Assembly (NCBI GenBank): GCA_022826485.1
Contig: JAJDUU010000052.1
Span: 10,001 to 70,691 of the forward strand
Reading direction: 5' to 3'
Length of the DNA: 60,691 nt
DNA from: Chloroflexota bacterium
GTDB lineage: Bacteria; Chloroflexota; UBA11872
Within the stretch, counting starts at the first letter, position 1. Each line of letters begins with the position of its first letter. Made by a program: the position numbers and the translations under genes. Below are positions 1 through 60,691 of this stretch, one piece after another. A model generated the notes under the pieces. It saw only the letters and a program-made list of their open reading frames with translations, was not told the DNA's origin and made no database searches.

Positions 1-343
1 CGCGCGCCAGCCTTTCGAACGCATCCACGTCGAGCCCGATGATGCGCTCCTCGCCATGGACCACGATCGGCCGCCGCACCACCACGTTGTTTTCGTCCAT
101 GATTCGCAGCGCCGACTCGTCATCCAGGTCCTGGTGCGCGATGCCCAGCTTTCGAAAGGCCGGACTGCGCGGATTGACAAACGAGGCTGCCGCACCGCTG
201 CCGACGATATCGGCCAGCTCCTCTGGCGTCAGCGGACGTCGGGCGTAATCACGCGGCTCGTACTCGACGCCGGCTCGGTCCAAGGCCGCACGGGCCTTGC
301 GACAGCTGTCTCAGGTACTGCGGAAATAAAACCGCGTCGTCAT
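1..343 (-). CDS. ArsC/Spx-like thioredoxin-fold protein, candidate selenoprotein (3' end outside window)
   Basis: Reading leftward from the ATG at 343, the frame begins MTTRFYFRST, meets TGA at 313-311, then continues DSCRKARAAL with no further stop to the window edge. Past the TGA the protein has the ArsC/Spx family pattern: SCRKA after the first strand, a 'SPAFRKLGI' segment, and 'VVRRPIVV' near the C terminus. Family members have CxxC here (Spx: C-x-x-C-R-K-A), so the TGA stands exactly at the first redox Cys, giving UxxC. A perfect 7-bp hairpin with G as second loop base follows 18 nt after the TGA. The start overlaps the stop of the upstream dehydrogenase (ATGA, 343-340), which supports this frame. 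Likely role: thiol/selenol redox or arsenate-reductase-like chemistry; substrate unknown. Alternatives are a nonsense-mutated pseudogene or a base-call error. No sel genes are in the window. Confidence 0.72.
281..313 (-). promoter_or_regulatory. Candidate bacterial SECIS element downstream of in-frame UGA
   Basis: On the minus strand the UGA (313-311) is followed by the 10-nt palindrome GACAGCTGTC and then by the hairpin CAAGGCC-CGTGC-GGCCTTG. The arms are 299-293 and 287-281 and the loop is 292-288. The 7-bp stem is perfect. The loop starts 18 nt after the UGA and its second base is G. Known bacterial SECIS elements have an apical loop roughly 16-37 nt past the UGA with a G among the first two loop bases, so this fits. 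SelB binding is inferred. Confidence 0.6.
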
Positions 344-1428
344 GTCGCCTCCCCCTCGGACGAGTCCGTCCAATCGAGAACGATGGCCAGCCAACCGGCC
401 GGTCCTTGCTCGATCAGGGCGTACATTTCCGCGGCCCCGGCATAGGGCACGCGGTGTGAAATGAGATGGTCGGTGCGCAGATCGCCGCGCGCCATCAGCT
501 CGATCACGTATTCCCGATTGCGTGGGCGCGGCCATTGAAACTTGTGATACGGCTCGTGCGGGTAGAACGCCTGATAGGTGCCGAAGATCGTGAGCTCGCG
601 CCGCAGCAAGTCGACCTGCAACTCGATGCCCACGGTGCCGGGAGCACTGCCGGTCACGGCAATGACGCCCCCGTTGTCGGCGGCGCGGATGCAGTCGGGC
701 AGCACCTGCGGCGTGCGCGTGGCCATAAAGACCGCGCGCGCGCCGGCGCCATATGAGACGTCCTGGATAGCCGCCACCGCATCATCGCGCCCGGCATTGA
801 CGGCATGGGTGGCGCCGCTCTCGACGGCGGTTGCCAATCGCCGATCGTCTAGGTCCACCGCCACGACGGGATAGGCGCCCGCCATGCGGGCGAACTGCAC
901 GATGAGCTGCCCCACCACGCCGACCCCGAACACCGCCACGGCGTCGCCGATCGAAGGCTGGGCTCGCCGCACGGCATGCAGCGCGACGTCGGCGAGCGAC
1001 ACAAACGTGGCCGCGTCATCGGAGACCGCGTCAGGCAGCAATTGCGGAATCTCGAGCCTTGTCATTGGCCGGTCGTCCGGCGGGATCAAGGCCAGGCTGA
1101 CATGCTGCAGCGACGCCACGATCCGATCGCCCGCGGCGAATCCGGCGGTCTCGTCGCCGGCCTCAACCACGCGCCCGACCCACGAGTAGCCCGGACGCAG
1201 GGCGTCAGGCGCCTCGGTCAGACCGGCGGCTCGATGGTCGCCCTCGAGCAGGTTCTGCTCCGTGCCGGCGCTAATCAGCGTGCGGGTGGCCTCGGCGAGA
1301 AGCTGCGACGGCCCGGCAGCGGCGACGGGCCTTTCGGCAACCCGCACCTCACTGGGCGACGGAAACTCGATCTGGCGAGCAGTGCGCGGCAAGAGTTCAG
1401 CCAGTTGAAAGCGTGCGCGGGCAAGCAT
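340..1428 (-). CDS. MDR-superfamily (zinc-type alcohol dehydrogenase-like) oxidoreductase
   Basis: A 362-residue medium-chain dehydrogenase/reductase. It has an N-terminal GroES-like domain, a Rossmann dinucleotide-binding motif (FGVGVVG, residues 167-173) followed by an acidic residue at the end of strand 2 (VAVDLD), and a C-terminal substrate region. In place of the usual zinc-ligand CGSD stretch it has LISAGTE (about 51-57), as in the BchC/threonine-dehydrogenase-like MDR subgroup, so zinc catalysis at that site is doubtful. I chose the ATG at 1428, which has a weak AGGTG upstream, over a TTG at 1473. The stop overlaps the ATG of the ArsC-like gene by four bases, so the two are probably co-translated. 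The substrate cannot be read from the sequence. Confidence 0.85.
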   Translation of the reverse strand: MLARARFQLAELLPRTARQIEFPSPSEVRVAERPVAAAGPSQLLAEATRTLISAGTEQNLLEGDHRAAGLTEAPDALRPGYSWVGRVVEAGDETAGFAAGDRIVASLQHVSLALIPPDDRPMTRLEIPQLLPDAVSDDAATFVSLADVALHAVRRAQPSIGDAVAVFGVGVVGQLIVQFARMAGAYPVVAVDLDDRRLATAVESGATHAVNAGRDDAVAAIQDVSYGAGARAVFMATRTPQVLPDCIRAADNGGVIAVTGSAPGTVGIELQVDLLRRELTIFGTYQAFYPHEPYHKFQWPRPRNREYVIELMARGDLRTDHLISHRVPYAGAAEMYALIEQGPAGWLAIVLDWTDSSEGEAT

Positions 1429-1558
1429 GCCGCACCTATGGCGCCCTGTCAGGCATGTTGCTGCGCGGAACAACCAAAACTCGCAGCCACGGATTGCCCG
1501 TGCTCACCGGCAGCTTGCTCGCGTGCGCTGCGGTCGCATCGCCCGTGAGATGACGCGT

Positions 1559-2371
1559 TCAGGATCGGGGCTTGACGGCAACCGCCTCACCAAAGGCAAG
1601 CGCCCCGACGGCGCCCGCGTGGTCCTTCCACTCGTCGTGCTCGGCACGCCATAGATCGAACTGCTCCTGCGTGGCAATCCCGTGGTTCGTCGCCGCCGCG
1701 ATCACGTCCTTCGAGAAGAACCAGTCGCCGATGAAGGCGTGCAGAAAGGCCACGTCCGCGGGCGCGCTGAAGATGTCGAAGGAAGCGGTGGCAGTGATAT
1801 CGGAAAACCCGGCCTCGATGAGCTTTTGCTTCAGCTCCTTGCCCATCTGCGGATGACCGCCGTTTGCTCGAAGCAGGTTGGCGAACGTCGCCCACTCCTC
1901 CGCGGTGTTCTCGGTGCTGGGCTCGAGGAACGAGGAGTCGACGATGCACTCGCGGCTGGAAATGATGCCACCAGGCTTCAAGACTCGCTTCACCTCCGAC
2001 AGCGTTCCGAGCGTGTCCGGGACGTGCATCAGCACCGCGTGGCAGTGGGCGGCGTCGAACGAGTTGTCATCGAATGGCAGATCGGTCACGTCGCCGACGT
2101 GGAACGTCGCGTTGTGGTGACCGCCGGCTTCCGCCGCTGCTCGCGCCAGGTTGATCTGTGACTCCTCGATGTCGATGCCGTGGACTTCTCCCGGATCCAC
2201 CGCTTGGGCCAGACCGACCGTGATGGTTCCAGGTCCGCAGCCAAAGTCGAGGACGCGCATGCCGGGCTTGAGCAGCGGCATGAGGTGTGCGGCATGGGAA
2301 TCCGCGCTGCGCCGATCGAGCATCTGCCGAAATTCCTCGCCATAGCCCATCGTGTAGGTGGATTCGGTCAT
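1559..2371 (-). CDS. Class I SAM-dependent methyltransferase
   Basis: A 270-residue protein with the methyltransferase-11/UbiE-type fold. Motif I is LDFGCGPG (about 41-48), the acidic end of strand 2 is HGIDIEE, motif II lies around GDVTDLPFDD, and post-motif is LKPGG. The C-terminal 80 residues form a helical lid typical of small-molecule methyltransferases. The ATG at 2371 has a good ribosome site (AAGGGAG, 7 nt spacing); an upstream in-frame start at 2428 lacks one. It stands alone, with 108 nt to the permease gene upstream and 130 nt to the dehydrogenase downstream. The substrate is unknown; UbiE-like specificity is only one possibility. Confidence 0.85.
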   Translation of the reverse strand: MTESTYTMGYGEEFRQMLDRRSADSHAAHLMPLLKPGMRVLDFGCGPGTITVGLAQAVDPGEVHGIDIEESQINLARAAAEAGGHHNATFHVGDVTDLPFDDNSFDAAHCHAVLMHVPDTLGTLSEVKRVLKPGGIISSRECIVDSSFLEPSTENTAEEWATFANLLRANGGHPQMGKELKQKLIEAGFSDITATASFDIFSAPADVAFLHAFIGDWFFSKDVIAAATNHGIATQEQFDLWRAEHDEWKDHAGAVGALAFGEAVAVKPRS

Positions 2372-2479
2372 ATCGCCGCTCCCTTCAAGGTTTGGCTGCT
2401 CACTGCCCGGAGTTTCGCCACGAAGCAATCACCGCAGAAACTGCGCCAGCCCGCGCACACCGCGGCTCCAGGCAAATGG

Positions 2480-4216
2480 CTAGGCCGTCCGCCCGACGCG
2501 CACGGTAATGATGTCGACGCCGTGATATTTCTGGTGCTGCACCGACGTGGCGTAGTGCCAGAGTAGGCGGAACGAGACTTCGCGTTCATCCGGCACGAGG
2601 GGCGATTCGTTCAGGTAGGCCAAGCGGTCTTCCATGTTCTCGCCCTCCAACGCCGTCACGAACTCCATCTCCACCGCCTGGCCCTCCGCGCGCGCGGAGA
2701 CGGCAAGGGTCCGCGCGGCGCCGCCAGCGTCTTGATTCCCCTGGAGCAGGATTGCCAGCGTCTCTTCACCTGCCGAAGCCAGCCGGTCCGCCGATGGTTC
2801 GTTCCAGCCACGCTTGGACGCGAATTCGCGCAGGAATTCGTCGATCCGCGGAAGGGCGGCCATGTCGAGAGCTACCCGCAGCCGACGGCGTCGGGGGCTG
2901 GTCAATTCCATGAACAGCATCATGATGATGGCGGCGAGAGCGCCCGACGTCATGCCGTTGCTGAGGAATTCGCCGAGGAACCCGTCGCCCAACTGATCGG
3001 CGAAGATCACCCGGTTCTGGAAGCCCACGCCTATCCAAAACGACAACCCGGCGATGGCGGCGGTGCGGTGGTCCACACCGTCCTGGACGATGATCTTCAT
3101 CCCCTGCACGAACAAGACCCCAATGAGAACGGTGATGTAGGCCGCCACCACGGGACCCGGAATGGCGATCAATATGGCCGCAACCTTGGGAAAGAAGGCG
3201 AGGATGATGAAGATGACGCCGATCGCAACTCCGACACGTCGGGCGGCAATTCCCGTGACGCCCGATAGCGGCACGCTGCTCGAGTAGGTGGTGTTGGGCA
3301 GCGTGCCCGCGAGCCCGGATAGCAGATTGCCCATGCCGTCAGCGTTGAGGGCGCCCTGCACGAGCCGGAAATCGGTGGCGCGCGGCTTGCGGCGAGACAC
3401 CTGCTGGATGGCCACGCTGTCGCCGATCGTCTCAATCGCCCCGACGATGGTGACCACGATGAACGCCGGCAGCAGCGCCCAGAATTCAACCCCCGGGGTC
3501 AGATCAAATCCCGGCCAACCGTCCAACGGAATTCCAACCCACGGCGCATCGAGCACCGGCTGCGCGTCGTAGAGGCCAAACGGCGCGGCGACGACGCAGC
3601 CGACGATGATGCCTATGAGCGGTGACCACAGCCGCCAAGCTGGCGACGCCCGCAAAACGAGGGCGGCCACGGTACCCAGCGTGGCAATCGCCGCGATCGG
3701 CGCCGCAGCCGACGCGGCGCCCTCGGGGACTTGTGTCAGCGTGTCGAAGACGATCGGCATAACCGTAACCGCAATCAGCATGATCACCGTGCCGCTGACA
3801 ACCGGCGTGAAAATGCGTCGTAACAGCGGGAGTCGCGCGGCGAGCAAGAACTGAAACAGCGCGGAGACCACGACGAGGCTCGCCATCGTTGACGGACCGC
3901 CATTCACCAGCGCCGTGACGCAGACGGCGATGAAGGCCCCCGACGTTCCCATGAAGAGCACGTGCCCGGCGCCGAACCGCCCAACGCGGACCGCCTGGAG
4001 AATGGTGGTGGCGCCGCTGATCAGCAGCGCCGCGAATATGGCCCACGACAGGTAGCCGGCGGACTGGTCGGCAATCTGAACCACGATGGCGACGGTCAGA
4101 ACGACCGGCGCCAGCATGATCATGGCGGCCTGAAAGCCGGCGCCACCGGCTAGCAACCATGGAGGGCGCTCATCCGGTTCGTAGCGGATATTGTCGTTCG
4201 GCTGTGCCTCAGCCAT
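2480..4216 (-). CDS. NCS2-family uracil/xanthine permease with C-terminal cytoplasmic domain
   Basis: A 578-residue protein. Residues about 15-440 form a polytopic nucleobase:cation symporter-2 transporter, with many hydrophobic helices and the family-type stretches around AIETIGDS and the NTTYSSSVPLSGVTGI segment that NCS2 permeases have near the substrate site. It probably imports xanthine, uracil or a related base with a proton or sodium ion. Unlike the usual 420-460 residue permease it carries about 125 extra soluble residues (450-578), including an EET motif in a helix and an ending of alternating hydrophobic residues. This tail faintly resembles the RsbW/GHKL ATPase fold without the catalytic Asn; that resemblance is my inference. 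The ATG at 4216 is preceded by CGAGG. It is monocistronic as far as can be seen. Confidence 0.85.
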   Translation of the reverse strand: MAEAQPNDNIRYEPDERPPWLLAGGAGFQAAMIMLAPVVLTVAIVVQIADQSAGYLSWAIFAALLISGATTILQAVRVGRFGAGHVLFMGTSGAFIAVCVTALVNGGPSTMASLVVVSALFQFLLAARLPLLRRIFTPVVSGTVIMLIAVTVMPIVFDTLTQVPEGAASAAAPIAAIATLGTVAALVLRASPAWRLWSPLIGIIVGCVVAAPFGLYDAQPVLDAPWVGIPLDGWPGFDLTPGVEFWALLPAFIVVTIVGAIETIGDSVAIQQVSRRKPRATDFRLVQGALNADGMGNLLSGLAGTLPNTTYSSSVPLSGVTGIAARRVGVAIGVIFIILAFFPKVAAILIAIPGPVVAAYITVLIGVLFVQGMKIIVQDGVDHRTAAIAGLSFWIGVGFQNRVIFADQLGDGFLGEFLSNGMTSGALAAIIMMLFMELTSPRRRRLRVALDMAALPRIDEFLREFASKRGWNEPSADRLASAGEETLAILLQGNQDAGGAARTLAVSARAEGQAVEMEFVTALEGENMEDRLAYLNESPLVPDEREVSFRLLWHYATSVQHQKYHGVDIITVRVGRTA

Positions 4217-4454
4217 CAGGGCCTCGCGGCTCAGGTCGGCGGTGCTGCATGTATCGCCATCCCAATTGCTCAGTCGGATACCGGCAAGGGCATCCTGACC
4301 AACGGCAAATTTCCCTCATTCAAGGTCCGAGATTTTAGAATAGCTTGCAACCGGCAATTGCGTCGCTTCGAGGCACAGGCCCGATCCGATCTCGACCGAT
4401 CTGCGCCCGACTCCAGCGCCCGCCAGTCGGGGTGACCAGCAGGCGCCGAACGGG

Positions 4455-6560
4455 CTAGCGGCTGTAGCCGGAGGGGGTTTCCGGCGGGGCCTCCGAGTAG
4501 GCCCGCTCCGCCATGCGCTCCAGCAGGAAGCGGAAGTCCCGGTAGGCGTCCAAGCCGCCCAGCGGACCGGCCAGCGCTCCCAGCTCTTCCTGCAGAATGG
4601 CAAGGTCGGTGGAGACACCGGCGGGGCCATCGTCGGCGCCTCGCGGCAGGCTGCTGTAGCGGTCGGCGGACAGCGCCACGATGGCCCCAAGTCCCAGCAG
4701 GGGGTCACTTCCAAAGCTGGCGTTGCCGCGTCCCGTCACCTCGACCTGCTGGCTGCGCGACTGGCCCGTGTCCGGCACCACCCAGCGCAGCTCGACTTTG
4801 CCCAGCTTGAGGTCGTCGCCGCCGCGCACGCCGTCGTGCAGCTCCACCTCGTAGAACACCGTCGTCGCCGTGCCCGAGGGCAACTCCGCAAACTCCTTGC
4901 GGTCCTCCGCGAAGCTCGCGTCCGACGTCACCCGGTTCTCATACCCGATGATCCGCCAGGACTTCACCACGTCGGGATCCCACGTCACCTGCGCCCGCGT
5001 CTGGTCGGCGAACGGCGTGGACAGCGCCAGCCAGTTGTCGCGGCTGAACGTGCGCCGCGCCTGGTCGGTGTCATCGAGATACCGGTACCAGCCGTTACCG
5101 TGCTGCGCCAGCTGCTCCAACAACACGTCGTTGTAGTTGTTGATGCCCACCCCGACGGTGATCAGCCGCAGCGGATTGCCGGCGTCCCGGTCGTAGGCCG
5201 ACTCCAGGATCGCGAACGGGTTGGTGGCGTCCACATTGGCCACGCCGTCCGACATCAGGATCACGTAGTTATGGGCGTCGGGGCGTTCCAGCCGCGCCTC
5301 GTGCGCCAGCCGCACCCCCAGGTTCAACCCCGCCTGCACATTGGTGCTGCCATGCGGGGCCAGCTCTGAAATGGACGAGGCCACCGACGGGTCGTCCGGC
5401 CCCTGATGCTCAACCGTCAGGTGATGGATCACGTCGGTGGTGAAGTGCACCACCGCCACTCGGTCCTGCGGGCGCAGGCTCTGGCGAATGGCCTCCGCCG
5501 CGGCGCGGGCGATGTCCACCCGGTTGCCGTCGCCCATCGAGCCCGAGGCGTCCAGCACCAACGTGACGTTGAGCGGGCGGTCGTCCGCCACCTCCGCCGC
5601 CTGGAACCCGAGCCGGACCAGATGCTTACGCTCGTCCAGCGGATGCGCGACCAGATCGCTCGTGATCGCAAAGCCCCAGTCGTCCGCGGGCTGGGCGTAC
5701 TGGTAGTCGAACGCGTTGATCCACTCTTCGGCCCGCACCGAGTCCGGCTCGATGTCGTAGCCCTGCCGCGCCCAGGTGAGCGCGAGCTGATACGACGTGC
5801 GGTCGGTGTCCAGGCTGAAAGTCGAGACCACGTCGTCGGCCGTGGCGACCACGGGCTGCCGCCGGTTGTCCTGGAAGGTGGTGTCAGCCGGTCGGGCAGC
5901 GGAGGGAGGAGCGGCCTCGGCGGCCGCCGCAGGCGCTGCCGTGGCGGCAGCGGACGCCGACGGCGCAACTTCCCTGATCACTTCCACTTCCTTGGTCACA
6001 ACCTTCTCGACCGGAGCCTCGACAGTCTTCTCCACGACCTTTTCGACCACGACCTCCTTGATCACCTCCTGCGTCACGACTCTCTCGACCGGGACTTCCT
6101 TGATGACCTCTCGAGTCACGACCTTCTCGACGACGGCCTCGACCGGAACCTCCTTGATCACCTCTCTCGTCACGACCGTCTCGACCGGCACCTCCTTGAT
6201 GACCTCCACGGTCACGATCTTCTCGACGGCCATCCCGCTGGTCGCCACCTGAGCCTCCGCCACTGCCATGGCTTCTTCGGCGACAGAGGACTCTTGCCCA
6301 AGGTTTCCGGCCACTAGGATCGCCGAGGCCGCGACGGCGACCGCACCGCCGGTGACCATGACGGGCAGCCAGTTCTGCTTGGCGGCCGCCAGGATCTTGC
6401 GGCGAATGCGCGTGACGGGATTGGGCGCCGGATGCGGTTCGAGCCGATCCTCCAGCGATTCCCAGAGATTCGTTGGCGCGCGCAGGTCGTCGGCTTCCGC
6501 CGCGAAATGCCGGCGCAGCGTGCCTTCCATGTCTTGATCTGGCGAGTAGTTACTGGCCAT
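4455..6560 (-). CDS. Membrane-anchored von Willebrand factor A (YfbK-like) protein, coupled to ECF sigma factor
   Basis: A 701-residue protein. Residues 1-63 are a soluble N terminus like that of membrane anti-sigma factors, about 64-86 form one transmembrane helix, 112-199 form a charged V-E-K-V / E-V-I-K-E-V-P-V-E repeat, and 200-225 are an Ala/Pro linker. A VWA N-terminal domain follows (VSTFSLDTDRTSY, 245-257), then the VWA domain with an intact MIDAS motif (DASGSMG, 337-343; T and D ligands in GSTNVQAG and ILMSDGVAN), and a YfbK-type C-terminal domain. The gene starts inside the sigma-factor gene (11-nt overlap), so synthesis is coupled. By position it is probably the membrane partner or regulator of that sigma factor, with the VWA domain outside the membrane. 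The anti-sigma role is inferred; the VWA assignment is firm. Confidence 0.85.
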   Translation of the reverse strand: MASNYSPDQDMEGTLRRHFAAEADDLRAPTNLWESLEDRLEPHPAPNPVTRIRRKILAAAKQNWLPVMVTGGAVAVAASAILVAGNLGQESSVAEEAMAVAEAQVATSGMAVEKIVTVEVIKEVPVETVVTREVIKEVPVEAVVEKVVTREVIKEVPVERVVTQEVIKEVVVEKVVEKTVEAPVEKVVTKEVEVIREVAPSASAAATAAPAAAAEAAPPSAARPADTTFQDNRRQPVVATADDVVSTFSLDTDRTSYQLALTWARQGYDIEPDSVRAEEWINAFDYQYAQPADDWGFAITSDLVAHPLDERKHLVRLGFQAAEVADDRPLNVTLVLDASGSMGDGNRVDIARAAAEAIRQSLRPQDRVAVVHFTTDVIHHLTVEHQGPDDPSVASSISELAPHGSTNVQAGLNLGVRLAHEARLERPDAHNYVILMSDGVANVDATNPFAILESAYDRDAGNPLRLITVGVGINNYNDVLLEQLAQHGNGWYRYLDDTDQARRTFSRDNWLALSTPFADQTRAQVTWDPDVVKSWRIIGYENRVTSDASFAEDRKEFAELPSGTATTVFYEVELHDGVRGGDDLKLGKVELRWVVPDTGQSRSQQVEVTGRGNASFGSDPLLGLGAIVALSADRYSSLPRGADDGPAGVSTDLAILQEELGALAGPLGGLDAYRDFRFLLERMAERAYSEAPPETPSGYSR
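5964..6227 (-). repeat. Coding tandem repeat for the REVIKEVPVE spacer in the VWA protein
   Basis: About 264 nt encode residues 112-199 as imperfect repeats of the units E-V-I-K-E-V-P-V-E and V-V-E-K-V-V. They separate the transmembrane helix from the VWA region. Copies differ mainly at third positions. A closely similar run is present at DNA level in the ABC binding-protein gene at 16300-16494. Confidence 0.8.
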
Positions 6561-7107
6561 GGCCGTGAACCTCTCTGGCGCCGCCCGTTGCTAGCTGGTC
6601 TCGGAGATGCCCGAGCGCGCGGTGCAGCCTGGATTTCACCGTGCCCTCCCGCACGCCGATGGCTTGGGCCAGCTGGGGAACGGTGAGTTCCGCGAAATAG
6701 CGCAAGACCACGACTTGCCGGTGATCCGGATTGAGGAGGTCCAGGGCTTGTCGGATCGCCACCCGGTCGTGGTGCGCCTCGATCTCCTCCGCCGGCTGAG
6801 AGTCGTCGTCCGATTCACTCTCGTACTCAAGGGAAACCGTGGAAACCACGCGCCGTCTGCGCTGGGACACGACGGTGTTCACGAGAATGCGTATCAACCA
6901 GGGTTTGACCGGGCGGTCACTGTGGAAGCCTTGAATCCCACGCCAGGCGGAGAGAAAGGCGTCTTGCACGTGTTCCTCGGCCTGCGCCCGATTCCCAGTC
7001 ATGAGGACTGCCGTGCCGAAGAGAACGTCCTGGTAACGCTCCACCAGGTGGCGGAAGGCTTCGCGCTCGCCGTCCTGACAGCGCAGGACCGCTTGCTCAT
7101 CGGTCAT
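6550..7107 (-). CDS. RNA polymerase sigma factor, ECF/RpoE family
   Basis: A 185-residue sigma-70-family factor with region 2 (residues about 5-80; RYQDVLFGTAVLMTGN, AEEHVQDAFLSAWRG) and region 4 (about 110-170; LNPDHRQVVVLRYFAELT, then VREGTVKSRLHRALGHLRDQL, a helix-turn-helix). Region 3 is absent, as usual for ECF factors; an acidic linker (ESESDDDSQPAEEIE) joins the two. The ATG at 7107 has AGGG 8 nt upstream. The VWA/anti-sigma-like gene overlaps its last 11 nt. Together they look like a surface-signal module. A GGAAC motif upstream suggests autoregulation. Confidence 0.92.
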   Translation of the reverse strand: MTDEQAVLRCQDGEREAFRHLVERYQDVLFGTAVLMTGNRAQAEEHVQDAFLSAWRGIQGFHSDRPVKPWLIRILVNTVVSQRRRRVVSTVSLEYESESDDDSQPAEEIEAHHDRVAIRQALDLLNPDHRQVVVLRYFAELTVPQLAQAIGVREGTVKSRLHRALGHLRDQLATGGAREVHGHGQ

Positions 7108-7150
7108 ATGCCGCCCTCATGGCCCTATTCCGGTGGGGTTTCACTAGACA

Positions 7151-7177
7151 CTACGCGCGTTGGGGCCGAATCGTTCC
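7151..7177 (-). promoter_or_regulatory. Possible ECF-type (autoregulatory) promoter
   Basis: On the minus strand GGAAC (7177-7173) is followed after about 16-17 nt by GCGTAGT, resembling the GGAAC / CGT pair recognised by many ECF sigma factors. Transcription would start about 40 nt before the sigma-factor ATG. It rests on one short motif pair, so it is a suggestion only. The rest of the 296-nt divergent gap (7108-7403) shows nothing I can name. Confidence 0.3.
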
Positions 7178-7403
7178 ATCCCGGCGAGCATTTTCTTTGC
7201 TCACCTCCACTTGAGATGCGAGCGTACGCCTTGGCATGCCGTCGCTGCGTCTACCGCTCGTGTGGCTCCGTTCGATGAGGTCGCAGGTTCCGGCGCTTCG
7301 GTCTCACGCGTGTCAAAGGCGACGACCTGAATTGGGCAGCACGGATTTCAGCATCATTCGATACATAATTCGGTTCAAATCGCCTTCCGAAAGAGGGTCC
7401 GAC

Positions 7404-7601
7404 GTGCGAACGACACTCAATCTCGATGAGCGCCTGTTGAGCGACGCCCAACGCCTCACCGGCATCGAGGGGCGAACGGCGCTTGTCAGAGAAGGCCTGC
7501 GCGCACTGATTGAACGGGAGAGCGCCCGGCGGCTCGCGAGGTTGCACGGAAGTGAGCCTCAGCTCCAGACCATCCCGCGCCGCAGGACAGCGTCTGGATG
7601 A
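7404..7601 (+). CDS. vapB: VapB-type antitoxin (type II toxin-antitoxin)
   Basis: A 65-residue protein beginning MRTTLNLDERLLSDAQ, the ribbon-helix-helix N terminus shared by VapB antitoxins, followed by a basic, disordered-looking C terminus (RRLARLHGSEP) of the kind that wraps the toxin. I chose the GTG at 7404 because AAGAGGG lies 6 nt upstream and the family begins exactly here. Its TGA overlaps the toxin ATG (ATGA, 7598-7601). It should bind VapC and repress its own promoter; the repressor function is family knowledge, not visible here. Its partner toxin is frameshifted. Confidence 0.82.
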   Translation: MRTTLNLDERLLSDAQRLTGIEGRTALVREGLRALIERESARRLARLHGSEPQLQTIPRRRTASG

Positions 7602-7968
7602 CGCTGGTCGACACCTCGACCTGGGTGACCATTTTCGCGGTGCCGAGGCTCGCCTGGCGCCACTGCTAATCGACAACCAGGTGCTCGCGCATCCCATGGT
7701 CATCGGTGAGCTGGCTTGCGGCAGCCTTGGCAATCGGGACGAGGTGCTCAGCCTGCTGAGCGGATTGCCTCAAGCACCGGTCGCGGCCGATCAGGAAGTG
7801 CTGGCGTTGATTGAGGACCATTCACTCATGGGCCGCGGGATCGGCTACATCGACGCGCACCTGCTGGCCGCCACTGCTTTGGCCAGCCCATGCTCGCTAT
7901 GGACGAGCGACCGGCGCCTGGGAGACATCGCCGCGGAGCTTGGTTTGGCGCATCAGGCGCCCGGCTAA
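7598..7968 (+). pseudogene. vapC: VapC-type PIN-domain toxin, frameshifted near its N terminus
   Basis: The toxin starts at the ATG overlapping the vapB stop and reads MTLVDTSTWV, the PIN-domain opening with its first catalytic Asp. At about 7625-7628 the frame is lost and runs to TAA at 7667-7669. From there the neighbouring frame reads DHFRGAEARLAP and continues to 7968 with the remaining PIN acids: E in VIGELACG, D in GYIDAHLL, D in TSDRRLGD. Inserting one base after GTG would restore the canonical LVDTSTWVDHFRG. So one base is missing, by mutation or base-call error in a G-rich context. If real, the RNase toxin is dead and the antitoxin is an orphan. The last four bases overlap the convergent EEP gene. 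Confidence 0.78.
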
Positions 7969-9863
7969 CGCGGGTCCGCGTCCGCCAGTGTGTGAGGCGA
8001 GAGCTTCACCCACACCGGCTCATGGTCCGAGGCGGCGGTGATTGGTCGGTGGACTTCGACCACCGACAGATCGGGCGTGTGCAGCACGTAGTCGATGCGC
8101 TCGCCATCCGCGGGGAAGGTTGGCGGCCCGCCCGCATCGGGATCAAGGAATCCAGCCTGGAATACCAGCTGCATCGACCGGGCGCCGGCCTCCGCGTTCA
8201 AATCGCCCACCAGCAGAGTGGGAGACCGGCCGCCCCAGATTTCGAGCAGCGCGCGCGTCTGAGCTTCGCGGGTCGGCCCACCGTCGTCGGCGTGATCCAG
8301 GTGGGTGTTGACGACGGTGTAGGTCTGGCCAGAGGCGTCGATCTCGACTTCGGTCGCGCCGCGGGGGATGCGTCCCGGATTGTCGAAGTGATGCACCGTG
8401 CTTCGCGTGGCCAGCCGAGTGAGCACGGCGTTCCCCCAGAGATCACCCGCGGCCGCTCCATAGGCATAGGGCATATCGAGGCGCTGCGACAGCCAGGTGA
8501 GCGTATCCGCAGCACCTGAGATCACCCAGCCGCGGCCCACTTCCTGCAGGGCAATAACGTCGGCGGGATTGTCCTCGAGCGTCCGCGCCACGGCCTCGAG
8601 ATCGAAGCGGCCTTCGACGCCGAATCCCTGGCGGATGTTGTATGTGACGACTCGGAGTCCGTCGGATTCCGAGTGTCCGGCGTCCGGCGGCGCGGCGGTG
8701 CCCGCGACCGCGGCGGCCGGAAGCAGCACCAACCCGGCGACAATCAGCGGCGCCGGCCAGCCGCGCCGTCGCGCGCGCCTCTCGGCCTCCACCACCCGCG
8801 ACCGCACCAAGGATCCACCAACGCCCAGGAGCGCAGTGCCAAAGACCGCGGCCCAGAGCACCCAGCCAGGTCCGTAGAAGGAATAGAACACAAACAGCAG
8901 CACCACCAGCACCACGAGGCCGAACGTGACCGACACGACGCTTGGAGCAACAAGGTTCGAGCCGCCCGTCCGCCACACCATGGGTACAAGCATCACCGGC
9001 AACGCAGCGGCAATGGCCGCAGCGCCCACGCCGGCCGCCGCCGATCGGGTGTCGAAGAGCACGAACCCCGCGACGAGCACCACGGCAGCCACGCCAAGCA
9101 GAACTCGCTGACGAGGCGGCCGGGCTCGAATCAGCGCCGAGGTCCAGACAATGCCCGCTGCAGCGCCGATAGCCAGCGCAAGTCCCGCGGCGCGAAAATC
9201 AATATCCGCACCCACGATGACCTGGCCCAGGTTTCCGCTGAGAATCAGGAAAGCCATCAGCCCGGGCCCCAGTCCGATGAGTGGCCAGGCATGGCGCCAT
9301 GCGGGCAGTTGCTTTGCTTGGCGCCCGATCGACGGGGCGCCGAGCGCAACGATGGCGACGGCGACAGCAACAACCGCCGCAGCCGCCGGATGGTGCGCAA
9401 ACGGTGCGTCCACGGTGATGAATCCAATGCGAACCGTCAGATCGAGCGCCAGCGCCACGGCGAGAGCCATGGGCGCCGCCGACCCCAACGCGGGCAGAAA
9501 TGCGAGGAACCATCCGAAGGCGATGGTGCCCACGAGCCCGGCCGCGAAGTCGATTCCAGGAACGGCTGAAATTTGACCCACCGCCGCCCCGGCCGCCAGC
9601 AAGCGCAGCGACCAAAGACTCGCCGCCTGAATGCCGATGGCACGGGCAAGCGGCCAGGCCAGAATGGCGGCGGCAAAGCCGCCGAGCACCACGATTGCGA
9701 GAATCTCTCGGCTGGACGTCTCACCAATCAGCCAGATCGTGTGGGTGGTAAAGACCCGAATCGCCTGGAATCCCAGCAACAGGGCAAAAGCGATGGCCAG
9801 CAACCCCGCCGGGGACGAGCGCCGAGCCGCTTCCGACACCGTTGCGGCGCGCGCTACGCCCAC
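7965..9863 (-). CDS. Polytopic membrane protein fused to an endonuclease/exonuclease/phosphatase (EEP) domain
   Basis: A 632-residue protein. Residues about 18-385 contain roughly ten hydrophobic helices. Residues 403-620 are an EEP-fold phosphodiesterase with all motif groups: YNIRQG (Asn), ALQEVG (metal Glu, about 441), NTHLDH, GDLNA, RIDYV and SDH. EEP proteins cleave phosphodiester or phosphoester bonds in DNA, RNA or phospholipids, here probably outside the cell since the domain follows the last helix. The substrate is unknown. The GTG at 9863 has GGGGGA upstream. It is a single gene with its 3' end convergent on vapC. Confidence 0.85.
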   Translation of the reverse strand: MGVARAATVSEAARRSSPAGLLAIAFALLLGFQAIRVFTTHTIWLIGETSSREILAIVVLGGFAAAILAWPLARAIGIQAASLWSLRLLAAGAAVGQISAVPGIDFAAGLVGTIAFGWFLAFLPALGSAAPMALAVALALDLTVRIGFITVDAPFAHHPAAAAVVAVAVAIVALGAPSIGRQAKQLPAWRHAWPLIGLGPGLMAFLILSGNLGQVIVGADIDFRAAGLALAIGAAAGIVWTSALIRARPPRQRVLLGVAAVVLVAGFVLFDTRSAAAGVGAAAIAAALPVMLVPMVWRTGGSNLVAPSVVSVTFGLVVLVVLLFVFYSFYGPGWVLWAAVFGTALLGVGGSLVRSRVVEAERRARRRGWPAPLIVAGLVLLPAAAVAGTAAPPDAGHSESDGLRVVTYNIRQGFGVEGRFDLEAVARTLEDNPADVIALQEVGRGWVISGAADTLTWLSQRLDMPYAYGAAAGDLWGNAVLTRLATRSTVHHFDNPGRIPRGATEVEIDASGQTYTVVNTHLDHADDGGPTREAQTRALLEIWGGRSPTLLVGDLNAEAGARSMQLVFQAGFLDPDAGGPPTFPADGERIDYVLHTPDLSVVEVHRPITAASDHEPVWVKLSPHTLADADPR

Positions 9864-9914
9864 GGTTTCCCCCGAGGCGGGCAGGCGTTTCCCATTTGCG
9901 TCACATGGACCTCC

Positions 9915-11153
9915 CTAGTCCGAGTCGATGTGGCCCTGGGTGCTCAGCGCCCGCGCGCTCACGCCCAGCACGCCGAGGAATCCCTCGGAGTCGCGGTGAT
10001 CGAAGTCGCCCACGCCCTCCATGCTGGAGGCGTCGCTGTACAGGGAGTGCGGAATGTCGTGCGCGCTGGCGTAGGCGACATGGCCGCGGTAGACATCGAC
10101 GACGATGGTGCCGGTGGTCAGTGAAGTAAAGGTGTCCACGGCCCGCCGCATGGCGCTGCTGGCGAGGTCGAACCAATAGCCCTCGTAGACCTGCCGCGCG
10201 AGTTGCGCCGACGCCTGGTCGAACACGGTTCGCGCGCGGCGATCCAGGATGAGTTGCTGGAGATAGGCATAGCACGTGCCGAGCAGCTCCATGCCGGGCG
10301 CCTCATAGACCCCCCGCGACTTGATACCGACGAAGCGGTTCTCGACGACGTGCAGGCCGATGCCGACGCCATGCCGGCCGCCAATGGCATTGGCCTGCTC
10401 GATGGCTTCACGGGGCGTCACGGGCTGCCCGTCGATGGCCGTCGGGACGCCCTGCTCGAAGCGAATCGCAACGCGCTCACCATCCTCGGGCGCCTCATGG
10501 GGAAACACGCCCATCTCCGGTCGCACGAACTGGGCCGGCGTCTCGAGCTCCTCGAGCTGCCCGGCCTCGTGGGTCAGCCCGAGCAGATTGGCGTCGGTGG
10601 AGTAGGGCTTGTCGAGGGTCGCGCGGATGGGGATTTCCTCCTGCTCGCAGTACACGATCATCTCCCGGCGGCCCGGAAATAGCTCGAGAAACTCGGTGTC
10701 GCGCCACGGGGCGTAGACCTGCACCTCTGGCGCGAGCATGTTGGCCACCAGCTGAAACCGCACCTGGTCGTTGCCGCGGCCGGTGGCGCCGTGGCCCAGC
10801 ACGGTGATGCCTCGTCGCTGAACTTCCGGCAGCAGCGCCTGCACCGTGACGTGGCGCGCGATGCCGGTGGTGTTCCAATAGCCGCCCTCGTACTTCGCCT
10901 GGGTTTGGATGATCTCGATTCCGGCGCGGGCAAGCTCGTCGCGCGCATCGACCAGAACGGCGGCCTCGGCGCCGGCGGCCTGCATGCGCTCGGGAATGTC
11001 GTCGATATTGTCCTCGTCGGGCTGACCGAGGTCGGCGGTGAGGGAAACGACTCCGACCCCCTCTTCAACCAGCCAGCGGGTGATGGTGCAGCTATCCAAG
11101 CCACCGGACGCGGCCAGCGCCATGCGTTTGCCAACCAGATCTCCGACAACCAC
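9915..11153 (-). CDS. argG: Argininosuccinate synthase
   Basis: A 412-residue enzyme joining citrulline and aspartate with ATP in the penultimate step of arginine synthesis. The ATP PP-loop is ALAASGGLDSC (about 12-22). Family segments KYEGGYWNTTGIARH, GHGATGRGNDQVRF, DKPYSTDANLLGLTHE and SRGVYEAPG are all present and length is normal. The start is GTG at 11153 behind a weak GGGGGTG; ATG at 11123 is possible but would cut close to the PP-loop. It is transcribed away from the cupin gene; argF is 17 kb away, so arginine genes are dispersed. Confidence 0.97.
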   Translation of the reverse strand: MVVGDLVGKRMALAASGGLDSCTITRWLVEEGVGVVSLTADLGQPDEDNIDDIPERMQAAGAEAAVLVDARDELARAGIEIIQTQAKYEGGYWNTTGIARHVTVQALLPEVQRRGITVLGHGATGRGNDQVRFQLVANMLAPEVQVYAPWRDTEFLELFPGRREMIVYCEQEEIPIRATLDKPYSTDANLLGLTHEAGQLEELETPAQFVRPEMGVFPHEAPEDGERVAIRFEQGVPTAIDGQPVTPREAIEQANAIGGRHGVGIGLHVVENRFVGIKSRGVYEAPGMELLGTCYAYLQQLILDRRARTVFDQASAQLARQVYEGYWFDLASSAMRRAVDTFTSLTTGTIVVDVYRGHVAYASAHDIPHSLYSDASSMEGVGDFDHRDSEGFLGVLGVSARALSTQGHIDSD

Positions 11154-11269
11154 TGCTCACCCCCGACGACACACCGATCTTCCGTAGAGTACCGTTCGCA
11201 CGCTGGCGCGCGACCGCCGGCGCCGTCGTGGCGCGCCCGTCGGACGGCGCGTAGACCCGGAGTCCATCC

Positions 11270-11626
11270 ATGCCATTCATCGACCCCAACGATCACGCCG
11301 AAATCGAGCTAGCCCCGGGAGCGCGCGCACGCACCCCATATGGCGAACGCGTGATGCTCTCGCGACTGGAGTTGGACGAGGGCAGCGTGGTGCCGCTGCA
11401 TCAGCATCCGCACGAGCAGGCCGGCATGCTGCTCGAAGGCGAGATGGAGCTGACCATCGGCGACGAGACTCGCCTCTGCCGCCCTGGGGATATGTTCATC
11501 ATCCCTGGCGGCGTGCTTCACCGGGCCCGCACCGTGAAGGGCCCCGCGCTGGTCCTCGACATCTTCAGCCCACCGCGGGAGGATTATGTCGAGCTAGCCA
11601 ATCGCTACATTCCGCCCGGCGAATAG
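11270..11626 (+). CDS. Cupin-domain protein
   Basis: A small single-domain beta-barrel of 118 residues with both cupin motifs: [15 protein letters not shown] (motif 1, three His and a Glu as metal ligands) and [15 protein letters not shown] (motif 2, final His ligand). Metal binding is therefore likely intact. Such stand-alone cupins serve as isomerases, dioxygenases or sensors, and the sequence does not choose between them. Start is the ATG at 11270. It is divergent from argG across 116 nt and upstream of the DegV gene. Confidence 0.85.
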
Positions 11627-11791
11627 GCGAGCCGCACTCGGAAATCGGGACCGGATTGGCCGCGGGCACGGCACTCCCATGTTCGCGGGAGTATGATTTA
11701 GCGGGTGGCCAGATAGCGCCCGGCTCGGTGGCAACGATGCGTCCGCCGGCGGAACCAAGACCAGGCGCTGAGGTTGGACTGGAGTATTCGC

Positions 11792-12640
11792 ATGGCAGTC
11801 AAAATCGTGACCGACAGCACGGCCTACTTGCCCCAGCAGCTCATCGACGAGCACGGGATCGAGGTGGTGCCGCTGCATGTGCATTTCGGCACCGATGACT
11901 ACACCGACGGCGTCGATATCACGCCGACCGAGTTCTTCACGATGCTGGAGGATCGGCCCGAGCACCCGACCACCTCGCAGCCGGCGCCGGCCGCGGTCAT
12001 GAACATCTATGAACGCTGTGGCGCGGACGGCAGCGCCATCGTGTCCATCCACCTGTCGGCCAAGCTGAGCGGAACGCTCGAGTCCGCGCGTCTGGCTTCC
12101 GGCCAACTGCCCAATGTCGACGTGCATCTGGTCCGCAACGACCTGCCGCCGATTGGCGTGGGTTTGCTGGCGGTGGAGGCCGCGCAGGCCGCCAACAGCG
12201 GCGCCAGCGCCGAGGCGGTCGTGGAGCTGGTGAACGACCTCGGGGCGCGCACGCATGTGGCCTTTGTCGTGCCCACGCTGGAGTACCTGCGTCGGGGTGG
12301 CCGCATTGGCGGCGCACAAGCCTTCGTGGGTTCCATCCTGAGCTTCAAGCCGGTGCTGCACGTGCACGAGGGACAGGTGGAGCCCGTCATCCGGGTGCGC
12401 TCCTTCACCAAGGCCCGCCGCGCGCTGGTGGACTACGTGCGCGAACGTGCGCCGAACGGCCTGCAGAGCATTTCGGTGATGCACGTGGGAGCCGACGATA
12501 TGTATGCCGCGCTGGAGGCCGACATCCAACGCGAGTTCGACGTGTCTGAGGCGCTCCTGCCGGGCATCGAGATGGGACCGGTGATCGCCACGCACACGGG
12601 CCGCGGCGCGTTCGGCGTGGCCTTCATCGCCAACCCGTAG
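11792..12640 (+). CDS. DegV family fatty-acid-binding protein
   Basis: A 282-residue DegV protein, intact over its length: VKIVTDSTAYLP at the N terminus, TSQPAPAAVM (the family TSQPS loop contacting the lipid carboxylate), SIHLSAKLSGT and the LEYLRRGGRIGGAQAFVG segment. In Gram-positive bacteria the family (FakB) presents fatty acids to the kinase FakA. No FakA is in the window, so that role is inferred. ATG at 11792 has GGAG 8 nt upstream. It is convergent with the ABC permease genes; no clear terminator was seen in the 42-nt gap. Confidence 0.92.
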   Translation: MAVKIVTDSTAYLPQQLIDEHGIEVVPLHVHFGTDDYTDGVDITPTEFFTMLEDRPEHPTTSQPAPAAVMNIYERCGADGSAIVSIHLSAKLSGTLESARLASGQLPNVDVHLVRNDLPPIGVGLLAVEAAQAANSGASAEAVVELVNDLGARTHVAFVVPTLEYLRRGGRIGGAQAFVGSILSFKPVLHVHEGQVEPVIRVRSFTKARRALVDYVRERAPNGLQSISVMHVGADDMYAALEADIQREFDVSEALLPGIEMGPVIATHTGRGAFGVAFIANP

Positions 12641-12682
12641 ACGGGCGCCAACCCTCGCGACGACGGTGCGGGCGGCGGCGGT

Positions 12683-13597
12683 TCAGTTGGTCCAGGCGCT
12701 GGCCTGCGGATCGAGGGCCTCGCGCAGCCCGTCGCCCAGCAGATTCAGCGACATGACGGTGATGAAGATCGCGATGCCGTGGGGCATCGGCACCCACGGC
12801 GCGGTGCGGAGGTAACGGCGGCCCTCGGCAAGCTCCAGCCCCCATTCGGGAGTCGGAGGCTCGGCGCCCAGGCCAAGAAAGCTCAATCCGGCGGCGGCGA
12901 TAATCGCCGACGCCAGGCCAAGGGTGGCCATGATGATGATGGGGCTCACCACGTTGGGCAGCACGTGGCGCAGCATGATGCGGGCCTCTCGCATGCCCAC
13001 GGCTCGCGCCGCTCGCACATACACCAGCTCGCGCGCCGAAAGCGTGGCCCCGCGCACGACCCGCGCGTAGTAGGGAATGGCCGCGATCCCCAGGGCGATC
13101 AGCGCGTTATTGAGACCGGGCCCCAGGGTGGACACGATGACGATGGCCAGCAGGATGCCGGGAAACGCCAGCATCACGTCCAGCACGCGGCTGATCGCCC
13201 AGTCGACCTTGCCGCCCACGAATCCGGCGATCAGGCCCACGAATGTGCCGCCGCTGGCGGCGATGGCCACCGCCAGGAATCCAATGCGCAGCGAGATTCG
13301 CGGCGCGTGTACGACGCGCGTGAATACGTCGCGCCCCACACGGTCCGTGCCCAGGAGGTGGCCGCCCTCGCCGGGCGGTGAATTGAACAACTCCGGGTTG
13401 TAGTAGTTCAGCGAATGGGGCGCGATGACATCGGCCAGAATCGCCACGATGGCGATGGCAATGAGCACGACGCCGCCGGCGATGGCCGCCTTGTTGCGAA
13501 CGAACCGCCGCCACGCGAGGCCCCACTCGCTGCGCGCGGCCCCAGGATCGCCGCCCTCCAGGGCCTGTTTGACGGCCGTGTCGTCAGTCGCCGCCAT
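12683..13597 (-). CDS. ABC transporter permease, DppC/OppC family
   Basis: A 304-residue inner-membrane permease. It has an N-terminal cytoplasmic stretch, one helix (AIAGGVVLIAIAIVAIL), an extracytoplasmic segment with HLLGTDRVGRDVFTRVV (diagnostic of DppC/OppC), and five further helices with the EAA loop around residues 190-215 (AARAVGMREARIMLRHVLPN). With the upstream DppB-like subunit it forms the pore for the peptide/nickel-class binding lipoprotein encoded first in the operon. The 104-nt gap to the preceding gene is larger than elsewhere in the operon. No ATPase follows, so the importer must borrow one from another locus. Confidence 0.93.
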   Translation of the reverse strand: MAATDDTAVKQALEGGDPGAARSEWGLAWRRFVRNKAAIAGGVVLIAIAIVAILADVIAPHSLNYYNPELFNSPPGEGGHLLGTDRVGRDVFTRVVHAPRISLRIGFLAVAIAASGGTFVGLIAGFVGGKVDWAISRVLDVMLAFPGILLAIVIVSTLGPGLNNALIALGIAAIPYYARVVRGATLSARELVYVRAARAVGMREARIMLRHVLPNVVSPIIIMATLGLASAIIAAAGLSFLGLGAEPPTPEWGLELAEGRRYLRTAPWVPMPHGIAIFITVMSLNLLGDGLREALDPQASAWTN

Positions 13598-13701
13598 GGC
13601 CGCCGACTCCTCGAGTGCCCGTCGCCGCCATGGCGCCAGAAACCGCCGGGCACTCGCCCCGGTCGATGTCGCGCCGCACGGCGCCCTCGTGCCGCCTCAC
13701 G

Positions 13702-14652
13702 CTACGTCTGGAGCCGCACGCGCGGATCGATGTAGGTATAGAGCACGTCGACGATGATGTTGACAGCGACATAGACGAGCGACGCCAACATGACGAGCGC
13801 TTGAACGACCGGATAGTTCCGCCGCTGCACGGCCTCCACCAGCTCGAAGCCGAGGCCCTGTCGGGTGAACACGACCTCGACGACGATGGCGCCGGTCAGC
13901 AGGCTGCCGAACTGCAAGCCAACGATGGTGATCACCGGAATCAGGCTGTTCTTGAGCGCGTGCCGGATCACGACGGCCGATTCGCGGAGACCCTTGGCGC
14001 GGGCCGTCCGCACGAAGTCGCGGCTCATGACGTCGAGCATGGACGAGCGGGTCATCCGGGCAATGATCGCGGCCGCGCTTACGCCAAGCGTGATCGCCGG
14101 CATGATCATTCCCTCGGGCCGATCCTGCCCCAGGGCCGGCAGCCAGCGAAGATTGACGCTGAAGATGTAAATCAGGACGAGACCGAAGAAGAAATCCGGC
14201 ACCGACACGCCAAACACGGCCACGACCTGACCCGAATAGTCGACCCAACTATGGTGTCGGATGGCCGACACGATTCCGGAGATCAGCCCCACCAGCAGGG
14301 CCACGCCCATACCCGCCATCGTGAGCTTCAGGGTCTCCGGAAACAGCTCCTTGATGAGGTCGCCGACCTGCTGATTCGTCTGGAACGAGCGGCCGAAATC
14401 ACCGACCACCACGTCCCGGGCGTACAGCGCGAACTGCACGGGGATCGGATCGTTGAGGTGATAGGAGTCGCGGAGCTGCTCGACCGCTTCGAGCGGAATG
14501 CGGCTGGTGAAGATCGACGATTCGCCGCGCGACTCGAGGAGCAGCGAGACGGGATCGCCGGGGATCAGGCGCAGGAGGACAAAGACGATCAGCAAGACTC
14601 CGATAAGCACCGGCACCGCGGCCAGCACCCGGATTGCGATGTATTTGCCCAT
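13702..14652 (-). CDS. ABC transporter permease, DppB/OppB family
   Basis: A 316-residue permease with six hydrophobic helices, the DppB N-terminal pattern VLLRLIPGDPVSLL, and the EAA motif TARAKGLRESAVVIRHALKNSLIP, which docks the ATPase. It is second in the leftward importer operon, 51 nt after the binding-protein gene. The substrate class (peptide, nickel or sugar oligomer) cannot be fixed from the permease. Confidence 0.93.
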   Translation of the reverse strand: MGKYIAIRVLAAVPVLIGVLLIVFVLLRLIPGDPVSLLLESRGESSIFTSRIPLEAVEQLRDSYHLNDPIPVQFALYARDVVVGDFGRSFQTNQQVGDLIKELFPETLKLTMAGMGVALLVGLISGIVSAIRHHSWVDYSGQVVAVFGVSVPDFFFGLVLIYIFSVNLRWLPALGQDRPEGMIMPAITLGVSAAAIIARMTRSSMLDVMSRDFVRTARAKGLRESAVVIRHALKNSLIPVITIVGLQFGSLLTGAIVVEVVFTRQGLGFELVEAVQRRNYPVVQALVMLASLVYVAVNIIVDVLYTYIDPRVRLQT

Positions 14653-14703
14653 TCCTGCGCCAGATCAGCGTCCGGCGATCACGTCCTCCTTATGGCCTCG
14701 CTC

Positions 14704-16593
14704 CTACCCTTCCGTCGAGTAGAGGTCGAACGGGTACGGCGAGGTCAGGATCGTGTGGAACACGCGTCCGCCGACCTTGTTGGTGTTGGCCGGGAAGAGC
14801 GAACCCCACTCGACCAACGGAATACCCAAGGCTTGCTCCATCAGAATCGTGTGCACACGATTCGTCATCTGCGCGCGCTGCGCCTGGTCGGGCTCGGTGC
14901 GCACGGCGTCGAGCAAGCTGTCGATCTCCTCGTTGACGAACCAGGTGTAGGCCCGGTTGCCCGGCACGCCGAAGTTGCGGGAGTGGTAGACGGTGTCGAG
15001 CACCAAGCCGCCTTCCAGGCCCACGCCGCCCTGCCACTTGTGCGTGTGCATCTTTTGCAGGTATTGCTCGACGGCGGTGCCCCACTCCATGTTGGGCGTG
15101 GCCACCGAGATGCCGATCGCGTTCTCGATGTTGAGCTTGTAGGGCTGCGAGAACGGATTCGGCGTGTCGGGGAAGGAGACTTCCAGCAACTGCCCGTCGG
15201 AGCTGTAGCGGAAGCCGCCGTCGCCGCGCGCGTAGCCGGCCTCATCGAGGATCTGGTTGGCCTTCTCGATGTTGAAGTCGTAATAGCCATCCAGGTCCGG
15301 GTTGTAGCCGACGGTTCCCGGCGTGAGCAGGCTGCCCGCCAGCGCGCCGAAGCCGAGGGTGACGCTGCGCGTCACCGTGCCGCGGTCGGTGGCGTGGATC
15401 AACGCCTTGCGCACCGCCAGGTCATCCGTGGGGAAGTTGACGGTGTTGGTCTGCAAGTACCACGGCTGCCCCGGACCAAGCCCGATGAAGACCTGGTGCG
15501 CCGGACTGCCGAAGAACGGCTGCAGCTCGGTGAGGCTGTAGTGGTGCATCCAGCTCAGCTCTTCGGCCTCGTAAGCCGCCACCTTCGCCGACACGTCCGT
15601 CAACTCGAACGAGGTCCACTCGTCGGCGAACGCCGGCCCCTGGTTGAGCGCCCACGGCGGACCCCAGTTGTAGTCGTCATTCCGCACCATCGTCAGGGAG
15701 ATGTTCTCTTTCCACTCCTTGAACTTGTACGGTCCGGTGCTCACGGGATTTCGGGTCAGGTCTTCCCCGTACTCCGCCACGGCCTTCGGCGATGCGAACA
15801 CGGCCGATCCACCGGCGAGGAGATCCAGGAAGAAGACGTTGACCTCGTTGAGCTTGAGCTCAATCGTGAAGTCGCCCGGCGCAGTGACACTTGCCAACTG
15901 GTTGCCGATGTTGGCGTTCCAGCCGGGGTTCATGTCGGGGTCCATCCACAACTCGAAGTTGAACTTGGCGGCCTCAGCGTTGAATGGCGTGCCGTCGTGG
16001 AACTGCACGTCGTTGCGAAGCTGGAACGTGTAGGTCAGCAGGTCATCGGACACTGACCAGTCCGTCGCCAGCCAGGGGGCCAATTGGCCGCCCGGGCCGT
16101 GCGCGATCAGCGCGTCGAACAGCGGCTGGCCGCCGCCCATGAGCGACCAGGCGTCGGGAAAGTGCAGCGGGTCCAGGTTGTTGATGGCGCCCGGCGCCGC
16201 GTGCGTGATCTTGCCGCCGTACTGCGGGTTGTAGGGCGTGAGGTCGCGGTAGTTGCCGAAGCGCACCGCCTTGACGGGACCGATTTCGAAGACGCCCTCG
16301 ACCTGCGTTTCCTGCGGAACCTCGACGACCTTCTCGACCTCAACGATCTTTTCTACCTGGACCTCTTGCGTCACGACCCGCTCGACCGGGACTTCCCTGA
16401 CGACCTCTTTCTCCACCACCTTTTCGACTTCGACTTCTTTGATCTCGGTGACGGTGACGATCTTCTCCACCTCGACGGTGCGGACTTCGACCTCGCCCTC
16501 GCCGCACGCGGCCAGCGCCGCGGCGCCAACGCCACCTGCGAGACCGAGCGCTCCGAGGCGCACCACGTCACGCCTGCTCAAGGATTTCGTCAT
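14704..16593 (-). CDS. ABC transporter substrate-binding lipoprotein, family 5 (peptide/nickel type)
   Basis: A 629-residue exported lipoprotein. It has a twin-arginine-like start (SLSRRDVVRLG), a hydrophobic run and lipobox LAAC (Cys30), then the charged V-E-K-V repeat spacer (34-98), and a family-5 solute-binding fold with YGGKIT, NNLDPLHFPD, WSVSDDLLTYTFQLR and a NPVSTGPYKFKEW segment. The long spacer should hold the binding domain away from the membrane, as in other Chloroflexota lipoproteins. I chose the ATG at 16593 because GGGAGG lies 7 nt upstream and it gives a proper signal peptide. It is first in the importer operon with the two permeases. Confidence 0.93.
   Translation of the reverse strand: MTKSLSRRDVVRLGALGLAGGVGAAALAACGEGEVEVRTVEVEKIVTVTEIKEVEVEKVVEKEVVREVPVERVVTQEVQVEKIVEVEKVVEVPQETQVEGVFEIGPVKAVRFGNYRDLTPYNPQYGGKITHAAPGAINNLDPLHFPDAWSLMGGGQPLFDALIAHGPGGQLAPWLATDWSVSDDLLTYTFQLRNDVQFHDGTPFNAEAAKFNFELWMDPDMNPGWNANIGNQLASVTAPGDFTIELKLNEVNVFFLDLLAGGSAVFASPKAVAEYGEDLTRNPVSTGPYKFKEWKENISLTMVRNDDYNWGPPWALNQGPAFADEWTSFELTDVSAKVAAYEAEELSWMHHYSLTELQPFFGSPAHQVFIGLGPGQPWYLQTNTVNFPTDDLAVRKALIHATDRGTVTRSVTLGFGALAGSLLTPGTVGYNPDLDGYYDFNIEKANQILDEAGYARGDGGFRYSSDGQLLEVSFPDTPNPFSQPYKLNIENAIGISVATPNMEWGTAVEQYLQKMHTHKWQGGVGLEGGLVLDTVYHSRNFGVPGNRAYTWFVNEEIDSLLDAVRTEPDQAQRAQMTNRVHTILMEQALGIPLVEWGSLFPANTNKVGGRVFHTILTSPYPFDLYSTEG
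16300..16494 (-). repeat. Coding V-E-K-V / E-V-P-V-E repeat spacer in binding lipoprotein
   Basis: About 195 nt encode residues 34-98 as imperfect repeats of V-E-K-I-V, E-V-V-R-E-V-P-V-E and V-V-T-Q-E-V. The stretch encoding V-P-V-E-R-V-V-T-Q-E-V is close at nucleotide level, not just in protein, to the VWA gene repeat near 6065-6115. Confidence 0.78.
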
Positions 16594-16901
16594 CGGTTCC
16601 TCCCCTCCCGCGACAGCCGTCGCACCCGGACCCGGCGCACCCGGCAACTGCCGTCGCGCACTCAAATTCTTGCGTCGAATTCACGAGTCCGTCCCGAATT
16701 GGACTTTACCACCCAAAGAATCTCGGCGATGGGCATCTCAAGCTCAGCCAATTCGATGACGAAGCTCACCGCCGCCCCCCAGCACGCCTTGCCCAGGCAG
16801 GCGGGATTCAGGCGGTCCACCGACGGCATGGGCTCGGCGTGCGGCGGGCGCGGCGCGACGGGGTCGACGCGGACGACGACCCGATCTTCGAGGTCGGAGC
16901 T
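16594..16901 (-). other. Intergenic region between BCCP-like gene and importer operon
   Basis: This 308-nt gap follows the end of the alaS operon and precedes the binding-protein gene. It should hold that operon's terminator and the importer promoter. I see only the GGGAGG ribosome site beside the ATG at 16593 and AT-richer sequence around 16665-16745. No convincing promoter hexamers, intrinsic terminator or small gene are visible. Confidence 0.5.
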
Positions 16902-17327
16902 TTACTCGGCCGGCGTCAGGCGGGCGATGGCCTGGCCATACTCAACCGGCTGGCCGTCGGGCACGAGAAACGCCTCGATGGTTCCGTCGAACGGCGCTGG
17001 AACTTCGTGGAATACGCCCAGCACATCCACAAAGCCAACCGTCGCTCCCTCCTCCAGATCGTCGCCCGGCTCCGCAATCGGATCGGCCCCGTCGTCGGGC
17101 GCTCGATGAAAGATCCCGACGTGCGCGGTTCGAGCGACCGGCGGGTCGGCGCTCTCGGCGTCCGCCGGCTCGGGAGCCGCCGACGTATCCGCCTGAGGCT
17201 CCGCGAGCCGCAGGCGAATGGTGTGCCGCTCGTCGCCAACCTCCAGCTCCTCGAGCCGCTCGTTGCGGGCCGTTTCGACAAGATCGGGCAGCACCTCTGA
17301 CAGGGCGCGTTCCCATTCGTTCGTCAT
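16902..17327 (-). CDS. BCCP-like (AccB) protein lacking the biotin-acceptor lysine
   Basis: A 141-residue protein with the layout of acetyl-CoA carboxylase biotin carboxyl carrier protein: a helical N terminus, an acidic Pro/Ala linker (about 48-65) and a C-terminal biotinyl/lipoyl-like domain ending PFDGTIEAFLVPDGQPVEYGQAI, matching the BCCP pattern SGTVVEILVEDGQPVEYGQPL. Where BCCP has the acceptor EAMKM, this protein has DVLGV (in VGFVDVLGVFHEVPAPFDG), so the lysine is gone. It follows efp by 22 nt, the classic efp-accB order, but no accC follows. It probably descends from AccB and has lost, or never used, biotin. Its role is unknown. Confidence 0.75.
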   Translation of the reverse strand: MTNEWERALSEVLPDLVETARNERLEELEVGDERHTIRLRLAEPQADTSAAPEPADAESADPPVARTAHVGIFHRAPDDGADPIAEPGDDLEEGATVGFVDVLGVFHEVPAPFDGTIEAFLVPDGQPVEYGQAIARLTPAE

Positions 17328-17349
17328 TGCGGCCTCCGCAAACCGGCGA

Positions 17350-17916
17350 TCATGCCTGGCCGACGCGCGTGGAGTAGTCGCCGGTGCGCGTGTCCACCCG
17401 GATCACGTCGCCGGTATTGATGAAGAGTGGCACTTCGATCTGAAGGCCCGTGCTCAGGGTCGCGGGCTTGCTTGCGGCCGTCGCGGTGTCGCCGCGGACT
17501 CCCGGCTCCGTGTGCGCGACCTCCATATCGACGGCGACCGGCAGCTCCAGCCCGATCGTGCGGCCTTCGAACGTCGTGAGCTCGAGCTCCAGCCCGTCGA
17601 CGAGATAGTCCGCCGCCGAGCCGACTTCCGACGCGCTGAGCGCGACCTCTTCGAACGTCTCCATGTTCATGAAGTGATAGGCGTCGGAGCTCCGGTACAG
17701 GTACTGGGCGGGGTCGACATCCAACCGCACGCGCTCGAAACGCTGGCTCGCCTGGAACACCCGGTCTGACGTGGTCTGATTGACGATGTCGCGCAGCCTG
17801 AGCTTGGTCTGCGCGCTGCCGCGGCCGATCTTCTGGTGCTGGTGCTCGACGACCTCTAAGAGCTTCCCGTCGATCCGTACGACATTGCCGCGCCGTAACT
17901 CGCCGGGATCAACCAC
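17350..17916 (-). CDS. efp: Translation elongation factor P
   Basis: A 188-residue protein with the three-beta-barrel EF-P/eIF5A layout: KOW-like N domain (residues 1-65), central OB domain with YLYRSSDAYHFMNMETFE, and C-terminal OB domain with TGLQIEVPLFINTGDVIRVDTRTGDY, the EF-P signature. EF-P relieves stalling at proline runs. The tip loop reads QKIGRGSAQTK, placing Arg at position 32 where many EF-Ps have the modified Lys. Arg at this site is rhamnosylated in EarP bacteria, but other groups carry unmodified or unknown forms; no modification enzyme is in the window. Start is GTG at 17916 (GAGG, 7 nt spacing), 30 nt after the peptidase gene. Confidence 0.95.
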   Translation of the reverse strand: MVDPGELRRGNVVRIDGKLLEVVEHQHQKIGRGSAQTKLRLRDIVNQTTSDRVFQASQRFERVRLDVDPAQYLYRSSDAYHFMNMETFEEVALSASEVGSAADYLVDGLELELTTFEGRTIGLELPVAVDMEVAHTEPGVRGDTATAASKPATLSTGLQIEVPLFINTGDVIRVDTRTGDYSTRVGQA

Positions 17917-17946
17917 TGGTTGGCCTCACACGTTTCCTTGGGGCGA

Positions 17947-19005
17947 TCACTTTGGCGCCCGCGTCAACACCTCGACGCCGTCGTCCTGCACAAGAACCAG
18001 GTCCTCGATGCGAACGCCGCCCCATCCGGGAATATAGATTCCGGGTTCCACCGAGGTGACCATACCGGTCGCGAGCGTATCTTCCGAGCGCGTGGATAGT
18101 CGCGGCGACTCGTGAATCTCCAGCCCCACGCCGTGGCCGGTGCCATGGCCGAAGTCGTCGCCATGCCCCGCCGCCGCGATCGGATTGCGCGCCAACGCGT
18201 CAGCGTCTCGCCCCGACATGCCGGCGCGAATGCCGGCCTCAGCCGCCAGCTGCGCCTCCAGCACGAGGGCATAGATCCGCTGGAACGTCTCGTCCGCGGG
18301 GCCGGCGGTGAAGGTTCGCGTGATGTCGGAGCAATAGCCCTTGAGCCGGGCTCCGAGGTCGACGATCACGGGCTCGCCTTCGCCGATGGGGTGGTCGCCC
18401 GGCTGGTGGTGGGCCATGGCCGCGTTAGGTCCAGCTGCAACGATGGTGTCGAAGGCCGGCCCCTCGGCGCCGAGATCGCGCATCGCGGCCTCGAGCCGAT
18501 TGGCCAACGCCCGCTCCGTGACGCCCGGCTCGATCCATGCCGCCGCCCGTGCCATCACCTGGTCGGCAATGCTCACGGCTTCGCGCAGAATCTCGGTCTC
18601 GTCGGAGTCCTTGGTCACCCGCTGCCGCTCGACGACTCGGTCCACGGGGACCAGGCGCGCCGCGGGCGTCAGCTTGCCGAGCCGTGCCTCGAGCTTCTGA
18701 TACGCGGCGTAGGTGACGTGGTCAGGCTCGAAGCCAACGCGGGTCGCACCGGCGGCCGCCACCACATCCGCCAGGCCCTCCAGCGGCTCGGACGCCTCCA
18801 GAACGTCAAAGTCCGGCGCTTGCTCGCGCGCCTGCACGGTGTAGCGAAAGTCTGTGATGAGCACCCGCTGCTCCGCCCCAATGAGCAATACACCGGCGCT
18901 CCCCGCGAATCCGCTGAGATAGCGACGATTCGCCGAGCCCTGAACGAGCAGGACGTCCACGCCCAGGTTGTCAAGTTGGTCCGAGACCCGCGACGCTCGG
19001 CTCAC
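17947..19005 (-). CDS. Xaa-Pro aminopeptidase/dipeptidase, M24B family
   Basis: A 352-residue protein with a creatinase N-terminal domain (1-125) and a C-terminal pita-bread metalloprotease domain. Metal ligands are in place: D in VDLGA, D in SDITRTF, H in GHGTGHGVGLEIHE, and two Glu in SVEPGIYIP and VRIEDLVLV. It should remove residues ahead of proline and complements EF-P in the operon, an order (pepP/pepQ-efp) common in many bacteria. The GTG start overlaps the mltG stop (GTGA, 19005-19002). Confidence 0.94.
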   Translation of the reverse strand: MSRASRVSDQLDNLGVDVLLVQGSANRRYLSGFAGSAGVLLIGAEQRVLITDFRYTVQAREQAPDFDVLEASEPLEGLADVVAAAGATRVGFEPDHVTYAAYQKLEARLGKLTPAARLVPVDRVVERQRVTKDSDETEILREAVSIADQVMARAAAWIEPGVTERALANRLEAAMRDLGAEGPAFDTIVAAGPNAAMAHHQPGDHPIGEGEPVIVDLGARLKGYCSDITRTFTAGPADETFQRIYALVLEAQLAAEAGIRAGMSGRDADALARNPIAAAGHGDDFGHGTGHGVGLEIHESPRLSTRSEDTLATGMVTSVEPGIYIPGWGGVRIEDLVLVQDDGVEVLTRAPK

Positions 19006-20057
19006 GGCAGGGCTCGATATTGGGCGATGTTGCGCTCATGCTCCTCCAAGGTCACGGAAAACGCATGAGACCCGTCGCCCTTGGCCACGAAGAAGATATA
19101 CGGCGTTTCGGCCGGGTTGGCCGACGCCGCAATTGACTTCAGGCCGGGACTGGCGATGGGACCCGGCATCAAACCGGCGTACATGTAGGTGTTGTAGGGA
19201 GAGTCCACTCGGAAATCGGCGGTGGTGAGATCCGGCTTCCACCACCCCCTCCCACCTTCGGCGCGTCCAAGGGCGTATTGCACCGTGGGATCCGCCTGCA
19301 GCGGAATGCCGAGAACGAGACGGTTGGCGAAGACGCCGGCCACCAATGCGTATTCCTCATCGATTCGCGCCTCGCGCTCGACGACCGACGCGACGGTGAT
19401 CAGCGCGTGCAAATCCCAGCCCCGGGCCGCCGCCGATGCACGCATGTCGGCGGTGACAATATCATCGAAGCGTCGCAGCATGGCGCGGATCAGATCGCCG
19501 GCCGTGGTCGCTTCGTTGATCTGATAGGTGTCGGGAAACAGGTAGCCCTCGAGCGAGACGCCCGGCGGAACGCCGCGCAGGAAGGGAAACTCGTCGGCCA
19601 GGGCGTTGATCTCATCTCGCGCGATTCGCAGGAATTCGGCCCCCGCGATATGGGTTTGCTCGTCCAGCCGGTCCGCCATCTCCTCGATGCGAAAGCCCTC
19701 AGGAAACGTCACCGTCTGCTCCGCAACCTGCTCGGATTCCAGCACGGTGAGGACTTCGTCCAACGACATGTCCTGCCGCAGCAGGTAGACGCCCTGCCGC
19801 AACCGGCCGTCCAGGCCGCGGCGATCGACCAGCAGGCGGAAGAGCAGGTCGCTCCGGATCAACCCGTCACGCTGCAGCGCGCGCCCGATGTCGCTGGTGG
19901 TGGCCCCTGGAGGAATCGAGAAGAGCACGGTCTGGGCCGCCACGGGCGCCGGCGAATCGGCGAACCGACTCACCACGTTGAAGCCCAGGAACGCCACCGC
20001 GCCGATCGTGAGCAAAACGACGACGAATGCCTGGATCAGCAGCCCAATGGCCCTCAC
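19002..20057 (-). CDS. mltG: Endolytic murein transglycosylase MltG
   Basis: A 351-residue YceG-family enzyme. It has one N-terminal membrane anchor (AIGLLIQAFVVVLLTIG), a LysM-like region (about 40-100), and the catalytic domain with EGYLFPDTY, whose Glu is the predicted catalytic acid, ASVVEREA and NRLVLGIPLQADPTVQYALG. It cuts nascent glycan strands to set peptidoglycan length. The GTG at 20057 overlaps the ruvX stop (GTGA, 20057-20054) with GGAG 6 nt upstream; a longer reading to 20216 would lie inside ruvX in another frame and is not needed. Its stop in turn overlaps the peptidase start. Confidence 0.94.
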   Translation of the reverse strand: MRAIGLLIQAFVVVLLTIGAVAFLGFNVVSRFADSPAPVAAQTVLFSIPPGATTSDIGRALQRDGLIRSDLLFRLLVDRRGLDGRLRQGVYLLRQDMSLDEVLTVLESEQVAEQTVTFPEGFRIEEMADRLDEQTHIAGAEFLRIARDEINALADEFPFLRGVPPGVSLEGYLFPDTYQINEATTAGDLIRAMLRRFDDIVTADMRASAAARGWDLHALITVASVVEREARIDEEYALVAGVFANRLVLGIPLQADPTVQYALGRAEGGRGWWKPDLTTADFRVDSPYNTYMYAGLMPGPIASPGLKSIAASANPAETPYIFFVAKGDGSHAFSVTLEEHERNIAQYRALP

Positions 20058-20512
20058 CAGGCGCTCCGATCGTTCATGAAGTCGTGCACGATCACCTCGG
20101 CAGCCACGGCGTCCACCGGCCCCTCCGGCGCGAGCCCCCGAGCGGCAACCGTCGTGAGCCGCTCGTCGCGAAACACTACCGCGTCCCAGCGATCCTCCAG
20201 CAGCTGGCGGGCCCATTGGCGCGCCCGCGTTGCCTGCGGACCTTCCGTTCCATCCATGGACAACGGCAGACCAACCAGAATCGTAGCGTCGGGATAGTCA
20301 TCCAGGATCGCCGCCAGGGCCGCCCGATCATCCACGAGGTTTCGACGCTCGATCACGTGCCGGTGGGCAACGAAGCCTCCCGCGGCATCCGAGATGGCCA
20401 CGCCGACGCGACGCGACCCCAAATCGAGGCCAATTATGCGCCGCTGGCGGGGTGGCGGTGGCTCGGCGGGCTCAGCCCGCCGGGATGGCCGTCGGCTCCG
20501 TGACCTGGACAT
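20054..20512 (-). CDS. ruvX: YqgF/RuvX-family putative Holliday junction resolvase / pre-16S rRNA nuclease
   Basis: A 152-residue RNase H-fold protein: GLDLGSRRVGVAISD (first catalytic Asp), LVGLPLSMDGTEGPQA, and FRDERLTT with the DE pair. In E. coli this family matures 16S rRNA; resolvase activity is also claimed. The N-terminal 28 residues are Arg/Ser/Pro-rich and probably disordered. ATG at 20512 lies inside the upstream gp47-like gene (41-nt overlap). The order alaS-...-ruvX-mltG is known from several Gram-positive phyla. Confidence 0.9.
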   Translation of the reverse strand: MSRSRSRRPSRRAEPAEPPPPRQRRIIGLDLGSRRVGVAISDAAGGFVAHRHVIERRNLVDDRAALAAILDDYPDATILVGLPLSMDGTEGPQATRARQWARQLLEDRWDAVVFRDERLTTVAARGLAPEGPVDAVAAEVIVHDFMNDRSAW

Positions 20513-21815
20513 CGATGCGCCAGCCCCAGCGTGGGAAGTTCTCGGTTTCGGGTGGATCATGCGACACGCGCCACGTGGCGACTTGAGGCATTCGATTCAG
20601 GGCCGCCGCGCCGTCGTCGACGTCGGCGCCGGCCAGCGTCGCGCGGATGGCGCCGGTGTCGAGCTTCGCCACGGACTCACCCACCGCCTCGATGCGCAGA
20701 TCCAGCCGACCATAGGACTCGTCCAAGACCTCGGTCCGCAGCACGTGAATCTCGTCGAATTCGACATCCGCACCGCCGCGTTCGAGTCCCGCGACGATGA
20801 TCCGCTCCAGGTCGTGGTTCGCAAAGGTCGTCCCGCTGGCGCGGACCTCCAAATCCAGCTGCAGCACCGCCGCAAGCTCATCCACGTCGGCGCTGAACTC
20901 GCGTTGCACCACCTCCGGGTTTCCGGCCTCCGGCGACCAGACAATCAGCGTGTGCTGCTCGGGGCGTTCCCGCCGCAGATCTTCCACCGACGCACTCTGG
21001 AGCCGCTCGAGCAGCACGCGTTCCAACTCCTCGACATCGCGCTGGGATACCAGGGCGATTTCCCGCTCGGCGGCGCCCGTGATGGGTTGCGAATTGAAGA
21101 CGTCAAGCCACTCCGCCGCCGGACCCTCGACGGCCACGATGGCCAGCGACTGCACGTTTCCCGTCGTGCCCGGGTTCTCGGCGGTGACGCTGACCGTCGC
21201 TTCGCCCGGCACGGTCTGGCCCACGATCTCCACCGTTGGCGGCACCAGCACCTCGGCCTCGGTCAGGAAGCTCGTGCCCTGCTGGGTGCGAACCCGAGTG
21301 TTTCGCGGAGCGACCACGGCCTCGCGCGTGCGATTCCTCAGGGTGATGCGTCCGCGCGCAAACTCCACTGGCTCTCGACGTCTGCCCGTCGTGGGCATGG
21401 ACATCGAGCCGTCGCTCGCGGCGGTCAGCACGGTGCCGGGAATGGCGCGCGTCTCGACGTCCACATCCGATAGCCCGGGGTCGATTCGCACATCGAGAGT
21501 GATCGGCACGTGCGTGGCCAGCGGCGACACGTGCACGGTCGCCGACGGCCAGATCCAAAAGGCCACGACGATCCACACCGCAATTACTCCAAGCACCGTT
21601 CCGGCCGCGGGCGCCAGGATTCGCGCCAACTGCCGGTCGTGGTCCCAATCGCGATAGGCACGGACGGTGCGCGGGCGCTCGCGGTCGTCGAGGCGCTCGA
21701 ACAGCGGCTCGCGCATGGTCGGGCTGCGCCGGGCCCGCGACCGAACGTGCCGGCGCGAGGGGCGCGGCGACCGCGTCGGCAGACGCTCCAGCGTGGGGCC
21801 CTGGCGCGTGCTCAT
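20472..21815 (-). CDS. Single-pass membrane protein with baseplate J/gp47-like domain
   Basis: A 447-residue protein. Residues 1-62 are basic and cytoplasmic, about 63-88 are one helix (GTVLGVIAVWIVVAFWIWP), and the rest is beta-rich. The central part (about 140-260) has the pattern of phage baseplate J-like domains: an RGRITLRNRT start, VAPRNTRVRTQQGTSFLTEA, VPGEATVSVTAENPGTTGNV. Similar proteins occur in Chloroflexota next to alaS/ruvX with no phage genes, so this is a cell-surface protein rather than a prophage part. Its ATG overlaps the alaS stop (ATGA, 21815-21812). Function is unknown; the placement with mltG suggests envelope work. Family assignment is from memory of the pattern. Confidence 0.72.
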   Translation of the reverse strand: MSTRQGPTLERLPTRSPRPSRRHVRSRARRSPTMREPLFERLDDRERPRTVRAYRDWDHDRQLARILAPAAGTVLGVIAVWIVVAFWIWPSATVHVSPLATHVPITLDVRIDPGLSDVDVETRAIPGTVLTAASDGSMSMPTTGRRREPVEFARGRITLRNRTREAVVAPRNTRVRTQQGTSFLTEAEVLVPPTVEIVGQTVPGEATVSVTAENPGTTGNVQSLAIVAVEGPAAEWLDVFNSQPITGAAEREIALVSQRDVEELERVLLERLQSASVEDLRRERPEQHTLIVWSPEAGNPEVVQREFSADVDELAAVLQLDLEVRASGTTFANHDLERIIVAGLERGGADVEFDEIHVLRTEVLDESYGRLDLRIEAVGESVAKLDTGAIRATLAGADVDDGAAALNRMPQVATWRVSHDPPETENFPRWGWRIDVQVTEPTAIPAG

Positions 21816-24427
21816 GAGTCCGCGCAAACCTCGGCGACGTAGCGCCGTCCGGCATCGAGCGCCTCGCCGATCTTAGTGGCGTCGGCGCCGCCGGACATGG
21901 CGAGCTCCGGCCGGCCGCCGCCCCCGCCGCCCGTCACCTTGGCGACCGTGCGGGCGAGATCGCCGGCGTGCACGCCCGCGCCAACGGCGTCGGTGGAAGC
22001 CGCCGCCACAAATGCGGGCTTTGCCGCAACGCTCGTCGCCAAGAGAATCACCCAGGGTTCGTCGAGGTCGGCGCGCAATGACTCCGTGACCTGCCGCAGG
22101 GCGTCACGGTTGGTGACGTTCACCAGCCCGGCGATCAGCGTGAGGCCGTCCACCTGCTCGCGTCCCTCCAGGAGCGCTGCCGCCGCGCGGCGGGCCTCCG
22201 CCCGTTCGGCGGCGGCGACCTGTCGTCGCGCCTCGGCAAGATCGGCCTTGAGGCGCCGGACGCGCTCGGCCGATTCCTCCGGGGACGCGCCGGCCGCTCC
22301 CGCCACCTCGTCGAGGATGTCTTGCTGCCGTTCCACGAAGTCGGCGGCCCCGCGACCGGTCAACGCCTCGATGCGCCGCACGCCGGCGGCGATGCCGCCT
22401 TCACCCGCGATGGCGAACATGCCGATCTGACTGGTCGCGGTGCAGTGCGTGCCCCCGCAAAGCTCGAGCGACTGATCGCCCATGGACACCACGCGCACGA
22501 CCTCGCCGTATTTCTCGCCGAAAAGAGCCATGGCGCCGCGTTCGATCGCCTCGCGCACCTCCGCCGCTTCCGTGGCCACCGGCAGGTCGTCGAGCACACG
22601 GTCATTGACCCATCGCTGAATGGTGCGGAGCTGCTTGCGATCCACGGGATTCGGGTGGGTGAAGTCGAAGCGGAGTCGATCGGGAGCGACGAGCGATCCG
22701 GCCTGCTGCACGTGCGAACCGAGCGTCGTTCGGAGCGCGGCGTGCAGGAGGTGGGTGGCCGAGTGATTGCGCATGACGTCGGCCCGGCGCGAGCCATCGA
22801 CCTCCGCCCGGACCACATCGCCGACATTGAGCGCGCCCTCTGTTATGTCAACAAGATGGACGTGGGTGCCCTCGGGAGCGCTCTGCGTGTCGCGCACCCG
22901 GGCCAGAGCGCCGTCGGCCCGCAGCGTGCCGGTGTCGCCCACCTGACCGCCAGCTTCGGCGTAGAAGGGCGTCTGGTCGAGCACGACCATGGCCCGGCTC
23001 GGGGCCGCCACCGACTCCTGCAAGGTGCCGTCGACGTCGATGCCGACGACCGTGCCTTCGGCCGAAACCTGACCGTCATATCCCAGGAAGACCGTTTCGC
23101 CGAATCCAGCGGGGAGGCGCGCGGCTCGATCGCCGCGCTGCGCCGCGCGGCTCCGCTCGCGCTGCTCGGTTAGCGCCGCCTCGAAGCCCTCCTCGTCCAG
23201 GGCCACGCCGCGCGCTTCCGCCACTTCCTGGGTCACGTCGCGCGGAAACCCGTAGGTGTCGTAGAGAAGAAACGCGCGAGCGCCCGGCAGGGTGCCGCCG
23301 CCGGGAATGTCGGTCAGCATCTCGTCGAGAAGCGCCATGCCGGTCTCAAGCGTCCGGCGGAATCGCGCCTCCTCGTCGCGCACGGCGTCGCAAATGAATG
23401 TGTACCGTCGCTCCAACTCCGGATACGCCTCGCCGAAGATTTCGACGGTCAGGTCGGCGAGGGGCGAGAGCGCGTCATCACCCATCCGCAGCAGATCGGC
23501 ATGGCGCACGGCGTGGCGGAGGCTGCGCCGCAGCACATAACCCCGGCCCTCGTTTCCGGGCATCACCCCGTCGGCAATGAGGAACGACGCCGCACGGGCG
23601 TGCTGCGCCACGATGCGCATTGAGCGTCCGGCTGAGTCATCGGGCGTGTAGGCACGGCCAGCGCGCGCGCTCACGAGACTGAGCAGCGGCCTCCACACGT
23701 CGGTGTCATAGGCCGACGGCACGCCCTGGAGCACCCAGGCCCACCGCTCGAGCCCCGCGCCCGTGTCCACGCCGGGCGGCGAGCGGCTGAGCGCGCCTTC
23801 CGAGTCCTGGAGGTACTGGTTGAATACGAGGTTCCAGATTTCGAGGTAGCGATCCGGCGCCACCCCCGGGCCCACGTCCGGTTCGTCCGGTTGCAGGTTG
23901 ACGAATATCTCGGTGGTGGGTCCGCAGGGCCCGCTGTCGCCGGTAGGCGGCCAGAAATTGTCATCGCCCAGGAAGGCGATGCGCTCGCGCGGGTGGCCGA
24001 TGTCTGCCCAGATCTCCGCCGCTTCATCGTCCCGGGGCACGCCCTCACGGCCCTCGAACACCGTGACCCAAATGCGGGCCGGATCAATGCCGACGCCATT
24101 CAGCACCAGGTCTTGGGCGTACGCGATGGCTTCCTCTTTGAAATAGTCGTTGAAGCTGAAGTTGCCCAGCATCTCGAAGAAGGTCAGGTGGCTCAGATCG
24201 CCGACCTCGTCGAAGTCGGTCGTGCGGAACGATTTCTGCACCGTGGCCACGCGCGGATAGGGCGCCGGGCGTTCACCGCTGAAATAGGATTTGAACTGCT
24301 GCATACCCGCGGTGGTGAGCAGGACGCTCGGATCGCCGGTGGGAATCAGGGACGAGCCTGGGAGCACCACGTGTCCGCGATCCGCAAAGTACGCGAGAAA
24401 CGTCTCGCGGATCTTGTCGGTCTGCAT
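21812..24427 (-). CDS. alaS: Alanyl-tRNA synthetase
   Basis: An 871-residue full-length class II synthetase: aminoacylation core (LPGSSLIPTGDPSVLLTTAGMQ; FFEMLGNFSFNDYFKEEAI; RWAWVLQGVPSAYDTDVW), tRNA-recognition middle, and editing domain with zinc motifs HSATHLLHAALR and CGGTHC. The C-terminal C-Ala part carries the DHHA1-type glycine run GGGGGGRPELAMSGG. Charges tRNA-Ala and hydrolyses Ser/Gly mischarges. It heads a leftward operon of seven genes. ATG at 24427; transcription probably begins near 24690. Confidence 0.98.
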   Translation of the reverse strand: MQTDKIRETFLAYFADRGHVVLPGSSLIPTGDPSVLLTTAGMQQFKSYFSGERPAPYPRVATVQKSFRTTDFDEVGDLSHLTFFEMLGNFSFNDYFKEEAIAYAQDLVLNGVGIDPARIWVTVFEGREGVPRDDEAAEIWADIGHPRERIAFLGDDNFWPPTGDSGPCGPTTEIFVNLQPDEPDVGPGVAPDRYLEIWNLVFNQYLQDSEGALSRSPPGVDTGAGLERWAWVLQGVPSAYDTDVWRPLLSLVSARAGRAYTPDDSAGRSMRIVAQHARAASFLIADGVMPGNEGRGYVLRRSLRHAVRHADLLRMGDDALSPLADLTVEIFGEAYPELERRYTFICDAVRDEEARFRRTLETGMALLDEMLTDIPGGGTLPGARAFLLYDTYGFPRDVTQEVAEARGVALDEEGFEAALTEQRERSRAAQRGDRAARLPAGFGETVFLGYDGQVSAEGTVVGIDVDGTLQESVAAPSRAMVVLDQTPFYAEAGGQVGDTGTLRADGALARVRDTQSAPEGTHVHLVDITEGALNVGDVVRAEVDGSRRADVMRNHSATHLLHAALRTTLGSHVQQAGSLVAPDRLRFDFTHPNPVDRKQLRTIQRWVNDRVLDDLPVATEAAEVREAIERGAMALFGEKYGEVVRVVSMGDQSLELCGGTHCTATSQIGMFAIAGEGGIAAGVRRIEALTGRGAADFVERQQDILDEVAGAAGASPEESAERVRRLKADLAEARRQVAAAERAEARRAAAALLEGREQVDGLTLIAGLVNVTNRDALRQVTESLRADLDEPWVILLATSVAAKPAFVAAASTDAVGAGVHAGDLARTVAKVTGGGGGGRPELAMSGGADATKIGEALDAGRRYVAEVCADS

Positions 24428-24567
24428 GACTCAGGCAGTCTCCTAGTCGTTAGGACATGGCAAAGGACCGCCGGAGATTGCCTCCCCAGCAGCCCCTTGA
24501 GTTCGCGTCAGATCCGGCCGTTCAGCCGGTGCGGATTCTTGTCCTGCTTGTCACTCCATGCGCGCGG

Positions 24568-24672
24568 TCAAGCGTCATCCACCGCGCCTGACGACCGGGT
24601 CGAGCGCAGCGCCACCCCGAGGACGAGCCCCACCGCGAACCCGAGCGCAAATCGGACGAGTCGCCCAAGCAT
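24568..24672 (-). CDS. Possible small membrane protein upstream of alaS
   Basis: A 34-codon frame from ATG 24672 begins MLGRLVRFALGF, continues as a Gly/Val/Leu helix with GxxxG-like spacing, and ends in a short polar tail. That is the shape of small YtxH-like membrane proteins found before alaS in some Gram-positive bacteria. It lies about 20 nt after the predicted transcription start and 140 nt before alaS. Against it: no good ribosome site (GGGAG is 14 nt away) and very short length. The rest of the 24428-24739 gap shows only the promoter described separately. Confidence 0.35.
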   Translation of the reverse strand: MLGRLVRFALGFAVGLVLGVALRSTRSSGAVDDA

Positions 24673-24697
24673 TTACAGGTGGGAACTCCCTCGGCGG

Positions 24698-24726
24698 AAC
24701 CTAACATGACAATTATGTTAGGTCAA
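24698..24726 (-). promoter_or_regulatory. Predicted alaS-operon promoter with palindromic operator in the spacer
   Basis: Minus strand: -35 TTGACC (24726-24721), 17-nt spacer, -10-like TAGGTT (24703-24698; only 3 of 6 consensus bases). The perfect inverted repeat ACCTAACAT-GACAATT-ATGTTAGGT covers 24699-24723, i.e. nearly the whole spacer and part of both hexamers. A dimeric repressor bound there would block polymerase; a MerR-like activator is also possible. No regulator gene is adjacent. Confidence 0.5.
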
Positions 24727-24739
24727 CGATCGCAGGTCG

Positions 24740-25006
24740 CTACGACAGCAGGACGTGCGCGATGGCCACGCCGAGCACGCATCCGAGCAGCGCGGCCAAT
24801 ACGGGGAGTCCGCCGATCATCAAGTAGGTCGCGCCGAGCGGTGCCGCCATGAGCGCGCCGGCGGCGAACCCGCCCACGCCAAACGGCCAGTACAAGATCC
24901 CTGCCCGCTGACGCCGCCCGACAAACGCATGGAAGAGAAACGCGACGATCGTGGCCAGCACCAGTCCGAGATAGACGTGCGGCGGAATGAGCAGAAAAAC
25001 CTCCAC
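24740..25006 (-). CDS. Small three-helix membrane protein of unknown function
   Basis: An 88-residue protein beginning with GTG one base after the cysteine desulfurase stop (TAGCGTG), with GGGAG upstream. Three hydrophobic segments: HVYLGLVLATIVAFLFHAFVG, GVGGFAAGALMAAPLGATYL and IGGLPVLAALLGCVLGVAIA. A short basic loop (GRRQRAG) after helix 1 suggests a cytoplasmic side. No family is recognised. It is almost certainly co-expressed with the desulfurase gene; no functional link is apparent. Confidence 0.65.
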   Translation of the reverse strand: MEVFLLIPPHVYLGLVLATIVAFLFHAFVGRRQRAGILYWPFGVGGFAAGALMAAPLGATYLMIGGLPVLAALLGCVLGVAIAHVLLS

Positions 25007-25007
25007 G

Positions 25008-26192
25008 CTAGCGTGCTCCCGGGTGTGCCGCGACCGGCTCAGGCGCGGCGTGCAGGCGATTGGCATGACGGGCAACTAGCTTCGCGGCTCGAAGGACCTG
25101 GTCGCGGGTCGTATCCCGTCCCAAACTGAGCCGCAGCGGGCCCCGGCGGAACGCCGGCGGCAGGCCGAGCGCCTCGATGACGTGCGAGGGCTCGATCGAA
25201 CCCGCCTCGCAGGCAGCCCCCGAGGAGGCGTCAATGCCCTCCAGGTCGAGGTTGATCAGGAGGGGCTCGGCATCCACGTCGGCAAACGCGAAGCTGGCGA
25301 TGGACGGGAGGCGGGACGTTGGGTGGCCGGTCAACCGTGCGTGGGGCGCCGCGGCCAGAATCGCGTCGATCAATGCGCCCGACAACGCGGCAAGCCGCAC
25401 GCCCTGTTGACGCCACGTCGCGCAGGCCGCGGTGACCGCGTGCGCCAGACCGACGGCTCCCGGGACGTCTTCGGTGCCTGCGCGACGACCCATCTCTTGC
25501 GCCCCACCCCAGGCCAGCGGTTCGAGGTCCACGCCGTCACGCACGTAGAGCGCACCGATGCCCTTGGGGCCGTGAATCTTGTGACCCGACAGTGATAGCA
25601 AATCAACACCCAGTCGATCAACATTTATGTCGAGCTGACCGACCGCCTGCACCGCGTCCGTATGAAAGAGGGCGCCCGCATCGTGGGCCACTCGGGCCAA
25701 TGCGGGAATGTCCTGCACCGTGCCGATCTCATTGTTGGCCAGGGCAATGCTGACCAGGGCGGTATCCGGCCGCAGCTGAGCCGCCAGCGCGTCCGGCGTC
25801 ACGCATCCATGGCCATCCACCGGAATCTCGCTGACCGCGTGGCCGCGGTCGCGCAGCGCCCACGCGGTGCGCAGCACGGCGTGATGCTCGATGGCGCCGA
25901 CGGCGACGTGTCCGCGGCTGCCGTGCCCAGCGCTTCCCGCGATCGCCAGATTGTTGGCCTCGGTGCCGCCGGACGTGAAGACGACTTCATGCGCCTGCGC
26001 GCCCAGCGCATGCGCGACGCCTCGCCTCGCGTCGTCTAGCGCGGCGCGGGCGCGCCGTCCGGTCGCGTGCACGCTCGACGGATTCCCAAAGGGTCCACCG
26101 AGGGCCTCAACCATCGCCCGCCGGACATCTGGATCCAGCGGCGTTGTCGCCGCGTGGTCCAGGTAGATGCGGTCGCCGGTGGACAGCGTCAT
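25008..26192 (-). CDS. Cysteine desulfurase, NifS/IscS family
   Basis: A 394-residue PLP enzyme that strips sulfur from cysteine for Fe-S clusters or tRNA thiolation. Landmarks: YLDHAATTPLDP, TSGGTEANNLAI (PLP phosphate site), the IEHHAVL histidine, FHTDAVQAVGQ, LSGHKIHGPKG with the PLP lysine, and the active-site Cys in SSGAACEAG on a short loop. The short SSGAAC loop fits group I (IscS/NifS). The family also includes selenocysteine-active members, interesting given the UGA gene at the left edge, but nothing here shows selenium use. No iscU or mnmA follows. ATG at 26192. Confidence 0.95.
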   Translation of the reverse strand: MTLSTGDRIYLDHAATTPLDPDVRRAMVEALGGPFGNPSSVHATGRRARAALDDARRGVAHALGAQAHEVVFTSGGTEANNLAIAGSAGHGSRGHVAVGAIEHHAVLRTAWALRDRGHAVSEIPVDGHGCVTPDALAAQLRPDTALVSIALANNEIGTVQDIPALARVAHDAGALFHTDAVQAVGQLDINVDRLGVDLLSLSGHKIHGPKGIGALYVRDGVDLEPLAWGGAQEMGRRAGTEDVPGAVGLAHAVTAACATWRQQGVRLAALSGALIDAILAAAPHARLTGHPTSRLPSIASFAFADVDAEPLLINLDLEGIDASSGAACEAGSIEPSHVIEALGLPPAFRRGPLRLSLGRDTTRDQVLRAAKLVARHANRLHAAPEPVAAHPGAR

Positions 26193-26399
26193 CGCGATTC
26201 AGGATACGGCGGCGATGGCTGCCGCGGGCCATGTCGTGAAGCCGATCACGCGCCGCGCAACGGCTCGGCATGAGGTCACGTTTACCACTGGGAACCGTCC
26301 GACCGAGACTCGCTGTGATACATTTCCCATTGTCCATCACGCTTCACTTTTCGCACGCCTGCGCGGCACGCGCGGCCACGTGATGAGCGCTCCCCTCCT

Positions 26400-28238
26400 A
26401 TGAGTAGCAGTCGATCTATCGCTCGGATGCGAGTCTCGCGACGGGCTTTGCTGTATACCGCGGTAACGGCCGCGGCGGCGGGGGTGACGCCGTGGGGCCG
26501 CGCGGTGTTCGCCGAGGAGGCGGAAGTCGGCGTCGATTCGCTGTTCCAGGACTTCTACGACCGCATGGGCAGCGCCGACGTTCTCGGCGCCCCCCTGACC
26601 GCCCGCTACGAGCTGAACGGGCGCCAGGTGCAACTCTTCGAGAACTTTCTCCTGGAGCACTGGTCCGAGCACAGCGGCACCGACTATGAGGTCCAGCCGG
26701 CCTTGCTCGGCGCCAAAGTCTCGGGGAACCGGTACTTCGGACAATCGCAGCCGTTCCGCGACAGCAGCCAGGCGATCTACGTGCCGGACACGCGCCAGTC
26801 CTTGCGGCTGGGCTTTCTCGGCTTTTGGCGTGACCGCGGCGGCCCGGACCTATTCGGCTACCCCATCTCCGAAGAAATTGTTGACGACGGCATCACTGCG
26901 CAGTGGTTTCAGCGCGCCAAGCTCACCTATGTCGCCGATCGCTCGCCGGCCATCCAATTCGCCGACTTGGGCCGCACCTGGCAACGCCAGACGCAAGACG
27001 GCCTTGCCGCGGCCTACGAGGTCGATCGGCCGTGGGCCACCGTGCCTGGCGGGTCCACCCGGGTCCGGCTGGTCATCACCAACGAGGGAACGGACACCTG
27101 GGCCTCGACCGGCGATGACGCCGTGACCCTGGGATTTCGTTGGGCCGATCGGCATCCGCCGCGCGACCGTGAGCCGCCCGCATCGCTCGCCCTGCCATCG
27201 GACGTCGCCGCGGGTGAGCAGGTCGAGTTGACGACGTCGGTCAAGATGCCCGCCTCACCGGGCCAGTACCGTCTGCAGCCCGATTTGCAGCGGAACGGCG
27301 AGTGGTTCAGCGCCAAGGGCGTGGCCGCGCCGATTGCCGATACGCACGCGCAGCTTGCCGAGCCCGAGATGCGCGTCGGCCTGCTGGACATCAGCGACGA
27401 CAACCCGGGCGTAACCACCGCCACCATCACCTCCACCCAGGGCCTTCGCATCCTTGACGAGGGTGGTTCGGAGATGGCCGAGCTCGCCGGCGGTCAATCG
27501 GTCGTCATCCAGCGCGATGTTCCCGGCGAGCAACAGGTCGTGCAGCTGCCGGACGACGCGCGAGACACCACCGCCGGTCGCGTCCAGATCTTTCCGCTCG
27601 AAGGCTCGCTGCTGCGATTGGAGGAAACGGCGCCCTGGCGGACCTATCGGGGATCGTTCGAGTTCGTCTGGCTCCCGCGCCACTCGTCCGCCTGGCTGGT
27701 CAACATTCTGCCGCTCGAAGACTACTTGTCGGGCATTGCGGAGCAGGGCGACTACATCCCGTGGGAAGCGCTCCGCGCCTCCGCCATTGCCTTCCGCAGC
27801 TACGCCATGGCGACTCGCGCCGAGCGCCGCGCCAGCAACCTGGTCTTCGACGCCGCCGGTTCGACGCGCCACACTCCCACCATGTTCACGCGGCATCAGA
27901 TCTATCACGGGCTGGCGCGCGAGCTCACGGGAACACGGCTGCGCGAGGCGGTGGCCGACACTCGTGGGCAAGTGATGACCTACGGCGGCGAGACCATCAT
28001 GGCCGTCTACTTCTCACGGGCAGACGGGCGCACTCGAAGTTGGCACGAAACCTGGGGTGGCGCCTTCAAGCCGTGGGCCGTGGGCGTGCCGGACCCCTAT
28101 AGTGAAGGCCAGACGCTCTTGGGGCACGGCATTGGACTGCCGCTGCGGAGCGCGAACGCCATGGCCGAGACGGGCGCCAACGGCGAACAGATCCTGGCCA
28201 GCTACTACACCGACGTGGAATTCAATGCCATCTACTAA
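26400..28238 (+). CDS. Exported SpoIID/LytB-domain protein
   Basis: A 612-residue protein. The N terminus has a basic RVSRRALLYT start and a hydrophobic signal (Tat-like), an N-terminal alpha/beta region with FGYPISEE repeats, then an immunoglobulin-like domain (about 213-300; VRLVITNEGTDTWAS) resembling the NBR1-type domain common in Chloroflexota. The C-terminal SpoIID domain has LPLEDYLSGI, ALRASAIAFRSYAM, TRGQVMTYGGETIMAVYF and GHGIGLPL. SpoIID is a lytic transglycosylase of sporulation; in non-sporulating bacteria such proteins act on the cell wall. No strong ribosome site precedes ATG 26400; ATG 26427, in the same frame, is an alternative. Its 3' end overlaps argF by 14 nt. Confidence 0.85.
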   Translation: MSSSRSIARMRVSRRALLYTAVTAAAAGVTPWGRAVFAEEAEVGVDSLFQDFYDRMGSADVLGAPLTARYELNGRQVQLFENFLLEHWSEHSGTDYEVQPALLGAKVSGNRYFGQSQPFRDSSQAIYVPDTRQSLRLGFLGFWRDRGGPDLFGYPISEEIVDDGITAQWFQRAKLTYVADRSPAIQFADLGRTWQRQTQDGLAAAYEVDRPWATVPGGSTRVRLVITNEGTDTWASTGDDAVTLGFRWADRHPPRDREPPASLALPSDVAAGEQVELTTSVKMPASPGQYRLQPDLQRNGEWFSAKGVAAPIADTHAQLAEPEMRVGLLDISDDNPGVTTATITSTQGLRILDEGGSEMAELAGGQSVVIQRDVPGEQQVVQLPDDARDTTAGRVQIFPLEGSLLRLEETAPWRTYRGSFEFVWLPRHSSAWLVNILPLEDYLSGIAEQGDYIPWEALRASAIAFRSYAMATRAERRASNLVFDAAGSTRHTPTMFTRHQIYHGLARELTGTRLREAVADTRGQVMTYGGETIMAVYFSRADGRTRSWHETWGGAFKPWAVGVPDPYSEGQTLLGHGIGLPLRSANAMAETGANGEQILASYYTDVEFNAIY

Positions 28239-29214
28239 CACCGGCCCCGCCAGTCGCGGACTCAAAGGACGCGATCTGCTGTCCCTGGCGGATCTCGGCA
28301 GCGCCGATGTCGCGTCCATTCTCGATGCCGCCGAGCGGTTGAAGCGCGCCCAAGACGCGGAGCTGCCGCACGCGCTGCTCCCGGCACGCACGCTCGGAAT
28401 GCTGTTCGAAAAGGCGTCGCTGCGCACGCGCACCACGTTTGTGGTGGGCATGGCTCACCTCGGCGGACAGGCCGTCGACCTGATGGCCGAGCACACGCAG
28501 ATGGGCGTTCGCGAGTCCGTGCCGGACATCGCGCGCAACCTGGAACGCTGGGTCGATGCCGTCATGGCGCGGGTCTACGACCAGAACGTGCTCGAAGAGC
28601 TGGCCGAAAACTCGCGCGTTCCCATCATCAACGGCCTCAGCGACCGGTTTCATCCGTGCCAGGTGCTTGCCGATCTGCTGACGCTGCGCGAGCGCTTCGG
28701 CTCGCTCGCCGGGCGCACGCTGGCCTATGTGGGCGACGGGTTCAATGTCTGCCACTCCCTGATGCTCGGCAGCGCGCTGACCGGGATGCACGTGCGGATC
28801 GGGACGCCCCCCGGCTATGAGCCGGACCCGGACATCGTCGACCAGGCGCGTCGGATCGCCGGCGGCTCCGGCGGCACCGTCGAGCTTTTCTCAAGTGCCG
28901 AGGCGGCCGTGCATGAGGCAGACGCCGTCTACACCGATTCGTGGGTCAGCATGGGGCTGGAGGAAGAGCGCGCCGAGCGAGTCGCCGCCTTCGCGCCGTT
29001 TCAGGTCAACGCCGCCCTGATGGCCGGCGCCGCCCCGGACGCGGTGTTCATGCACTGCCTGCCCGCGCACCGCGGGGAAGAGGTCACCGACGAGGTCATG
29101 GACGGCCCGCAGTCAGTGGTGTTCGACCAGGCCGAGAACCGCCTGCACGTGCAAAAGGCCTTGCTGGTGCTGCTCATTCGCGGCGAGGCTGCGCTTCAAA
29201 CCTTACCGTCGTAG
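28225..29214 (+). CDS. argF: Ornithine carbamoyltransferase
   Basis: A 329-residue enzyme making citrulline from ornithine and carbamoyl phosphate. Landmarks: FEKASLRTRTTF (carbamoyl-phosphate loop), FHPCQVLADLLT (HPCQ), DSWVSMG (ornithine SMG loop) and HCLPAHRGEEV (catalytic Cys). I chose the ATG at 28225 inside the end of the SpoIID gene because the family begins near it (SRGLKGRDLLSLADL); an earlier in-frame start adds only non-homologous sequence. Supplies argG, which lies far off. Translation may be coupled to the upstream gene. Confidence 0.95.
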   Translation: MPSTNTGPASRGLKGRDLLSLADLGSADVASILDAAERLKRAQDAELPHALLPARTLGMLFEKASLRTRTTFVVGMAHLGGQAVDLMAEHTQMGVRESVPDIARNLERWVDAVMARVYDQNVLEELAENSRVPIINGLSDRFHPCQVLADLLTLRERFGSLAGRTLAYVGDGFNVCHSLMLGSALTGMHVRIGTPPGYEPDPDIVDQARRIAGGSGGTVELFSSAEAAVHEADAVYTDSWVSMGLEEERAERVAAFAPFQVNAALMAGAAPDAVFMHCLPAHRGEEVTDEVMDGPQSVVFDQAENRLHVQKALLVLLIRGEAALQTLPS

Positions 29215-29250
29215 CCCTGACCACGCGCTACACTTGCGCGAAGCGCCACG

Positions 29251-30096
29251 GTGGCAAAGCGGGCAGTGGAACAGCTCGAATACCTCGTCACTCAATTCAA
29301 CTGGGGCGCCGCCGCGCAGATCATCCTCGTCGCGCTCCTCTTTCACGCCATATTGGCGCTGATTCGCGGCACGCAGGCCGACATTCTGGTGCGCGGCGCG
29401 CTGGTGGTGCTGGTGGCGATTCTGGTGATCGGGCGCGTGCTGCAGCTGCCCCTGATCAACTGGATCGTGGAAAACGGCTTGATCTTGCTGGGATTCGCGA
29501 TGGTGGTGGTGTTTCAGCCGGAGATTCGCCGGCTGCTCGAACGTGTGGGACGCACCGGCACATTGGTTGCGCGCCCGTTCGGGAACACGACTCCCGAAGA
29601 CACCGAGGTGATGATCGGAGAGGTGGTCACGGCGGTTCAGGCCCTCTCGGGTCGCGTCTGGGGATCAATCCTCGTGATTCAGCGAACCGGCGGACTTGAC
29701 GAATACGCCGCAACCGGCACCCGCCTGGAGGCGCAGCTGTCACAGGAGCTGCTCCTGACCGCCTTTCATCCGGGCTCGGAGCTGCACGACGGCGCCATTC
29801 TGGTACGCGGCCGGATGGTGACGGCCGCCCACGTGATGCTGCCGCTCAGCGACGCGCTGGGCCCGCAGGACCACGTGGGGACGCGTCATCGCGCCGGGCT
29901 CGGGATCACCGAGGCCTCGGACGCGGTCGCCGTGATGACGTCGGAAGAGAGTGGCGGCATCTCATTCGCCGCCGACGGCCGGCTGGAGCGGCATCTGACG
30001 CCGGACCAGCTGCGGCGTCGTTTAGAGACGGCCTTTCGCGTGCAGACCCGTGGGGCGGCTCTGCAGAGCTTGCCCGCCTGGATCTCACGCCGCTAG
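29251..30096 (+). CDS. cdaA: Diadenylate cyclase CdaA (c-di-AMP synthase)
   Basis: A 281-residue protein with three N-terminal transmembrane helices (about 20-95) and the DAC domain. Catalytic motifs: LHDGAILV (DGA) and GTRHRAGLG (RHR). It joins two ATP into c-di-AMP at the membrane, controlling potassium/osmotic balance and wall homeostasis in Gram-positive-type bacteria. GTG start at 29251. The next gene is the YbbR regulator, the standard cdaA-cdaR pair; glmM, which often follows, is not here. Confidence 0.96.
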   Translation: MAKRAVEQLEYLVTQFNWGAAAQIILVALLFHAILALIRGTQADILVRGALVVLVAILVIGRVLQLPLINWIVENGLILLGFAMVVVFQPEIRRLLERVGRTGTLVARPFGNTTPEDTEVMIGEVVTAVQALSGRVWGSILVIQRTGGLDEYAATGTRLEAQLSQELLLTAFHPGSELHDGAILVRGRMVTAAHVMLPLSDALGPQDHVGTRHRAGLGITEASDAVAVMTSEESGGISFAADGRLERHLTPDQLRRRLETAFRVQTRGAALQSLPAWISRR

Positions 30097-31449
30097 GTGC
30101 GACGCCTCAGTCCCCAGTCGCTCTGGACGGCCCGCGCCCTGCGCTACGCGCGCTATAGCCTCGGAGTCCGATTCCTGGTGGCGCTGGCGCTGTCGGCGCT
30201 GGTATGGGCCGGCCTCACCATCGAGGAGAATCCGGTGGCGACCGAGCCGTTTCCGGGCCGCTTGACCGTGGAGCCGGTCGGCCTCGATACGCGGCGCTTG
30301 GTCCTCGTGAGGGAGATCGCGCCGGTGCGCGTGAGCGTGAGTGGACCAAAGGTCGACCTCGCCAGTCTCACCGCCGACCACTTCGTGGCCAGGGTCGATC
30401 TCACCGGGCTTGGCGCCGGACAGCAACAGGTCGACGTCGACGTGGTCGTGTCGAACTCGCAGGTTGAAGTGGAGCGCATCACCCCGGCGAACATCACGGT
30501 TTGGCTCGATCCGGTGGTGGAGCGCCAGTTGCGCGTGAATGCCCGCATCGAGAGCGACGTGGCGACCGGATATCGGGCGAACTTATCCGAGATCACCGCC
30601 GAGCCCGCCGACGCCACCGTCAGCGGCGCCTCCTCGGCCGTGGAGCGAGTGGCCCGCGTGCAGGCCGCGCTCAGCCTGGAGGGCGCCACGCGCGACGTCC
30701 GGGTCGAGGGTCTGCTGATTCCCGTGGATCGCCAGGGGGTCGAAGTCGAGGATGTGCGCGTCGACCCGCCGACCGTGCTGGTCAACGTACCCGTCACGCG
30801 CATCACCGGCCGCAAGCGCGTGCCAGTGGTCCCCCGGATCGAGGGTGCCGTGGCGCCATCGTTCTTCATTGCCCGGATAGGCGTCGTTCCCACCAGCGTC
30901 GAAATCGAAGGCGAGCCTGGGGCGCTCGAGCGCGTGGATGCGGTGGAGACGCTGCCCATCGACATCGCCGACGCCCGCGGCGACGTGCAGCGCGAGGTCG
31001 GGTTCGAGGCGCCCGAGGGCATCACCATCCGCAGCGATCAGCCATTCGCGCAAGTTGCGGTGGTCGTCGAGCCGCTCGACGAGACCACGACGATTCAGGT
31101 CGCGGTGGTCCTCACGAATCTCGGCAGCGGTCTCCAGGCGATCGCCGACCAACCATTCCTGCAGATCGTCATGTCGGGTCCGGCGGAGGTCCTGCAAAGC
31201 CTGCGCGGCGGCGACATCCTGGCGGAGGTCGACTTGAGCAACCGCGCGCCCGGCCTCCACCAGATCCAACCGGCGATTGCTCATCCATCGCCGGACACCC
31301 TGCGCATTGCGCGAGTCATACCGGCGGTCGTGGGCGTCCGCATCGCGCCGCTCGAGGCACCGAGCGTCACGCCGGCGGCCACCGCCATTCCGGGACCCGG
31401 CGGCGCCGTGCCGACAGCCACCCCGACACCGACCCCATCTGCCGGCTAG
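30097..31449 (+). CDS. cdaR: YbbR-domain protein CdaR, regulator of CdaA
   Basis: A 450-residue protein with one N-terminal membrane helix (FLVALALSALVWAGL) and about four extracytoplasmic YbbR repeats (around 40-125, 130-215, 220-300, 310-410; each begins with a P-V-R-V or V-P-V-type strand), then a Pro/Thr-rich tail. CdaR binds CdaA across the membrane and tunes c-di-AMP output. GTG start directly abuts the cdaA stop (TAGGTG), so the two are coupled. The 182-nt gap after it, to the convergent membrane gene, holds no clear terminator. Confidence 0.9.
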   Translation: MRRLSPQSLWTARALRYARYSLGVRFLVALALSALVWAGLTIEENPVATEPFPGRLTVEPVGLDTRRLVLVREIAPVRVSVSGPKVDLASLTADHFVARVDLTGLGAGQQQVDVDVVVSNSQVEVERITPANITVWLDPVVERQLRVNARIESDVATGYRANLSEITAEPADATVSGASSAVERVARVQAALSLEGATRDVRVEGLLIPVDRQGVEVEDVRVDPPTVLVNVPVTRITGRKRVPVVPRIEGAVAPSFFIARIGVVPTSVEIEGEPGALERVDAVETLPIDIADARGDVQREVGFEAPEGITIRSDQPFAQVAVVVEPLDETTTIQVAVVLTNLGSGLQAIADQPFLQIVMSGPAEVLQSLRGGDILAEVDLSNRAPGLHQIQPAIAHPSPDTLRIARVIPAVVGVRIAPLEAPSVTPAATAIPGPGGAVPTATPTPTPSAG

Positions 31450-31631
31450 TTTCACCTTGCGTGCTGCGAGTGGATCGTTGGGCGATCAGCGATTGCCGGC
31501 ACATGGCCGCGTTCCGGGACGCAAGGGCCTGCGCGCCAATCGAGGCGAGGGAGCAAACCCAGGCACCCGCTCGCAGCATCACCAGGGCGGTCGCGAGCTA
31601 CAGCCTGACCGCCAATGAACGTCTCGCTTAG

Positions 31632-32912
31632 TCATGGCGCGGAACTTGTGCGGAGCGTCTTTCCGACGACCTCATAGGACACCGCGCCGTCCCCGAGGAC
31701 CACAATCCGAATCAGCGGAAAGATGTGAGTTCGCCCTCGGCCTTCGCGCAGACGCATTACCAATAGCCATGCGCCCGGTTCGAGCTCACGCGCAGATGAT
31801 GGCGCTGGAGCAAGGCTCTCGCCATCGCGGACGCTCAACGACCCCACCCGAGCGTCGAATTCGTAGGTGGACCTGAAGATCCCAATCCCGGGGATGATCT
31901 GGCCGGCAAACCACTGCGGCGCCTGGCCATGCTCCAGATCGTGGAGGGCTTCCCACGGTGAAGCATCCGCCGTAACAACCAGCCAGTCCTGGCTTGTCCA
32001 CGGCTCTGCCGCTGGGTTGCTGAAGGTTGTCGTGAATGTCAATAGTCCGTCGGCAGCGCGCACGTCCGATACCGCGACGTCGGTCTGTGGGGAGTCCGGC
32101 GGTGGCATCAGCGGAGCGACTGCGCCGTCTGTTGCGTAGATGCCCACGCCGCCGGTCCACCAAATCGGCGCGCGGTCGGCCGGCAAGGCCATAGTCGGCG
32201 CGACAACTAAATCTGGCGTTGTCGTTCCCAGCCGCTCGGTGTCAAGTCCGGTCAGTGGGTGCAGATTTGCCGTGGGGGTTTCACCCAGCAGTCGGGCGTG
32301 TGAGAGCACCGCCGCCACACGAAGTGTGTCCAGCGGGCTCGCGGAAGTCGACAGATAGACCGTCGCAGTCGCCGGCACGGCCTGACGCAGAGCCTCGAAC
32401 GATTTCGGGTCGGGTTTCACGTCGAGGCGCAAGAACGCGGGACGCACGCGAAAGAGCAAATCCTCCCCATCGCGAAGCAGAGGTTCGAAGAACTCCGGAG
32501 TCCACAGCCAGCGTCTGGCCTGCTCAGACAACGTGGCGACCCATTCCTCCGTCGCGTGAACGTACGCCATTTCCAGCCGTCGCAGAGCAGCGGGCTCGAG
32601 GTAATGGACCGCGTCGAGGTATTCGGGGCCGGCGGCTGGACCGAGGTGGAGAAAACTCAGGAATCCGGAGGCGTTGGGGCGTCCCGTGGCTAGGGTCATC
32701 GCAGTCGGATGAGGGGAAAGTACGCGGGCGTCTGCCGCAGCGTGGTCGCGGAGATAGGCCGCCACGCGCTGGGACCGAAAGTGCTCGAACACGGATCGCC
32801 CAATGATCTCCTCTGGAGATGCACGTGCCTCGACTTGGGCGTTGGCAAGCTGCGGACCACGGCTGAGCGCCCGGGCAATGTTGTGCATCGGTCCAACCGC
32901 GGTCGGCCACAC
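31632..32912 (-). CDS. C-terminal half of a large membrane protein separated by a G10 frameshift
   Basis: Readable from GTG 32912, but the frame is open upstream to the G tract at 32954 and encodes a perfect membrane helix (VVAGALIAGLVVWP) just before this GTG. So this is probably the soluble end of the upstream membrane protein, not a separate gene. The 426 residues are a mixed alpha/beta extracytoplasmic domain with segments such as FEHFRSQRVAAYL, LHLGPAAGPEYLDAVHYLEP and WWTGGVGIYATDG. No family is recognised. With 9 or 12 Gs it would join the N-terminal part into one protein of about 918 residues. Confidence 0.7.
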   Translation of the reverse strand: MWPTAVGPMHNIARALSRGPQLANAQVEARASPEEIIGRSVFEHFRSQRVAAYLRDHAAADARVLSPHPTAMTLATGRPNASGFLSFLHLGPAAGPEYLDAVHYLEPAALRRLEMAYVHATEEWVATLSEQARRWLWTPEFFEPLLRDGEDLLFRVRPAFLRLDVKPDPKSFEALRQAVPATATVYLSTSASPLDTLRVAAVLSHARLLGETPTANLHPLTGLDTERLGTTTPDLVVAPTMALPADRAPIWWTGGVGIYATDGAVAPLMPPPDSPQTDVAVSDVRAADGLLTFTTTFSNPAAEPWTSQDWLVVTADASPWEALHDLEHGQAPQWFAGQIIPGIGIFRSTYEFDARVGSLSVRDGESLAPAPSSARELEPGAWLLVMRLREGRGRTHIFPLIRIVVLGDGAVSYEVVGKTLRTSSAP

Positions 32913-34395
32913 AACCAGACCTGCGATCAGCGCACCGGCGACTACCCCCCCCCCGCCGTGGTTTCAACGCGGAGAGGCGAATCCCGAGCGCGATCAGAAG
33001 GGCCATTAGCGCCAAGTTACGGGCGTGCCCGTCAAGACGGACCACGTCGTGCTCGGCAAACTCGTAGTGCAGGGTGAGTGCCGCAAGCAAGGCAACGACG
33101 CTTCCGCCGACAAGCGCAAACGTGAGGCGGCTACGTGGCGCCAACACTACGGCGGCGAGCGCCACCGGAAGCACATTGAGCCCCAACACGGCGACGCCGC
33201 CCGCCGACCGCGTGATTGAGCCAATTGGCCGCCGGCTTCCGGGATCATCCATCCACGCAAGGGACAGTTCCCCACCCGTCGCGCCAGTCAGAACTCCTGT
33301 AAGCACACCGCCGCCAATGGCAAGGAGGAGTGTGGCCAGACCCAACCCCGTCGCCGCGCGCAGCGAGTCTTCACGGCGCCGAGGCGATGGAGTCTGCACG
33401 AATGACGCCGCGGCCAGAAGAAACCAGAGCCCAAGCACGATCAGGGCGATCGTCTCGTCCACGAGACCAAGAAACCCAATCAACACCGCAACGGTTGCGG
33501 CGGCCGGCCACGCCAGGGTTCGGCTCTCGGCGGTTCTCTCAAGCGCCACGAACGCCAGCGCATAGGCAAACGTAAATGAAGGATTCAAGATGTTTGCCGG
33601 TGATGCCTCTACGACGGACGTCCAGGGAAACTCAACCGAGGGCCAGTAGATGTCCGCGAGCGAATTTCCGATGCCGGCTTGCGGAATTCCCGCAGGCAGG
33701 GCGACGGACACGATGTTCGGCGGCTGGTCGAAGCTGTAGAGCGTCCACGATCCGGCGGTGAGCAGCAGTGGCATCAGCACCAATGCGGCGAGCCAACGTT
33801 CGCCGCGAAGCAGGCTGGTACCCAGAACCAATACGAGACCGGTCCAGGCAAATGCCCCCATAAGTTCGGTCGTGAACGCGGGATCGGGGCCGAATGGGGG
33901 ACTCAGCATGCCGATCAAGAGGTCCACGCCGTAGTGGTATGGCGCCGGTTGGACGGGGTTCCATGGAATTACGGGCGGCCATGCCCCTTGTCGGACCGAT
34001 GCTGCGATCCCCAGGTGAATCGGATCGGGATCTCCCAGCATTTGACGGGTCGCCAGCGCGATCCAAAAGGTCACCAAGGCCGCGACAGCTACACCGGCGG
34101 CAGCGCGTGGCTTTATCCGCAACGCGTCGCGCGCTCGCCAGACAAGTCCGACCCCGATGGCAAGAGCAATGGCCCAGCTGGCGATCATGCCCAAGAGTCC
34201 GGGCAACAGGTGCAGCAGAAAGTTGGCGCCGAGGCCCCAGAGGGCGGGGCCGACGACAAGGCCCTGGGCCAGGGCCATGCAGTCGTCGCTCTGGCGAAGC
34301 GAGACTCGGACGATTACAAAGCCAAAGGCCGACAGGGCGCCGAGCTGCGCCACGATGAGGAGCAAACCGGGCAAGACCGCCAATTCGATGGTCAT
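32524..34395 (-). CDS. N-terminal half of a large polytopic membrane protein; reading frame lost at G10
   Basis: Starts at ATG 34395. Residues 1-480 hold about 12 hydrophobic helices and loops such as PWNPVQPAPYHYGVDLLIG and GNSLADIYWPSVEFPW, resembling glycosyltransferase-C-type or YfhO-like envelope proteins, though I cannot name the family. At residue about 481 the frame enters a G10 run. The remaining 143 residues, to the stop at 32524, are Arg/Pro/Ser-rich out-of-frame sequence overlapping the true continuation (31632-32912). It lies downstream of YfhO and glycosyltransferase genes in a surface-glycan cluster. The break may be a phase-variable OFF state, a recent mutation, or a homopolymer error. 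Confidence 0.72.
   Translation of the reverse strand: MTIELAVLPGLLLIVAQLGALSAFGFVIVRVSLRQSDDCMALAQGLVVGPALWGLGANFLLHLLPGLLGMIASWAIALAIGVGLVWRARDALRIKPRAAAGVAVAALVTFWIALATRQMLGDPDPIHLGIAASVRQGAWPPVIPWNPVQPAPYHYGVDLLIGMLSPPFGPDPAFTTELMGAFAWTGLVLVLGTSLLRGERWLAALVLMPLLLTAGSWTLYSFDQPPNIVSVALPAGIPQAGIGNSLADIYWPSVEFPWTSVVEASPANILNPSFTFAYALAFVALERTAESRTLAWPAAATVAVLIGFLGLVDETIALIVLGLWFLLAAASFVQTPSPRRREDSLRAATGLGLATLLLAIGGGVLTGVLTGATGGELSLAWMDDPGSRRPIGSITRSAGGVAVLGLNVLPVALAAVVLAPRSRLTFALVGGSVVALLAALTLHYEFAEHDVVRLDGHARNLALMALLIALGIRLSALKPRRGGGSRRCADRRSGCVADRGWTDAQHCPGAQPWSAACQRPSRGTCISRGDHWAIRVRALSVPARGGLSPRPRCGRRPRTFPSSDCDDPSHGTPQRLRIPEFSPPRSSRRPRIPRRGPLPRARCSATAGNGVRSRDGGMGRHVV
32945..32954 (-). repeat. 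G10 homopolymer tract at a frameshift
   Basis: Ten consecutive C on the plus strand (G on the coding strand) sit exactly where the two halves of the membrane protein change frame. Nine Gs put K-P-R-R-G-G in frame with V-V-A-G-A-L-I-A-G-L; ten do not. Tracts of this length inside genes mutate by slipped-strand pairing. Confidence 0.85.
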
Positions 34396-34734
34396 TCACC
34401 CAGCTCCTACGACCCGGCGTGCATTTGTCGAGCCAAGCGTTCGCTTAATCGCGGCCAGAGATGCGCGCGCGCCGGCAGCACGTCGGTTAGCGAGGATAAC
34501 CAAGGCGTTGACTCTGCCGGAACCGGGCCGTGGCAATTGCCTGGGGCAGCCGCCATCACCATCAATTCCGGAGTTGCAACACCAAAGGCACCGCACGGTA
34601 GGTCGGACGCGCCAAACTCGACGACAGGCCGGATCGCCGCCGAGAAACAGGTGACCTCCGCATCAGAATGAGGGCGAGGCCTCGGAGACTGACGGCGCCA
34701 AGGAACCACCTGGGCGGCTCAAGACTGTTGAGGT
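34396..34734 (-). other. Intergenic region between glycosyltransferase and membrane-protein genes
   Basis: A 339-nt gap inside a same-strand cluster. A 100-codon frame (34407-34709) is open, but its third codon positions are not GC-rich like those of neighbouring genes, and it matches no family I know, so I do not call it. It may be an eroded gene. No promoter or terminator stands out. Confidence 0.45.
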
Positions 34735-35931
34735 CTAGCTGAGAGACTGAGCCCCTGCAGTCCGTGCGACCTCATACAGCCCATCCAGCGGCTCGGTGAG
34801 CCGGTCCCAGACAAGCTCTCCCATCGCATGGGTGCGAGCTTGCTCAGCCACCCGGCCTCGATCGGGATCTTGCAACGCGTTGACCGCCGCGGACGTGAGA
34901 GCTTCCATCGAGGCGTCTCGCGCCAGATACCCGGTCTCGCCGTGGCGCACATAGGTCGTGGCTTCTCCGACCGGCGAGGCGACGATGGGCACTCCCGCCA
35001 CCATGAGGTCGATGTAACGCACCGAGCACTTCGACCGATTGGCCACGGTGTCCGCCATTGGCATCAGGGCCAGGTCGCAGCCGGCGAAGAACGGTCCAAG
35101 CCCGGCGAAATCCAGCCATCCGCGGACCCGCACGCGGTCGGACAGGCCTCGGGCTTCGAGTGCCGGCAACACGTGCGCCATCGGCGACTGAGGCCCCGCC
35201 CCCACGATGGAGAGCGTGAGGTCGGGCACGCTGCTCAGCGTGCCCGTCACGAGTCGCACCCAATCCTCGGGCGGCACGTCGTAGAAGCGGGTGTAAATCA
35301 CCCCGTGCGGCCTGGACGGCACGGTTGACGGCGGCGTGGCCTCGCGCCATGCCCGATAGGTGGCGGCGTCGTAGCCGTTGACGATGCGCGCGACCGGTTC
35401 AGCACCTGGCCGGCGCATCAACTCCGCGCTGGCGGTGGTGCGCGCGTCGCAGGCGCCTAGGCCCCAACGCTCCTGCCGCTCGAAGAGCTCGCGCTGCCAC
35501 CAGGAGTAGGGCTCGTTGGCGCTCCAGCCGGCCTTGCCTTCCCAATCGTCACAGTCCAGCACCAGCCCTGGCCGGTCACGCTTGCGCCAGAGCAAGGCTT
35601 GCACCAGCCCCGAAACGGCCTTGGGTTTGAACACGTGCACAATGTCCGGCCGCCACCGCTCCAGCCGGCGCATGGCGCTCCTGGCGAGCGCGACCTGGGT
35701 GAGCGGGACGCCGGCGACCGGCAGGGCCATCCCCCGTGGCCGCGGGAGCGAATGGACCTCGACGCCGGCGTCGGTCCAGCGGCGGCCAAAGCTCGCCGGG
35801 TCGTCGTAGGGCGGGACGAGGATTCGCACGTGGTGTCCGCGCGCGGCCATGGCCCGGGCCATCGGCATCACCCGCCGCGCGGTGGTGTTCTTGGGCTGAA
35901 ATCCGAAGGGCGCGACGTAGACGAGGTTCAC
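34735..35931 (-). CDS. Glycosyltransferase family 4-like (GT-B fold)
   Basis: A 398-residue protein with two Rossmann-like halves: an N-terminal acceptor domain (NLVYVAPFGFQPKNTTARRV; HGH-type ARGHHVRILVPP) and a C-terminal donor domain with SIVGAGPQ, VRVRGWL and the phosphate-binding/EX7E-like region KCSVRYIDLMVAGVPIVASP. It transfers a sugar from a nucleotide-sugar to a cell-surface acceptor, details unknown. GTG start lies one base past the YfhO stop (TAGCGTG), so the two are coupled. Downstream is the G10-interrupted membrane protein. Confidence 0.88.
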   Translation of the reverse strand: MNLVYVAPFGFQPKNTTARRVMPMARAMAARGHHVRILVPPYDDPASFGRRWTDAGVEVHSLPRPRGMALPVAGVPLTQVALARSAMRRLERWRPDIVHVFKPKAVSGLVQALLWRKRDRPGLVLDCDDWEGKAGWSANEPYSWWQRELFERQERWGLGACDARTTASAELMRRPGAEPVARIVNGYDAATYRAWREATPPSTVPSRPHGVIYTRFYDVPPEDWVRLVTGTLSSVPDLTLSIVGAGPQSPMAHVLPALEARGLSDRVRVRGWLDFAGLGPFFAGCDLALMPMADTVANRSKCSVRYIDLMVAGVPIVASPVGEATTYVRHGETGYLARDASMEALTSAAVNALQDPDRGRVAEQARTHAMGELVWDRLTEPLDGLYEVARTAGAQSLS

Positions 35932-35932
35932 G

Positions 35933-38857
35933 CTAGGCCGCGCGTCGCCAGACCAGCAGCACCAGCACGCCCAGCAGCCAAACGGCGGCGGCGACGGCGC
36001 TGACTATGGCGCCAACTCGCAGCGGGTGCGACGAGAACTCGAACGTGACCGTGTGGCTGCCCGCCGATGGAATCAGCACGGCCCGCTGGGCGAGGTTCGC
36101 CTGCCAAATCTTCGTGCGCCCGCCGTCGATGTATGCCTCCCATCCCGGATACAGCGTGTCGTTGAGCACCAGCATGCGAGGGCCCTCGGAAACTACCTGA
36201 ATCGTCACGCGCTCCGGGGTGTCCTCGGTCATCACCGCGGTCGCCGGGGCGTCGAATCGCAGCCAGGCATCGCGGGTGGCAAAGTCACGCCGCAGGCGCG
36301 CCACGTCATCGGGCAGGAGCAGCCCCACCGGCTCCCGCCGGTGCACGACGCCCATCTCCTCCAGCGCGCGCCGAAGCTCGTTTGACAGCGCCGGGTCACG
36401 GGTCGACGTGAGCAGCCAGGCTTCCTCGGTGGGCGTGAAACCCGCGTAGGCCAACGCCCGACTCGCGCCGGCGACCGTTGCCGCCACTCCCACGCGCGTC
36501 GGCATCCATATCCGCTGCGCCTCCCGCGCGCGGCGCGTGATGGTCACGTCGCCGGCCAGCTCCACGAGCATGCCCCGCCCCGAACGGAGGAGCACCCCCA
36601 CCGACGACCCGTCCTCCAGCAGCAGCGAAAGACCGCGGACGTCCAGCACTCCGTCCAGCGGCTCGACGGTGACGGCGGTGACGCGCACGGGGCCTTCCAA
36701 CTCGGCGCTTGACAGCACCGTATGCGGCGGCAGGCCGTCCCGGGGAGGAGCCGCTGCCGCATTTGGCAGCCCCACGAACGTCGGGTCGGCGGCGGCACGC
36801 CGCAGCGGCAACTCGATCCGTCCACCGTCCGCGTCGGTCAGCACGATGCGGCCGGCATCAACGCCGCCGGAGCTGGGATCCCCGGAAGCCAGGATGGCGA
36901 CGCCGGTGACGCTGACAACGTCGAGGGCGTCGATGCGGAGCGGCTCCCGGAGCCTGGCGACCATGCGCAGGTCGAACGCGGCAACGTCGGTCTCGAACGT
37001 GTCGAAGCGATCGTCGATCACCACGTCCACGCTCAGCATGTCCAGGGCGCCGTTCGACGGCACGGTCTCGAGCTGATTCATCAGCAGCGCATCCGGGTGT
37101 GTCGCGGAGCCGCGAATCACCGTCTCGCGCAGGGCCACGTGGGTCGACAGCGGCAGGAGACCGCCGTCGTAGCCATCGGGCGTGTCCAGCCCATAGGCCA
37201 TGGTGAGATTGGGATTCAGGATGTCCCGGTTCTTCCAGGCCACCTTGAACTCCCGCCAGGGCACCTCGCCCAGTTGATCGAACCAGGCGCTGGCCAGCGC
37301 CGCGCGGTCCGGGTCGTTGATCTCATAGGACGGATCGGCGATCGAGAGCACCCGCCCCGAGCCCGCAATCTCGTCGAGGCGCGGCAATGCCTGGCCTCTC
37401 GCCTCATAGGCGTCGACGGGGATGGCTTCCCGGATGGCCGCGGGACCGACCGCCACGGCAAGCTCCGCGATGACGAACAACGGCGCCACCCACGCGAACA
37501 GGCGGCGCGGCGCCAGGACGGCGACGGCCACGAAGCCAACGGCGATGGCCGCGACGAGCCCCCACGTCCAGGCGAGGCCATCGCGCAGCGGCGGCTCCGC
37601 GACGGCGACGCCAAGCGACAGCCCACCCAGTCCCGCGAGCACTACAAACCAAACGCCCAGCCACCGCAGGCGCTGACGCCACGGCCGGCCTGATGCCGCC
37701 CCCAGCGCCTCGGCGCCGTAGGCCGCCAGCAGCGCCAGTGCGAAGACAGCGACGAGCAGCCAGCGCGCCGGCACCCGAAAGAGCGCGACGCCGGGCACGA
37801 CCCGATGCGCCAGCCCGAACAAGGGCGTCGCCGGTCCCAGGGCAAGCAGGATTGCCACGAATGCCGCCAGGACGAGGAGCACGACGCGCGGGTCGCGCCA
37901 GCGATGCACGGCGCCAAGCGCCGCCAGGGTGACGCCCACGATGCCGACGGAGGCCACGAACTCGGTGCTCGACGGCAGGTGCAGGAACGTCGGCAGCAAT
38001 CCCGGCAGCGCCTCCCCGGTGGGCAGCGAGAACGAGACGGCCTCCTGAAACGTCAAGCCCCCCGCACGAATACCCTCACGGGAGAGATCGAGGGACGGCA
38101 GAATCTGGGCCGCGGCAAGCCCGGCGCCGCCCACGGCGCCGATCAGCCACAGCGACAGCCCGGCGAGCGCCCTCCGCGCTCGCGGTCGCGGGGACGCACC
38201 GCCGCCCCGTCGAAGGCCGGCGACGAGCGCCCAGGCCAGACCGAACGTCAAACCCACGTAGGCCGTCTGCGGGTGACCGGCCAGGATCATCAGGGCCACG
38301 ATGACGGGCGCCGCGGCCCACCAGCGCCGGCGGCCGCGAATGCCCAGTTCGATGGCCAGAATCAGCAGTGGAATCCAGGCCGCCACGCTCACCTGGTTGA
38401 TGTGCTCCATCTGCCCGGCAAAGAACCCGCTGAAGCCAAACGCGGCGGCGGCGGTGGCGGCGGCCGGCCAGCCGAGGCGCAGACCCGCGCGCGCCAACGC
38501 CAGCATTCCAATCGCGGCCAGCGCCACGTGCACCATCAACGCCGCCGCGAGGGCGCGCGCGGGATCGAGGAGATATAGCGGCCAGTTGAGCGGATAGAAC
38601 ACCGCCGACTGCGGGTTCGCGAGAAACGGCACGCCCATGAATACGTGCGGATTCCAGAGCGGCAGGCGGCCATCCGCCAGCGATGCGGAGGCATAGGCCC
38701 AATAGGGGAAGAAGTAGGTCTGCACGTCGTAGCCCGAGAGCACCAGGCCCTCGAAGATCAGCCGTCCGTAGATGGTGAGCAGACCGGCCAGGACAAGCGC
38801 CACGGCGGCAAGGATGTGGAGACGCGATCCACGCGGCCGCGCCTCAGTCGTCGTCAC
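35933..38857 (-). CDS. YfhO-family large membrane protein (lipid-linked glycosylation type)
   Basis: A 974-residue protein. Residues 1-500 contain about 12-13 helices with YfhO landmarks: SGYDVQTYFFPYW, PLWNPHVFMGVPFLANPQSAVFYPLNW, GHPQTAYVGL. Residues about 510-940 are a large extracytoplasmic domain with LNDTLYPGWEAYIDGG (the YfhO C-terminal motif), then a last helix. In Firmicutes YfhO glycosylates lipoteichoic acid; in Chloroflexota the acceptor is unknown. It is first of a leftward cluster with the glycosyltransferase. GTG start at 38857; an N-terminal run of Thr precedes helix 1. Confidence 0.9.
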   Translation of the reverse strand: MTTTEARPRGSRLHILAAVALVLAGLLTIYGRLIFEGLVLSGYDVQTYFFPYWAYASASLADGRLPLWNPHVFMGVPFLANPQSAVFYPLNWPLYLLDPARALAAALMVHVALAAIGMLALARAGLRLGWPAAATAAAAFGFSGFFAGQMEHINQVSVAAWIPLLILAIELGIRGRRRWWAAAPVIVALMILAGHPQTAYVGLTFGLAWALVAGLRRGGGASPRPRARRALAGLSLWLIGAVGGAGLAAAQILPSLDLSREGIRAGGLTFQEAVSFSLPTGEALPGLLPTFLHLPSSTEFVASVGIVGVTLAALGAVHRWRDPRVVLLVLAAFVAILLALGPATPLFGLAHRVVPGVALFRVPARWLLVAVFALALLAAYGAEALGAASGRPWRQRLRWLGVWFVVLAGLGGLSLGVAVAEPPLRDGLAWTWGLVAAIAVGFVAVAVLAPRRLFAWVAPLFVIAELAVAVGPAAIREAIPVDAYEARGQALPRLDEIAGSGRVLSIADPSYEINDPDRAALASAWFDQLGEVPWREFKVAWKNRDILNPNLTMAYGLDTPDGYDGGLLPLSTHVALRETVIRGSATHPDALLMNQLETVPSNGALDMLSVDVVIDDRFDTFETDVAAFDLRMVARLREPLRIDALDVVSVTGVAILASGDPSSGGVDAGRIVLTDADGGRIELPLRRAAADPTFVGLPNAAAAPPRDGLPPHTVLSSAELEGPVRVTAVTVEPLDGVLDVRGLSLLLEDGSSVGVLLRSGRGMLVELAGDVTITRRAREAQRIWMPTRVGVAATVAGASRALAYAGFTPTEEAWLLTSTRDPALSNELRRALEEMGVVHRREPVGLLLPDDVARLRRDFATRDAWLRFDAPATAVMTEDTPERVTIQVVSEGPRMLVLNDTLYPGWEAYIDGGRTKIWQANLAQRAVLIPSAGSHTVTFEFSSHPLRVGAIVSAVAAAVWLLGVLVLLVWRRAA

Positions 38858-38875
38858 GGTGGGCGCCGCTGCTTG

Positions 38876-39448
38876 CTAGATCTCTTCCGACAGAATGATC
38901 GCTTCGGCGACCTCGCGCATCGCCTTGCGACGGTCCATGCTGAGCTTCTGAATACGCCGGAAGGCTTCGGGCTCGTCCAGGCCAAGCCGCGACATCAGGA
39001 GCCCCTTGGCCCGCTCGACCGCCTTGCGCGTCTCGAGCTGGTCCTTCAGATCGTTCACCTCGTCGCTGATGGCCAGGAACTCCCGATGGCGCGACATGGC
39101 GACTTCCAGAGCCGCCTCGAGCTCGTTGTCCCGCAGCGGCTTGAGCACGTAGTTGATGGCGCCGGCTTCGAGGGCCTGATTGATGAGGTGTCGGTCGGAG
39201 TAGGAGGTGACGAGCACGACCGGGGCGACCCGTTCGTCCGTGAGGCGGCGGGCGGCCTCGATGCCGTCGGTTTCGGGCATCCGAATGTCCATGACCACGA
39301 CGTCGGGGCGCAGCTCACGAGCCATGCGGACGGCGCTCTCGCCGTCGCCCGCCTCGCCCACGACCTGATAGCCGGACGCCTGCAAGCGCTCGGTGAGATC
39401 CATCCGGATGATGGTCTCGTCTTCTGCCACGATTACACGCAAGGACAC
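38876..39448 (-). CDS. ANTAR-domain response regulator
   Basis: A 190-residue protein with a receiver domain (1-120; acidic EDE pocket, phospho-Asp in VVMDIRMP, Thr in LVTSYS, Lys in VLKPL) joined by a short coiled coil (ISDEVNDLKDQLETRKAVERAKGLL) to a C-terminal ANTAR RNA-binding domain (about 130-185). When phosphorylated, ANTAR proteins dimerise and bind twin-hexaloop RNA hairpins to prevent transcription termination. No sensor kinase is nearby. Closest named type is PdtaR of Actinobacteria. GTG start; divergent from dnaN. Confidence 0.93.
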   Translation of the reverse strand: MSLRVIVAEDETIIRMDLTERLQASGYQVVGEAGDGESAVRMARELRPDVVVMDIRMPETDGIEAARRLTDERVAPVVLVTSYSDRHLINQALEAGAINYVLKPLRDNELEAALEVAMSRHREFLAISDEVNDLKDQLETRKAVERAKGLLMSRLGLDEPEAFRRIQKLSMDRRKAMREVAEAIILSEEI

Positions 39449-39522
39449 GCCACTCTCACCTTCAGAGCGGAAGCTGCTGCGATGGGCCGCTGCCCCGCCA
39501 GCCTAGCAGCATTCACTTCACG

Positions 39523-39552
39523 TTGACGCCCAGTCGCCACAACCCCTAGTAT
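39523..39552 (+). promoter_or_regulatory. Predicted dnaN promoter
   Basis: TTGACG (39523-39528), 18-nt spacer, TAGTAT (39547-39552), giving a start near 39559 and a leader of about 65 nt before the GGGAGG ribosome site. The hexamers match the vegetative consensus at five and four of six positions. Confidence 0.5.
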
Positions 39553-39625
39553 CCGCAGGCCGAGCACACCCTACGTATAGCGTGCGCGGCGACTCGAATC
39601 CGCGATTGATTGGGAGGACATGCGA

Positions 39626-40771
39626 ATGCGTGTGACCTGCCTGCAAGAGAATCTTAGCCGGGGCCTCGCGCTCGTCAGCCGCGCGGTCGCCACCCGCAGC
39701 ACGCTCCCCGTGTTGAGCAACGTGCTGGTGCAGTCGGAAGACGGTGGGCTGCGGCTGTCGGGCATGAACCAGCAGCTCGCGATGTCGGTATGGCTTGGCG
39801 CGAGCGTTGAAGACGAGGGCGCCATCACCGTGCCCGCCCGTTTGCTGAGCGATTTCGTCTCCCAGCTCCCCGAGGGTCCGGTGACCCTGACCAGCGACGA
39901 CGAGACCGATAGCCTCAGCGTGTCGTCCGGCCGCTACCAGGCCAAGCTCAAGGGGCTCAACGCCGAGGACTTTCCCCCCATTCCAACGACCGGCGACGAG
40001 CGTGAGGTCGACCTCGCGACCGATCTGCTCGCCGACGTGATCGGCCAGGTGGTGACCGCCGCCGCGACCGACGACAGCCGTCCGGTGCTGGCCGGCGTCT
40101 CGATCACCATCGCCCCCGACCACCTCGAGTTGGCCGCCGCCGACGGCTATCGCCTCGCCGTGCGGCGCGAGGAGGTGGAAACCGGCCTCGCCGAATCGGT
40201 GCAGATCGTGGTGCCGCGCCCCGCCATGGTCGAGCTGCTGCGCATGCTGGCCGACGATCCCGGCACGGTGACCATTGGGCTCAGCGAAACGCAGTCGCAG
40301 GTCCTGTTCCGGACCAGCACCGTCACCTTCATCGCCACCCTGATCGACGGGCAGTTTCCGAACTACCCGCAGCTGATCCCGGGCGAGGTCGACACGCGCG
40401 TCGTGGTGGACACACAGGCGTTCGCACAGGCCACGCGCATCGCCTCACTCTTTGCCAGCTCCGGGGCCAACGTCATCAAGCTGCACGTGCAGCCGGGCGC
40501 CGACGGGGAATCCGGGCGCATGGTGCTGACCTCGAACTCAGCCGAGCTCGGCGAAAACTCCGGCGAGCTGGACGCGGAGGTCAGCGGCGACGGCGGGCTC
40601 ATCGCCTTCAACCCCCGCTTCTTGTCCGAGTGCCTGAGTTCGATTGCCACCGAGCGCATCTCGGTCGGCACCTCCGGCGCCACCAGCCCGGGACGCTTTC
40701 GCCCGGTGGACGGCGACGAGGAAGTCGAAACGCACAGCCACGTAATCATGCCCATGCACACGGTGAGCTAG
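39626..40771 (+). CDS. dnaN: DNA polymerase III beta subunit (sliding clamp)
   Basis: A 381-residue protein made of three clamp domains of about 120 residues each. Landmarks: LSRGLALVSRAVATRSTLPVL (opening), LNAEDFPPIP (domain 1-2 junction), DDSRPVLAGV, DGYRLAVRREE, LIDGQFPNYPQLIP and a C-terminal HSHVIMPMHTV in place of the usual M-P-M/L-R-L end. It tethers the replicative polymerase to DNA. GGGAGG sits 2 nt from the ATG at 39620 and 8 nt from the one at 39626, so I prefer the second. It is not beside dnaA, unlike in most genomes. Confidence 0.96.
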   Translation: MRVTCLQENLSRGLALVSRAVATRSTLPVLSNVLVQSEDGGLRLSGMNQQLAMSVWLGASVEDEGAITVPARLLSDFVSQLPEGPVTLTSDDETDSLSVSSGRYQAKLKGLNAEDFPPIPTTGDEREVDLATDLLADVIGQVVTAAATDDSRPVLAGVSITIAPDHLELAAADGYRLAVRREEVETGLAESVQIVVPRPAMVELLRMLADDPGTVTIGLSETQSQVLFRTSTVTFIATLIDGQFPNYPQLIPGEVDTRVVVDTQAFAQATRIASLFASSGANVIKLHVQPGADGESGRMVLTSNSAELGENSGELDAEVSGDGGLIAFNPRFLSECLSSIATERISVGTSGATSPGRFRPVDGDEEVETHSHVIMPMHTVS

Positions 40772-40805
40772 GCATCGCAAGCGACCGTCGACGCCGGTTC
40801 GCGGC

Positions 40806-42422
40806 ATGAACGCGGCTGCCAGCGTGGGCACCCGCGCGTTTGTGAGTACCGGGCGAGGCCCGGTGGTGACGGCGCACACCATGGTGTCGACCGGACACCC
40901 GCTGGCGTCGGCCGCCGGTCTTCGCCTGCTCCTGGACGGCGGCAATGCGTTCGATGCCGCGATCGGAGCCGCCGCCGTAATCGCGGTGGTGGAGCCCAGC
41001 TCCAACCAGGTCGGCGGCGATGTGTTCGCCCTCTGCCGTCCCGCCGCCACCGGCATTGTGGAGGCCGTCAACGCCAGCGGGCCGGCGCCGGCGGCCGCCG
41101 ATCCATCAGGCTATGCCGACGGCATCCCCACGCACGGGCTGCGGTCGGCCACGCTGCCCGGAGCCGTCGCGGCTTGGGACGCGATCAGCAAGCGATACGG
41201 CCACATGCCGCTCGAACGCGTGCTGGCGCCCGCTATCGTCTACGCCAGCGGCGGATTTCCGGTCGACATGGCGCTGGCCGGCGCGATCAGTCAGTCGCTC
41301 GAGACGCTCAGCCAGTTCCCGGCGTCGGCCGCGGTGCTCAGCCCCGGCGGTCGCGCGCCTCGACCCGGCGAAACGCTGCTGCAGCCCGATTTGGCGGCGA
41401 CGCTCCGCGAGATCGCGGCCAACGGCGCCACCGGCTTCTACGCCGGCACCTTCGCCGAGCGCTTGCTCCGGGCATCGGAAACTTCCGGCGGCGATTGGGC
41501 GGCCGACGACCTGACCAGCCTGCCGGTGGAGATTCTGCCGCCGCTGCGGACGCTCTATCGCGGGTTCGAGGTGTTGGAGCAGCCACTGCCGTCGCAGGGC
41601 TACCTCGTGCTGGCGGATCTCAACATCGCCGAAGGATTCGACGTGGCGGCGCTGCGGTTCGGTACGGCGCACAGCCTGCACATCATGGCGGAGGCCCACA
41701 AGCTGGCCTTTGCCGACCGCCTGGCGCACCTCGGCGACCCCGAGCACGTCGACGTTCCCATCGACGTGCTGGTCTCCAAGGAGTTCGCGGCCCGGAAGCG
41801 GATGATGCTGAATCCGGCGCGCGCGTCGCACCGGTCCGGCCCGGCGGATCCGAGCGGCTCCGGCCGTGACACCACGGCCGTGTCCGTCGTCGACGAGGAC
41901 GGCAACGCCATCTCGCTCATCCAAAGCGTCTTTCAGCAATTCGGCTCGGCGTTCATCGTTCCGGGCACGGGGGTGCTGCTCAATAGCCGCATGAACGGCT
42001 TCTCCCTGGACCCGGAGAGCCCCAACCGCCTCGCCGGCGGCAAGCGGCCCATCCACACGCTCAACACCTTCATGGTGCAGCGCGACGGCGAGTTGATAAT
42101 GCTCGGCGGCTCGCCGGGCGGCCATTTCCAGACCCAGGCCAACGTTCAAGTCCTGACCAACGTGATCGACCACGGGATGCACTGGCAGGCCGCCATGGAC
42201 GCCCCGCGCTGGTATCACGATCTCGACACCGACACGCTGACGCTCGAGTCTCGATTCGAGCTGGACGTCGCCAGCGCGTTGGAGCAGCGCGGCCATCGTG
42301 TCGCCTGGGCGCCCGCGTTCACGCCGCGCGCCCGCAGCCAGGGCATCATGCTCGACCCCGCCAGCGGCGCCCGATTCGGCGCGACCGATCCGCGGTGGCA
42401 CGGACAGGTTCTGGGGTATTGA
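40806..42422 (+). CDS. ggt: Gamma-glutamyltransferase / GGT-like acylase
   Basis: A 538-residue Ntn hydrolase precursor. Large-subunit landmarks: GGNAFDAAIGAAAV, NQVGGDVFAL and GLRSATLPGAVAAWD. The self-cleavage/catalytic Thr is in GRDTTAVSVVDEDGNA (about residue 356), followed by GSPGGHFQTQ at the oxyanion site. It has no evident signal peptide, so it may be cytoplasmic or leaderless. The usual first-motif G-M-V-A is changed to HTMVSTGHPLAS, typical of the bacterial GGT-like acylases. It probably acts on gamma-glutamyl peptides or amide substrates. Start ATG 40806, 34 nt after dnaN. Confidence 0.92.
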   Translation: MNAAASVGTRAFVSTGRGPVVTAHTMVSTGHPLASAAGLRLLLDGGNAFDAAIGAAAVIAVVEPSSNQVGGDVFALCRPAATGIVEAVNASGPAPAAADPSGYADGIPTHGLRSATLPGAVAAWDAISKRYGHMPLERVLAPAIVYASGGFPVDMALAGAISQSLETLSQFPASAAVLSPGGRAPRPGETLLQPDLAATLREIAANGATGFYAGTFAERLLRASETSGGDWAADDLTSLPVEILPPLRTLYRGFEVLEQPLPSQGYLVLADLNIAEGFDVAALRFGTAHSLHIMAEAHKLAFADRLAHLGDPEHVDVPIDVLVSKEFAARKRMMLNPARASHRSGPADPSGSGRDTTAVSVVDEDGNAISLIQSVFQQFGSAFIVPGTGVLLNSRMNGFSLDPESPNRLAGGKRPIHTLNTFMVQRDGELIMLGGSPGGHFQTQANVQVLTNVIDHGMHWQAAMDAPRWYHDLDTDTLTLESRFELDVASALEQRGHRVAWAPAFTPRARSQGIMLDPASGARFGATDPRWHGQVLGY

Positions 42423-42482
42423 CCGGGCTGGCGATATGCTGACGTTCGCGCCGGCGGCCGCATTGCCACGGCGCCCAGGAGA

Positions 42483-44087
42483 ATGCTGATCGACGCCACC
42501 TCGCCGGCCGGCGAACCGAAACCGCCGGCGCCAACCAACCCGCCCGGCGCCTCGGCGCGCATTGCGCTGGTGCTCGTGACCACGTTTTTCTCGGGCATGT
42601 CGGTTCTGGCCGTTGAGATCACGGCCTCGCGTCTGCTGGCGCCGTTCTTCGGCACCAGCACCATAATTTGGGCCGTCGTCATTGGGCTGACGCTGCTGTA
42701 TCTCTCGATCGGCTATTGGATCGGCGGCATGGTGGCGGACCGGCGACCGCGTGAGTCCACGCTCTTCCACATCATCGCCATCGCGGCATTCGGCGTTGGG
42801 CTCGTGCCGTTCGTGGCGGGTCCGGTGCTCGAAATCTCGTCGGAGGCCATCGCGCGGCTGAGCGGGGGCCTGTTCTTCGGCTCGCTGCTGGGCGTGCTGC
42901 TCTTGTTCTCGGTGCCGCTGACCATGCTGGGCATGGTGTCCCCGTTCGCCATCCGCCTCGTGACGCGCGATGTGCGGCACGCCGGCAGCCGCGCCGGCCA
43001 GGTCTATGCGCTGAGCACCATCGGCAGCATCGTCGGAGCGTTTCTGCCGATCCTGACCCTGGTGCCAACCTTCGGCACGCGGCTGACATTCCTCTTGTTT
43101 GCCTGGGGGCTGCTGGGCCTGGCATTGCTCGGCGCGCGGAGCAGCGTGCGTCGGGGCATCTATGCCGCCTTCGCCATCATCCTCATCGTCCTGTGGCTAA
43201 TCATCAGGCCGGGGGCCGTGCGGCCGGTGGATGGATTGGTGTGGGAGGGCGACTCGTCCATTCAGTTCATCCAGGTCATTGACGACCCCGGGCGTGGGCT
43301 GCGCCTGGTGCTGAACGAGGGCATCGGCACGCACTCGATCTACAACCCGGAGCGCCTGCTCACCGGCGGGCCATGGGACTATTTTCTCCTCGCGCCGCTC
43401 ATCGGCGGGCAACCCATGGCCGAGGTGGATTCCCTGCTCATCGTGGGGCTCGGGGCGGGAACGGTATCGAAGCAATACACCGCCGTCTACGGCGACGACG
43501 TTGCGATCGACGGCGTCGAGCTCGATCCCAAGGTCATCGAGCTCGGCCGGCGCTACTTCGACATGAACGAGCTAAATCTGAATGCCATCGCCGCCGACGG
43601 TCGCACCTATATGCAGAACTCCGACGACCGCTACGACGTCATCGCCGTGGATGCCTACCGCCAGCCGTACATCCCGTTTCACCTGGTGACGCGCGAGTTC
43701 TTTCAAGCGGCCCGCGACCACCTGCATCCCAACGGCGTGCTGGCGCTCAATGCCGGACGCACCGGCCAGGATTACCGCCTCGTCGACGTCCTGTCGTCCA
43801 CGATGCGGGACGTATTCCCCTACATCTACGTCATCGACCTTCCGACCGGCTACAACAACAGCTTGATCTACGGCGCGCTGCAGCCGATTTCCGATGCCGA
43901 GCTCCATGAGGCCGCGCTGGCGACGGGCGATGCGGCTCTCGAAGAAATCGCGAACCGCCCATGGCGGCTCCGACCGGTGCCGGAATCGACAGTGGTCTAC
44001 ACCGACGACTGGGCGCCCGTGGAACGGCTGATCGACGACATCATCGTGCGGGAGGCGCTTGGCGGCGCCCGCGGACGCGCGCGCTAG
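42483..44087 (+). CDS. Fused membrane/spermidine synthase-like protein
   Basis: A 534-residue protein. Residues about 25-240 hold seven or eight hydrophobic helices with a conserved opening (VEITASRLLAPFFGTST). Residues 260-500 are a spermidine-synthase-type Rossmann domain: LLIVGLGAGTVSKQY, VELDPKVIELGRRYF, IAADGRTYM, YDVIAVDAYRQPYIPFHL. In true spermidine synthases the putrescine-binding pair is D-x-x-D/P; here DAYRQPYIPFHL differs, so polyamine synthesis is not assured. Related fused proteins are widespread and mostly uncharacterised. AGGAG lies 1-3 nt before ATG 42483, rather close. Confidence 0.88.
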   Translation: MLIDATSPAGEPKPPAPTNPPGASARIALVLVTTFFSGMSVLAVEITASRLLAPFFGTSTIIWAVVIGLTLLYLSIGYWIGGMVADRRPRESTLFHIIAIAAFGVGLVPFVAGPVLEISSEAIARLSGGLFFGSLLGVLLLFSVPLTMLGMVSPFAIRLVTRDVRHAGSRAGQVYALSTIGSIVGAFLPILTLVPTFGTRLTFLLFAWGLLGLALLGARSSVRRGIYAAFAIILIVLWLIIRPGAVRPVDGLVWEGDSSIQFIQVIDDPGRGLRLVLNEGIGTHSIYNPERLLTGGPWDYFLLAPLIGGQPMAEVDSLLIVGLGAGTVSKQYTAVYGDDVAIDGVELDPKVIELGRRYFDMNELNLNAIAADGRTYMQNSDDRYDVIAVDAYRQPYIPFHLVTREFFQAARDHLHPNGVLALNAGRTGQDYRLVDVLSSTMRDVFPYIYVIDLPTGYNNSLIYGALQPISDAELHEAALATGDAALEEIANRPWRLRPVPESTVVYTDDWAPVERLIDDIIVREALGGARGRAR

Positions 44088-44269
44088 GGCGCAACGAAGC
44101 CGAGTCGTGGAACCGACAAACCGCGTACGCCCCGCGTCACTTCGGGCAGCCGGATCGCGTTGATTTCGGCGCACGAGCAAGCCCGAGCGGCTCGCATATC
44201 CGGACTGACCGAATCGTGGGCAGCAGCACGCCGGACCATGGTCGGCGCCGACACGCCGAGCCGTTGCTA

Positions 44270-45709
44270 ATGGGCTTGTCCCGAGCAAAGGGAACCCGAC
44301 GCGCCGTGCTGCGCGCCTCGGTGGGTGTGGCGGCGGCGGTCGTGGCGGCTGCCTGCGGCGAGGCCGCACCTGACCCTCCGGCCACACCCACGCCGGTCGC
44401 TCCCGTCGGGCCGGAGAGCACAACCGCGCACGCGGTGGCAACCCCAGCCGGGGCGGCAACCGTGGGTCCGACCACGGTCCAGACCGCAGACGCTCCGGCG
44501 CCAACCGCGGCAGGGCCGACAGCGGCAGGCGCGCCTCCCACGACCCAGACGCAAGCGATCACCCCGGCTCCGCCGACAGGGGCATCGACGCCGACAGTCG
44601 CGGCCGGGACCCCGCCCACGGCTCAAGCGCCAACCGCAACCCCCGCCGCGGCGGCGTCACCGCCGCCTGCTACAGCTGCGCCCCGGCCCACGGCCGTCGC
44701 CGTCGCGCGGCCGACCGCCCCTCCGACGCCAACGCCGCGCGCGACCCCGACGCCTGTTGCAACACCTACTCCCGCGGCAACGCCCACACCCACGCCGCCG
44801 CCGCACCGGTCGCCGCTCACGGGCCTGCCGATCACGGCGGAGACGCTCGAACGCCGCGTGATCGCCGTCAAGATCGACAATTCGCCCGGCGCGCGGCCTC
44901 AAAGCGGCTTGAGCCAGGCCGGCATCGTCTACGAGCACGAGACAGAAGGCTCCGTGACCCGCTACACCGCGTTCTTCCTGGACAGCGACGTCGATCTCGT
45001 CGGGCCGATCCGCAGCTCGCGGTTTGTGGATCGTGACCTCGTGCAGCAGTTCGACGCGCTGTTCGCCCACGTGGGCGCCAGCCCGCCGGTGATGGAAGAC
45101 CTGCGCGCCTCGGCAGCCGCCGACATGGACCAATTCTTCTACGCCGGCAACCGGCCCTATACGAGAATTACGAGCCGCCCAGCGCCCTTCAATGTGTACG
45201 TGAGCCTGGCCAGCCTGCGTGAGTTCGGCGCTCTCCGCTATGAGACCCGGCGCTGGATCGAAGGCCTGGAGTTTTCGCAGGAGCCGCAGGGTCTCGGCGC
45301 GGTGCGGTCGATCGCCATTCCGCCGGGCCCGCAAACCTATTTTCAAGTGCACTACGGCTATGACCCGGCCATCGGCCAGTGGCGGCGCTCACTGGCAGGC
45401 GCGCCCGACATCGACGCGGCGAACGACGAGCCGATCACGGTCGCCAATGTCGTGATTCAGCACGTGGACATTCGGGTTACGGCGTTCATTGAGGATTCGC
45501 TCGGCAACCTCTCGCTGGCGATACCCACGACCGGGTCGGGCCCGGCCACGGTGTTCCGCGACGGATTGCGGATTCAGGGAACGTGGGAACGACCCAACGC
45601 CAAAGCGGTCACACGCTTCAAGACAACGCGGGGCGCCCCGTTGGAGCTACGGCCCGGCCGCACCTGGGTCCACCTGCTCGACACCGACCAGGCCGTCGAC
45701 AGCGGCTGA
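44270..45709 (+). CDS. DUF3048 (YerB-like) lipoprotein
   Basis: A 479-residue exported lipoprotein. N terminus SRAKGTRRAVLRASVG is twin-Arg-like, with lipobox VAAAC near residue 25. Residues about 30-180 are a low-complexity Pro/Thr/Ala linker. The rest is the two-part DUF3048 domain: SPLTGLPITAETLERRVIAV, KIDNSPGARPQSGL, VYEHETEGSVTRYTAFF, VGPIRSSRFVD, and a C-terminal part with GRTWVHLLD. YerB of Bacillus is the named relative; biochemical role unknown. The ATG at 44270 is chosen because it opens the signal peptide. The 182-nt gap before it has no evident feature. Confidence 0.88.
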   Translation: MGLSRAKGTRRAVLRASVGVAAAVVAAACGEAAPDPPATPTPVAPVGPESTTAHAVATPAGAATVGPTTVQTADAPAPTAAGPTAAGAPPTTQTQAITPAPPTGASTPTVAAGTPPTAQAPTATPAAAASPPPATAAPRPTAVAVARPTAPPTPTPRATPTPVATPTPAATPTPTPPPHRSPLTGLPITAETLERRVIAVKIDNSPGARPQSGLSQAGIVYEHETEGSVTRYTAFFLDSDVDLVGPIRSSRFVDRDLVQQFDALFAHVGASPPVMEDLRASAAADMDQFFYAGNRPYTRITSRPAPFNVYVSLASLREFGALRYETRRWIEGLEFSQEPQGLGAVRSIAIPPGPQTYFQVHYGYDPAIGQWRRSLAGAPDIDAANDEPITVANVVIQHVDIRVTAFIEDSLGNLSLAIPTTGSGPATVFRDGLRIQGTWERPNAKAVTRFKTTRGAPLELRPGRTWVHLLDTDQAVDSG

Positions 45710-45775
45710 GCTCGGCCGCGGCGAGATGCCCCGGTGCCGTACGCTAGCGGCGCCAATCGCTCGCCGGAGCCCGTC

Positions 45776-46777
45776 ATGACCACCGAGCGCGTCGTCCTCA
45801 TCCCCGAGCCGCAGCACAAGATGCTCCTCCAGCATCGCCAGGTCGTCGAGGAGGTCGGCGGCACGATCCGGCATGCCGACCTGCACGACGTAGCGGTTCG
45901 CCGCGCCGCCCTTCCGGAGGCCACCATCGTCCTGGTGCAGGGACACGAATTTGTCGAGGAAGACTTTGTCGCGGGCGCGGGCCTCGACGCCGTGTGTTGC
46001 TGGTCCGACGGCGTGGACACGGTGGACCTGGATGCGGCCACGCGCCACGGCGTGCCCGTGGGCAACGTGCCCGACCTCTGTATCGACGAGGTGGCCGACC
46101 ACGCCCTGATGTTGCTGCTGGCCTGCTATCGCCGGCTCGGCTTCGCCTATCGGCAAATCCACGAGCGCCTACCGCTGTCGCGCTACGACATTTGCGACGC
46201 CGCACACCCGTGGCCCCGACTGCGCGGGCTCACGCTGGGTCTGCTCGCCTTCGGCAACATTGCGCAGGCCATGGCCGTGAGGTGCCAGGCGCTCGGCATG
46301 TCGGTGGTCGCCTGCGATCCCTACATGGATCCAGGCGTGATGCACGAAATGGACGTCGAGCCCGTCGAATTCGACGACCTGCTGCGCCGCTCCGACTATC
46401 TCTCGATTCACACGCCGCTGAATCCGAGCACCCACCATCTGATTGACGCCGCGGCGCTGGCCGCGATGAAGTCGAGCGCGTTTCTGATCAACACCGCGCG
46501 CGGGCCGATCGTGGACGAAGCGGCACTCGTGGCCGCGCTCCAGGCCGGCAAGCTCGCCGGCGCTGGGCTCGATGTGTTCGAGGTCGAGCCGGCGACCCAC
46601 GACAACCCGCTGCTCTCGATGCCCAACGTCATCACGACGCCGCATCACGCCGGCGAATCCGACGAAATGCACGCCTTCGGTCCCGAGGCGGCCATGAGCG
46701 ACGTGGCCCACGTGCTGCGGGGGAATCCGCCGCGGTCGGTGCAGAATCCGGCCGTGCTTCGCCAGGGCAGCCACTAG
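45776..46777 (+). CDS. D-isomer-specific 2-hydroxyacid dehydrogenase
   Basis: A 333-residue NAD-dependent enzyme. Nucleotide-binding region LTLGLLAFGNIAQAMAVRCQ (GxGxxx variant with F-G-N), catalytic Arg in NTARGPIVDE, Glu in DVFEVEPA and His in TTPHHAGES. The glycine motif G-L-L-A-F-G-N-I differs from canonical G-x-G-x-x-G at its first position. It could be a phosphoglycerate- or hydroxyisocaproate-type dehydrogenase; the substrate is not readable. ATG 45776 has GGAG 7 nt upstream. Confidence 0.92.
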   Translation: MTTERVVLIPEPQHKMLLQHRQVVEEVGGTIRHADLHDVAVRRAALPEATIVLVQGHEFVEEDFVAGAGLDAVCCWSDGVDTVDLDAATRHGVPVGNVPDLCIDEVADHALMLLLACYRRLGFAYRQIHERLPLSRYDICDAAHPWPRLRGLTLGLLAFGNIAQAMAVRCQALGMSVVACDPYMDPGVMHEMDVEPVEFDDLLRRSDYLSIHTPLNPSTHHLIDAAALAAMKSSAFLINTARGPIVDEAALVAALQAGKLAGAGLDVFEVEPATHDNPLLSMPNVITTPHHAGESDEMHAFGPEAAMSDVAHVLRGNPPRSVQNPAVLRQGSH

Positions 46778-46823
46778 CTCCGCGCCATGGCCGGCGCACC
46801 TGTCCGGCGATCGGTGTAGCCCG

Positions 46824-48407
46824 ATGTCCGTACGGGTCATCGGCTGGGGCGGCATCGGCGAGATCGGCGGCAACAAGCTGCTGCTCGAGGACGGCGACTG
46901 GCACGCGCTGCTCGACTTCGGCAAGTCGTTCGGCGCGCACGCCCGCTACTTCGAGGAGTTTCTCGTCCCCCGCACGACCGCCGGCGCGTTCGACTACTTG
47001 CGCACGGGTCTGCTGCCGCCACTCGAGGGCCTGTATCGACCCGATCTCGAGTCGCTGCCGGAAGTCCAGGCCTTCTGGACTCATGCCAAGGATCAATCCG
47101 GTTACCGGGAGGACGTGCAGCCGCGCGCGGTGCTGCTGTCGCACGCGCATCAGGACCATCACGGCTATCTCTCGTTTCTCAAGGCGGACATACCCATCGT
47201 CAGCAGTTCCGCCACCGCGCTGATCGTGAAGGGCATGCAGGACTGCGGTCAGGCCGGCATCGAGAGCGAGACCGTCGTCATTCGACCACGAGTCGTCGAC
47301 GGCGCCGTTCTCAGCACCGAGCGCACGTCCGGCGCGCAGCGGTCGTGGTCGCTGGTCGACGCCGGCGCCTGGACGCCGGAAGCCGAGTGTTTCTGGACGA
47401 CGCCGCTCTTCAACAAGCAGACGGCGGGGTGGGACCTCCGCGGCACCGCGCCTTTCAGCGGCGACATCGACGGTCATCGCGTCCGGGCCTATCCGGTCGA
47501 CCATTCCATTCCCGGCGGCCACGGTTTCGCCATCGAAACGTCGATTGGCTGGATCGCGTACTCGGGCGACATCCGCATGCACGGTCTCACCGGTGATCTC
47601 ACCCGACAGTTCGCCCAGGAGTTGCAGTCCCTCGACCTGGCGCTGCTGATCTGCGAGGGCACCCAGGCTGCATCCAGCGGCGCCGCCATCACCGAAGAGG
47701 AGGTCCGGCAGAGCGTGCACGAGGCGGTCGCCGCCGCCGACGGGCTGGTGGTGGGTGATTTCAGTCCGCGCAATTTCGAGCGGCTCGACACCTTCCTGGA
47801 CGCGGCGCGCCACGCCGGGCGGCAGCTCGTGGTGCTGGAAAAGGACGCCTTCCTGCTGCACGCGCTGGCCACGGCCGACCCCACAACACCTCTCCCGGAT
47901 CCTGCCCGCGGCCCCCTGATCTATCGCGAGCGGCGGGAGAGTCCGCGCGCCTGGAGCCAGGTGGTGGCCGAGACCTACGGCAATGCGATGGTTGACGCGG
48001 ATGAAATCGCCCGGTCGCCGGGCGAGTACGTCTTGGCCCTGAGTTTCTACGACGTGCTGCGTCTACTGGATATCGACGCCGGCGGCGGCACGTGGATCTA
48101 CTCCACCAGCGAGCCGTACAACGAGGAGCAGGTGCTGGATATCAACCGGCTCCGGCAGTGGGTGGATCTGCTGCACATGCGAATGTTGGGCCGGCTCGGC
48201 GACGACCCCAGCCAAGAGCGCTTCCACGCTTCGGGGCATGCCTCGGGACCCGACCTGCTCGAGTTCATCGAGATCGCCCGTCCGCGACGTCTGCTGCCGA
48301 TCCACCTGGAAGCCGAGGGCCTGGACTTCTACCGACGGCACGTGCCCGCGATGGGCATCGAACTTGCCGAACCGGCGTGGGGTCGGGCGGTGGAGGTTCG
48401 TCCCTAG
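46824..48407 (+). CDS. Metallo-beta-lactamase fold hydrolase, RNase J-like
   Basis: A 527-residue MBL-fold protein with SHAHQDHHGY (H-x-H-x-D-H metal motif), VDHSIPGGHGFAIET, SGDIRMHG (metal Asp) and, near the C terminus, HASGHASGPDLLEFIEIARP plus LLPIHLE, the HxSGH and PxH elements of beta-CASP/RNase J enzymes. The N-terminal region before the H-motif is longer than in RNase J (first His at about residue 110). Probably an RNA exo/endonuclease or a relative; could also be a non-nucleolytic hydrolase. Start ATG 46824. It is followed by the cyclase-family gene. Confidence 0.87.
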   Translation: MSVRVIGWGGIGEIGGNKLLLEDGDWHALLDFGKSFGAHARYFEEFLVPRTTAGAFDYLRTGLLPPLEGLYRPDLESLPEVQAFWTHAKDQSGYREDVQPRAVLLSHAHQDHHGYLSFLKADIPIVSSSATALIVKGMQDCGQAGIESETVVIRPRVVDGAVLSTERTSGAQRSWSLVDAGAWTPEAECFWTTPLFNKQTAGWDLRGTAPFSGDIDGHRVRAYPVDHSIPGGHGFAIETSIGWIAYSGDIRMHGLTGDLTRQFAQELQSLDLALLICEGTQAASSGAAITEEEVRQSVHEAVAAADGLVVGDFSPRNFERLDTFLDAARHAGRQLVVLEKDAFLLHALATADPTTPLPDPARGPLIYRERRESPRAWSQVVAETYGNAMVDADEIARSPGEYVLALSFYDVLRLLDIDAGGGTWIYSTSEPYNEEQVLDINRLRQWVDLLHMRMLGRLGDDPSQERFHASGHASGPDLLEFIEIARPRRLLPIHLEAEGLDFYRRHVPAMGIELAEPAWGRAVEVRP

Positions 48408-48484
48408 CGTCGGGATGTATTGACGCGGCCAAATCCACCGGCGACCATCAAGCACGTGATCTCCACCCAGCAGACCCGCCACTG

Positions 48485-49543
48485 ATGGCTCGCCGGATCG
48501 TCGACCTCACCCAGCCGCTCGCTCCCGACGGATCTGACGGTTCGTTCAGCGTCCGCGAGTACGAGCGGCCACGTAGCGGCCATGGCGTGTTCCATCGGGT
48601 CGATATGGAGACCACGGTGGGCACCCACGTGGTCACGTCACGGCGCTACCTGGCGTCGGGCTATTCGCTGTCCGAAGCGCCGATCGACCGCTTCTTTGGC
48701 GAGGGCGTGGTCCTACGTCTGCCCGCGGCCAACGGCGCGATCGAGATAACCCAAATGGATCTGGACGAGGCGGCCGGCGGGCGCGTGCGCCGCGACGACA
48801 TAGCCGTGTTGGCGGTCGATCCCGAGTCCACGGGCAGCGCCAAGCTGTCCGTCTTCGCCTCACAGTGGCTGTGGGACAAAGGCGTCAAGATGCTGGTGCT
48901 CGATGAGCGGATCACCATCGGCTCGTCGCCGTCGTGGAACGAGGAGCGAACCGTCCTCACCTCGCTGTTCGCGAACGAGATTCCCGTCGTGCGCGGCGCC
49001 ACGAATACCGACCAGCTCAGCGACAAACGCTTCGCGGTGATGGCGATCCCGATGCGGATCGAGGGGGTCGAGGCCTGGCCGGTGCGCGTGATTGCCCTGG
49101 ATCCGGGCGAACCGCCCAGCGCCGAGCCCGTTGCGGCGGAAGTCGCCGAAGCGGCCGCGGCTCCGCCCGAAGCCAGCACGGACGATGCCTCCGAAGCCGC
49201 GCCGACGGAGGCGCCCGACGCCGAAAGCGCCGCCGGCGGCGAACCGCCGGTCGCGACGGCAGCCGCCGCGCCGGAGGAGACCGCCACCGCGAGCGCGGAG
49301 TCGGACGAGGAGGGCGAAGAGACAACGACTCCCACCGCCGAGCAACCGGCGACCGCACCTGCCGACGCCGAGCCCGAGACGATCGAAGCGACAGCATCCG
49401 ACGCCGACGACGACGGCGCGACGCCTGAGGTCACAGAGGCGAGAGCCGACGACGACCAGGAGTCGAAGCCGAAGCAGGCAGAAGCCAAGGCCGCCGACGA
49501 GGTCAGCGACGAGGAATCAGAATCGTCTCCCCGATCTGAATAG
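48485..49543 (+). CDS. Cyclase-family (kynurenine-formamidase-like) protein with acidic C-terminal tail
   Basis: Residues 1-215 resemble the PF04199 cyclase fold: ARRIVDLTQPLAPDG opening, VGTHVV where the family has HxGTHxD, VLAVDPESTG, and the RGATNTDQLSDKRFAVMAIPMRIEG end. The metal ligands of the HxGTHxDAP motif are changed (T-x-G-T-H-x-V), so ordinary catalysis is doubtful. Residues 216-352 are a low-complexity Ala/Glu/Asp/Pro/Thr tail, probably disordered. I chose ATG 48485 since the family starts there. The 3' end overlaps the convergent LysM gene by 41 nt. Confidence 0.72.
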   Translation: MARRIVDLTQPLAPDGSDGSFSVREYERPRSGHGVFHRVDMETTVGTHVVTSRRYLASGYSLSEAPIDRFFGEGVVLRLPAANGAIEITQMDLDEAAGGRVRRDDIAVLAVDPESTGSAKLSVFASQWLWDKGVKMLVLDERITIGSSPSWNEERTVLTSLFANEIPVVRGATNTDQLSDKRFAVMAIPMRIEGVEAWPVRVIALDPGEPPSAEPVAAEVAEAAAAPPEASTDDASEAAPTEAPDAESAAGGEPPVATAAAAPEETATASAESDEEGEETTTPTAEQPATAPADAEPETIEATASDADDDGATPEVTEARADDDQESKPKQAEAKAADEVSDEESESSPRSE

Positions 49544-50018
49544 TCCACGGCTCGTCGATGCCGTTGACCGCGGCGATCTCCTCGAACGAGAACCCGAAAC
49601 TACTGGCGATTCCCGCCAGCGTGTCGCCCGACTCGACCACGTAGCCGATGTAGCGCGCGGTCCGCGCGGTGCGGACCGGAACCACCGTGGGCGTGGGAAG
49701 CACGGTCACCCGCAGTTCGGGCAGCGGCAGATCGATTTCTATGGCCGGCGGCGTCACCACCGAGAGCCTGGGCCCCGACACGGTTGGCGTACGCGGCGGC
49801 GCCGTGGCCGTCGGCTGCAGGATGTCCGGAATCTGACTGCGGGCGCGCAGCACGTTGTCGGCCACGACGATGAACACCACCGCGGCAACGACCAGGATGG
49901 CCGCCACGACAACGACCAGCGTGCCCGCCGCGCTGTCTTCGGGGGCGTCCGCTGGAGTCGACGGTGCGACCGGCCGCTCGACGCGGCCGGCGTCACGATC
50001 CGTGCTGGATTGAGACAC
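49503..50018 (-). CDS. Membrane-anchored LysM-domain protein
   Basis: A 171-residue protein with a short cytoplasmic N terminus, a helix (AAGTLVVVVAAILVVAAVVFIVV), a Pro/Thr linker and a single C-terminal LysM domain (YVVESGDTLAGIASSFGFSF, then NGIDEPWTIQIGETILIP), which binds peptidoglycan. I used the GTG at 50018; an earlier in-frame start would run back through the tRNA-His gene and is not credible. The 3' end overlaps the cyclase-family gene convergently. Confidence 0.82.
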   Translation of the reverse strand: MSQSSTDRDAGRVERPVAPSTPADAPEDSAAGTLVVVVAAILVVAAVVFIVVADNVLRARSQIPDILQPTATAPPRTPTVSGPRLSVVTPPAIEIDLPLPELRVTVLPTPTVVPVRTARTARYIGYVVESGDTLAGIASSFGFSFEEIAAVNGIDEPWTIQIGETILIPRR

Positions 50019-50096
50019 TGCGCCGGAATCTACCAGGGGCGGCGACGGGCAGTGGACGGCACTAGTCCCGTGGTTTCGCGCGGCGCGCCGACAGGC

Positions 50097-50175
50097 TGGG
50101 GTGAGCGAGGGGACTTGAACCCCCAGCCTTCTGGGCCACAACCAGACGCTCTAACCTAATTGAGCTACGCCCACC
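50097..50175 (-). tRNA. tRNA-His (anticodon GTG)
   Basis: Complete cloverleaf on the minus strand: G(-1) plus acceptor GTGGGCG, D stem GCTC/GAGC, anticodon stem TCTGG/CCAGA with loop TTGTGGC (anticodon GTG), T stem GGGGG/CCCCT with TTCAAGT loop, acceptor return CGCTCAC. The extra 5' G opposite C73 is the His identity mark. C73 is followed by an encoded CCA (50099-50097). A weak TATAGAAT sequence just upstream (about 50190-50200) may be its -10. Confidence 0.97.
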
Positions 50176-50218
50176 ATGCGATGGACGATTCTATAACGGC
50201 AAAGTGGCCGTGAATCCG

Positions 50219-50247
50219 TTGGGCGCGCCCAGCGTGCGTTGTACAAT
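50219..50247 (+). promoter_or_regulatory. Predicted guaB promoter
   Basis: TTGGGC (50219-50224), 17-nt spacer, TACAAT (50242-50247), giving a start near 50254 and a leader of about 150 nt. The -10 matches five of six bases and the -35 four of six. Confidence 0.5.
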
Positions 50248-50253
50248 GCCGCA

Positions 50254-50362
50254 ATGTCGAATGGTCTTGTGCCGCGTTGGAAACGAGCGCACCTTTGCCC
50301 GTGCGCCTGACGCGGCTGAACGTCGCTGAAGTCGCACCCCGATCGACCGCCGATCGGGGTGC
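50254..50362 (+). promoter_or_regulatory. Structured guaB leader: short frame, hairpin, terminator-like hairpin
   Basis: Three elements lie between promoter and gene. An 18-codon frame (50254-50310; starts MSNGLVPRWK, ends CPCA) begins about at the predicted transcription start. A hairpin GCGCAC-CTTTGCCC-GTGCGC (50287-50306) lies inside it. An 11-bp perfect GC-rich hairpin GCACCCCGATC/GATCGGGGTGC (50334-50344 and 50352-50362) is followed by TTT. The last resembles an intrinsic terminator with a weak U run, about 40 nt before guaB, so attenuation is possible. Confidence 0.45.
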
Positions 50363-50401
50363 TTTGCGTTCCGGGGAGGCTCCGGGCATGGAGGTTACGG
50401 C

Positions 50402-51922
50402 GTGAGCGTTGAGTCAGATCCGCTGCGGACCGGAGAGTTGCACTCCGTGGGCAATCGGAACATCGTCGAAGGCCTGACCTACGACGACGTCCTCCTGGTC
50501 CCCGGTCGGTCCGAGGTCCTACCGACCGATGTCTCGACCAGCACGCGAATCACCCCGCGGATCAGCCTCAATGTGCCCCTGGTTTCCGCCGCCATGGATA
50601 CCGTCACCGAAGCTCGCATGGCTATCACGCTGGCCCGGGCCGGGGGCGTGGGCGTGATCCATCGCAACTTGGGATACGAGGATCAGGCGCTCGAGGTCGA
50701 CAAGGTCAAGCGCTCGCAGTCGGGGATGATCGTCGATCCCATCACCCTGCCGCCGACCGCCACGGTGGGCGACGCCAACGAAGTCATGGCGCGTTACCGC
50801 ATCTCGGGCGTGCCGATCACCGACTCCCACGGGCAGCTCGTCGGGATCCTCACCAATCGCGACCTCCGGTTTTGCCGGGACGACGGCATGCGGGTGGCCG
50901 ATCTGATGACGACCGAGCGCCTGGTCACCGCGCCCGTCGGCACCACGCTCGAGCAGGCCGAAGAGCTGCTGCACCTCCACCGCATCGAGAAATTGCCCGT
51001 CGTGGACGAAAGCGGCCAGCTGCGCGGTCTGATCACGGTCAAAGACATTGCCAAGCGCGAGGAGTTCCCGAGCGCCGTCTACGACCCATCGGGTCGACTG
51101 GTCGTGGCCGGTGCCATCGGCACCCACAACGAGGGGCTGCCCCGCGCCCGCGAGCTGGTGTCGGCAGGCGCGGACGCCGTGGTGGTCGACTCCGCGCACG
51201 GACATCACGGCGCGGTCATCGACACCGTGCGCCAGGTCAAGGAGTCGCTGGACGTTGACGTGATCGCCGGCAACGTTGCGACCGCGGCCGGCGCCAGCGC
51301 GCTGATTCAGGCCGGCGCCGATTGCGTGAAGGTTGGCATTGGGCCCGCAGCCATCTGCACCACGCGCGTGGTGGCCGGCGTGGGCGTGCCGCAGCTCACC
51401 GCGATTTCCGACTGTCTCGGACCGTGCAGCGAGCACGGCGTGTCGCTCATTGCCGACGGCGGCGTGCGCTATTCGGGCGATATCGCCAAGGCCATTGGCG
51501 CGGGCGCCGCCGCGGTCATGATTGGCAACATGTTCGCCGGAACCGACGACAGCCCGGGCGAGATCGTCTATCGCCAGGGCGAGCGCTTCAAGGAATACCG
51601 CGGCATGGGCTCGATCGGCGCCATGATGGAGCGCGCGGGATCGTCGCGCGATCGCTACGGCCAGCACGAAGTGCACGATGCCGCCAAGCTGGTCGCCGAA
51701 GGCGTGGAGGCCCAGACGCCCTACCGCGGTCCCACCGTGAATATGATCAGCCAGTTGGTTGGCGGCCTCCGGTCGGCGATGGGATACGTCGGCGCGGCCG
51801 ACATCCGCGAACTGCAGACCAAAGGGCGATTCGTTCGCGCGTCCCGCGCCAGCGTCGATGAGGGTCACGTGCACGACGTGGTGCTGGTCAAAGAGGCGCC
51901 CAACTACCACGCGCCGCGCTAG
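50402..51922 (+). CDS. guaB: IMP dehydrogenase
   Basis: A 506-residue protein for the first step of GMP synthesis (IMP to XMP with NAD+). N-terminal TIM-barrel start ([17 protein letters not shown]), two CBS domains (about 100-220), then [25 protein letters not shown], the catalytic Cys loop [25 protein letters not shown], and [10 protein letters not shown] with the flap. The Cys loop differs from the usual GPGSICTTR by G-to-A and S-to-A. GTG 50402 has GGAGG 6 nt before it. It is preceded by a possible attenuator. Confidence 0.97.
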
Positions 51923-52006
51923 CCGGCGCGCCCGCGCACGGGATCGACACCTGAGTCACGCCGCGCCAGGACGGAGTCGCCGCGCGCGCCGCTCCCGCAC
52001 GCTCCG

Positions 52007-54007
52007 ATGAGCTTGATTCTGGGAGTGGACACGGGCGGAACCTTCACCGACGCCGTCCTCCTCGACGCCCCATCCGGAACGGTGCAGGCGGCGCACAAGG
52101 CCTTCACGACACACGAGAACCTGGCCGTCGGCATCGGGGCGGCGCTGCGTGGACTGCCCGCCGGCGCCTGGTCGCAGGTGGATCGAGCGGCCGTGTCCAC
52201 GACGCTGGCCACGAATGCCGCCCTGGAAGGACTGGGAAGTCGCGTCGGCTGCATTCTCATCGGTTACGACCCCGGCGTGATGCGGCACTACCGCTTGAGC
52301 CGGCATGTCCGCGCCTCCAAGGTTGCCCACGTCGCAGGACGCCACGACATCTTTGGCGAAGAGGTGACGCCGCTCGACGAGGACGGCCTACGTGACGCGG
52401 TGAAGCGCCTGGCAGGCGATGTCGACGCGCTGGCCGTCTCGAGCTATCTGGCGCCGCGAAATCCCGATCATGAGCACCGCGCCCTTCGGATGGCGCGCGA
52501 GCTCACCGACCTGCCGGTCGTGGCCGGCGGCGAGTTCAGCGCGCAGTTGGACTCCATCCGCCGAGCCACCACGGCGACGCTCAACGCCAAGCTGCTGGCC
52601 ATTACCGGCGAGCTGCTGCGCACGCTGGGCCCTTCGATCCGGCGGCACGGCGTGGAAGCGCCGCCTCTGGTCGTCCGCGGCGACGCCACGCTCATGGGGC
52701 TGGACCTGGCGCGCAACCGACCGATCGACACCCTGTTTTCTGGACCCGCGGCAAGCGCGGTCGGCGGTGCTCGCCTGGCGGGCATCGACCGAGCGGTCGT
52801 GGCCGACATGGGTGGGACGTCCACCGACGTTGGGATTCTCGACGAGGGCCGCCCCACGCTGACCGACCGCGGGGCTTCGCTCGCGGGTTGGCGAACGGCC
52901 GTGCGAGCCGCCGCCGTGCGCTCGGCGCCCATCGGCGGCGACAGCCGCATACGATCCGATCCGCTCGACCTGTTCATTGGTCCCGAGCGGGTCATACCGC
53001 TGGCGCGCGCCGCCTCCCGGCAACCGGAGATTCGCCACCGCCTCGCCGAACTCGATGCGCAGCGCCAGTCGCACCGGCTCGTCCCGGTGTGGGAGTTCTT
53101 CGCCCTCGGCCGGCCGCTGGCCGAGGAGGTGGTTTCAGACGCCGAGCAACGCGTGTTGCGGGCGCTGGCGGACGGTCCGGTCGACGTGGTCACGCTGGCC
53201 GCGCAGGCCGATGTCCGCGACGCCCGCCTGCTCCCGGTGAACGGCCTGGTGGCACGCCGCCTTATCGCGCGCATCGGACTCACGCCCACCGATCTGCTGC
53301 ACGTGCGCGGCGAATACGGCGAGTTCGACATCGAGGCGGCGACCATCGCCAGTCGCATCGCCGCGCGTGAGAGCCGCACCGACGTCGACACGTTCGCGGC
53401 CCGCGCCCACGAGGCCGTGATCCGCGCGCTCTGCACGGCGACGCTGCGTCGCGCCATTGGCTCCGGGCGGCCCGACCTCGCCGAGTCCGACGAGAAGCTC
53501 GGCGCCTACCTGCTCGATACGAGCGCATCGCCGTCGAGCCGCGTCGGGCCGCTGGACGTTGGCCTCGGCCTCACCCTGCCGCTGATCGCCCTGGGCGCCG
53601 CCGGCGCCGCGTGGCTGCCCCAGGTGGCCAGCCGTCTGCGCACGGAGTGCATCGTTCCCGAGCACGCGGCCGTCGCCAGTGCGGTCGGCGCGGCGTCGAC
53701 CCGAGTCGTGCAGGAGATCGAGGTGCTGCTGCGTCCCCAGTACCTGCGCCGCGGCGGGGCCATCGACTATGCCGTCCACAGTCCCGAGGGGCGCGCCCTG
53801 TTCGCCTCCGAGTCCGAGGCCCGCGCGCATGCGCTCACGGTCGGGCGACGCGCGGCCCAGGCGGCCGCGGCCGCAGCCGGCGCGCAGTGCCCCTCCATCG
53901 ACGTCGACGAGCACACCTGGCAGCTCGACCGCGACGATCCCGACGAACCCGCCCACCTCATGGAAACGCGCTTTCGGTTCACGGCGACCGAGGCTGACCG
54001 GAACTAG
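52007..54007 (+). CDS. Hydantoinase/oxoprolinase family protein (HyuA-like)
   Basis: A 666-residue protein with the ASKHA-type N terminus ILGVDTGGTFTDAVLLD, VSTTLATNAALEGLG, a VVRGDATLM segment and FSGPAASAVGGARLAG, then VVADMGGTSTDVGI. These are the ATP-site motifs of 5-oxoprolinase and N-methylhydantoinase A. Such enzymes open hydantoin or oxoproline rings, normally with a HyuB partner; no hyuB gene lies nearby, though some single-chain members exist. Start ATG 52007; 85 nt after guaB, so possibly read with it. Confidence 0.88.
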   Translation: MSLILGVDTGGTFTDAVLLDAPSGTVQAAHKAFTTHENLAVGIGAALRGLPAGAWSQVDRAAVSTTLATNAALEGLGSRVGCILIGYDPGVMRHYRLSRHVRASKVAHVAGRHDIFGEEVTPLDEDGLRDAVKRLAGDVDALAVSSYLAPRNPDHEHRALRMARELTDLPVVAGGEFSAQLDSIRRATTATLNAKLLAITGELLRTLGPSIRRHGVEAPPLVVRGDATLMGLDLARNRPIDTLFSGPAASAVGGARLAGIDRAVVADMGGTSTDVGILDEGRPTLTDRGASLAGWRTAVRAAAVRSAPIGGDSRIRSDPLDLFIGPERVIPLARAASRQPEIRHRLAELDAQRQSHRLVPVWEFFALGRPLAEEVVSDAEQRVLRALADGPVDVVTLAAQADVRDARLLPVNGLVARRLIARIGLTPTDLLHVRGEYGEFDIEAATIASRIAARESRTDVDTFAARAHEAVIRALCTATLRRAIGSGRPDLAESDEKLGAYLLDTSASPSSRVGPLDVGLGLTLPLIALGAAGAAWLPQVASRLRTECIVPEHAAVASAVGAASTRVVQEIEVLLRPQYLRRGGAIDYAVHSPEGRALFASESEARAHALTVGRRAAQAAAAAAGAQCPSIDVDEHTWQLDRDDPDEPAHLMETRFRFTATEADRN

Positions 54008-54031
54008 CCAGCCGCAAACTGCCCGCTCGCC

Positions 54032-54037
54032 TATAAT
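54032..54037 (+). promoter_or_regulatory. Perfect -10 box before greA
   Basis: TATAAT at 54032-54037 would start transcription near 54044, about 60 nt before the greA ATG. No good -35 hexamer stands 16-18 nt upstream. It may drive greA-lysS-serS-cysM. Confidence 0.4.
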
Positions 54038-54105
54038 CGACGCCGTCACCGCGTAGCGCACCATGCCCGGCCCGGCTGCGGCATTGGGGGAGGCGAACCA
54101 GGCCC

Positions 54106-54564
54106 ATGGCGAGCAAGTTCTTGACGGAAGAAGGGCGACTGCGCCTCGAGGCCGAGCTTCACGAACTGAAGACGGTGAAGCGGCCCGAAATCATCCGACG
54201 CATCCATGAGGCCAAGGAATTCGGCGAGCTTAGCGAAGGCAACGAACCGGACGAGGTCAAGAACGATCAGGCGTTCACCGAAGGCCGCATCATGATGCTC
54301 GAACGGCTGCTGCGCGACGCCATCATCGTCAGCGAGCATTCGTCCGACACCGTCAGCATTGGGGCCACCGTCAGCGTCCGCGACGACGGTGAGAGTCAGC
54401 GAAAGTTCACCATCGTCGGGACCGAGGAAATCGACCTCGCGACCGGCAAGATCTCGAACGAATCGCCGCTGGGCGTCGCGCTCGTCGGGCGCAAGGTCGG
54501 CGAACAGGTGACCGTGGACACGCCCGCAGGCCCGCGCGCCTACGAGATCACAGGGATCACCTAA
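54106..54564 (+). CDS. greA: Transcription elongation factor GreA
   Basis: A 152-residue protein with an N-terminal coiled coil (FLTEEGRLRLEAELHELKTVKRPEI; the tip region FGELSEGNEPDEVKNDQ carries the acidic residues that stimulate RNA cleavage by polymerase) and a C-terminal FKBP-like domain ending NESPLGVALVGRKVGEQVTVDTPAG. At the tip the classic D-x-x-E-N is changed to SEGNEPDEVK, with acidic residues retained. It rescues backtracked RNA polymerase. It ends where lysS begins. ATG 54106 has GGGGGAGG about 16 nt upstream, farther than usual. Confidence 0.96.
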   Translation: MASKFLTEEGRLRLEAELHELKTVKRPEIIRRIHEAKEFGELSEGNEPDEVKNDQAFTEGRIMMLERLLRDAIIVSEHSSDTVSIGATVSVRDDGESQRKFTIVGTEEIDLATGKISNESPLGVALVGRKVGEQVTVDTPAGPRAYEITGIT

Positions 54565-54617
54565 TCGCGGAGGCAGCGCCGGACCCCGCCAGCGCGCCGG
54601 GCGACCGGCTCTACGAC

Positions 54618-56045
54618 GTGCGGCTCGCCAAGCTCGAACGCATCGCCGCGGCCGGTGAGCCGCTATTTCCCGCCCGAGTGCCGCGCTCGCATCTGGCGAC
54701 GGAGGCGCGCCCCTTGGCGGACGAGCCCGACGGCCCCACCGTCGACGTCGCCGGCCGCGTCGTGTCGCTGCGGCGCATGGGCAAGACGAGCTTTGCCGTG
54801 CTTCGCGACGGGTCGGGTGAGATCCAGCTGTTCCTCAACGCGGGCGAGCTCGGCGCGGAGGCCTATCGGCACAGCCTCGACGTGCTCGACGTGGGCGACA
54901 TCGTGTCCGCCGGCGGACCGGTGTTTCGCACGCGCGCCGGCGAGCCGTCCGTGCGCGTCCAGCGGCTGACGGTCGCCGTCAAGGCTCTCAGACCGCTCCC
55001 GGAGAAATGGCGCGGACTGCAAGATCCTGAGGCGAGATATCGCCAACGCTATCTCGACATCATTGCCAACCAGGACGTGCGCGAGCGATTCGAGGCGCGG
55101 ACGCGGATCGTCAGCGCCATTCGGCGCGTGCTCGATGCGCAGGGCTACATGGAGGTGGAAACGCCCTCGCTCCAGCCCCTTTACGGCGGGGGCAACGCCG
55201 TGCCCTTCACGACCCGCTACGAGGCCCTGGGCCGCGACTTCTACCTGCGGATCGCCGACGAGCTGTATCTCAAGCGCCTGCTGGTCGCCGGCTACGAGCG
55301 GGTGTATGAAATCTGCAAGGACTATCGCAACGAGGGCATCGATCGCACGCACTGCCCCGAGTTCACCATGATCGAGGCCTACCAGGCCTTCGCCGACCTG
55401 GGCGACATGCTCCGGCTCACCGAGTCGCTGGTGGTCGAGGCCGCGCAGGCCGTCGCCGGAGATTCCCGGGTCGCCCACGGCGAGACGACACTCGACTTCA
55501 CGCCGCCCTGGCGACAGGTGACCTACCGCGACGCCATGTTGGAGGCAGCGGGAATCGACCTGGACGACGAGCGGCTCACCGACGAGCAGGTCCGCGAGGC
55601 GGCCGCCGGCCAGGGTATCGCGCTCGAGGCCGGAGCTTCCCGAGCCCGGATGCTCGACGAGTTGATGAAGCACTGCGTGGAGCCCACGTTCGTGCAGCCG
55701 ACCTTCCTGACCCGCTATCCGGCCGAGACCACGCCGCTCGCCAAGCGCACGCCGGACGATCCACGTTATGTCGAGCGCTTCGAGCCGTTTGTTCTGGGCA
55801 TGGAGCTGGGCAACGGCTACACCGAGCTGAACGACCCGATCGATCAGCGCCGCCGGCTCAGTGAGCAGGCGGACGAGGACGCCGAATCGCATCCAGTCGA
55901 CGAGGATTTCATTCGCGCGCTCGAGCACGGGATGCCGCCCGCCGGGGGCCTGGGGCTCGGCATCGACCGCCTCACCATGGTGCTCACCGACGCGGCGAAC
56001 ATTCGTGACGTCATCCTGTTCCCCCAACTGCGAACGCCTGCGTAG
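54618..56045 (+). CDS. lysS: Lysyl-tRNA synthetase, class II
   Basis: A 475-residue class IIb synthetase. OB-fold anticodon domain (VDVAGRVVSLRRMGKTSF, LRDGSGEIQLF), motif 1 around MEVETPSLQPLYGGGNAVPF, motif 2 FEICKDYRNEGIDRTHCPEF-like (YEICKDYRNEG), motif 3 GLGLGIDRLTMVLTDAANIRDVILFP. GTG at 54618 lacks a ribosome site. Upstream the frame is open to ATC at 54564, which overlaps the greA stop (TAATC) behind AGGG and would add 18 residues (IAEAAPDPASAPGDRLYD); ATC is a rare start, so the true N terminus is unsettled. Confidence 0.96.
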   Translation: MRLAKLERIAAAGEPLFPARVPRSHLATEARPLADEPDGPTVDVAGRVVSLRRMGKTSFAVLRDGSGEIQLFLNAGELGAEAYRHSLDVLDVGDIVSAGGPVFRTRAGEPSVRVQRLTVAVKALRPLPEKWRGLQDPEARYRQRYLDIIANQDVRERFEARTRIVSAIRRVLDAQGYMEVETPSLQPLYGGGNAVPFTTRYEALGRDFYLRIADELYLKRLLVAGYERVYEICKDYRNEGIDRTHCPEFTMIEAYQAFADLGDMLRLTESLVVEAAQAVAGDSRVAHGETTLDFTPPWRQVTYRDAMLEAAGIDLDDERLTDEQVREAAAGQGIALEAGASRARMLDELMKHCVEPTFVQPTFLTRYPAETTPLAKRTPDDPRYVERFEPFVLGMELGNGYTELNDPIDQRRRLSEQADEDAESHPVDEDFIRALEHGMPPAGGLGLGIDRLTMVLTDAANIRDVILFPQLRTPA

Positions 56046-56110
56046 AATCAGGTACCAAACGATCCGGCCCGCGGTGCGCCGGCCGTTGCCATTGGCTACG
56101 TTGCTCAACG

Positions 56111-57397
56111 ATGCTTCCCCTGCGCTTCATTCGTGAGAACGCGGACCTCGTCCGCGCCGGGCTAAACGCCCGGGCCGACGACGCGCCGTTGGACGATTTG
56201 CTTGAGCTCGACCGGAAACGGCGTGCTTTCCTGGTTGAGGTGGAGCAGTGGCGCGCCGAGCGCAAGCGCGTCTCACGGGCTATCGGCGCCGCGTCCGATC
56301 CCGGCGAGCGCGAGACGCTGATTGCTCGAACTCGGGCGTTGTCAACCGATCTCGACGAAGCCGAGCCGGAGCTTGGGCGAATCGAGGCGGAGATCGATCG
56401 CCTGCTGGCGCACTTCCCGGCCCTGCCGCATGCGTCCGTTCCCGCCGGCCGCGACGCGGCCGACAACCGGCTCGTGGCCACTCACGGCACGCCGCGCAGC
56501 TTCGATTTCGAGCCGCGTCCCCACTGGGAAATTGGCGAGACGCTCGGTGTGCTCGACTTTCCCCGCGCGGCCAAGATCGCCGGATCGGGATTCTGGCTCT
56601 TCCGCGCCGGCGGGGCGCGACTGCAGCGCGCGCTGGTGGCATGGGCCATCGACTTTCAAGTTCGCGAACATGGCTACCTCGAAGTTCTCGTTCCGGCGCT
56701 CGTGACCAGCCGCGGCATGACCGACTCGGGCAAGCTGCCGAAATTCGCGGACGACTCCTACGAAGTGTCTGGCGATGGCCTCTGGCTGAATCCCACGGCC
56801 GAGGTGCCGCTCACGGCCATGCACCGCGACGAAGTGTTGGACGGGGCACGCCTCCCGCTGCGCTACGTCGCCTACACGCCGGCATTCCGCCGCGAGGCCG
56901 GCGCCGCCGGAATCGACACGCGCGGCCTCCAGCGTCTGCACCAGTTCGACAAGGTCGAGCTGTACAGCTTCTGTCTCCCGGAGCACTCCTACGAAGAGCT
57001 TGAAATGATGCGTGGGCACGCCGAAGCCGCCGTCGAGGCCCTGGGCCTGCCGTATCGCACGCTGGAAATGTGCACCGGCGACCTCGGGTTCACTGCCGCC
57101 AAGACCTACGACCTCGAGGCCTGGGCGCCCGGCGTCAACGCCTGGCTGGAGATTTCCTCGATCTCGAACTGCGAAGCGTTCCAGGCGCGCCGCGCCGGCA
57201 TCCGAGCACGGAAACCCGGTGGCAGTCACTCGGAATACGTGCATACGCTCAACGGGTCCGGGCTTGGCATGGCCCGTACGATGGTGGGCATTCTGGAGAA
57301 CGGCCAGCAGGCCGACGGCACCGTCCGCGTGCCGGAAGTCCTCCAACCGTATCTTGACGGCCAAACAGTGCTTGAGGTGGAGCCCGGATGGCAGTAG
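56111..57397 (+). CDS. serS: Seryl-tRNA synthetase
   Basis: A 428-residue class IIa synthetase: N-terminal tRNA-binding coiled coil (about 25-105; LLELDRKRRAFLVEVEQWRAERK), then the catalytic core with AFRREAGAAGIDTRGLQRLHQFDKVE (motif 2), the CTGDLGFTAAKTYDLEAW segment and GLGMARTMVGILEN (motif 3 with Arg). Charges tRNA-Ser; the first step of selenocysteinyl-tRNA also uses SerRS. ATG 56111; ends overlapping cysM by 10 nt. Confidence 0.97.
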   Translation: MLPLRFIRENADLVRAGLNARADDAPLDDLLELDRKRRAFLVEVEQWRAERKRVSRAIGAASDPGERETLIARTRALSTDLDEAEPELGRIEAEIDRLLAHFPALPHASVPAGRDAADNRLVATHGTPRSFDFEPRPHWEIGETLGVLDFPRAAKIAGSGFWLFRAGGARLQRALVAWAIDFQVREHGYLEVLVPALVTSRGMTDSGKLPKFADDSYEVSGDGLWLNPTAEVPLTAMHRDEVLDGARLPLRYVAYTPAFRREAGAAGIDTRGLQRLHQFDKVELYSFCLPEHSYEELEMMRGHAEAAVEALGLPYRTLEMCTGDLGFTAAKTYDLEAWAPGVNAWLEISSISNCEAFQARRAGIRARKPGGSHSEYVHTLNGSGLGMARTMVGILENGQQADGTVRVPEVLQPYLDGQTVLEVEPGWQ

Positions 57398-58326
57398 ACC
57401 CGGCGATCGACCGGCATCCCACATTGCATCTCATCGGCCGCACGCCGCTGATTGAAACGCGCCTCTTCCAGGATCGCTACCCGAGAGCCAGGGTCTTCGC
57501 CAAGATGGAGGCCTTCAATCCGGGCGGCTCGATCAAGGATCGGCCCGTAGCCCGCATGCTGGCGGACGCACAGGCGCGCGGCAATCTGCGACCCGGGCAG
57601 ACGATTCTCGACTCGTCGTCCGGGAACGCCGGCATCGCCTACGCCATGATCGGCGGACTCCTGGGGCACGACGTCGAAATCGTCATGCCGGACAACGCCA
57701 GCCGGGAGCGCGTGCAACGCATCACGGCGCACGGGGCGCGCATCCGCTTCACCGACGCCATCCTCGGCTACGACGAGGCCATGCGCGAGGTTCAGCGCCG
57801 CCATGAAGCGGCCCCCGAGCGCTACTACTTTGCCGACCAGTACAGCAACGACTCGAACTGGCAGGCGCATTTCGACGGCACGGCGGGCGAGATTCTCGCC
57901 GAGGCCCCGCCCGCCGTCACCCACTTTGTCGCCGGCGTCGGAACCGGCGGCACGATTACCGGCGTGGCGCGGCGATTCGACGAGGTGCGCCCCGACGTCC
58001 AGATCGTGTGCGCCACGCCACCGGAGTTTCCCGGCATCGAGGGATTGAAGCCCATGGGTCCCGACCATCTGGTGCCGGCGATCCTCGACGCCTCGCTCAT
58101 CGACACCTGGATCGACATTGACGTGGACAAGGCCCGCGAAGTCTCGGTGCGCCTGGCATCGGAGGGGCTCTTCGTCGGCCAATCGTCCGGCGCCTATATG
58201 TACGCCGTCGAAACCGTGCTCCGGGACGACCCCCAAGCCGTCGTCGTGACGTTGTTCCCCGACGCTGGCGACCGCTACTTCAGCACCGGACTGTGGGACG
58301 TATCGCCGACGCTCGCGAGCTCGTGA
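57388..58326 (+). CDS. cysM: Cysteine synthase, CysM-like
   Basis: A 312-residue PLP enzyme: MEAFNPGGSIKDRPV with the PLP Lys, SSSGNAGIAYAMI, MPDNASRERVQRI (MPDN as in CysM), GTGGTITGVARR and a terminal DAGDRYFSTGLW typical of CysM rather than CysK. It makes cysteine from an activated serine and sulfide or thiocarboxylate donors. ATG 57388 has GGAG 5 nt upstream and overlaps the serS end, so the pair is coupled. Whether the acceptor is O-acetyl- or O-phosphoserine is open. Confidence 0.88.
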   Translation: MAVDPAIDRHPTLHLIGRTPLIETRLFQDRYPRARVFAKMEAFNPGGSIKDRPVARMLADAQARGNLRPGQTILDSSSGNAGIAYAMIGGLLGHDVEIVMPDNASRERVQRITAHGARIRFTDAILGYDEAMREVQRRHEAAPERYYFADQYSNDSNWQAHFDGTAGEILAEAPPAVTHFVAGVGTGGTITGVARRFDEVRPDVQIVCATPPEFPGIEGLKPMGPDHLVPAILDASLIDTWIDIDVDKAREVSVRLASEGLFVGQSSGAYMYAVETVLRDDPQAVVVTLFPDAGDRYFSTGLWDVSPTLASS

Positions 58327-58405
58327 CGCCTACGCTCGACACCGTCACGTCGCCATCCCGGGTGAGATCGGCTGCGGTTCAGACTCGTCCCGGCGGAGAG
58401 TCCGC

Positions 58406-59251
58406 GTGAAGCCCCTGCGCCTCGGATTCAATCCGCGCATCGCCCCCGAGAATCGCCGCCGCTTCCACGAGCGCCTGCGCCACGTGGTAGAGGTGGCGGT
58501 GCATCTGGAGTTCGACGTGGTCGAGCTGGGCCTCTCAACGTCCATGCAGGAGTTGGGCTTGAGCACCGTCTTCGACCCGCAGGCCATCGAGATCCTCGAT
58601 GACGCCCCGCTGCGGTTCCATCTCAATCTCTTCGCCGACGCGGCGATGACCGACCGTTCGGCGATCACCGACGTCACCAGCTACTCGCGCAGCGTGGCCC
58701 TGCGGCAAATCGTGCAGATCGTGGAGTTCTTCGAGCACCGCCATCCCATGGAGATGTACGTGGTGCACCCTGGTCGCCGCGTGGCCCATGAGTCGGCGCA
58801 CCTAGAGGCGCTGCGGGAGAGCATGCGCACCCTGCACAACCTTTTCCCGGGTCTGCCCATCGCCATCGCAAACGCCGGCGGCGGGGCGGTGCTCGCCCGG
58901 ATCGACAGCGTGCTGCACGCGCTGGACAGCGCCCGACACTTTCGCTTCGCCCTCCACACGGGATTCGCGTTCCATTCAGTGGACGCGAATCACCTGGCGT
59001 TCGAGGCGCGGATGGCCTATCTGCGGCGATTCGTGGATCAGATTGCCGAGATTCGCTGGCACAACACGGCGCCCGGCGCGCGTCCGAGCGTGCCGTTGCA
59101 CCGCACGCTCGAGGACGGGCTCGATCTCGCCATGCTCATGCGCACGGTGGGGCGCAATCCGGGCACGCTGCACATGATCGAGACGGTCGGCCTGGACCCG
59201 CCAGCCCTGGTGCGCGAGGTGCGAACGCTGCACCGCGCCCTCAACACCTAG
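58406..59251 (+). CDS. TIM-barrel protein, xylose isomerase/AP endonuclease 2-like
   Basis: A 281-residue (beta/alpha)8-type protein. Strands end in short motifs: RLGFNPRI, VVELGLS, RFHLNLF, MYVVHPG, IAIANAGG, RFALHTGF and IRWHNTAPG, with His and Asn on the barrel rim where metal would bind. The Glu metal ligands of classic AP endonuclease 2 are largely replaced (e.g. IANAGG), so enzymatic function is uncertain. GTG 58406 has GGAGAG about 6 nt upstream. Convergent with the ABC-2 permease, only 3 nt apart. Confidence 0.72.
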   Translation: MKPLRLGFNPRIAPENRRRFHERLRHVVEVAVHLEFDVVELGLSTSMQELGLSTVFDPQAIEILDDAPLRFHLNLFADAAMTDRSAITDVTSYSRSVALRQIVQIVEFFEHRHPMEMYVVHPGRRVAHESAHLEALRESMRTLHNLFPGLPIAIANAGGGAVLARIDSVLHALDSARHFRFALHTGFAFHSVDANHLAFEARMAYLRRFVDQIAEIRWHNTAPGARPSVPLHRTLEDGLDLAMLMRTVGRNPGTLHMIETVGLDPPALVREVRTLHRALNT

Positions 59252-59254
59252 GCG

Positions 59255-60346
59255 CTACTCCCAGCGGAACAGGCGCACCGCCAGCGCCACGAAGACGACC
59301 AGGTAGGCCGCCATTGCCGCCACGGCCACACCCATGGGAATGGTGGCCGCGCCGCCGATCATCAGCTGGCGCGTGGCCTCGGCAAGATGCGTCAGCGGCA
59401 GCACGTTGATCACCGGCCGCAGCCAGTCCGGCATGAATTCGATCGGGAAGAACACGCCCGAGATGAACATCATGGGAAAGGTCACGACCTGCGCCACGGG
59501 AAAGAACCCCTGCTCGGTCTTGGTGAACGACCCGAGGAAGAAGCCGATCGCCAGGAACGCCAGTCCTCCGAGCACCACCACGCCGGCCAGCGCGGCCAGC
59601 GACCCGGCGTCGCTGTTGAGCCGAATGTCGAACACCAGGCGCGCGACGACGATGAGTATGGCGGCCTGCGCCAACACGAGGATCATGCGCAGGATCAGAT
59701 CGGCTGACACCAGCGTGAGCCTCGACACCGGAGTCGCCTGCAGGCGGCGCAACACCCGGCGCTCGCGCAGCGACACGATATTCACCGCGCCAAACACACC
59801 CGCATTCATCACGCTGAAAGCCACGATGCCGGGCACGATGAAGTCGATGGTCGACAGCCGCTCGCTCTGGAGAGTCTGAAACGCAGGCCGCACGACCGGC
59901 TGGCTCCGAGTGAGCGTCCGATCCACCGACTCGAACGCTTGCAGGATCACCGGCACGACGACCTGCTGCGTGCTCTGCCGCGTCTCGTCGTAGTGAATGT
60001 CCACCGACATCGGGGAACCGGCGTCAATCGACGCCCCCCATCCACTGGGGATCGAGATTACGGCGCGCCGATCGCCGTCTTCCAAGCTCGCGATTTCGTC
60101 GGCCAAGCCACCCCGCGAAAGGTCGAACACGTCCATGGCTTCGAGCGTGTCCACCAGCACGCTGGCCTGCGGGGATTGGTCATCGTTGATGAGACCGATT
60201 TCATACTGCGTGGCGCTGTCGCGGCTGAAGACGAGGCCGAAGATCAAGACGAAGAGCAGTGGAAACGCGAACGTCCAGAACAACGCGGCGCGATCCCGCA
60301 CGAACTCGCGCGTGTTGGCGAGCGTGAGTTGAACCAGCGCTCTCAA
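59255..60346 (-). CDS. ABC-2 type transporter permease
   Basis: A 363-residue protein. An N-terminal helix (AALFWTFAFPLLFVLIFGLVF) is followed by a 160-residue extracytoplasmic segment (Asp-rich, residues about 45-190) and five further C-terminal helices with FFPIEFMPDWLRPVINVLPLTH, the ABC-2 signature region. Works with the ATPase upstream to export a drug, lipid or polymer. TTG at 60346 overlaps the ATPase stop (TTGA, 60346-60343); a longer upstream reading is out of frame with the ATPase and rejected. The TTG lacks a strong ribosome site, as expected of a coupled gene. Confidence 0.88.
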   Translation of the reverse strand: MRALVQLTLANTREFVRDRAALFWTFAFPLLFVLIFGLVFSRDSATQYEIGLINDDQSPQASVLVDTLEAMDVFDLSRGGLADEIASLEDGDRRAVISIPSGWGASIDAGSPMSVDIHYDETRQSTQQVVVPVILQAFESVDRTLTRSQPVVRPAFQTLQSERLSTIDFIVPGIVAFSVMNAGVFGAVNIVSLRERRVLRRLQATPVSRLTLVSADLILRMILVLAQAAILIVVARLVFDIRLNSDAGSLAALAGVVVLGGLAFLAIGFFLGSFTKTEQGFFPVAQVVTFPMMFISGVFFPIEFMPDWLRPVINVLPLTHLAEATRQLMIGGAATIPMGVAVAAMAAYLVVFVALAVRLFRWE

Positions 60347-60691
60347 TCTCGCAACGTCCGTCCTGTGAGCTTGAGAAACACGTCTTCGAGCGTGGCCCGC
60401 CGCAGCCGCAGGTTTTCGATGGGATCGCCGCGTTCCTGCCCAAGCTGCAGCAGCGCCGCCATCGACGCCGGCACATCGTCGCTGAACATGCTCACCCGGT
60501 CGCCCTGAATCGACGCGCTCACCACCGCGGGCAGCGACGCGAATTCGGTCTCGGTCAAACCGTTGCGCTGGCTGAACTCGATGGCGTCCTGCGCAAAGTG
60601 CGCCCGCACGAGATCCTCGGGCGTATCCATGGCAATGATCCGTCCGTGGTCCATCACCGCCACGCGGTCGCACAGTCGCTCCGCCTCCTCC
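60343..60691 (-). CDS. ABC transporter ATP-binding protein, 5' end cut by window edge
   Basis: Only the last 115 residues are present. They begin EAERLCDRVAVMDHGRIIAM, the switch-region-plus-D-loop downstream stretch of ABC ATPases, and continue through a C-terminal extension (QRNGLTETEF, SMFSDDVPASM) ending ATLEDVFLKLTGRTL, the tail seen in ABC-2 exporter ATPases (DrrA/CcmA-like). Walker A, Walker B and the ABC signature lie outside the window. It is coupled to the permease by the TTGA overlap. Confidence 0.9.
   Translation of the reverse strand, partial: EEAERLCDRVAVMDHGRIIAMDTPEDLVRAHFAQDAIEFSQRNGLTETEFASLPAVVSASIQGDRVSMFSDDVPASMAALLQLGQERGDPIENLRLRRATLEDVFLKLTGRTLRD

Follow-up and report, generated by a model that had tools for sequence, protein, structure and literature searches.

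Selenoproteins of the ArsC family were reported in 2005, in a form with a UxxS motif (PMC1088965), and both UxxS and UxxC forms were described in 2008 (PMC2398784). The UxxC form is also listed in reviews of 2022 (PMC9312934) and 2026 (PMC13188914). Two other members of the same fold are relevant to the locus analyzed here. Spx is a regulator whose contact with the alpha-CTD of RNA polymerase requires Gly52 (PMC2801614), and YffB, which does not have the full arginine triad of ArsC, is regarded as a thiol reductase (PMC3169414). A preliminary description of this locus stated, correctly, that ArsC-like selenoproteins had been found in marine metagenomes (PMC1088965, PMC2398784).

The gene and its in-frame UGA

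The window, the whole stretch of 60,691 nucleotides that was analyzed, carries a candidate UxxC selenoprotein gene of the Spx/ArsC-like group at its left end (2-343, minus strand). Translation with TGA as U gave a frame beginning MTTRFYFRST-UGA-DSCRKARAAL, with 114 visible codons, a single in-frame UGA and a match to PF03960. This agrees with the preliminary description of a family-like frame closed by one UGA. The ATG lies at 343-341, and the UGA, codon 11 at 313-311, opens the UxxC motif (Sec11, Cys14). Codon 114 ends at base 2, the edge of the window, where the frame is still open; further left the contig consists of N, and the stop codon of the gene is, therefore, outside the visible sequence. 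Close relatives are 114-120 residues long and end 0-6 codons beyond codon 114. The span originally marked, 281-343, was in the right location and covers just the 5' end of the gene. The reported overlap with the upstream gene was also seen: the ATG shares bases with the UGA stop (342-340, minus strand) of a zinc-binding dehydrogenase (MDR) gene, as ATGA. The dehydrogenase reading frame occupies 340-1473 on the minus strand and matches PF00107 (E 2.8e-20).

Homologs were compared across the order and the phylum. The 24 genomes of the order that were searched, among them that of the window, yielded 19 homologs; every one of the 19 has a single in-frame UGA, at this codon, and they are 35-91% identical to the window protein. 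Among 400 genomes of the phylum there were 57 matches, 40 of which carry one in-frame UGA. All 40 genomes with a UGA-bearing homolog have a strong selA, which is weak evidence because selA is present in 320 of the 400 genomes anyway. The same UGA also occurs in named MAGs from other assemblies. In homologs without the UGA (L046, L049, L055, L057, and L062), the position is occupied by Cys, in line with the claim that the UGA falls at the redox Cys. Downstream of the UGA the dN/dS is about 0.17, with a range of 0.16-0.28 among members of the genus at a dS of 0.26-0.60, and the read-through frame is therefore under purifying selection. The frames of relatives downstream of the retained UGA were intact and selected rather than eroded.

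All four components of the selenocysteine machinery that the preliminary description had named were present in the window's genome, that of a Chloroflexota bacterium: tRNA-Sec (71.3 bits, anticodon UCA), selA (492.7 bits), selB (312 bits), and selD (378.9 bits). The selD gene (L015:1441-2520; G000:C17:29894-30820) contains an in-frame UGA of its own, in GAG-U-ACKLSP, which is the usual Sec/Cys site. SelD is thus predicted to be a second selenoprotein of this genome. Further interrupted genes were sought in the window by codon usage; the candidates looked, by eye, like neighbouring genes or wrong frames and were rejected.

Sec and Cys forms are intermixed in one tree of the homologs. In family f11, two members have Sec (L040 and L052) and one has Cys (L046), and the Cys gene is without the hairpin discussed below. 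This pattern suggests Sec/Cys exchanges, including one in or close to f11, in a tree whose deep branches are weakly supported. With Sec and Cys forms in one family and the hairpin present or absent accordingly, f11 is a handy case for the study of such exchange. No homolog was found in the viral contigs searched. The gene is seemingly absent from one genome (G004), and this is not a clean loss: the dehydrogenase match stops at residue 322, after which the frame continues for 2119 codons, a pattern also seen at other unreadable stretches. In a second genome, G003, the dehydrogenase ortholog is absent too.

A bacterial SECIS-like hairpin and the reading of the UGA

Downstream of the UGA, at 281-299 on the minus strand, lies a hairpin with a 7-bp stem (CAAGGCC/GGCCUUG) and the 5-nt loop CGUGC, in which the second base is G and the third is U. 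Its loop lies 18 nt after the UGA, as had been described, and its energy when folded in isolation is -10.5 kcal/mol. Published constraints for bacterial SECIS elements are a loop of 3-9 nt, a stem of 4-16 bp, a G at loop base 1 or 2, a spacing of 16-37 nt, and an MFE of at most -7.5 (PMC13188914). The window element is within all of these.

Taken alone, the window hairpin was not significant. An equal one arose in 16% of synonymous-codon shuffles (p 0.16), and the 61-nt region around it folded no better than its own shuffles (z 0.20). Because of the result with synonymous shuffles, the case was not rested on this hairpin. The preliminary view that the signs together exceed chance was borne out by homolog comparison and the Sec machinery, but not for the hairpin of a single sequence.

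Comparison among relatives was more informative. Within the window's own family (18 sequences), codons 16-21 (AAG GCC CGT GCG GCC TTG) hardly vary at their silent sites, and the fraction of identical synonymous codons reached 0.92 in the best 7-codon window compared to 0.65 for codons 22-100. One relative, L033, shows a compensatory change from AAGGCC/GGCCUU to AAAGCC/GGCUUU, a G-C to A-U replacement that keeps the CGUGC loop; the L033 hairpin, when isolated, is less stable (-6.6 kcal/mol). The hairpin of 24 distant UGA homologs has 8 bp and sits at 22-23 nt, 4-5 nt further down than that of the window, with loops that include GUU, GUG, GGC, and GGU. The covariation score of this set was 0.396, with 27 doubly changed cells; shuffles gave 0.158 +/- 0.024 and slid controls no more than 0.248. 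At least 6 of the 8 pairs are kept in 19 of the 24, compared to none of five Cys homologs of the ArsC family, which retain just 4 or 5 pairs. The hairpin is not formed at the common position in the other 5 of the 24 UGA homologs; among these exceptions, L034 and L043 form a hairpin elsewhere and L035 has just a weak one. Silent-site freezing, covariation, and absence from the Cys homologs indicate that the hairpin is selected as RNA.

We consider the in-frame UGA to be a true selenocysteine codon, and the gene to encode an Spx/ArsC-like UxxC selenoprotein, with a probability of roughly 0.95, as judged from sequence. Comparison is what decides the matter, because it provides the UGA conservation, the frozen codons, the compensatory change, the covariation, and the absence of the hairpin from Cys homologs. 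One alternative is that the UGA is an ordinary stop in a pseudogene or a miscalled TGC or TGT. Only one base separates UGA from a Cys codon, and the insignificance of the window hairpin by itself would fit this explanation. However, the same UGA recurs in other genomes down to 35% identity and in the named MAGs mentioned above, and the codons beyond it are under purifying selection. A pseudogene or sequencing error was, thus, rejected on the conservation of the UGA across genomes and seems extremely improbable. Another possible explanation for an in-frame UGA that is read through is that this genome has reassigned the codon to Trp or to some other residue. This has a negligible chance of being correct and was also rejected, since the tRNA-Sec(UCA), selA, selB, and selD are all present, homologs carry Cys and not Trp at the position, and the upstream dehydrogenase gene terminates at UGA. 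Under the selenocysteine reading, the hairpin would recruit SelB with Sec-tRNA-Sec to UGA codon 11. The resulting selenoprotein would have a thioredoxin/ArsC-type fold and a length of about 114-120 residues.

Protein family and probable role

The protein matched PF03960 (ArsC) with an E-value of 2.5e-13 and 50.6 bits, compared to a gathering cut-off of 24. The top NCBIfam match was the Spx/MgsR family, TIGR01617, at 69.5 bits, just below the cut-off of 75.05; two UGA-bearing relatives, L034 and L042, pass this cut-off (relatives reach 81.8 and 86.9 bits). More specific models were not reached: NF002459 (Spx regulator) gave 52.1 bits against a cut-off of 123, NF008107 (YffB) gave 40.6 against 121, and TIGR00014 (glutaredoxin-type arsenate reductase) gave 36.9 against 106. 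An AlphaFold2 model built with Cys in place of Sec had a pLDDT of 95.5. Its best solved structural match was YffB (1rw1; Z 16.6, rmsd 2.3, 113 aligned), followed by Spx (1z3e; Z 16.3, rmsd 2.1, 114 aligned) and ArsC (Z 12.9, rmsd 2.5, 113 aligned). The best sequence match in the PDB was Spx.

In an alignment of 32 sequences, the Sec11/Cys column, Cys14, Arg91, and Pro92 were invariant. Of the catalytic, arsenate-binding arginine triad of E. coli ArsC (R60, R94, and R107), two members are kept as R59 and R91, and the third is replaced by Leu104. With this third catalytic Arg missing, an arsenate reductase is less likely than a thiol or selenol redox protein. Sec11 and Cys14 would form a UxxC selenol-thiol pair beside the conserved Arg91-Pro92, in which Sec11 may attack and Cys14 may resolve during reduction of a disulfide or selenenylsulfide. 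From fold and motif, it is reasonably likely that the protein reduces disulfides or selenenylsulfides in the manner of a glutaredoxin or thioredoxin. The preliminary term "ArsC-like" is appropriate at the level of the family (PF03960); within it, Spx/YffB-like describes the protein better than true arsenate reductase does.

With Sec decoding unchanged, the protein could instead be an Spx/MgsR-like switch that binds the alpha-CTD of RNA polymerase and alters transcription when a Sec-Cys bond forms. The TIGR01617 scores of the protein and its relatives, the PDB sequence match, the near tie of Spx with YffB in structure, and the alignment of Spx Arg60 and Arg92 with R59 and R91 speak for such a switch. 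Nevertheless, the Spx-specific model is far under its cut-off, and Gly52 is not evident, as it aligns with Ala51, which adjoins a 2-residue deletion in the alignment. In addition, close relatives are shorter than Spx (131 residues), and the fold is common to the YffB and ArsC enzymes, so that we regard the switch as unlikely. The more specific proposal of a Chloroflexota transcription regulator, in which a Sec11-Cys14 selenenylsulfide would be the sensing bond of a selenium-dependent stress response, is a speculative one that we rate slightly lower. A true arsenate reductase, with Sec replacing the catalytic Cys12, is doubtful and would be the least expected of these roles. Membership of PF03960 and the naming of such proteins in earlier papers favor it. 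The low TIGR00014 score argues against it, as does the Leu at the R107 position, whereas one Cys homolog, L055, keeps this Arg and almost reaches the TIGR00014 cut-off; moreover, no ars gene was found adjoining the selenoprotein gene. Probably, the selenoprotein can be called neither an arsenate reductase of the classical type nor an established transcription regulator, and the disulfide reductase role remains our preferred reading.

Gene neighbourhoods were compared and no operon partner conserved across clades was found. Neighbours differ by clade and, thus, no partner points to a pathway. They include the dehydrogenase and an RraA-like protein in the window's own family, a chlorite-dismutase-like protein with DUF309 in clade f46, and a GATase/SIS protein in f5. 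In f48, the neighbour is an AP-endonuclease-type TIM barrel, and in three genomes of this family an endonuclease-IV-like TIM-barrel gene follows the selenoprotein gene (L077:4450-5340, L078:4476-5324, and L081:4495-5340). Two genera of another clade have a chlorite-dismutase-like gene, possibly HemQ (L076:4605-5318 and L080:4632-5450), with the selenoprotein gene directly after it and then a DUF309-like gene. In the same genus as the window's genome, two tandem proteins with a CxxCxxCC (YkgJ-like, PF03692) domain are convergent to the selenoprotein gene (L067:4054-5703 and L068:550-2198), and a similar CxxCxxCC-domain protein is nearby in the sister genus (L071:6890-7645).

Comparison with known ArsC-superfamily proteins

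One of the closest known groups is the GOS "Arsenate reductase 2" (cd03032, 42 sequences; PMC2398784), which also belongs to the ArsC superfamily and has Sec first in UxxC; the GOS set comes from marine prokaryotes. The "Arsenate reductase-like protein" with UxxC, modeled as NF041106 (ArsC_rel_Se_1; PMC13188914), shares the motif, the superfamily, and the presence of Sec. However, the window protein scored only 27.3 bits against the NF041106 cut-off of 85, and this cut-off was reached in 0/251 genomes of the phylum. The Sargasso/GOS "Arsenate reductase 1" (PMC1088965, PMC2398784) is likewise an ArsC-family selenoprotein with a bacterial SECIS, but has UxxS where the window protein has UxxC. 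Spx/MgsR regulators share the fold, the CxxC position, and the Arg60/Arg92 equivalents, and differ in that the window protein has Sec in place of Cys10, is shorter, has no evident Gly52, and falls under the Spx-specific cut-offs. YffB is the same length and has an incomplete ArsC arginine triad as well; Brucella YffB has a single Cys (PMC3169414), where the window protein has UxxC.

The Chloroflexota genes thus represent a well-supported selenoprotein branch outside the sole curated model for ArsC selenoproteins. Since NF041106 misses this branch, its genes are likely to be cut short or overlooked in standard annotation. UxxC selenoproteins of the ArsC/Spx-like group are already known, and the Chloroflexota branch is an added member of that group, beyond the reach of NF041106.
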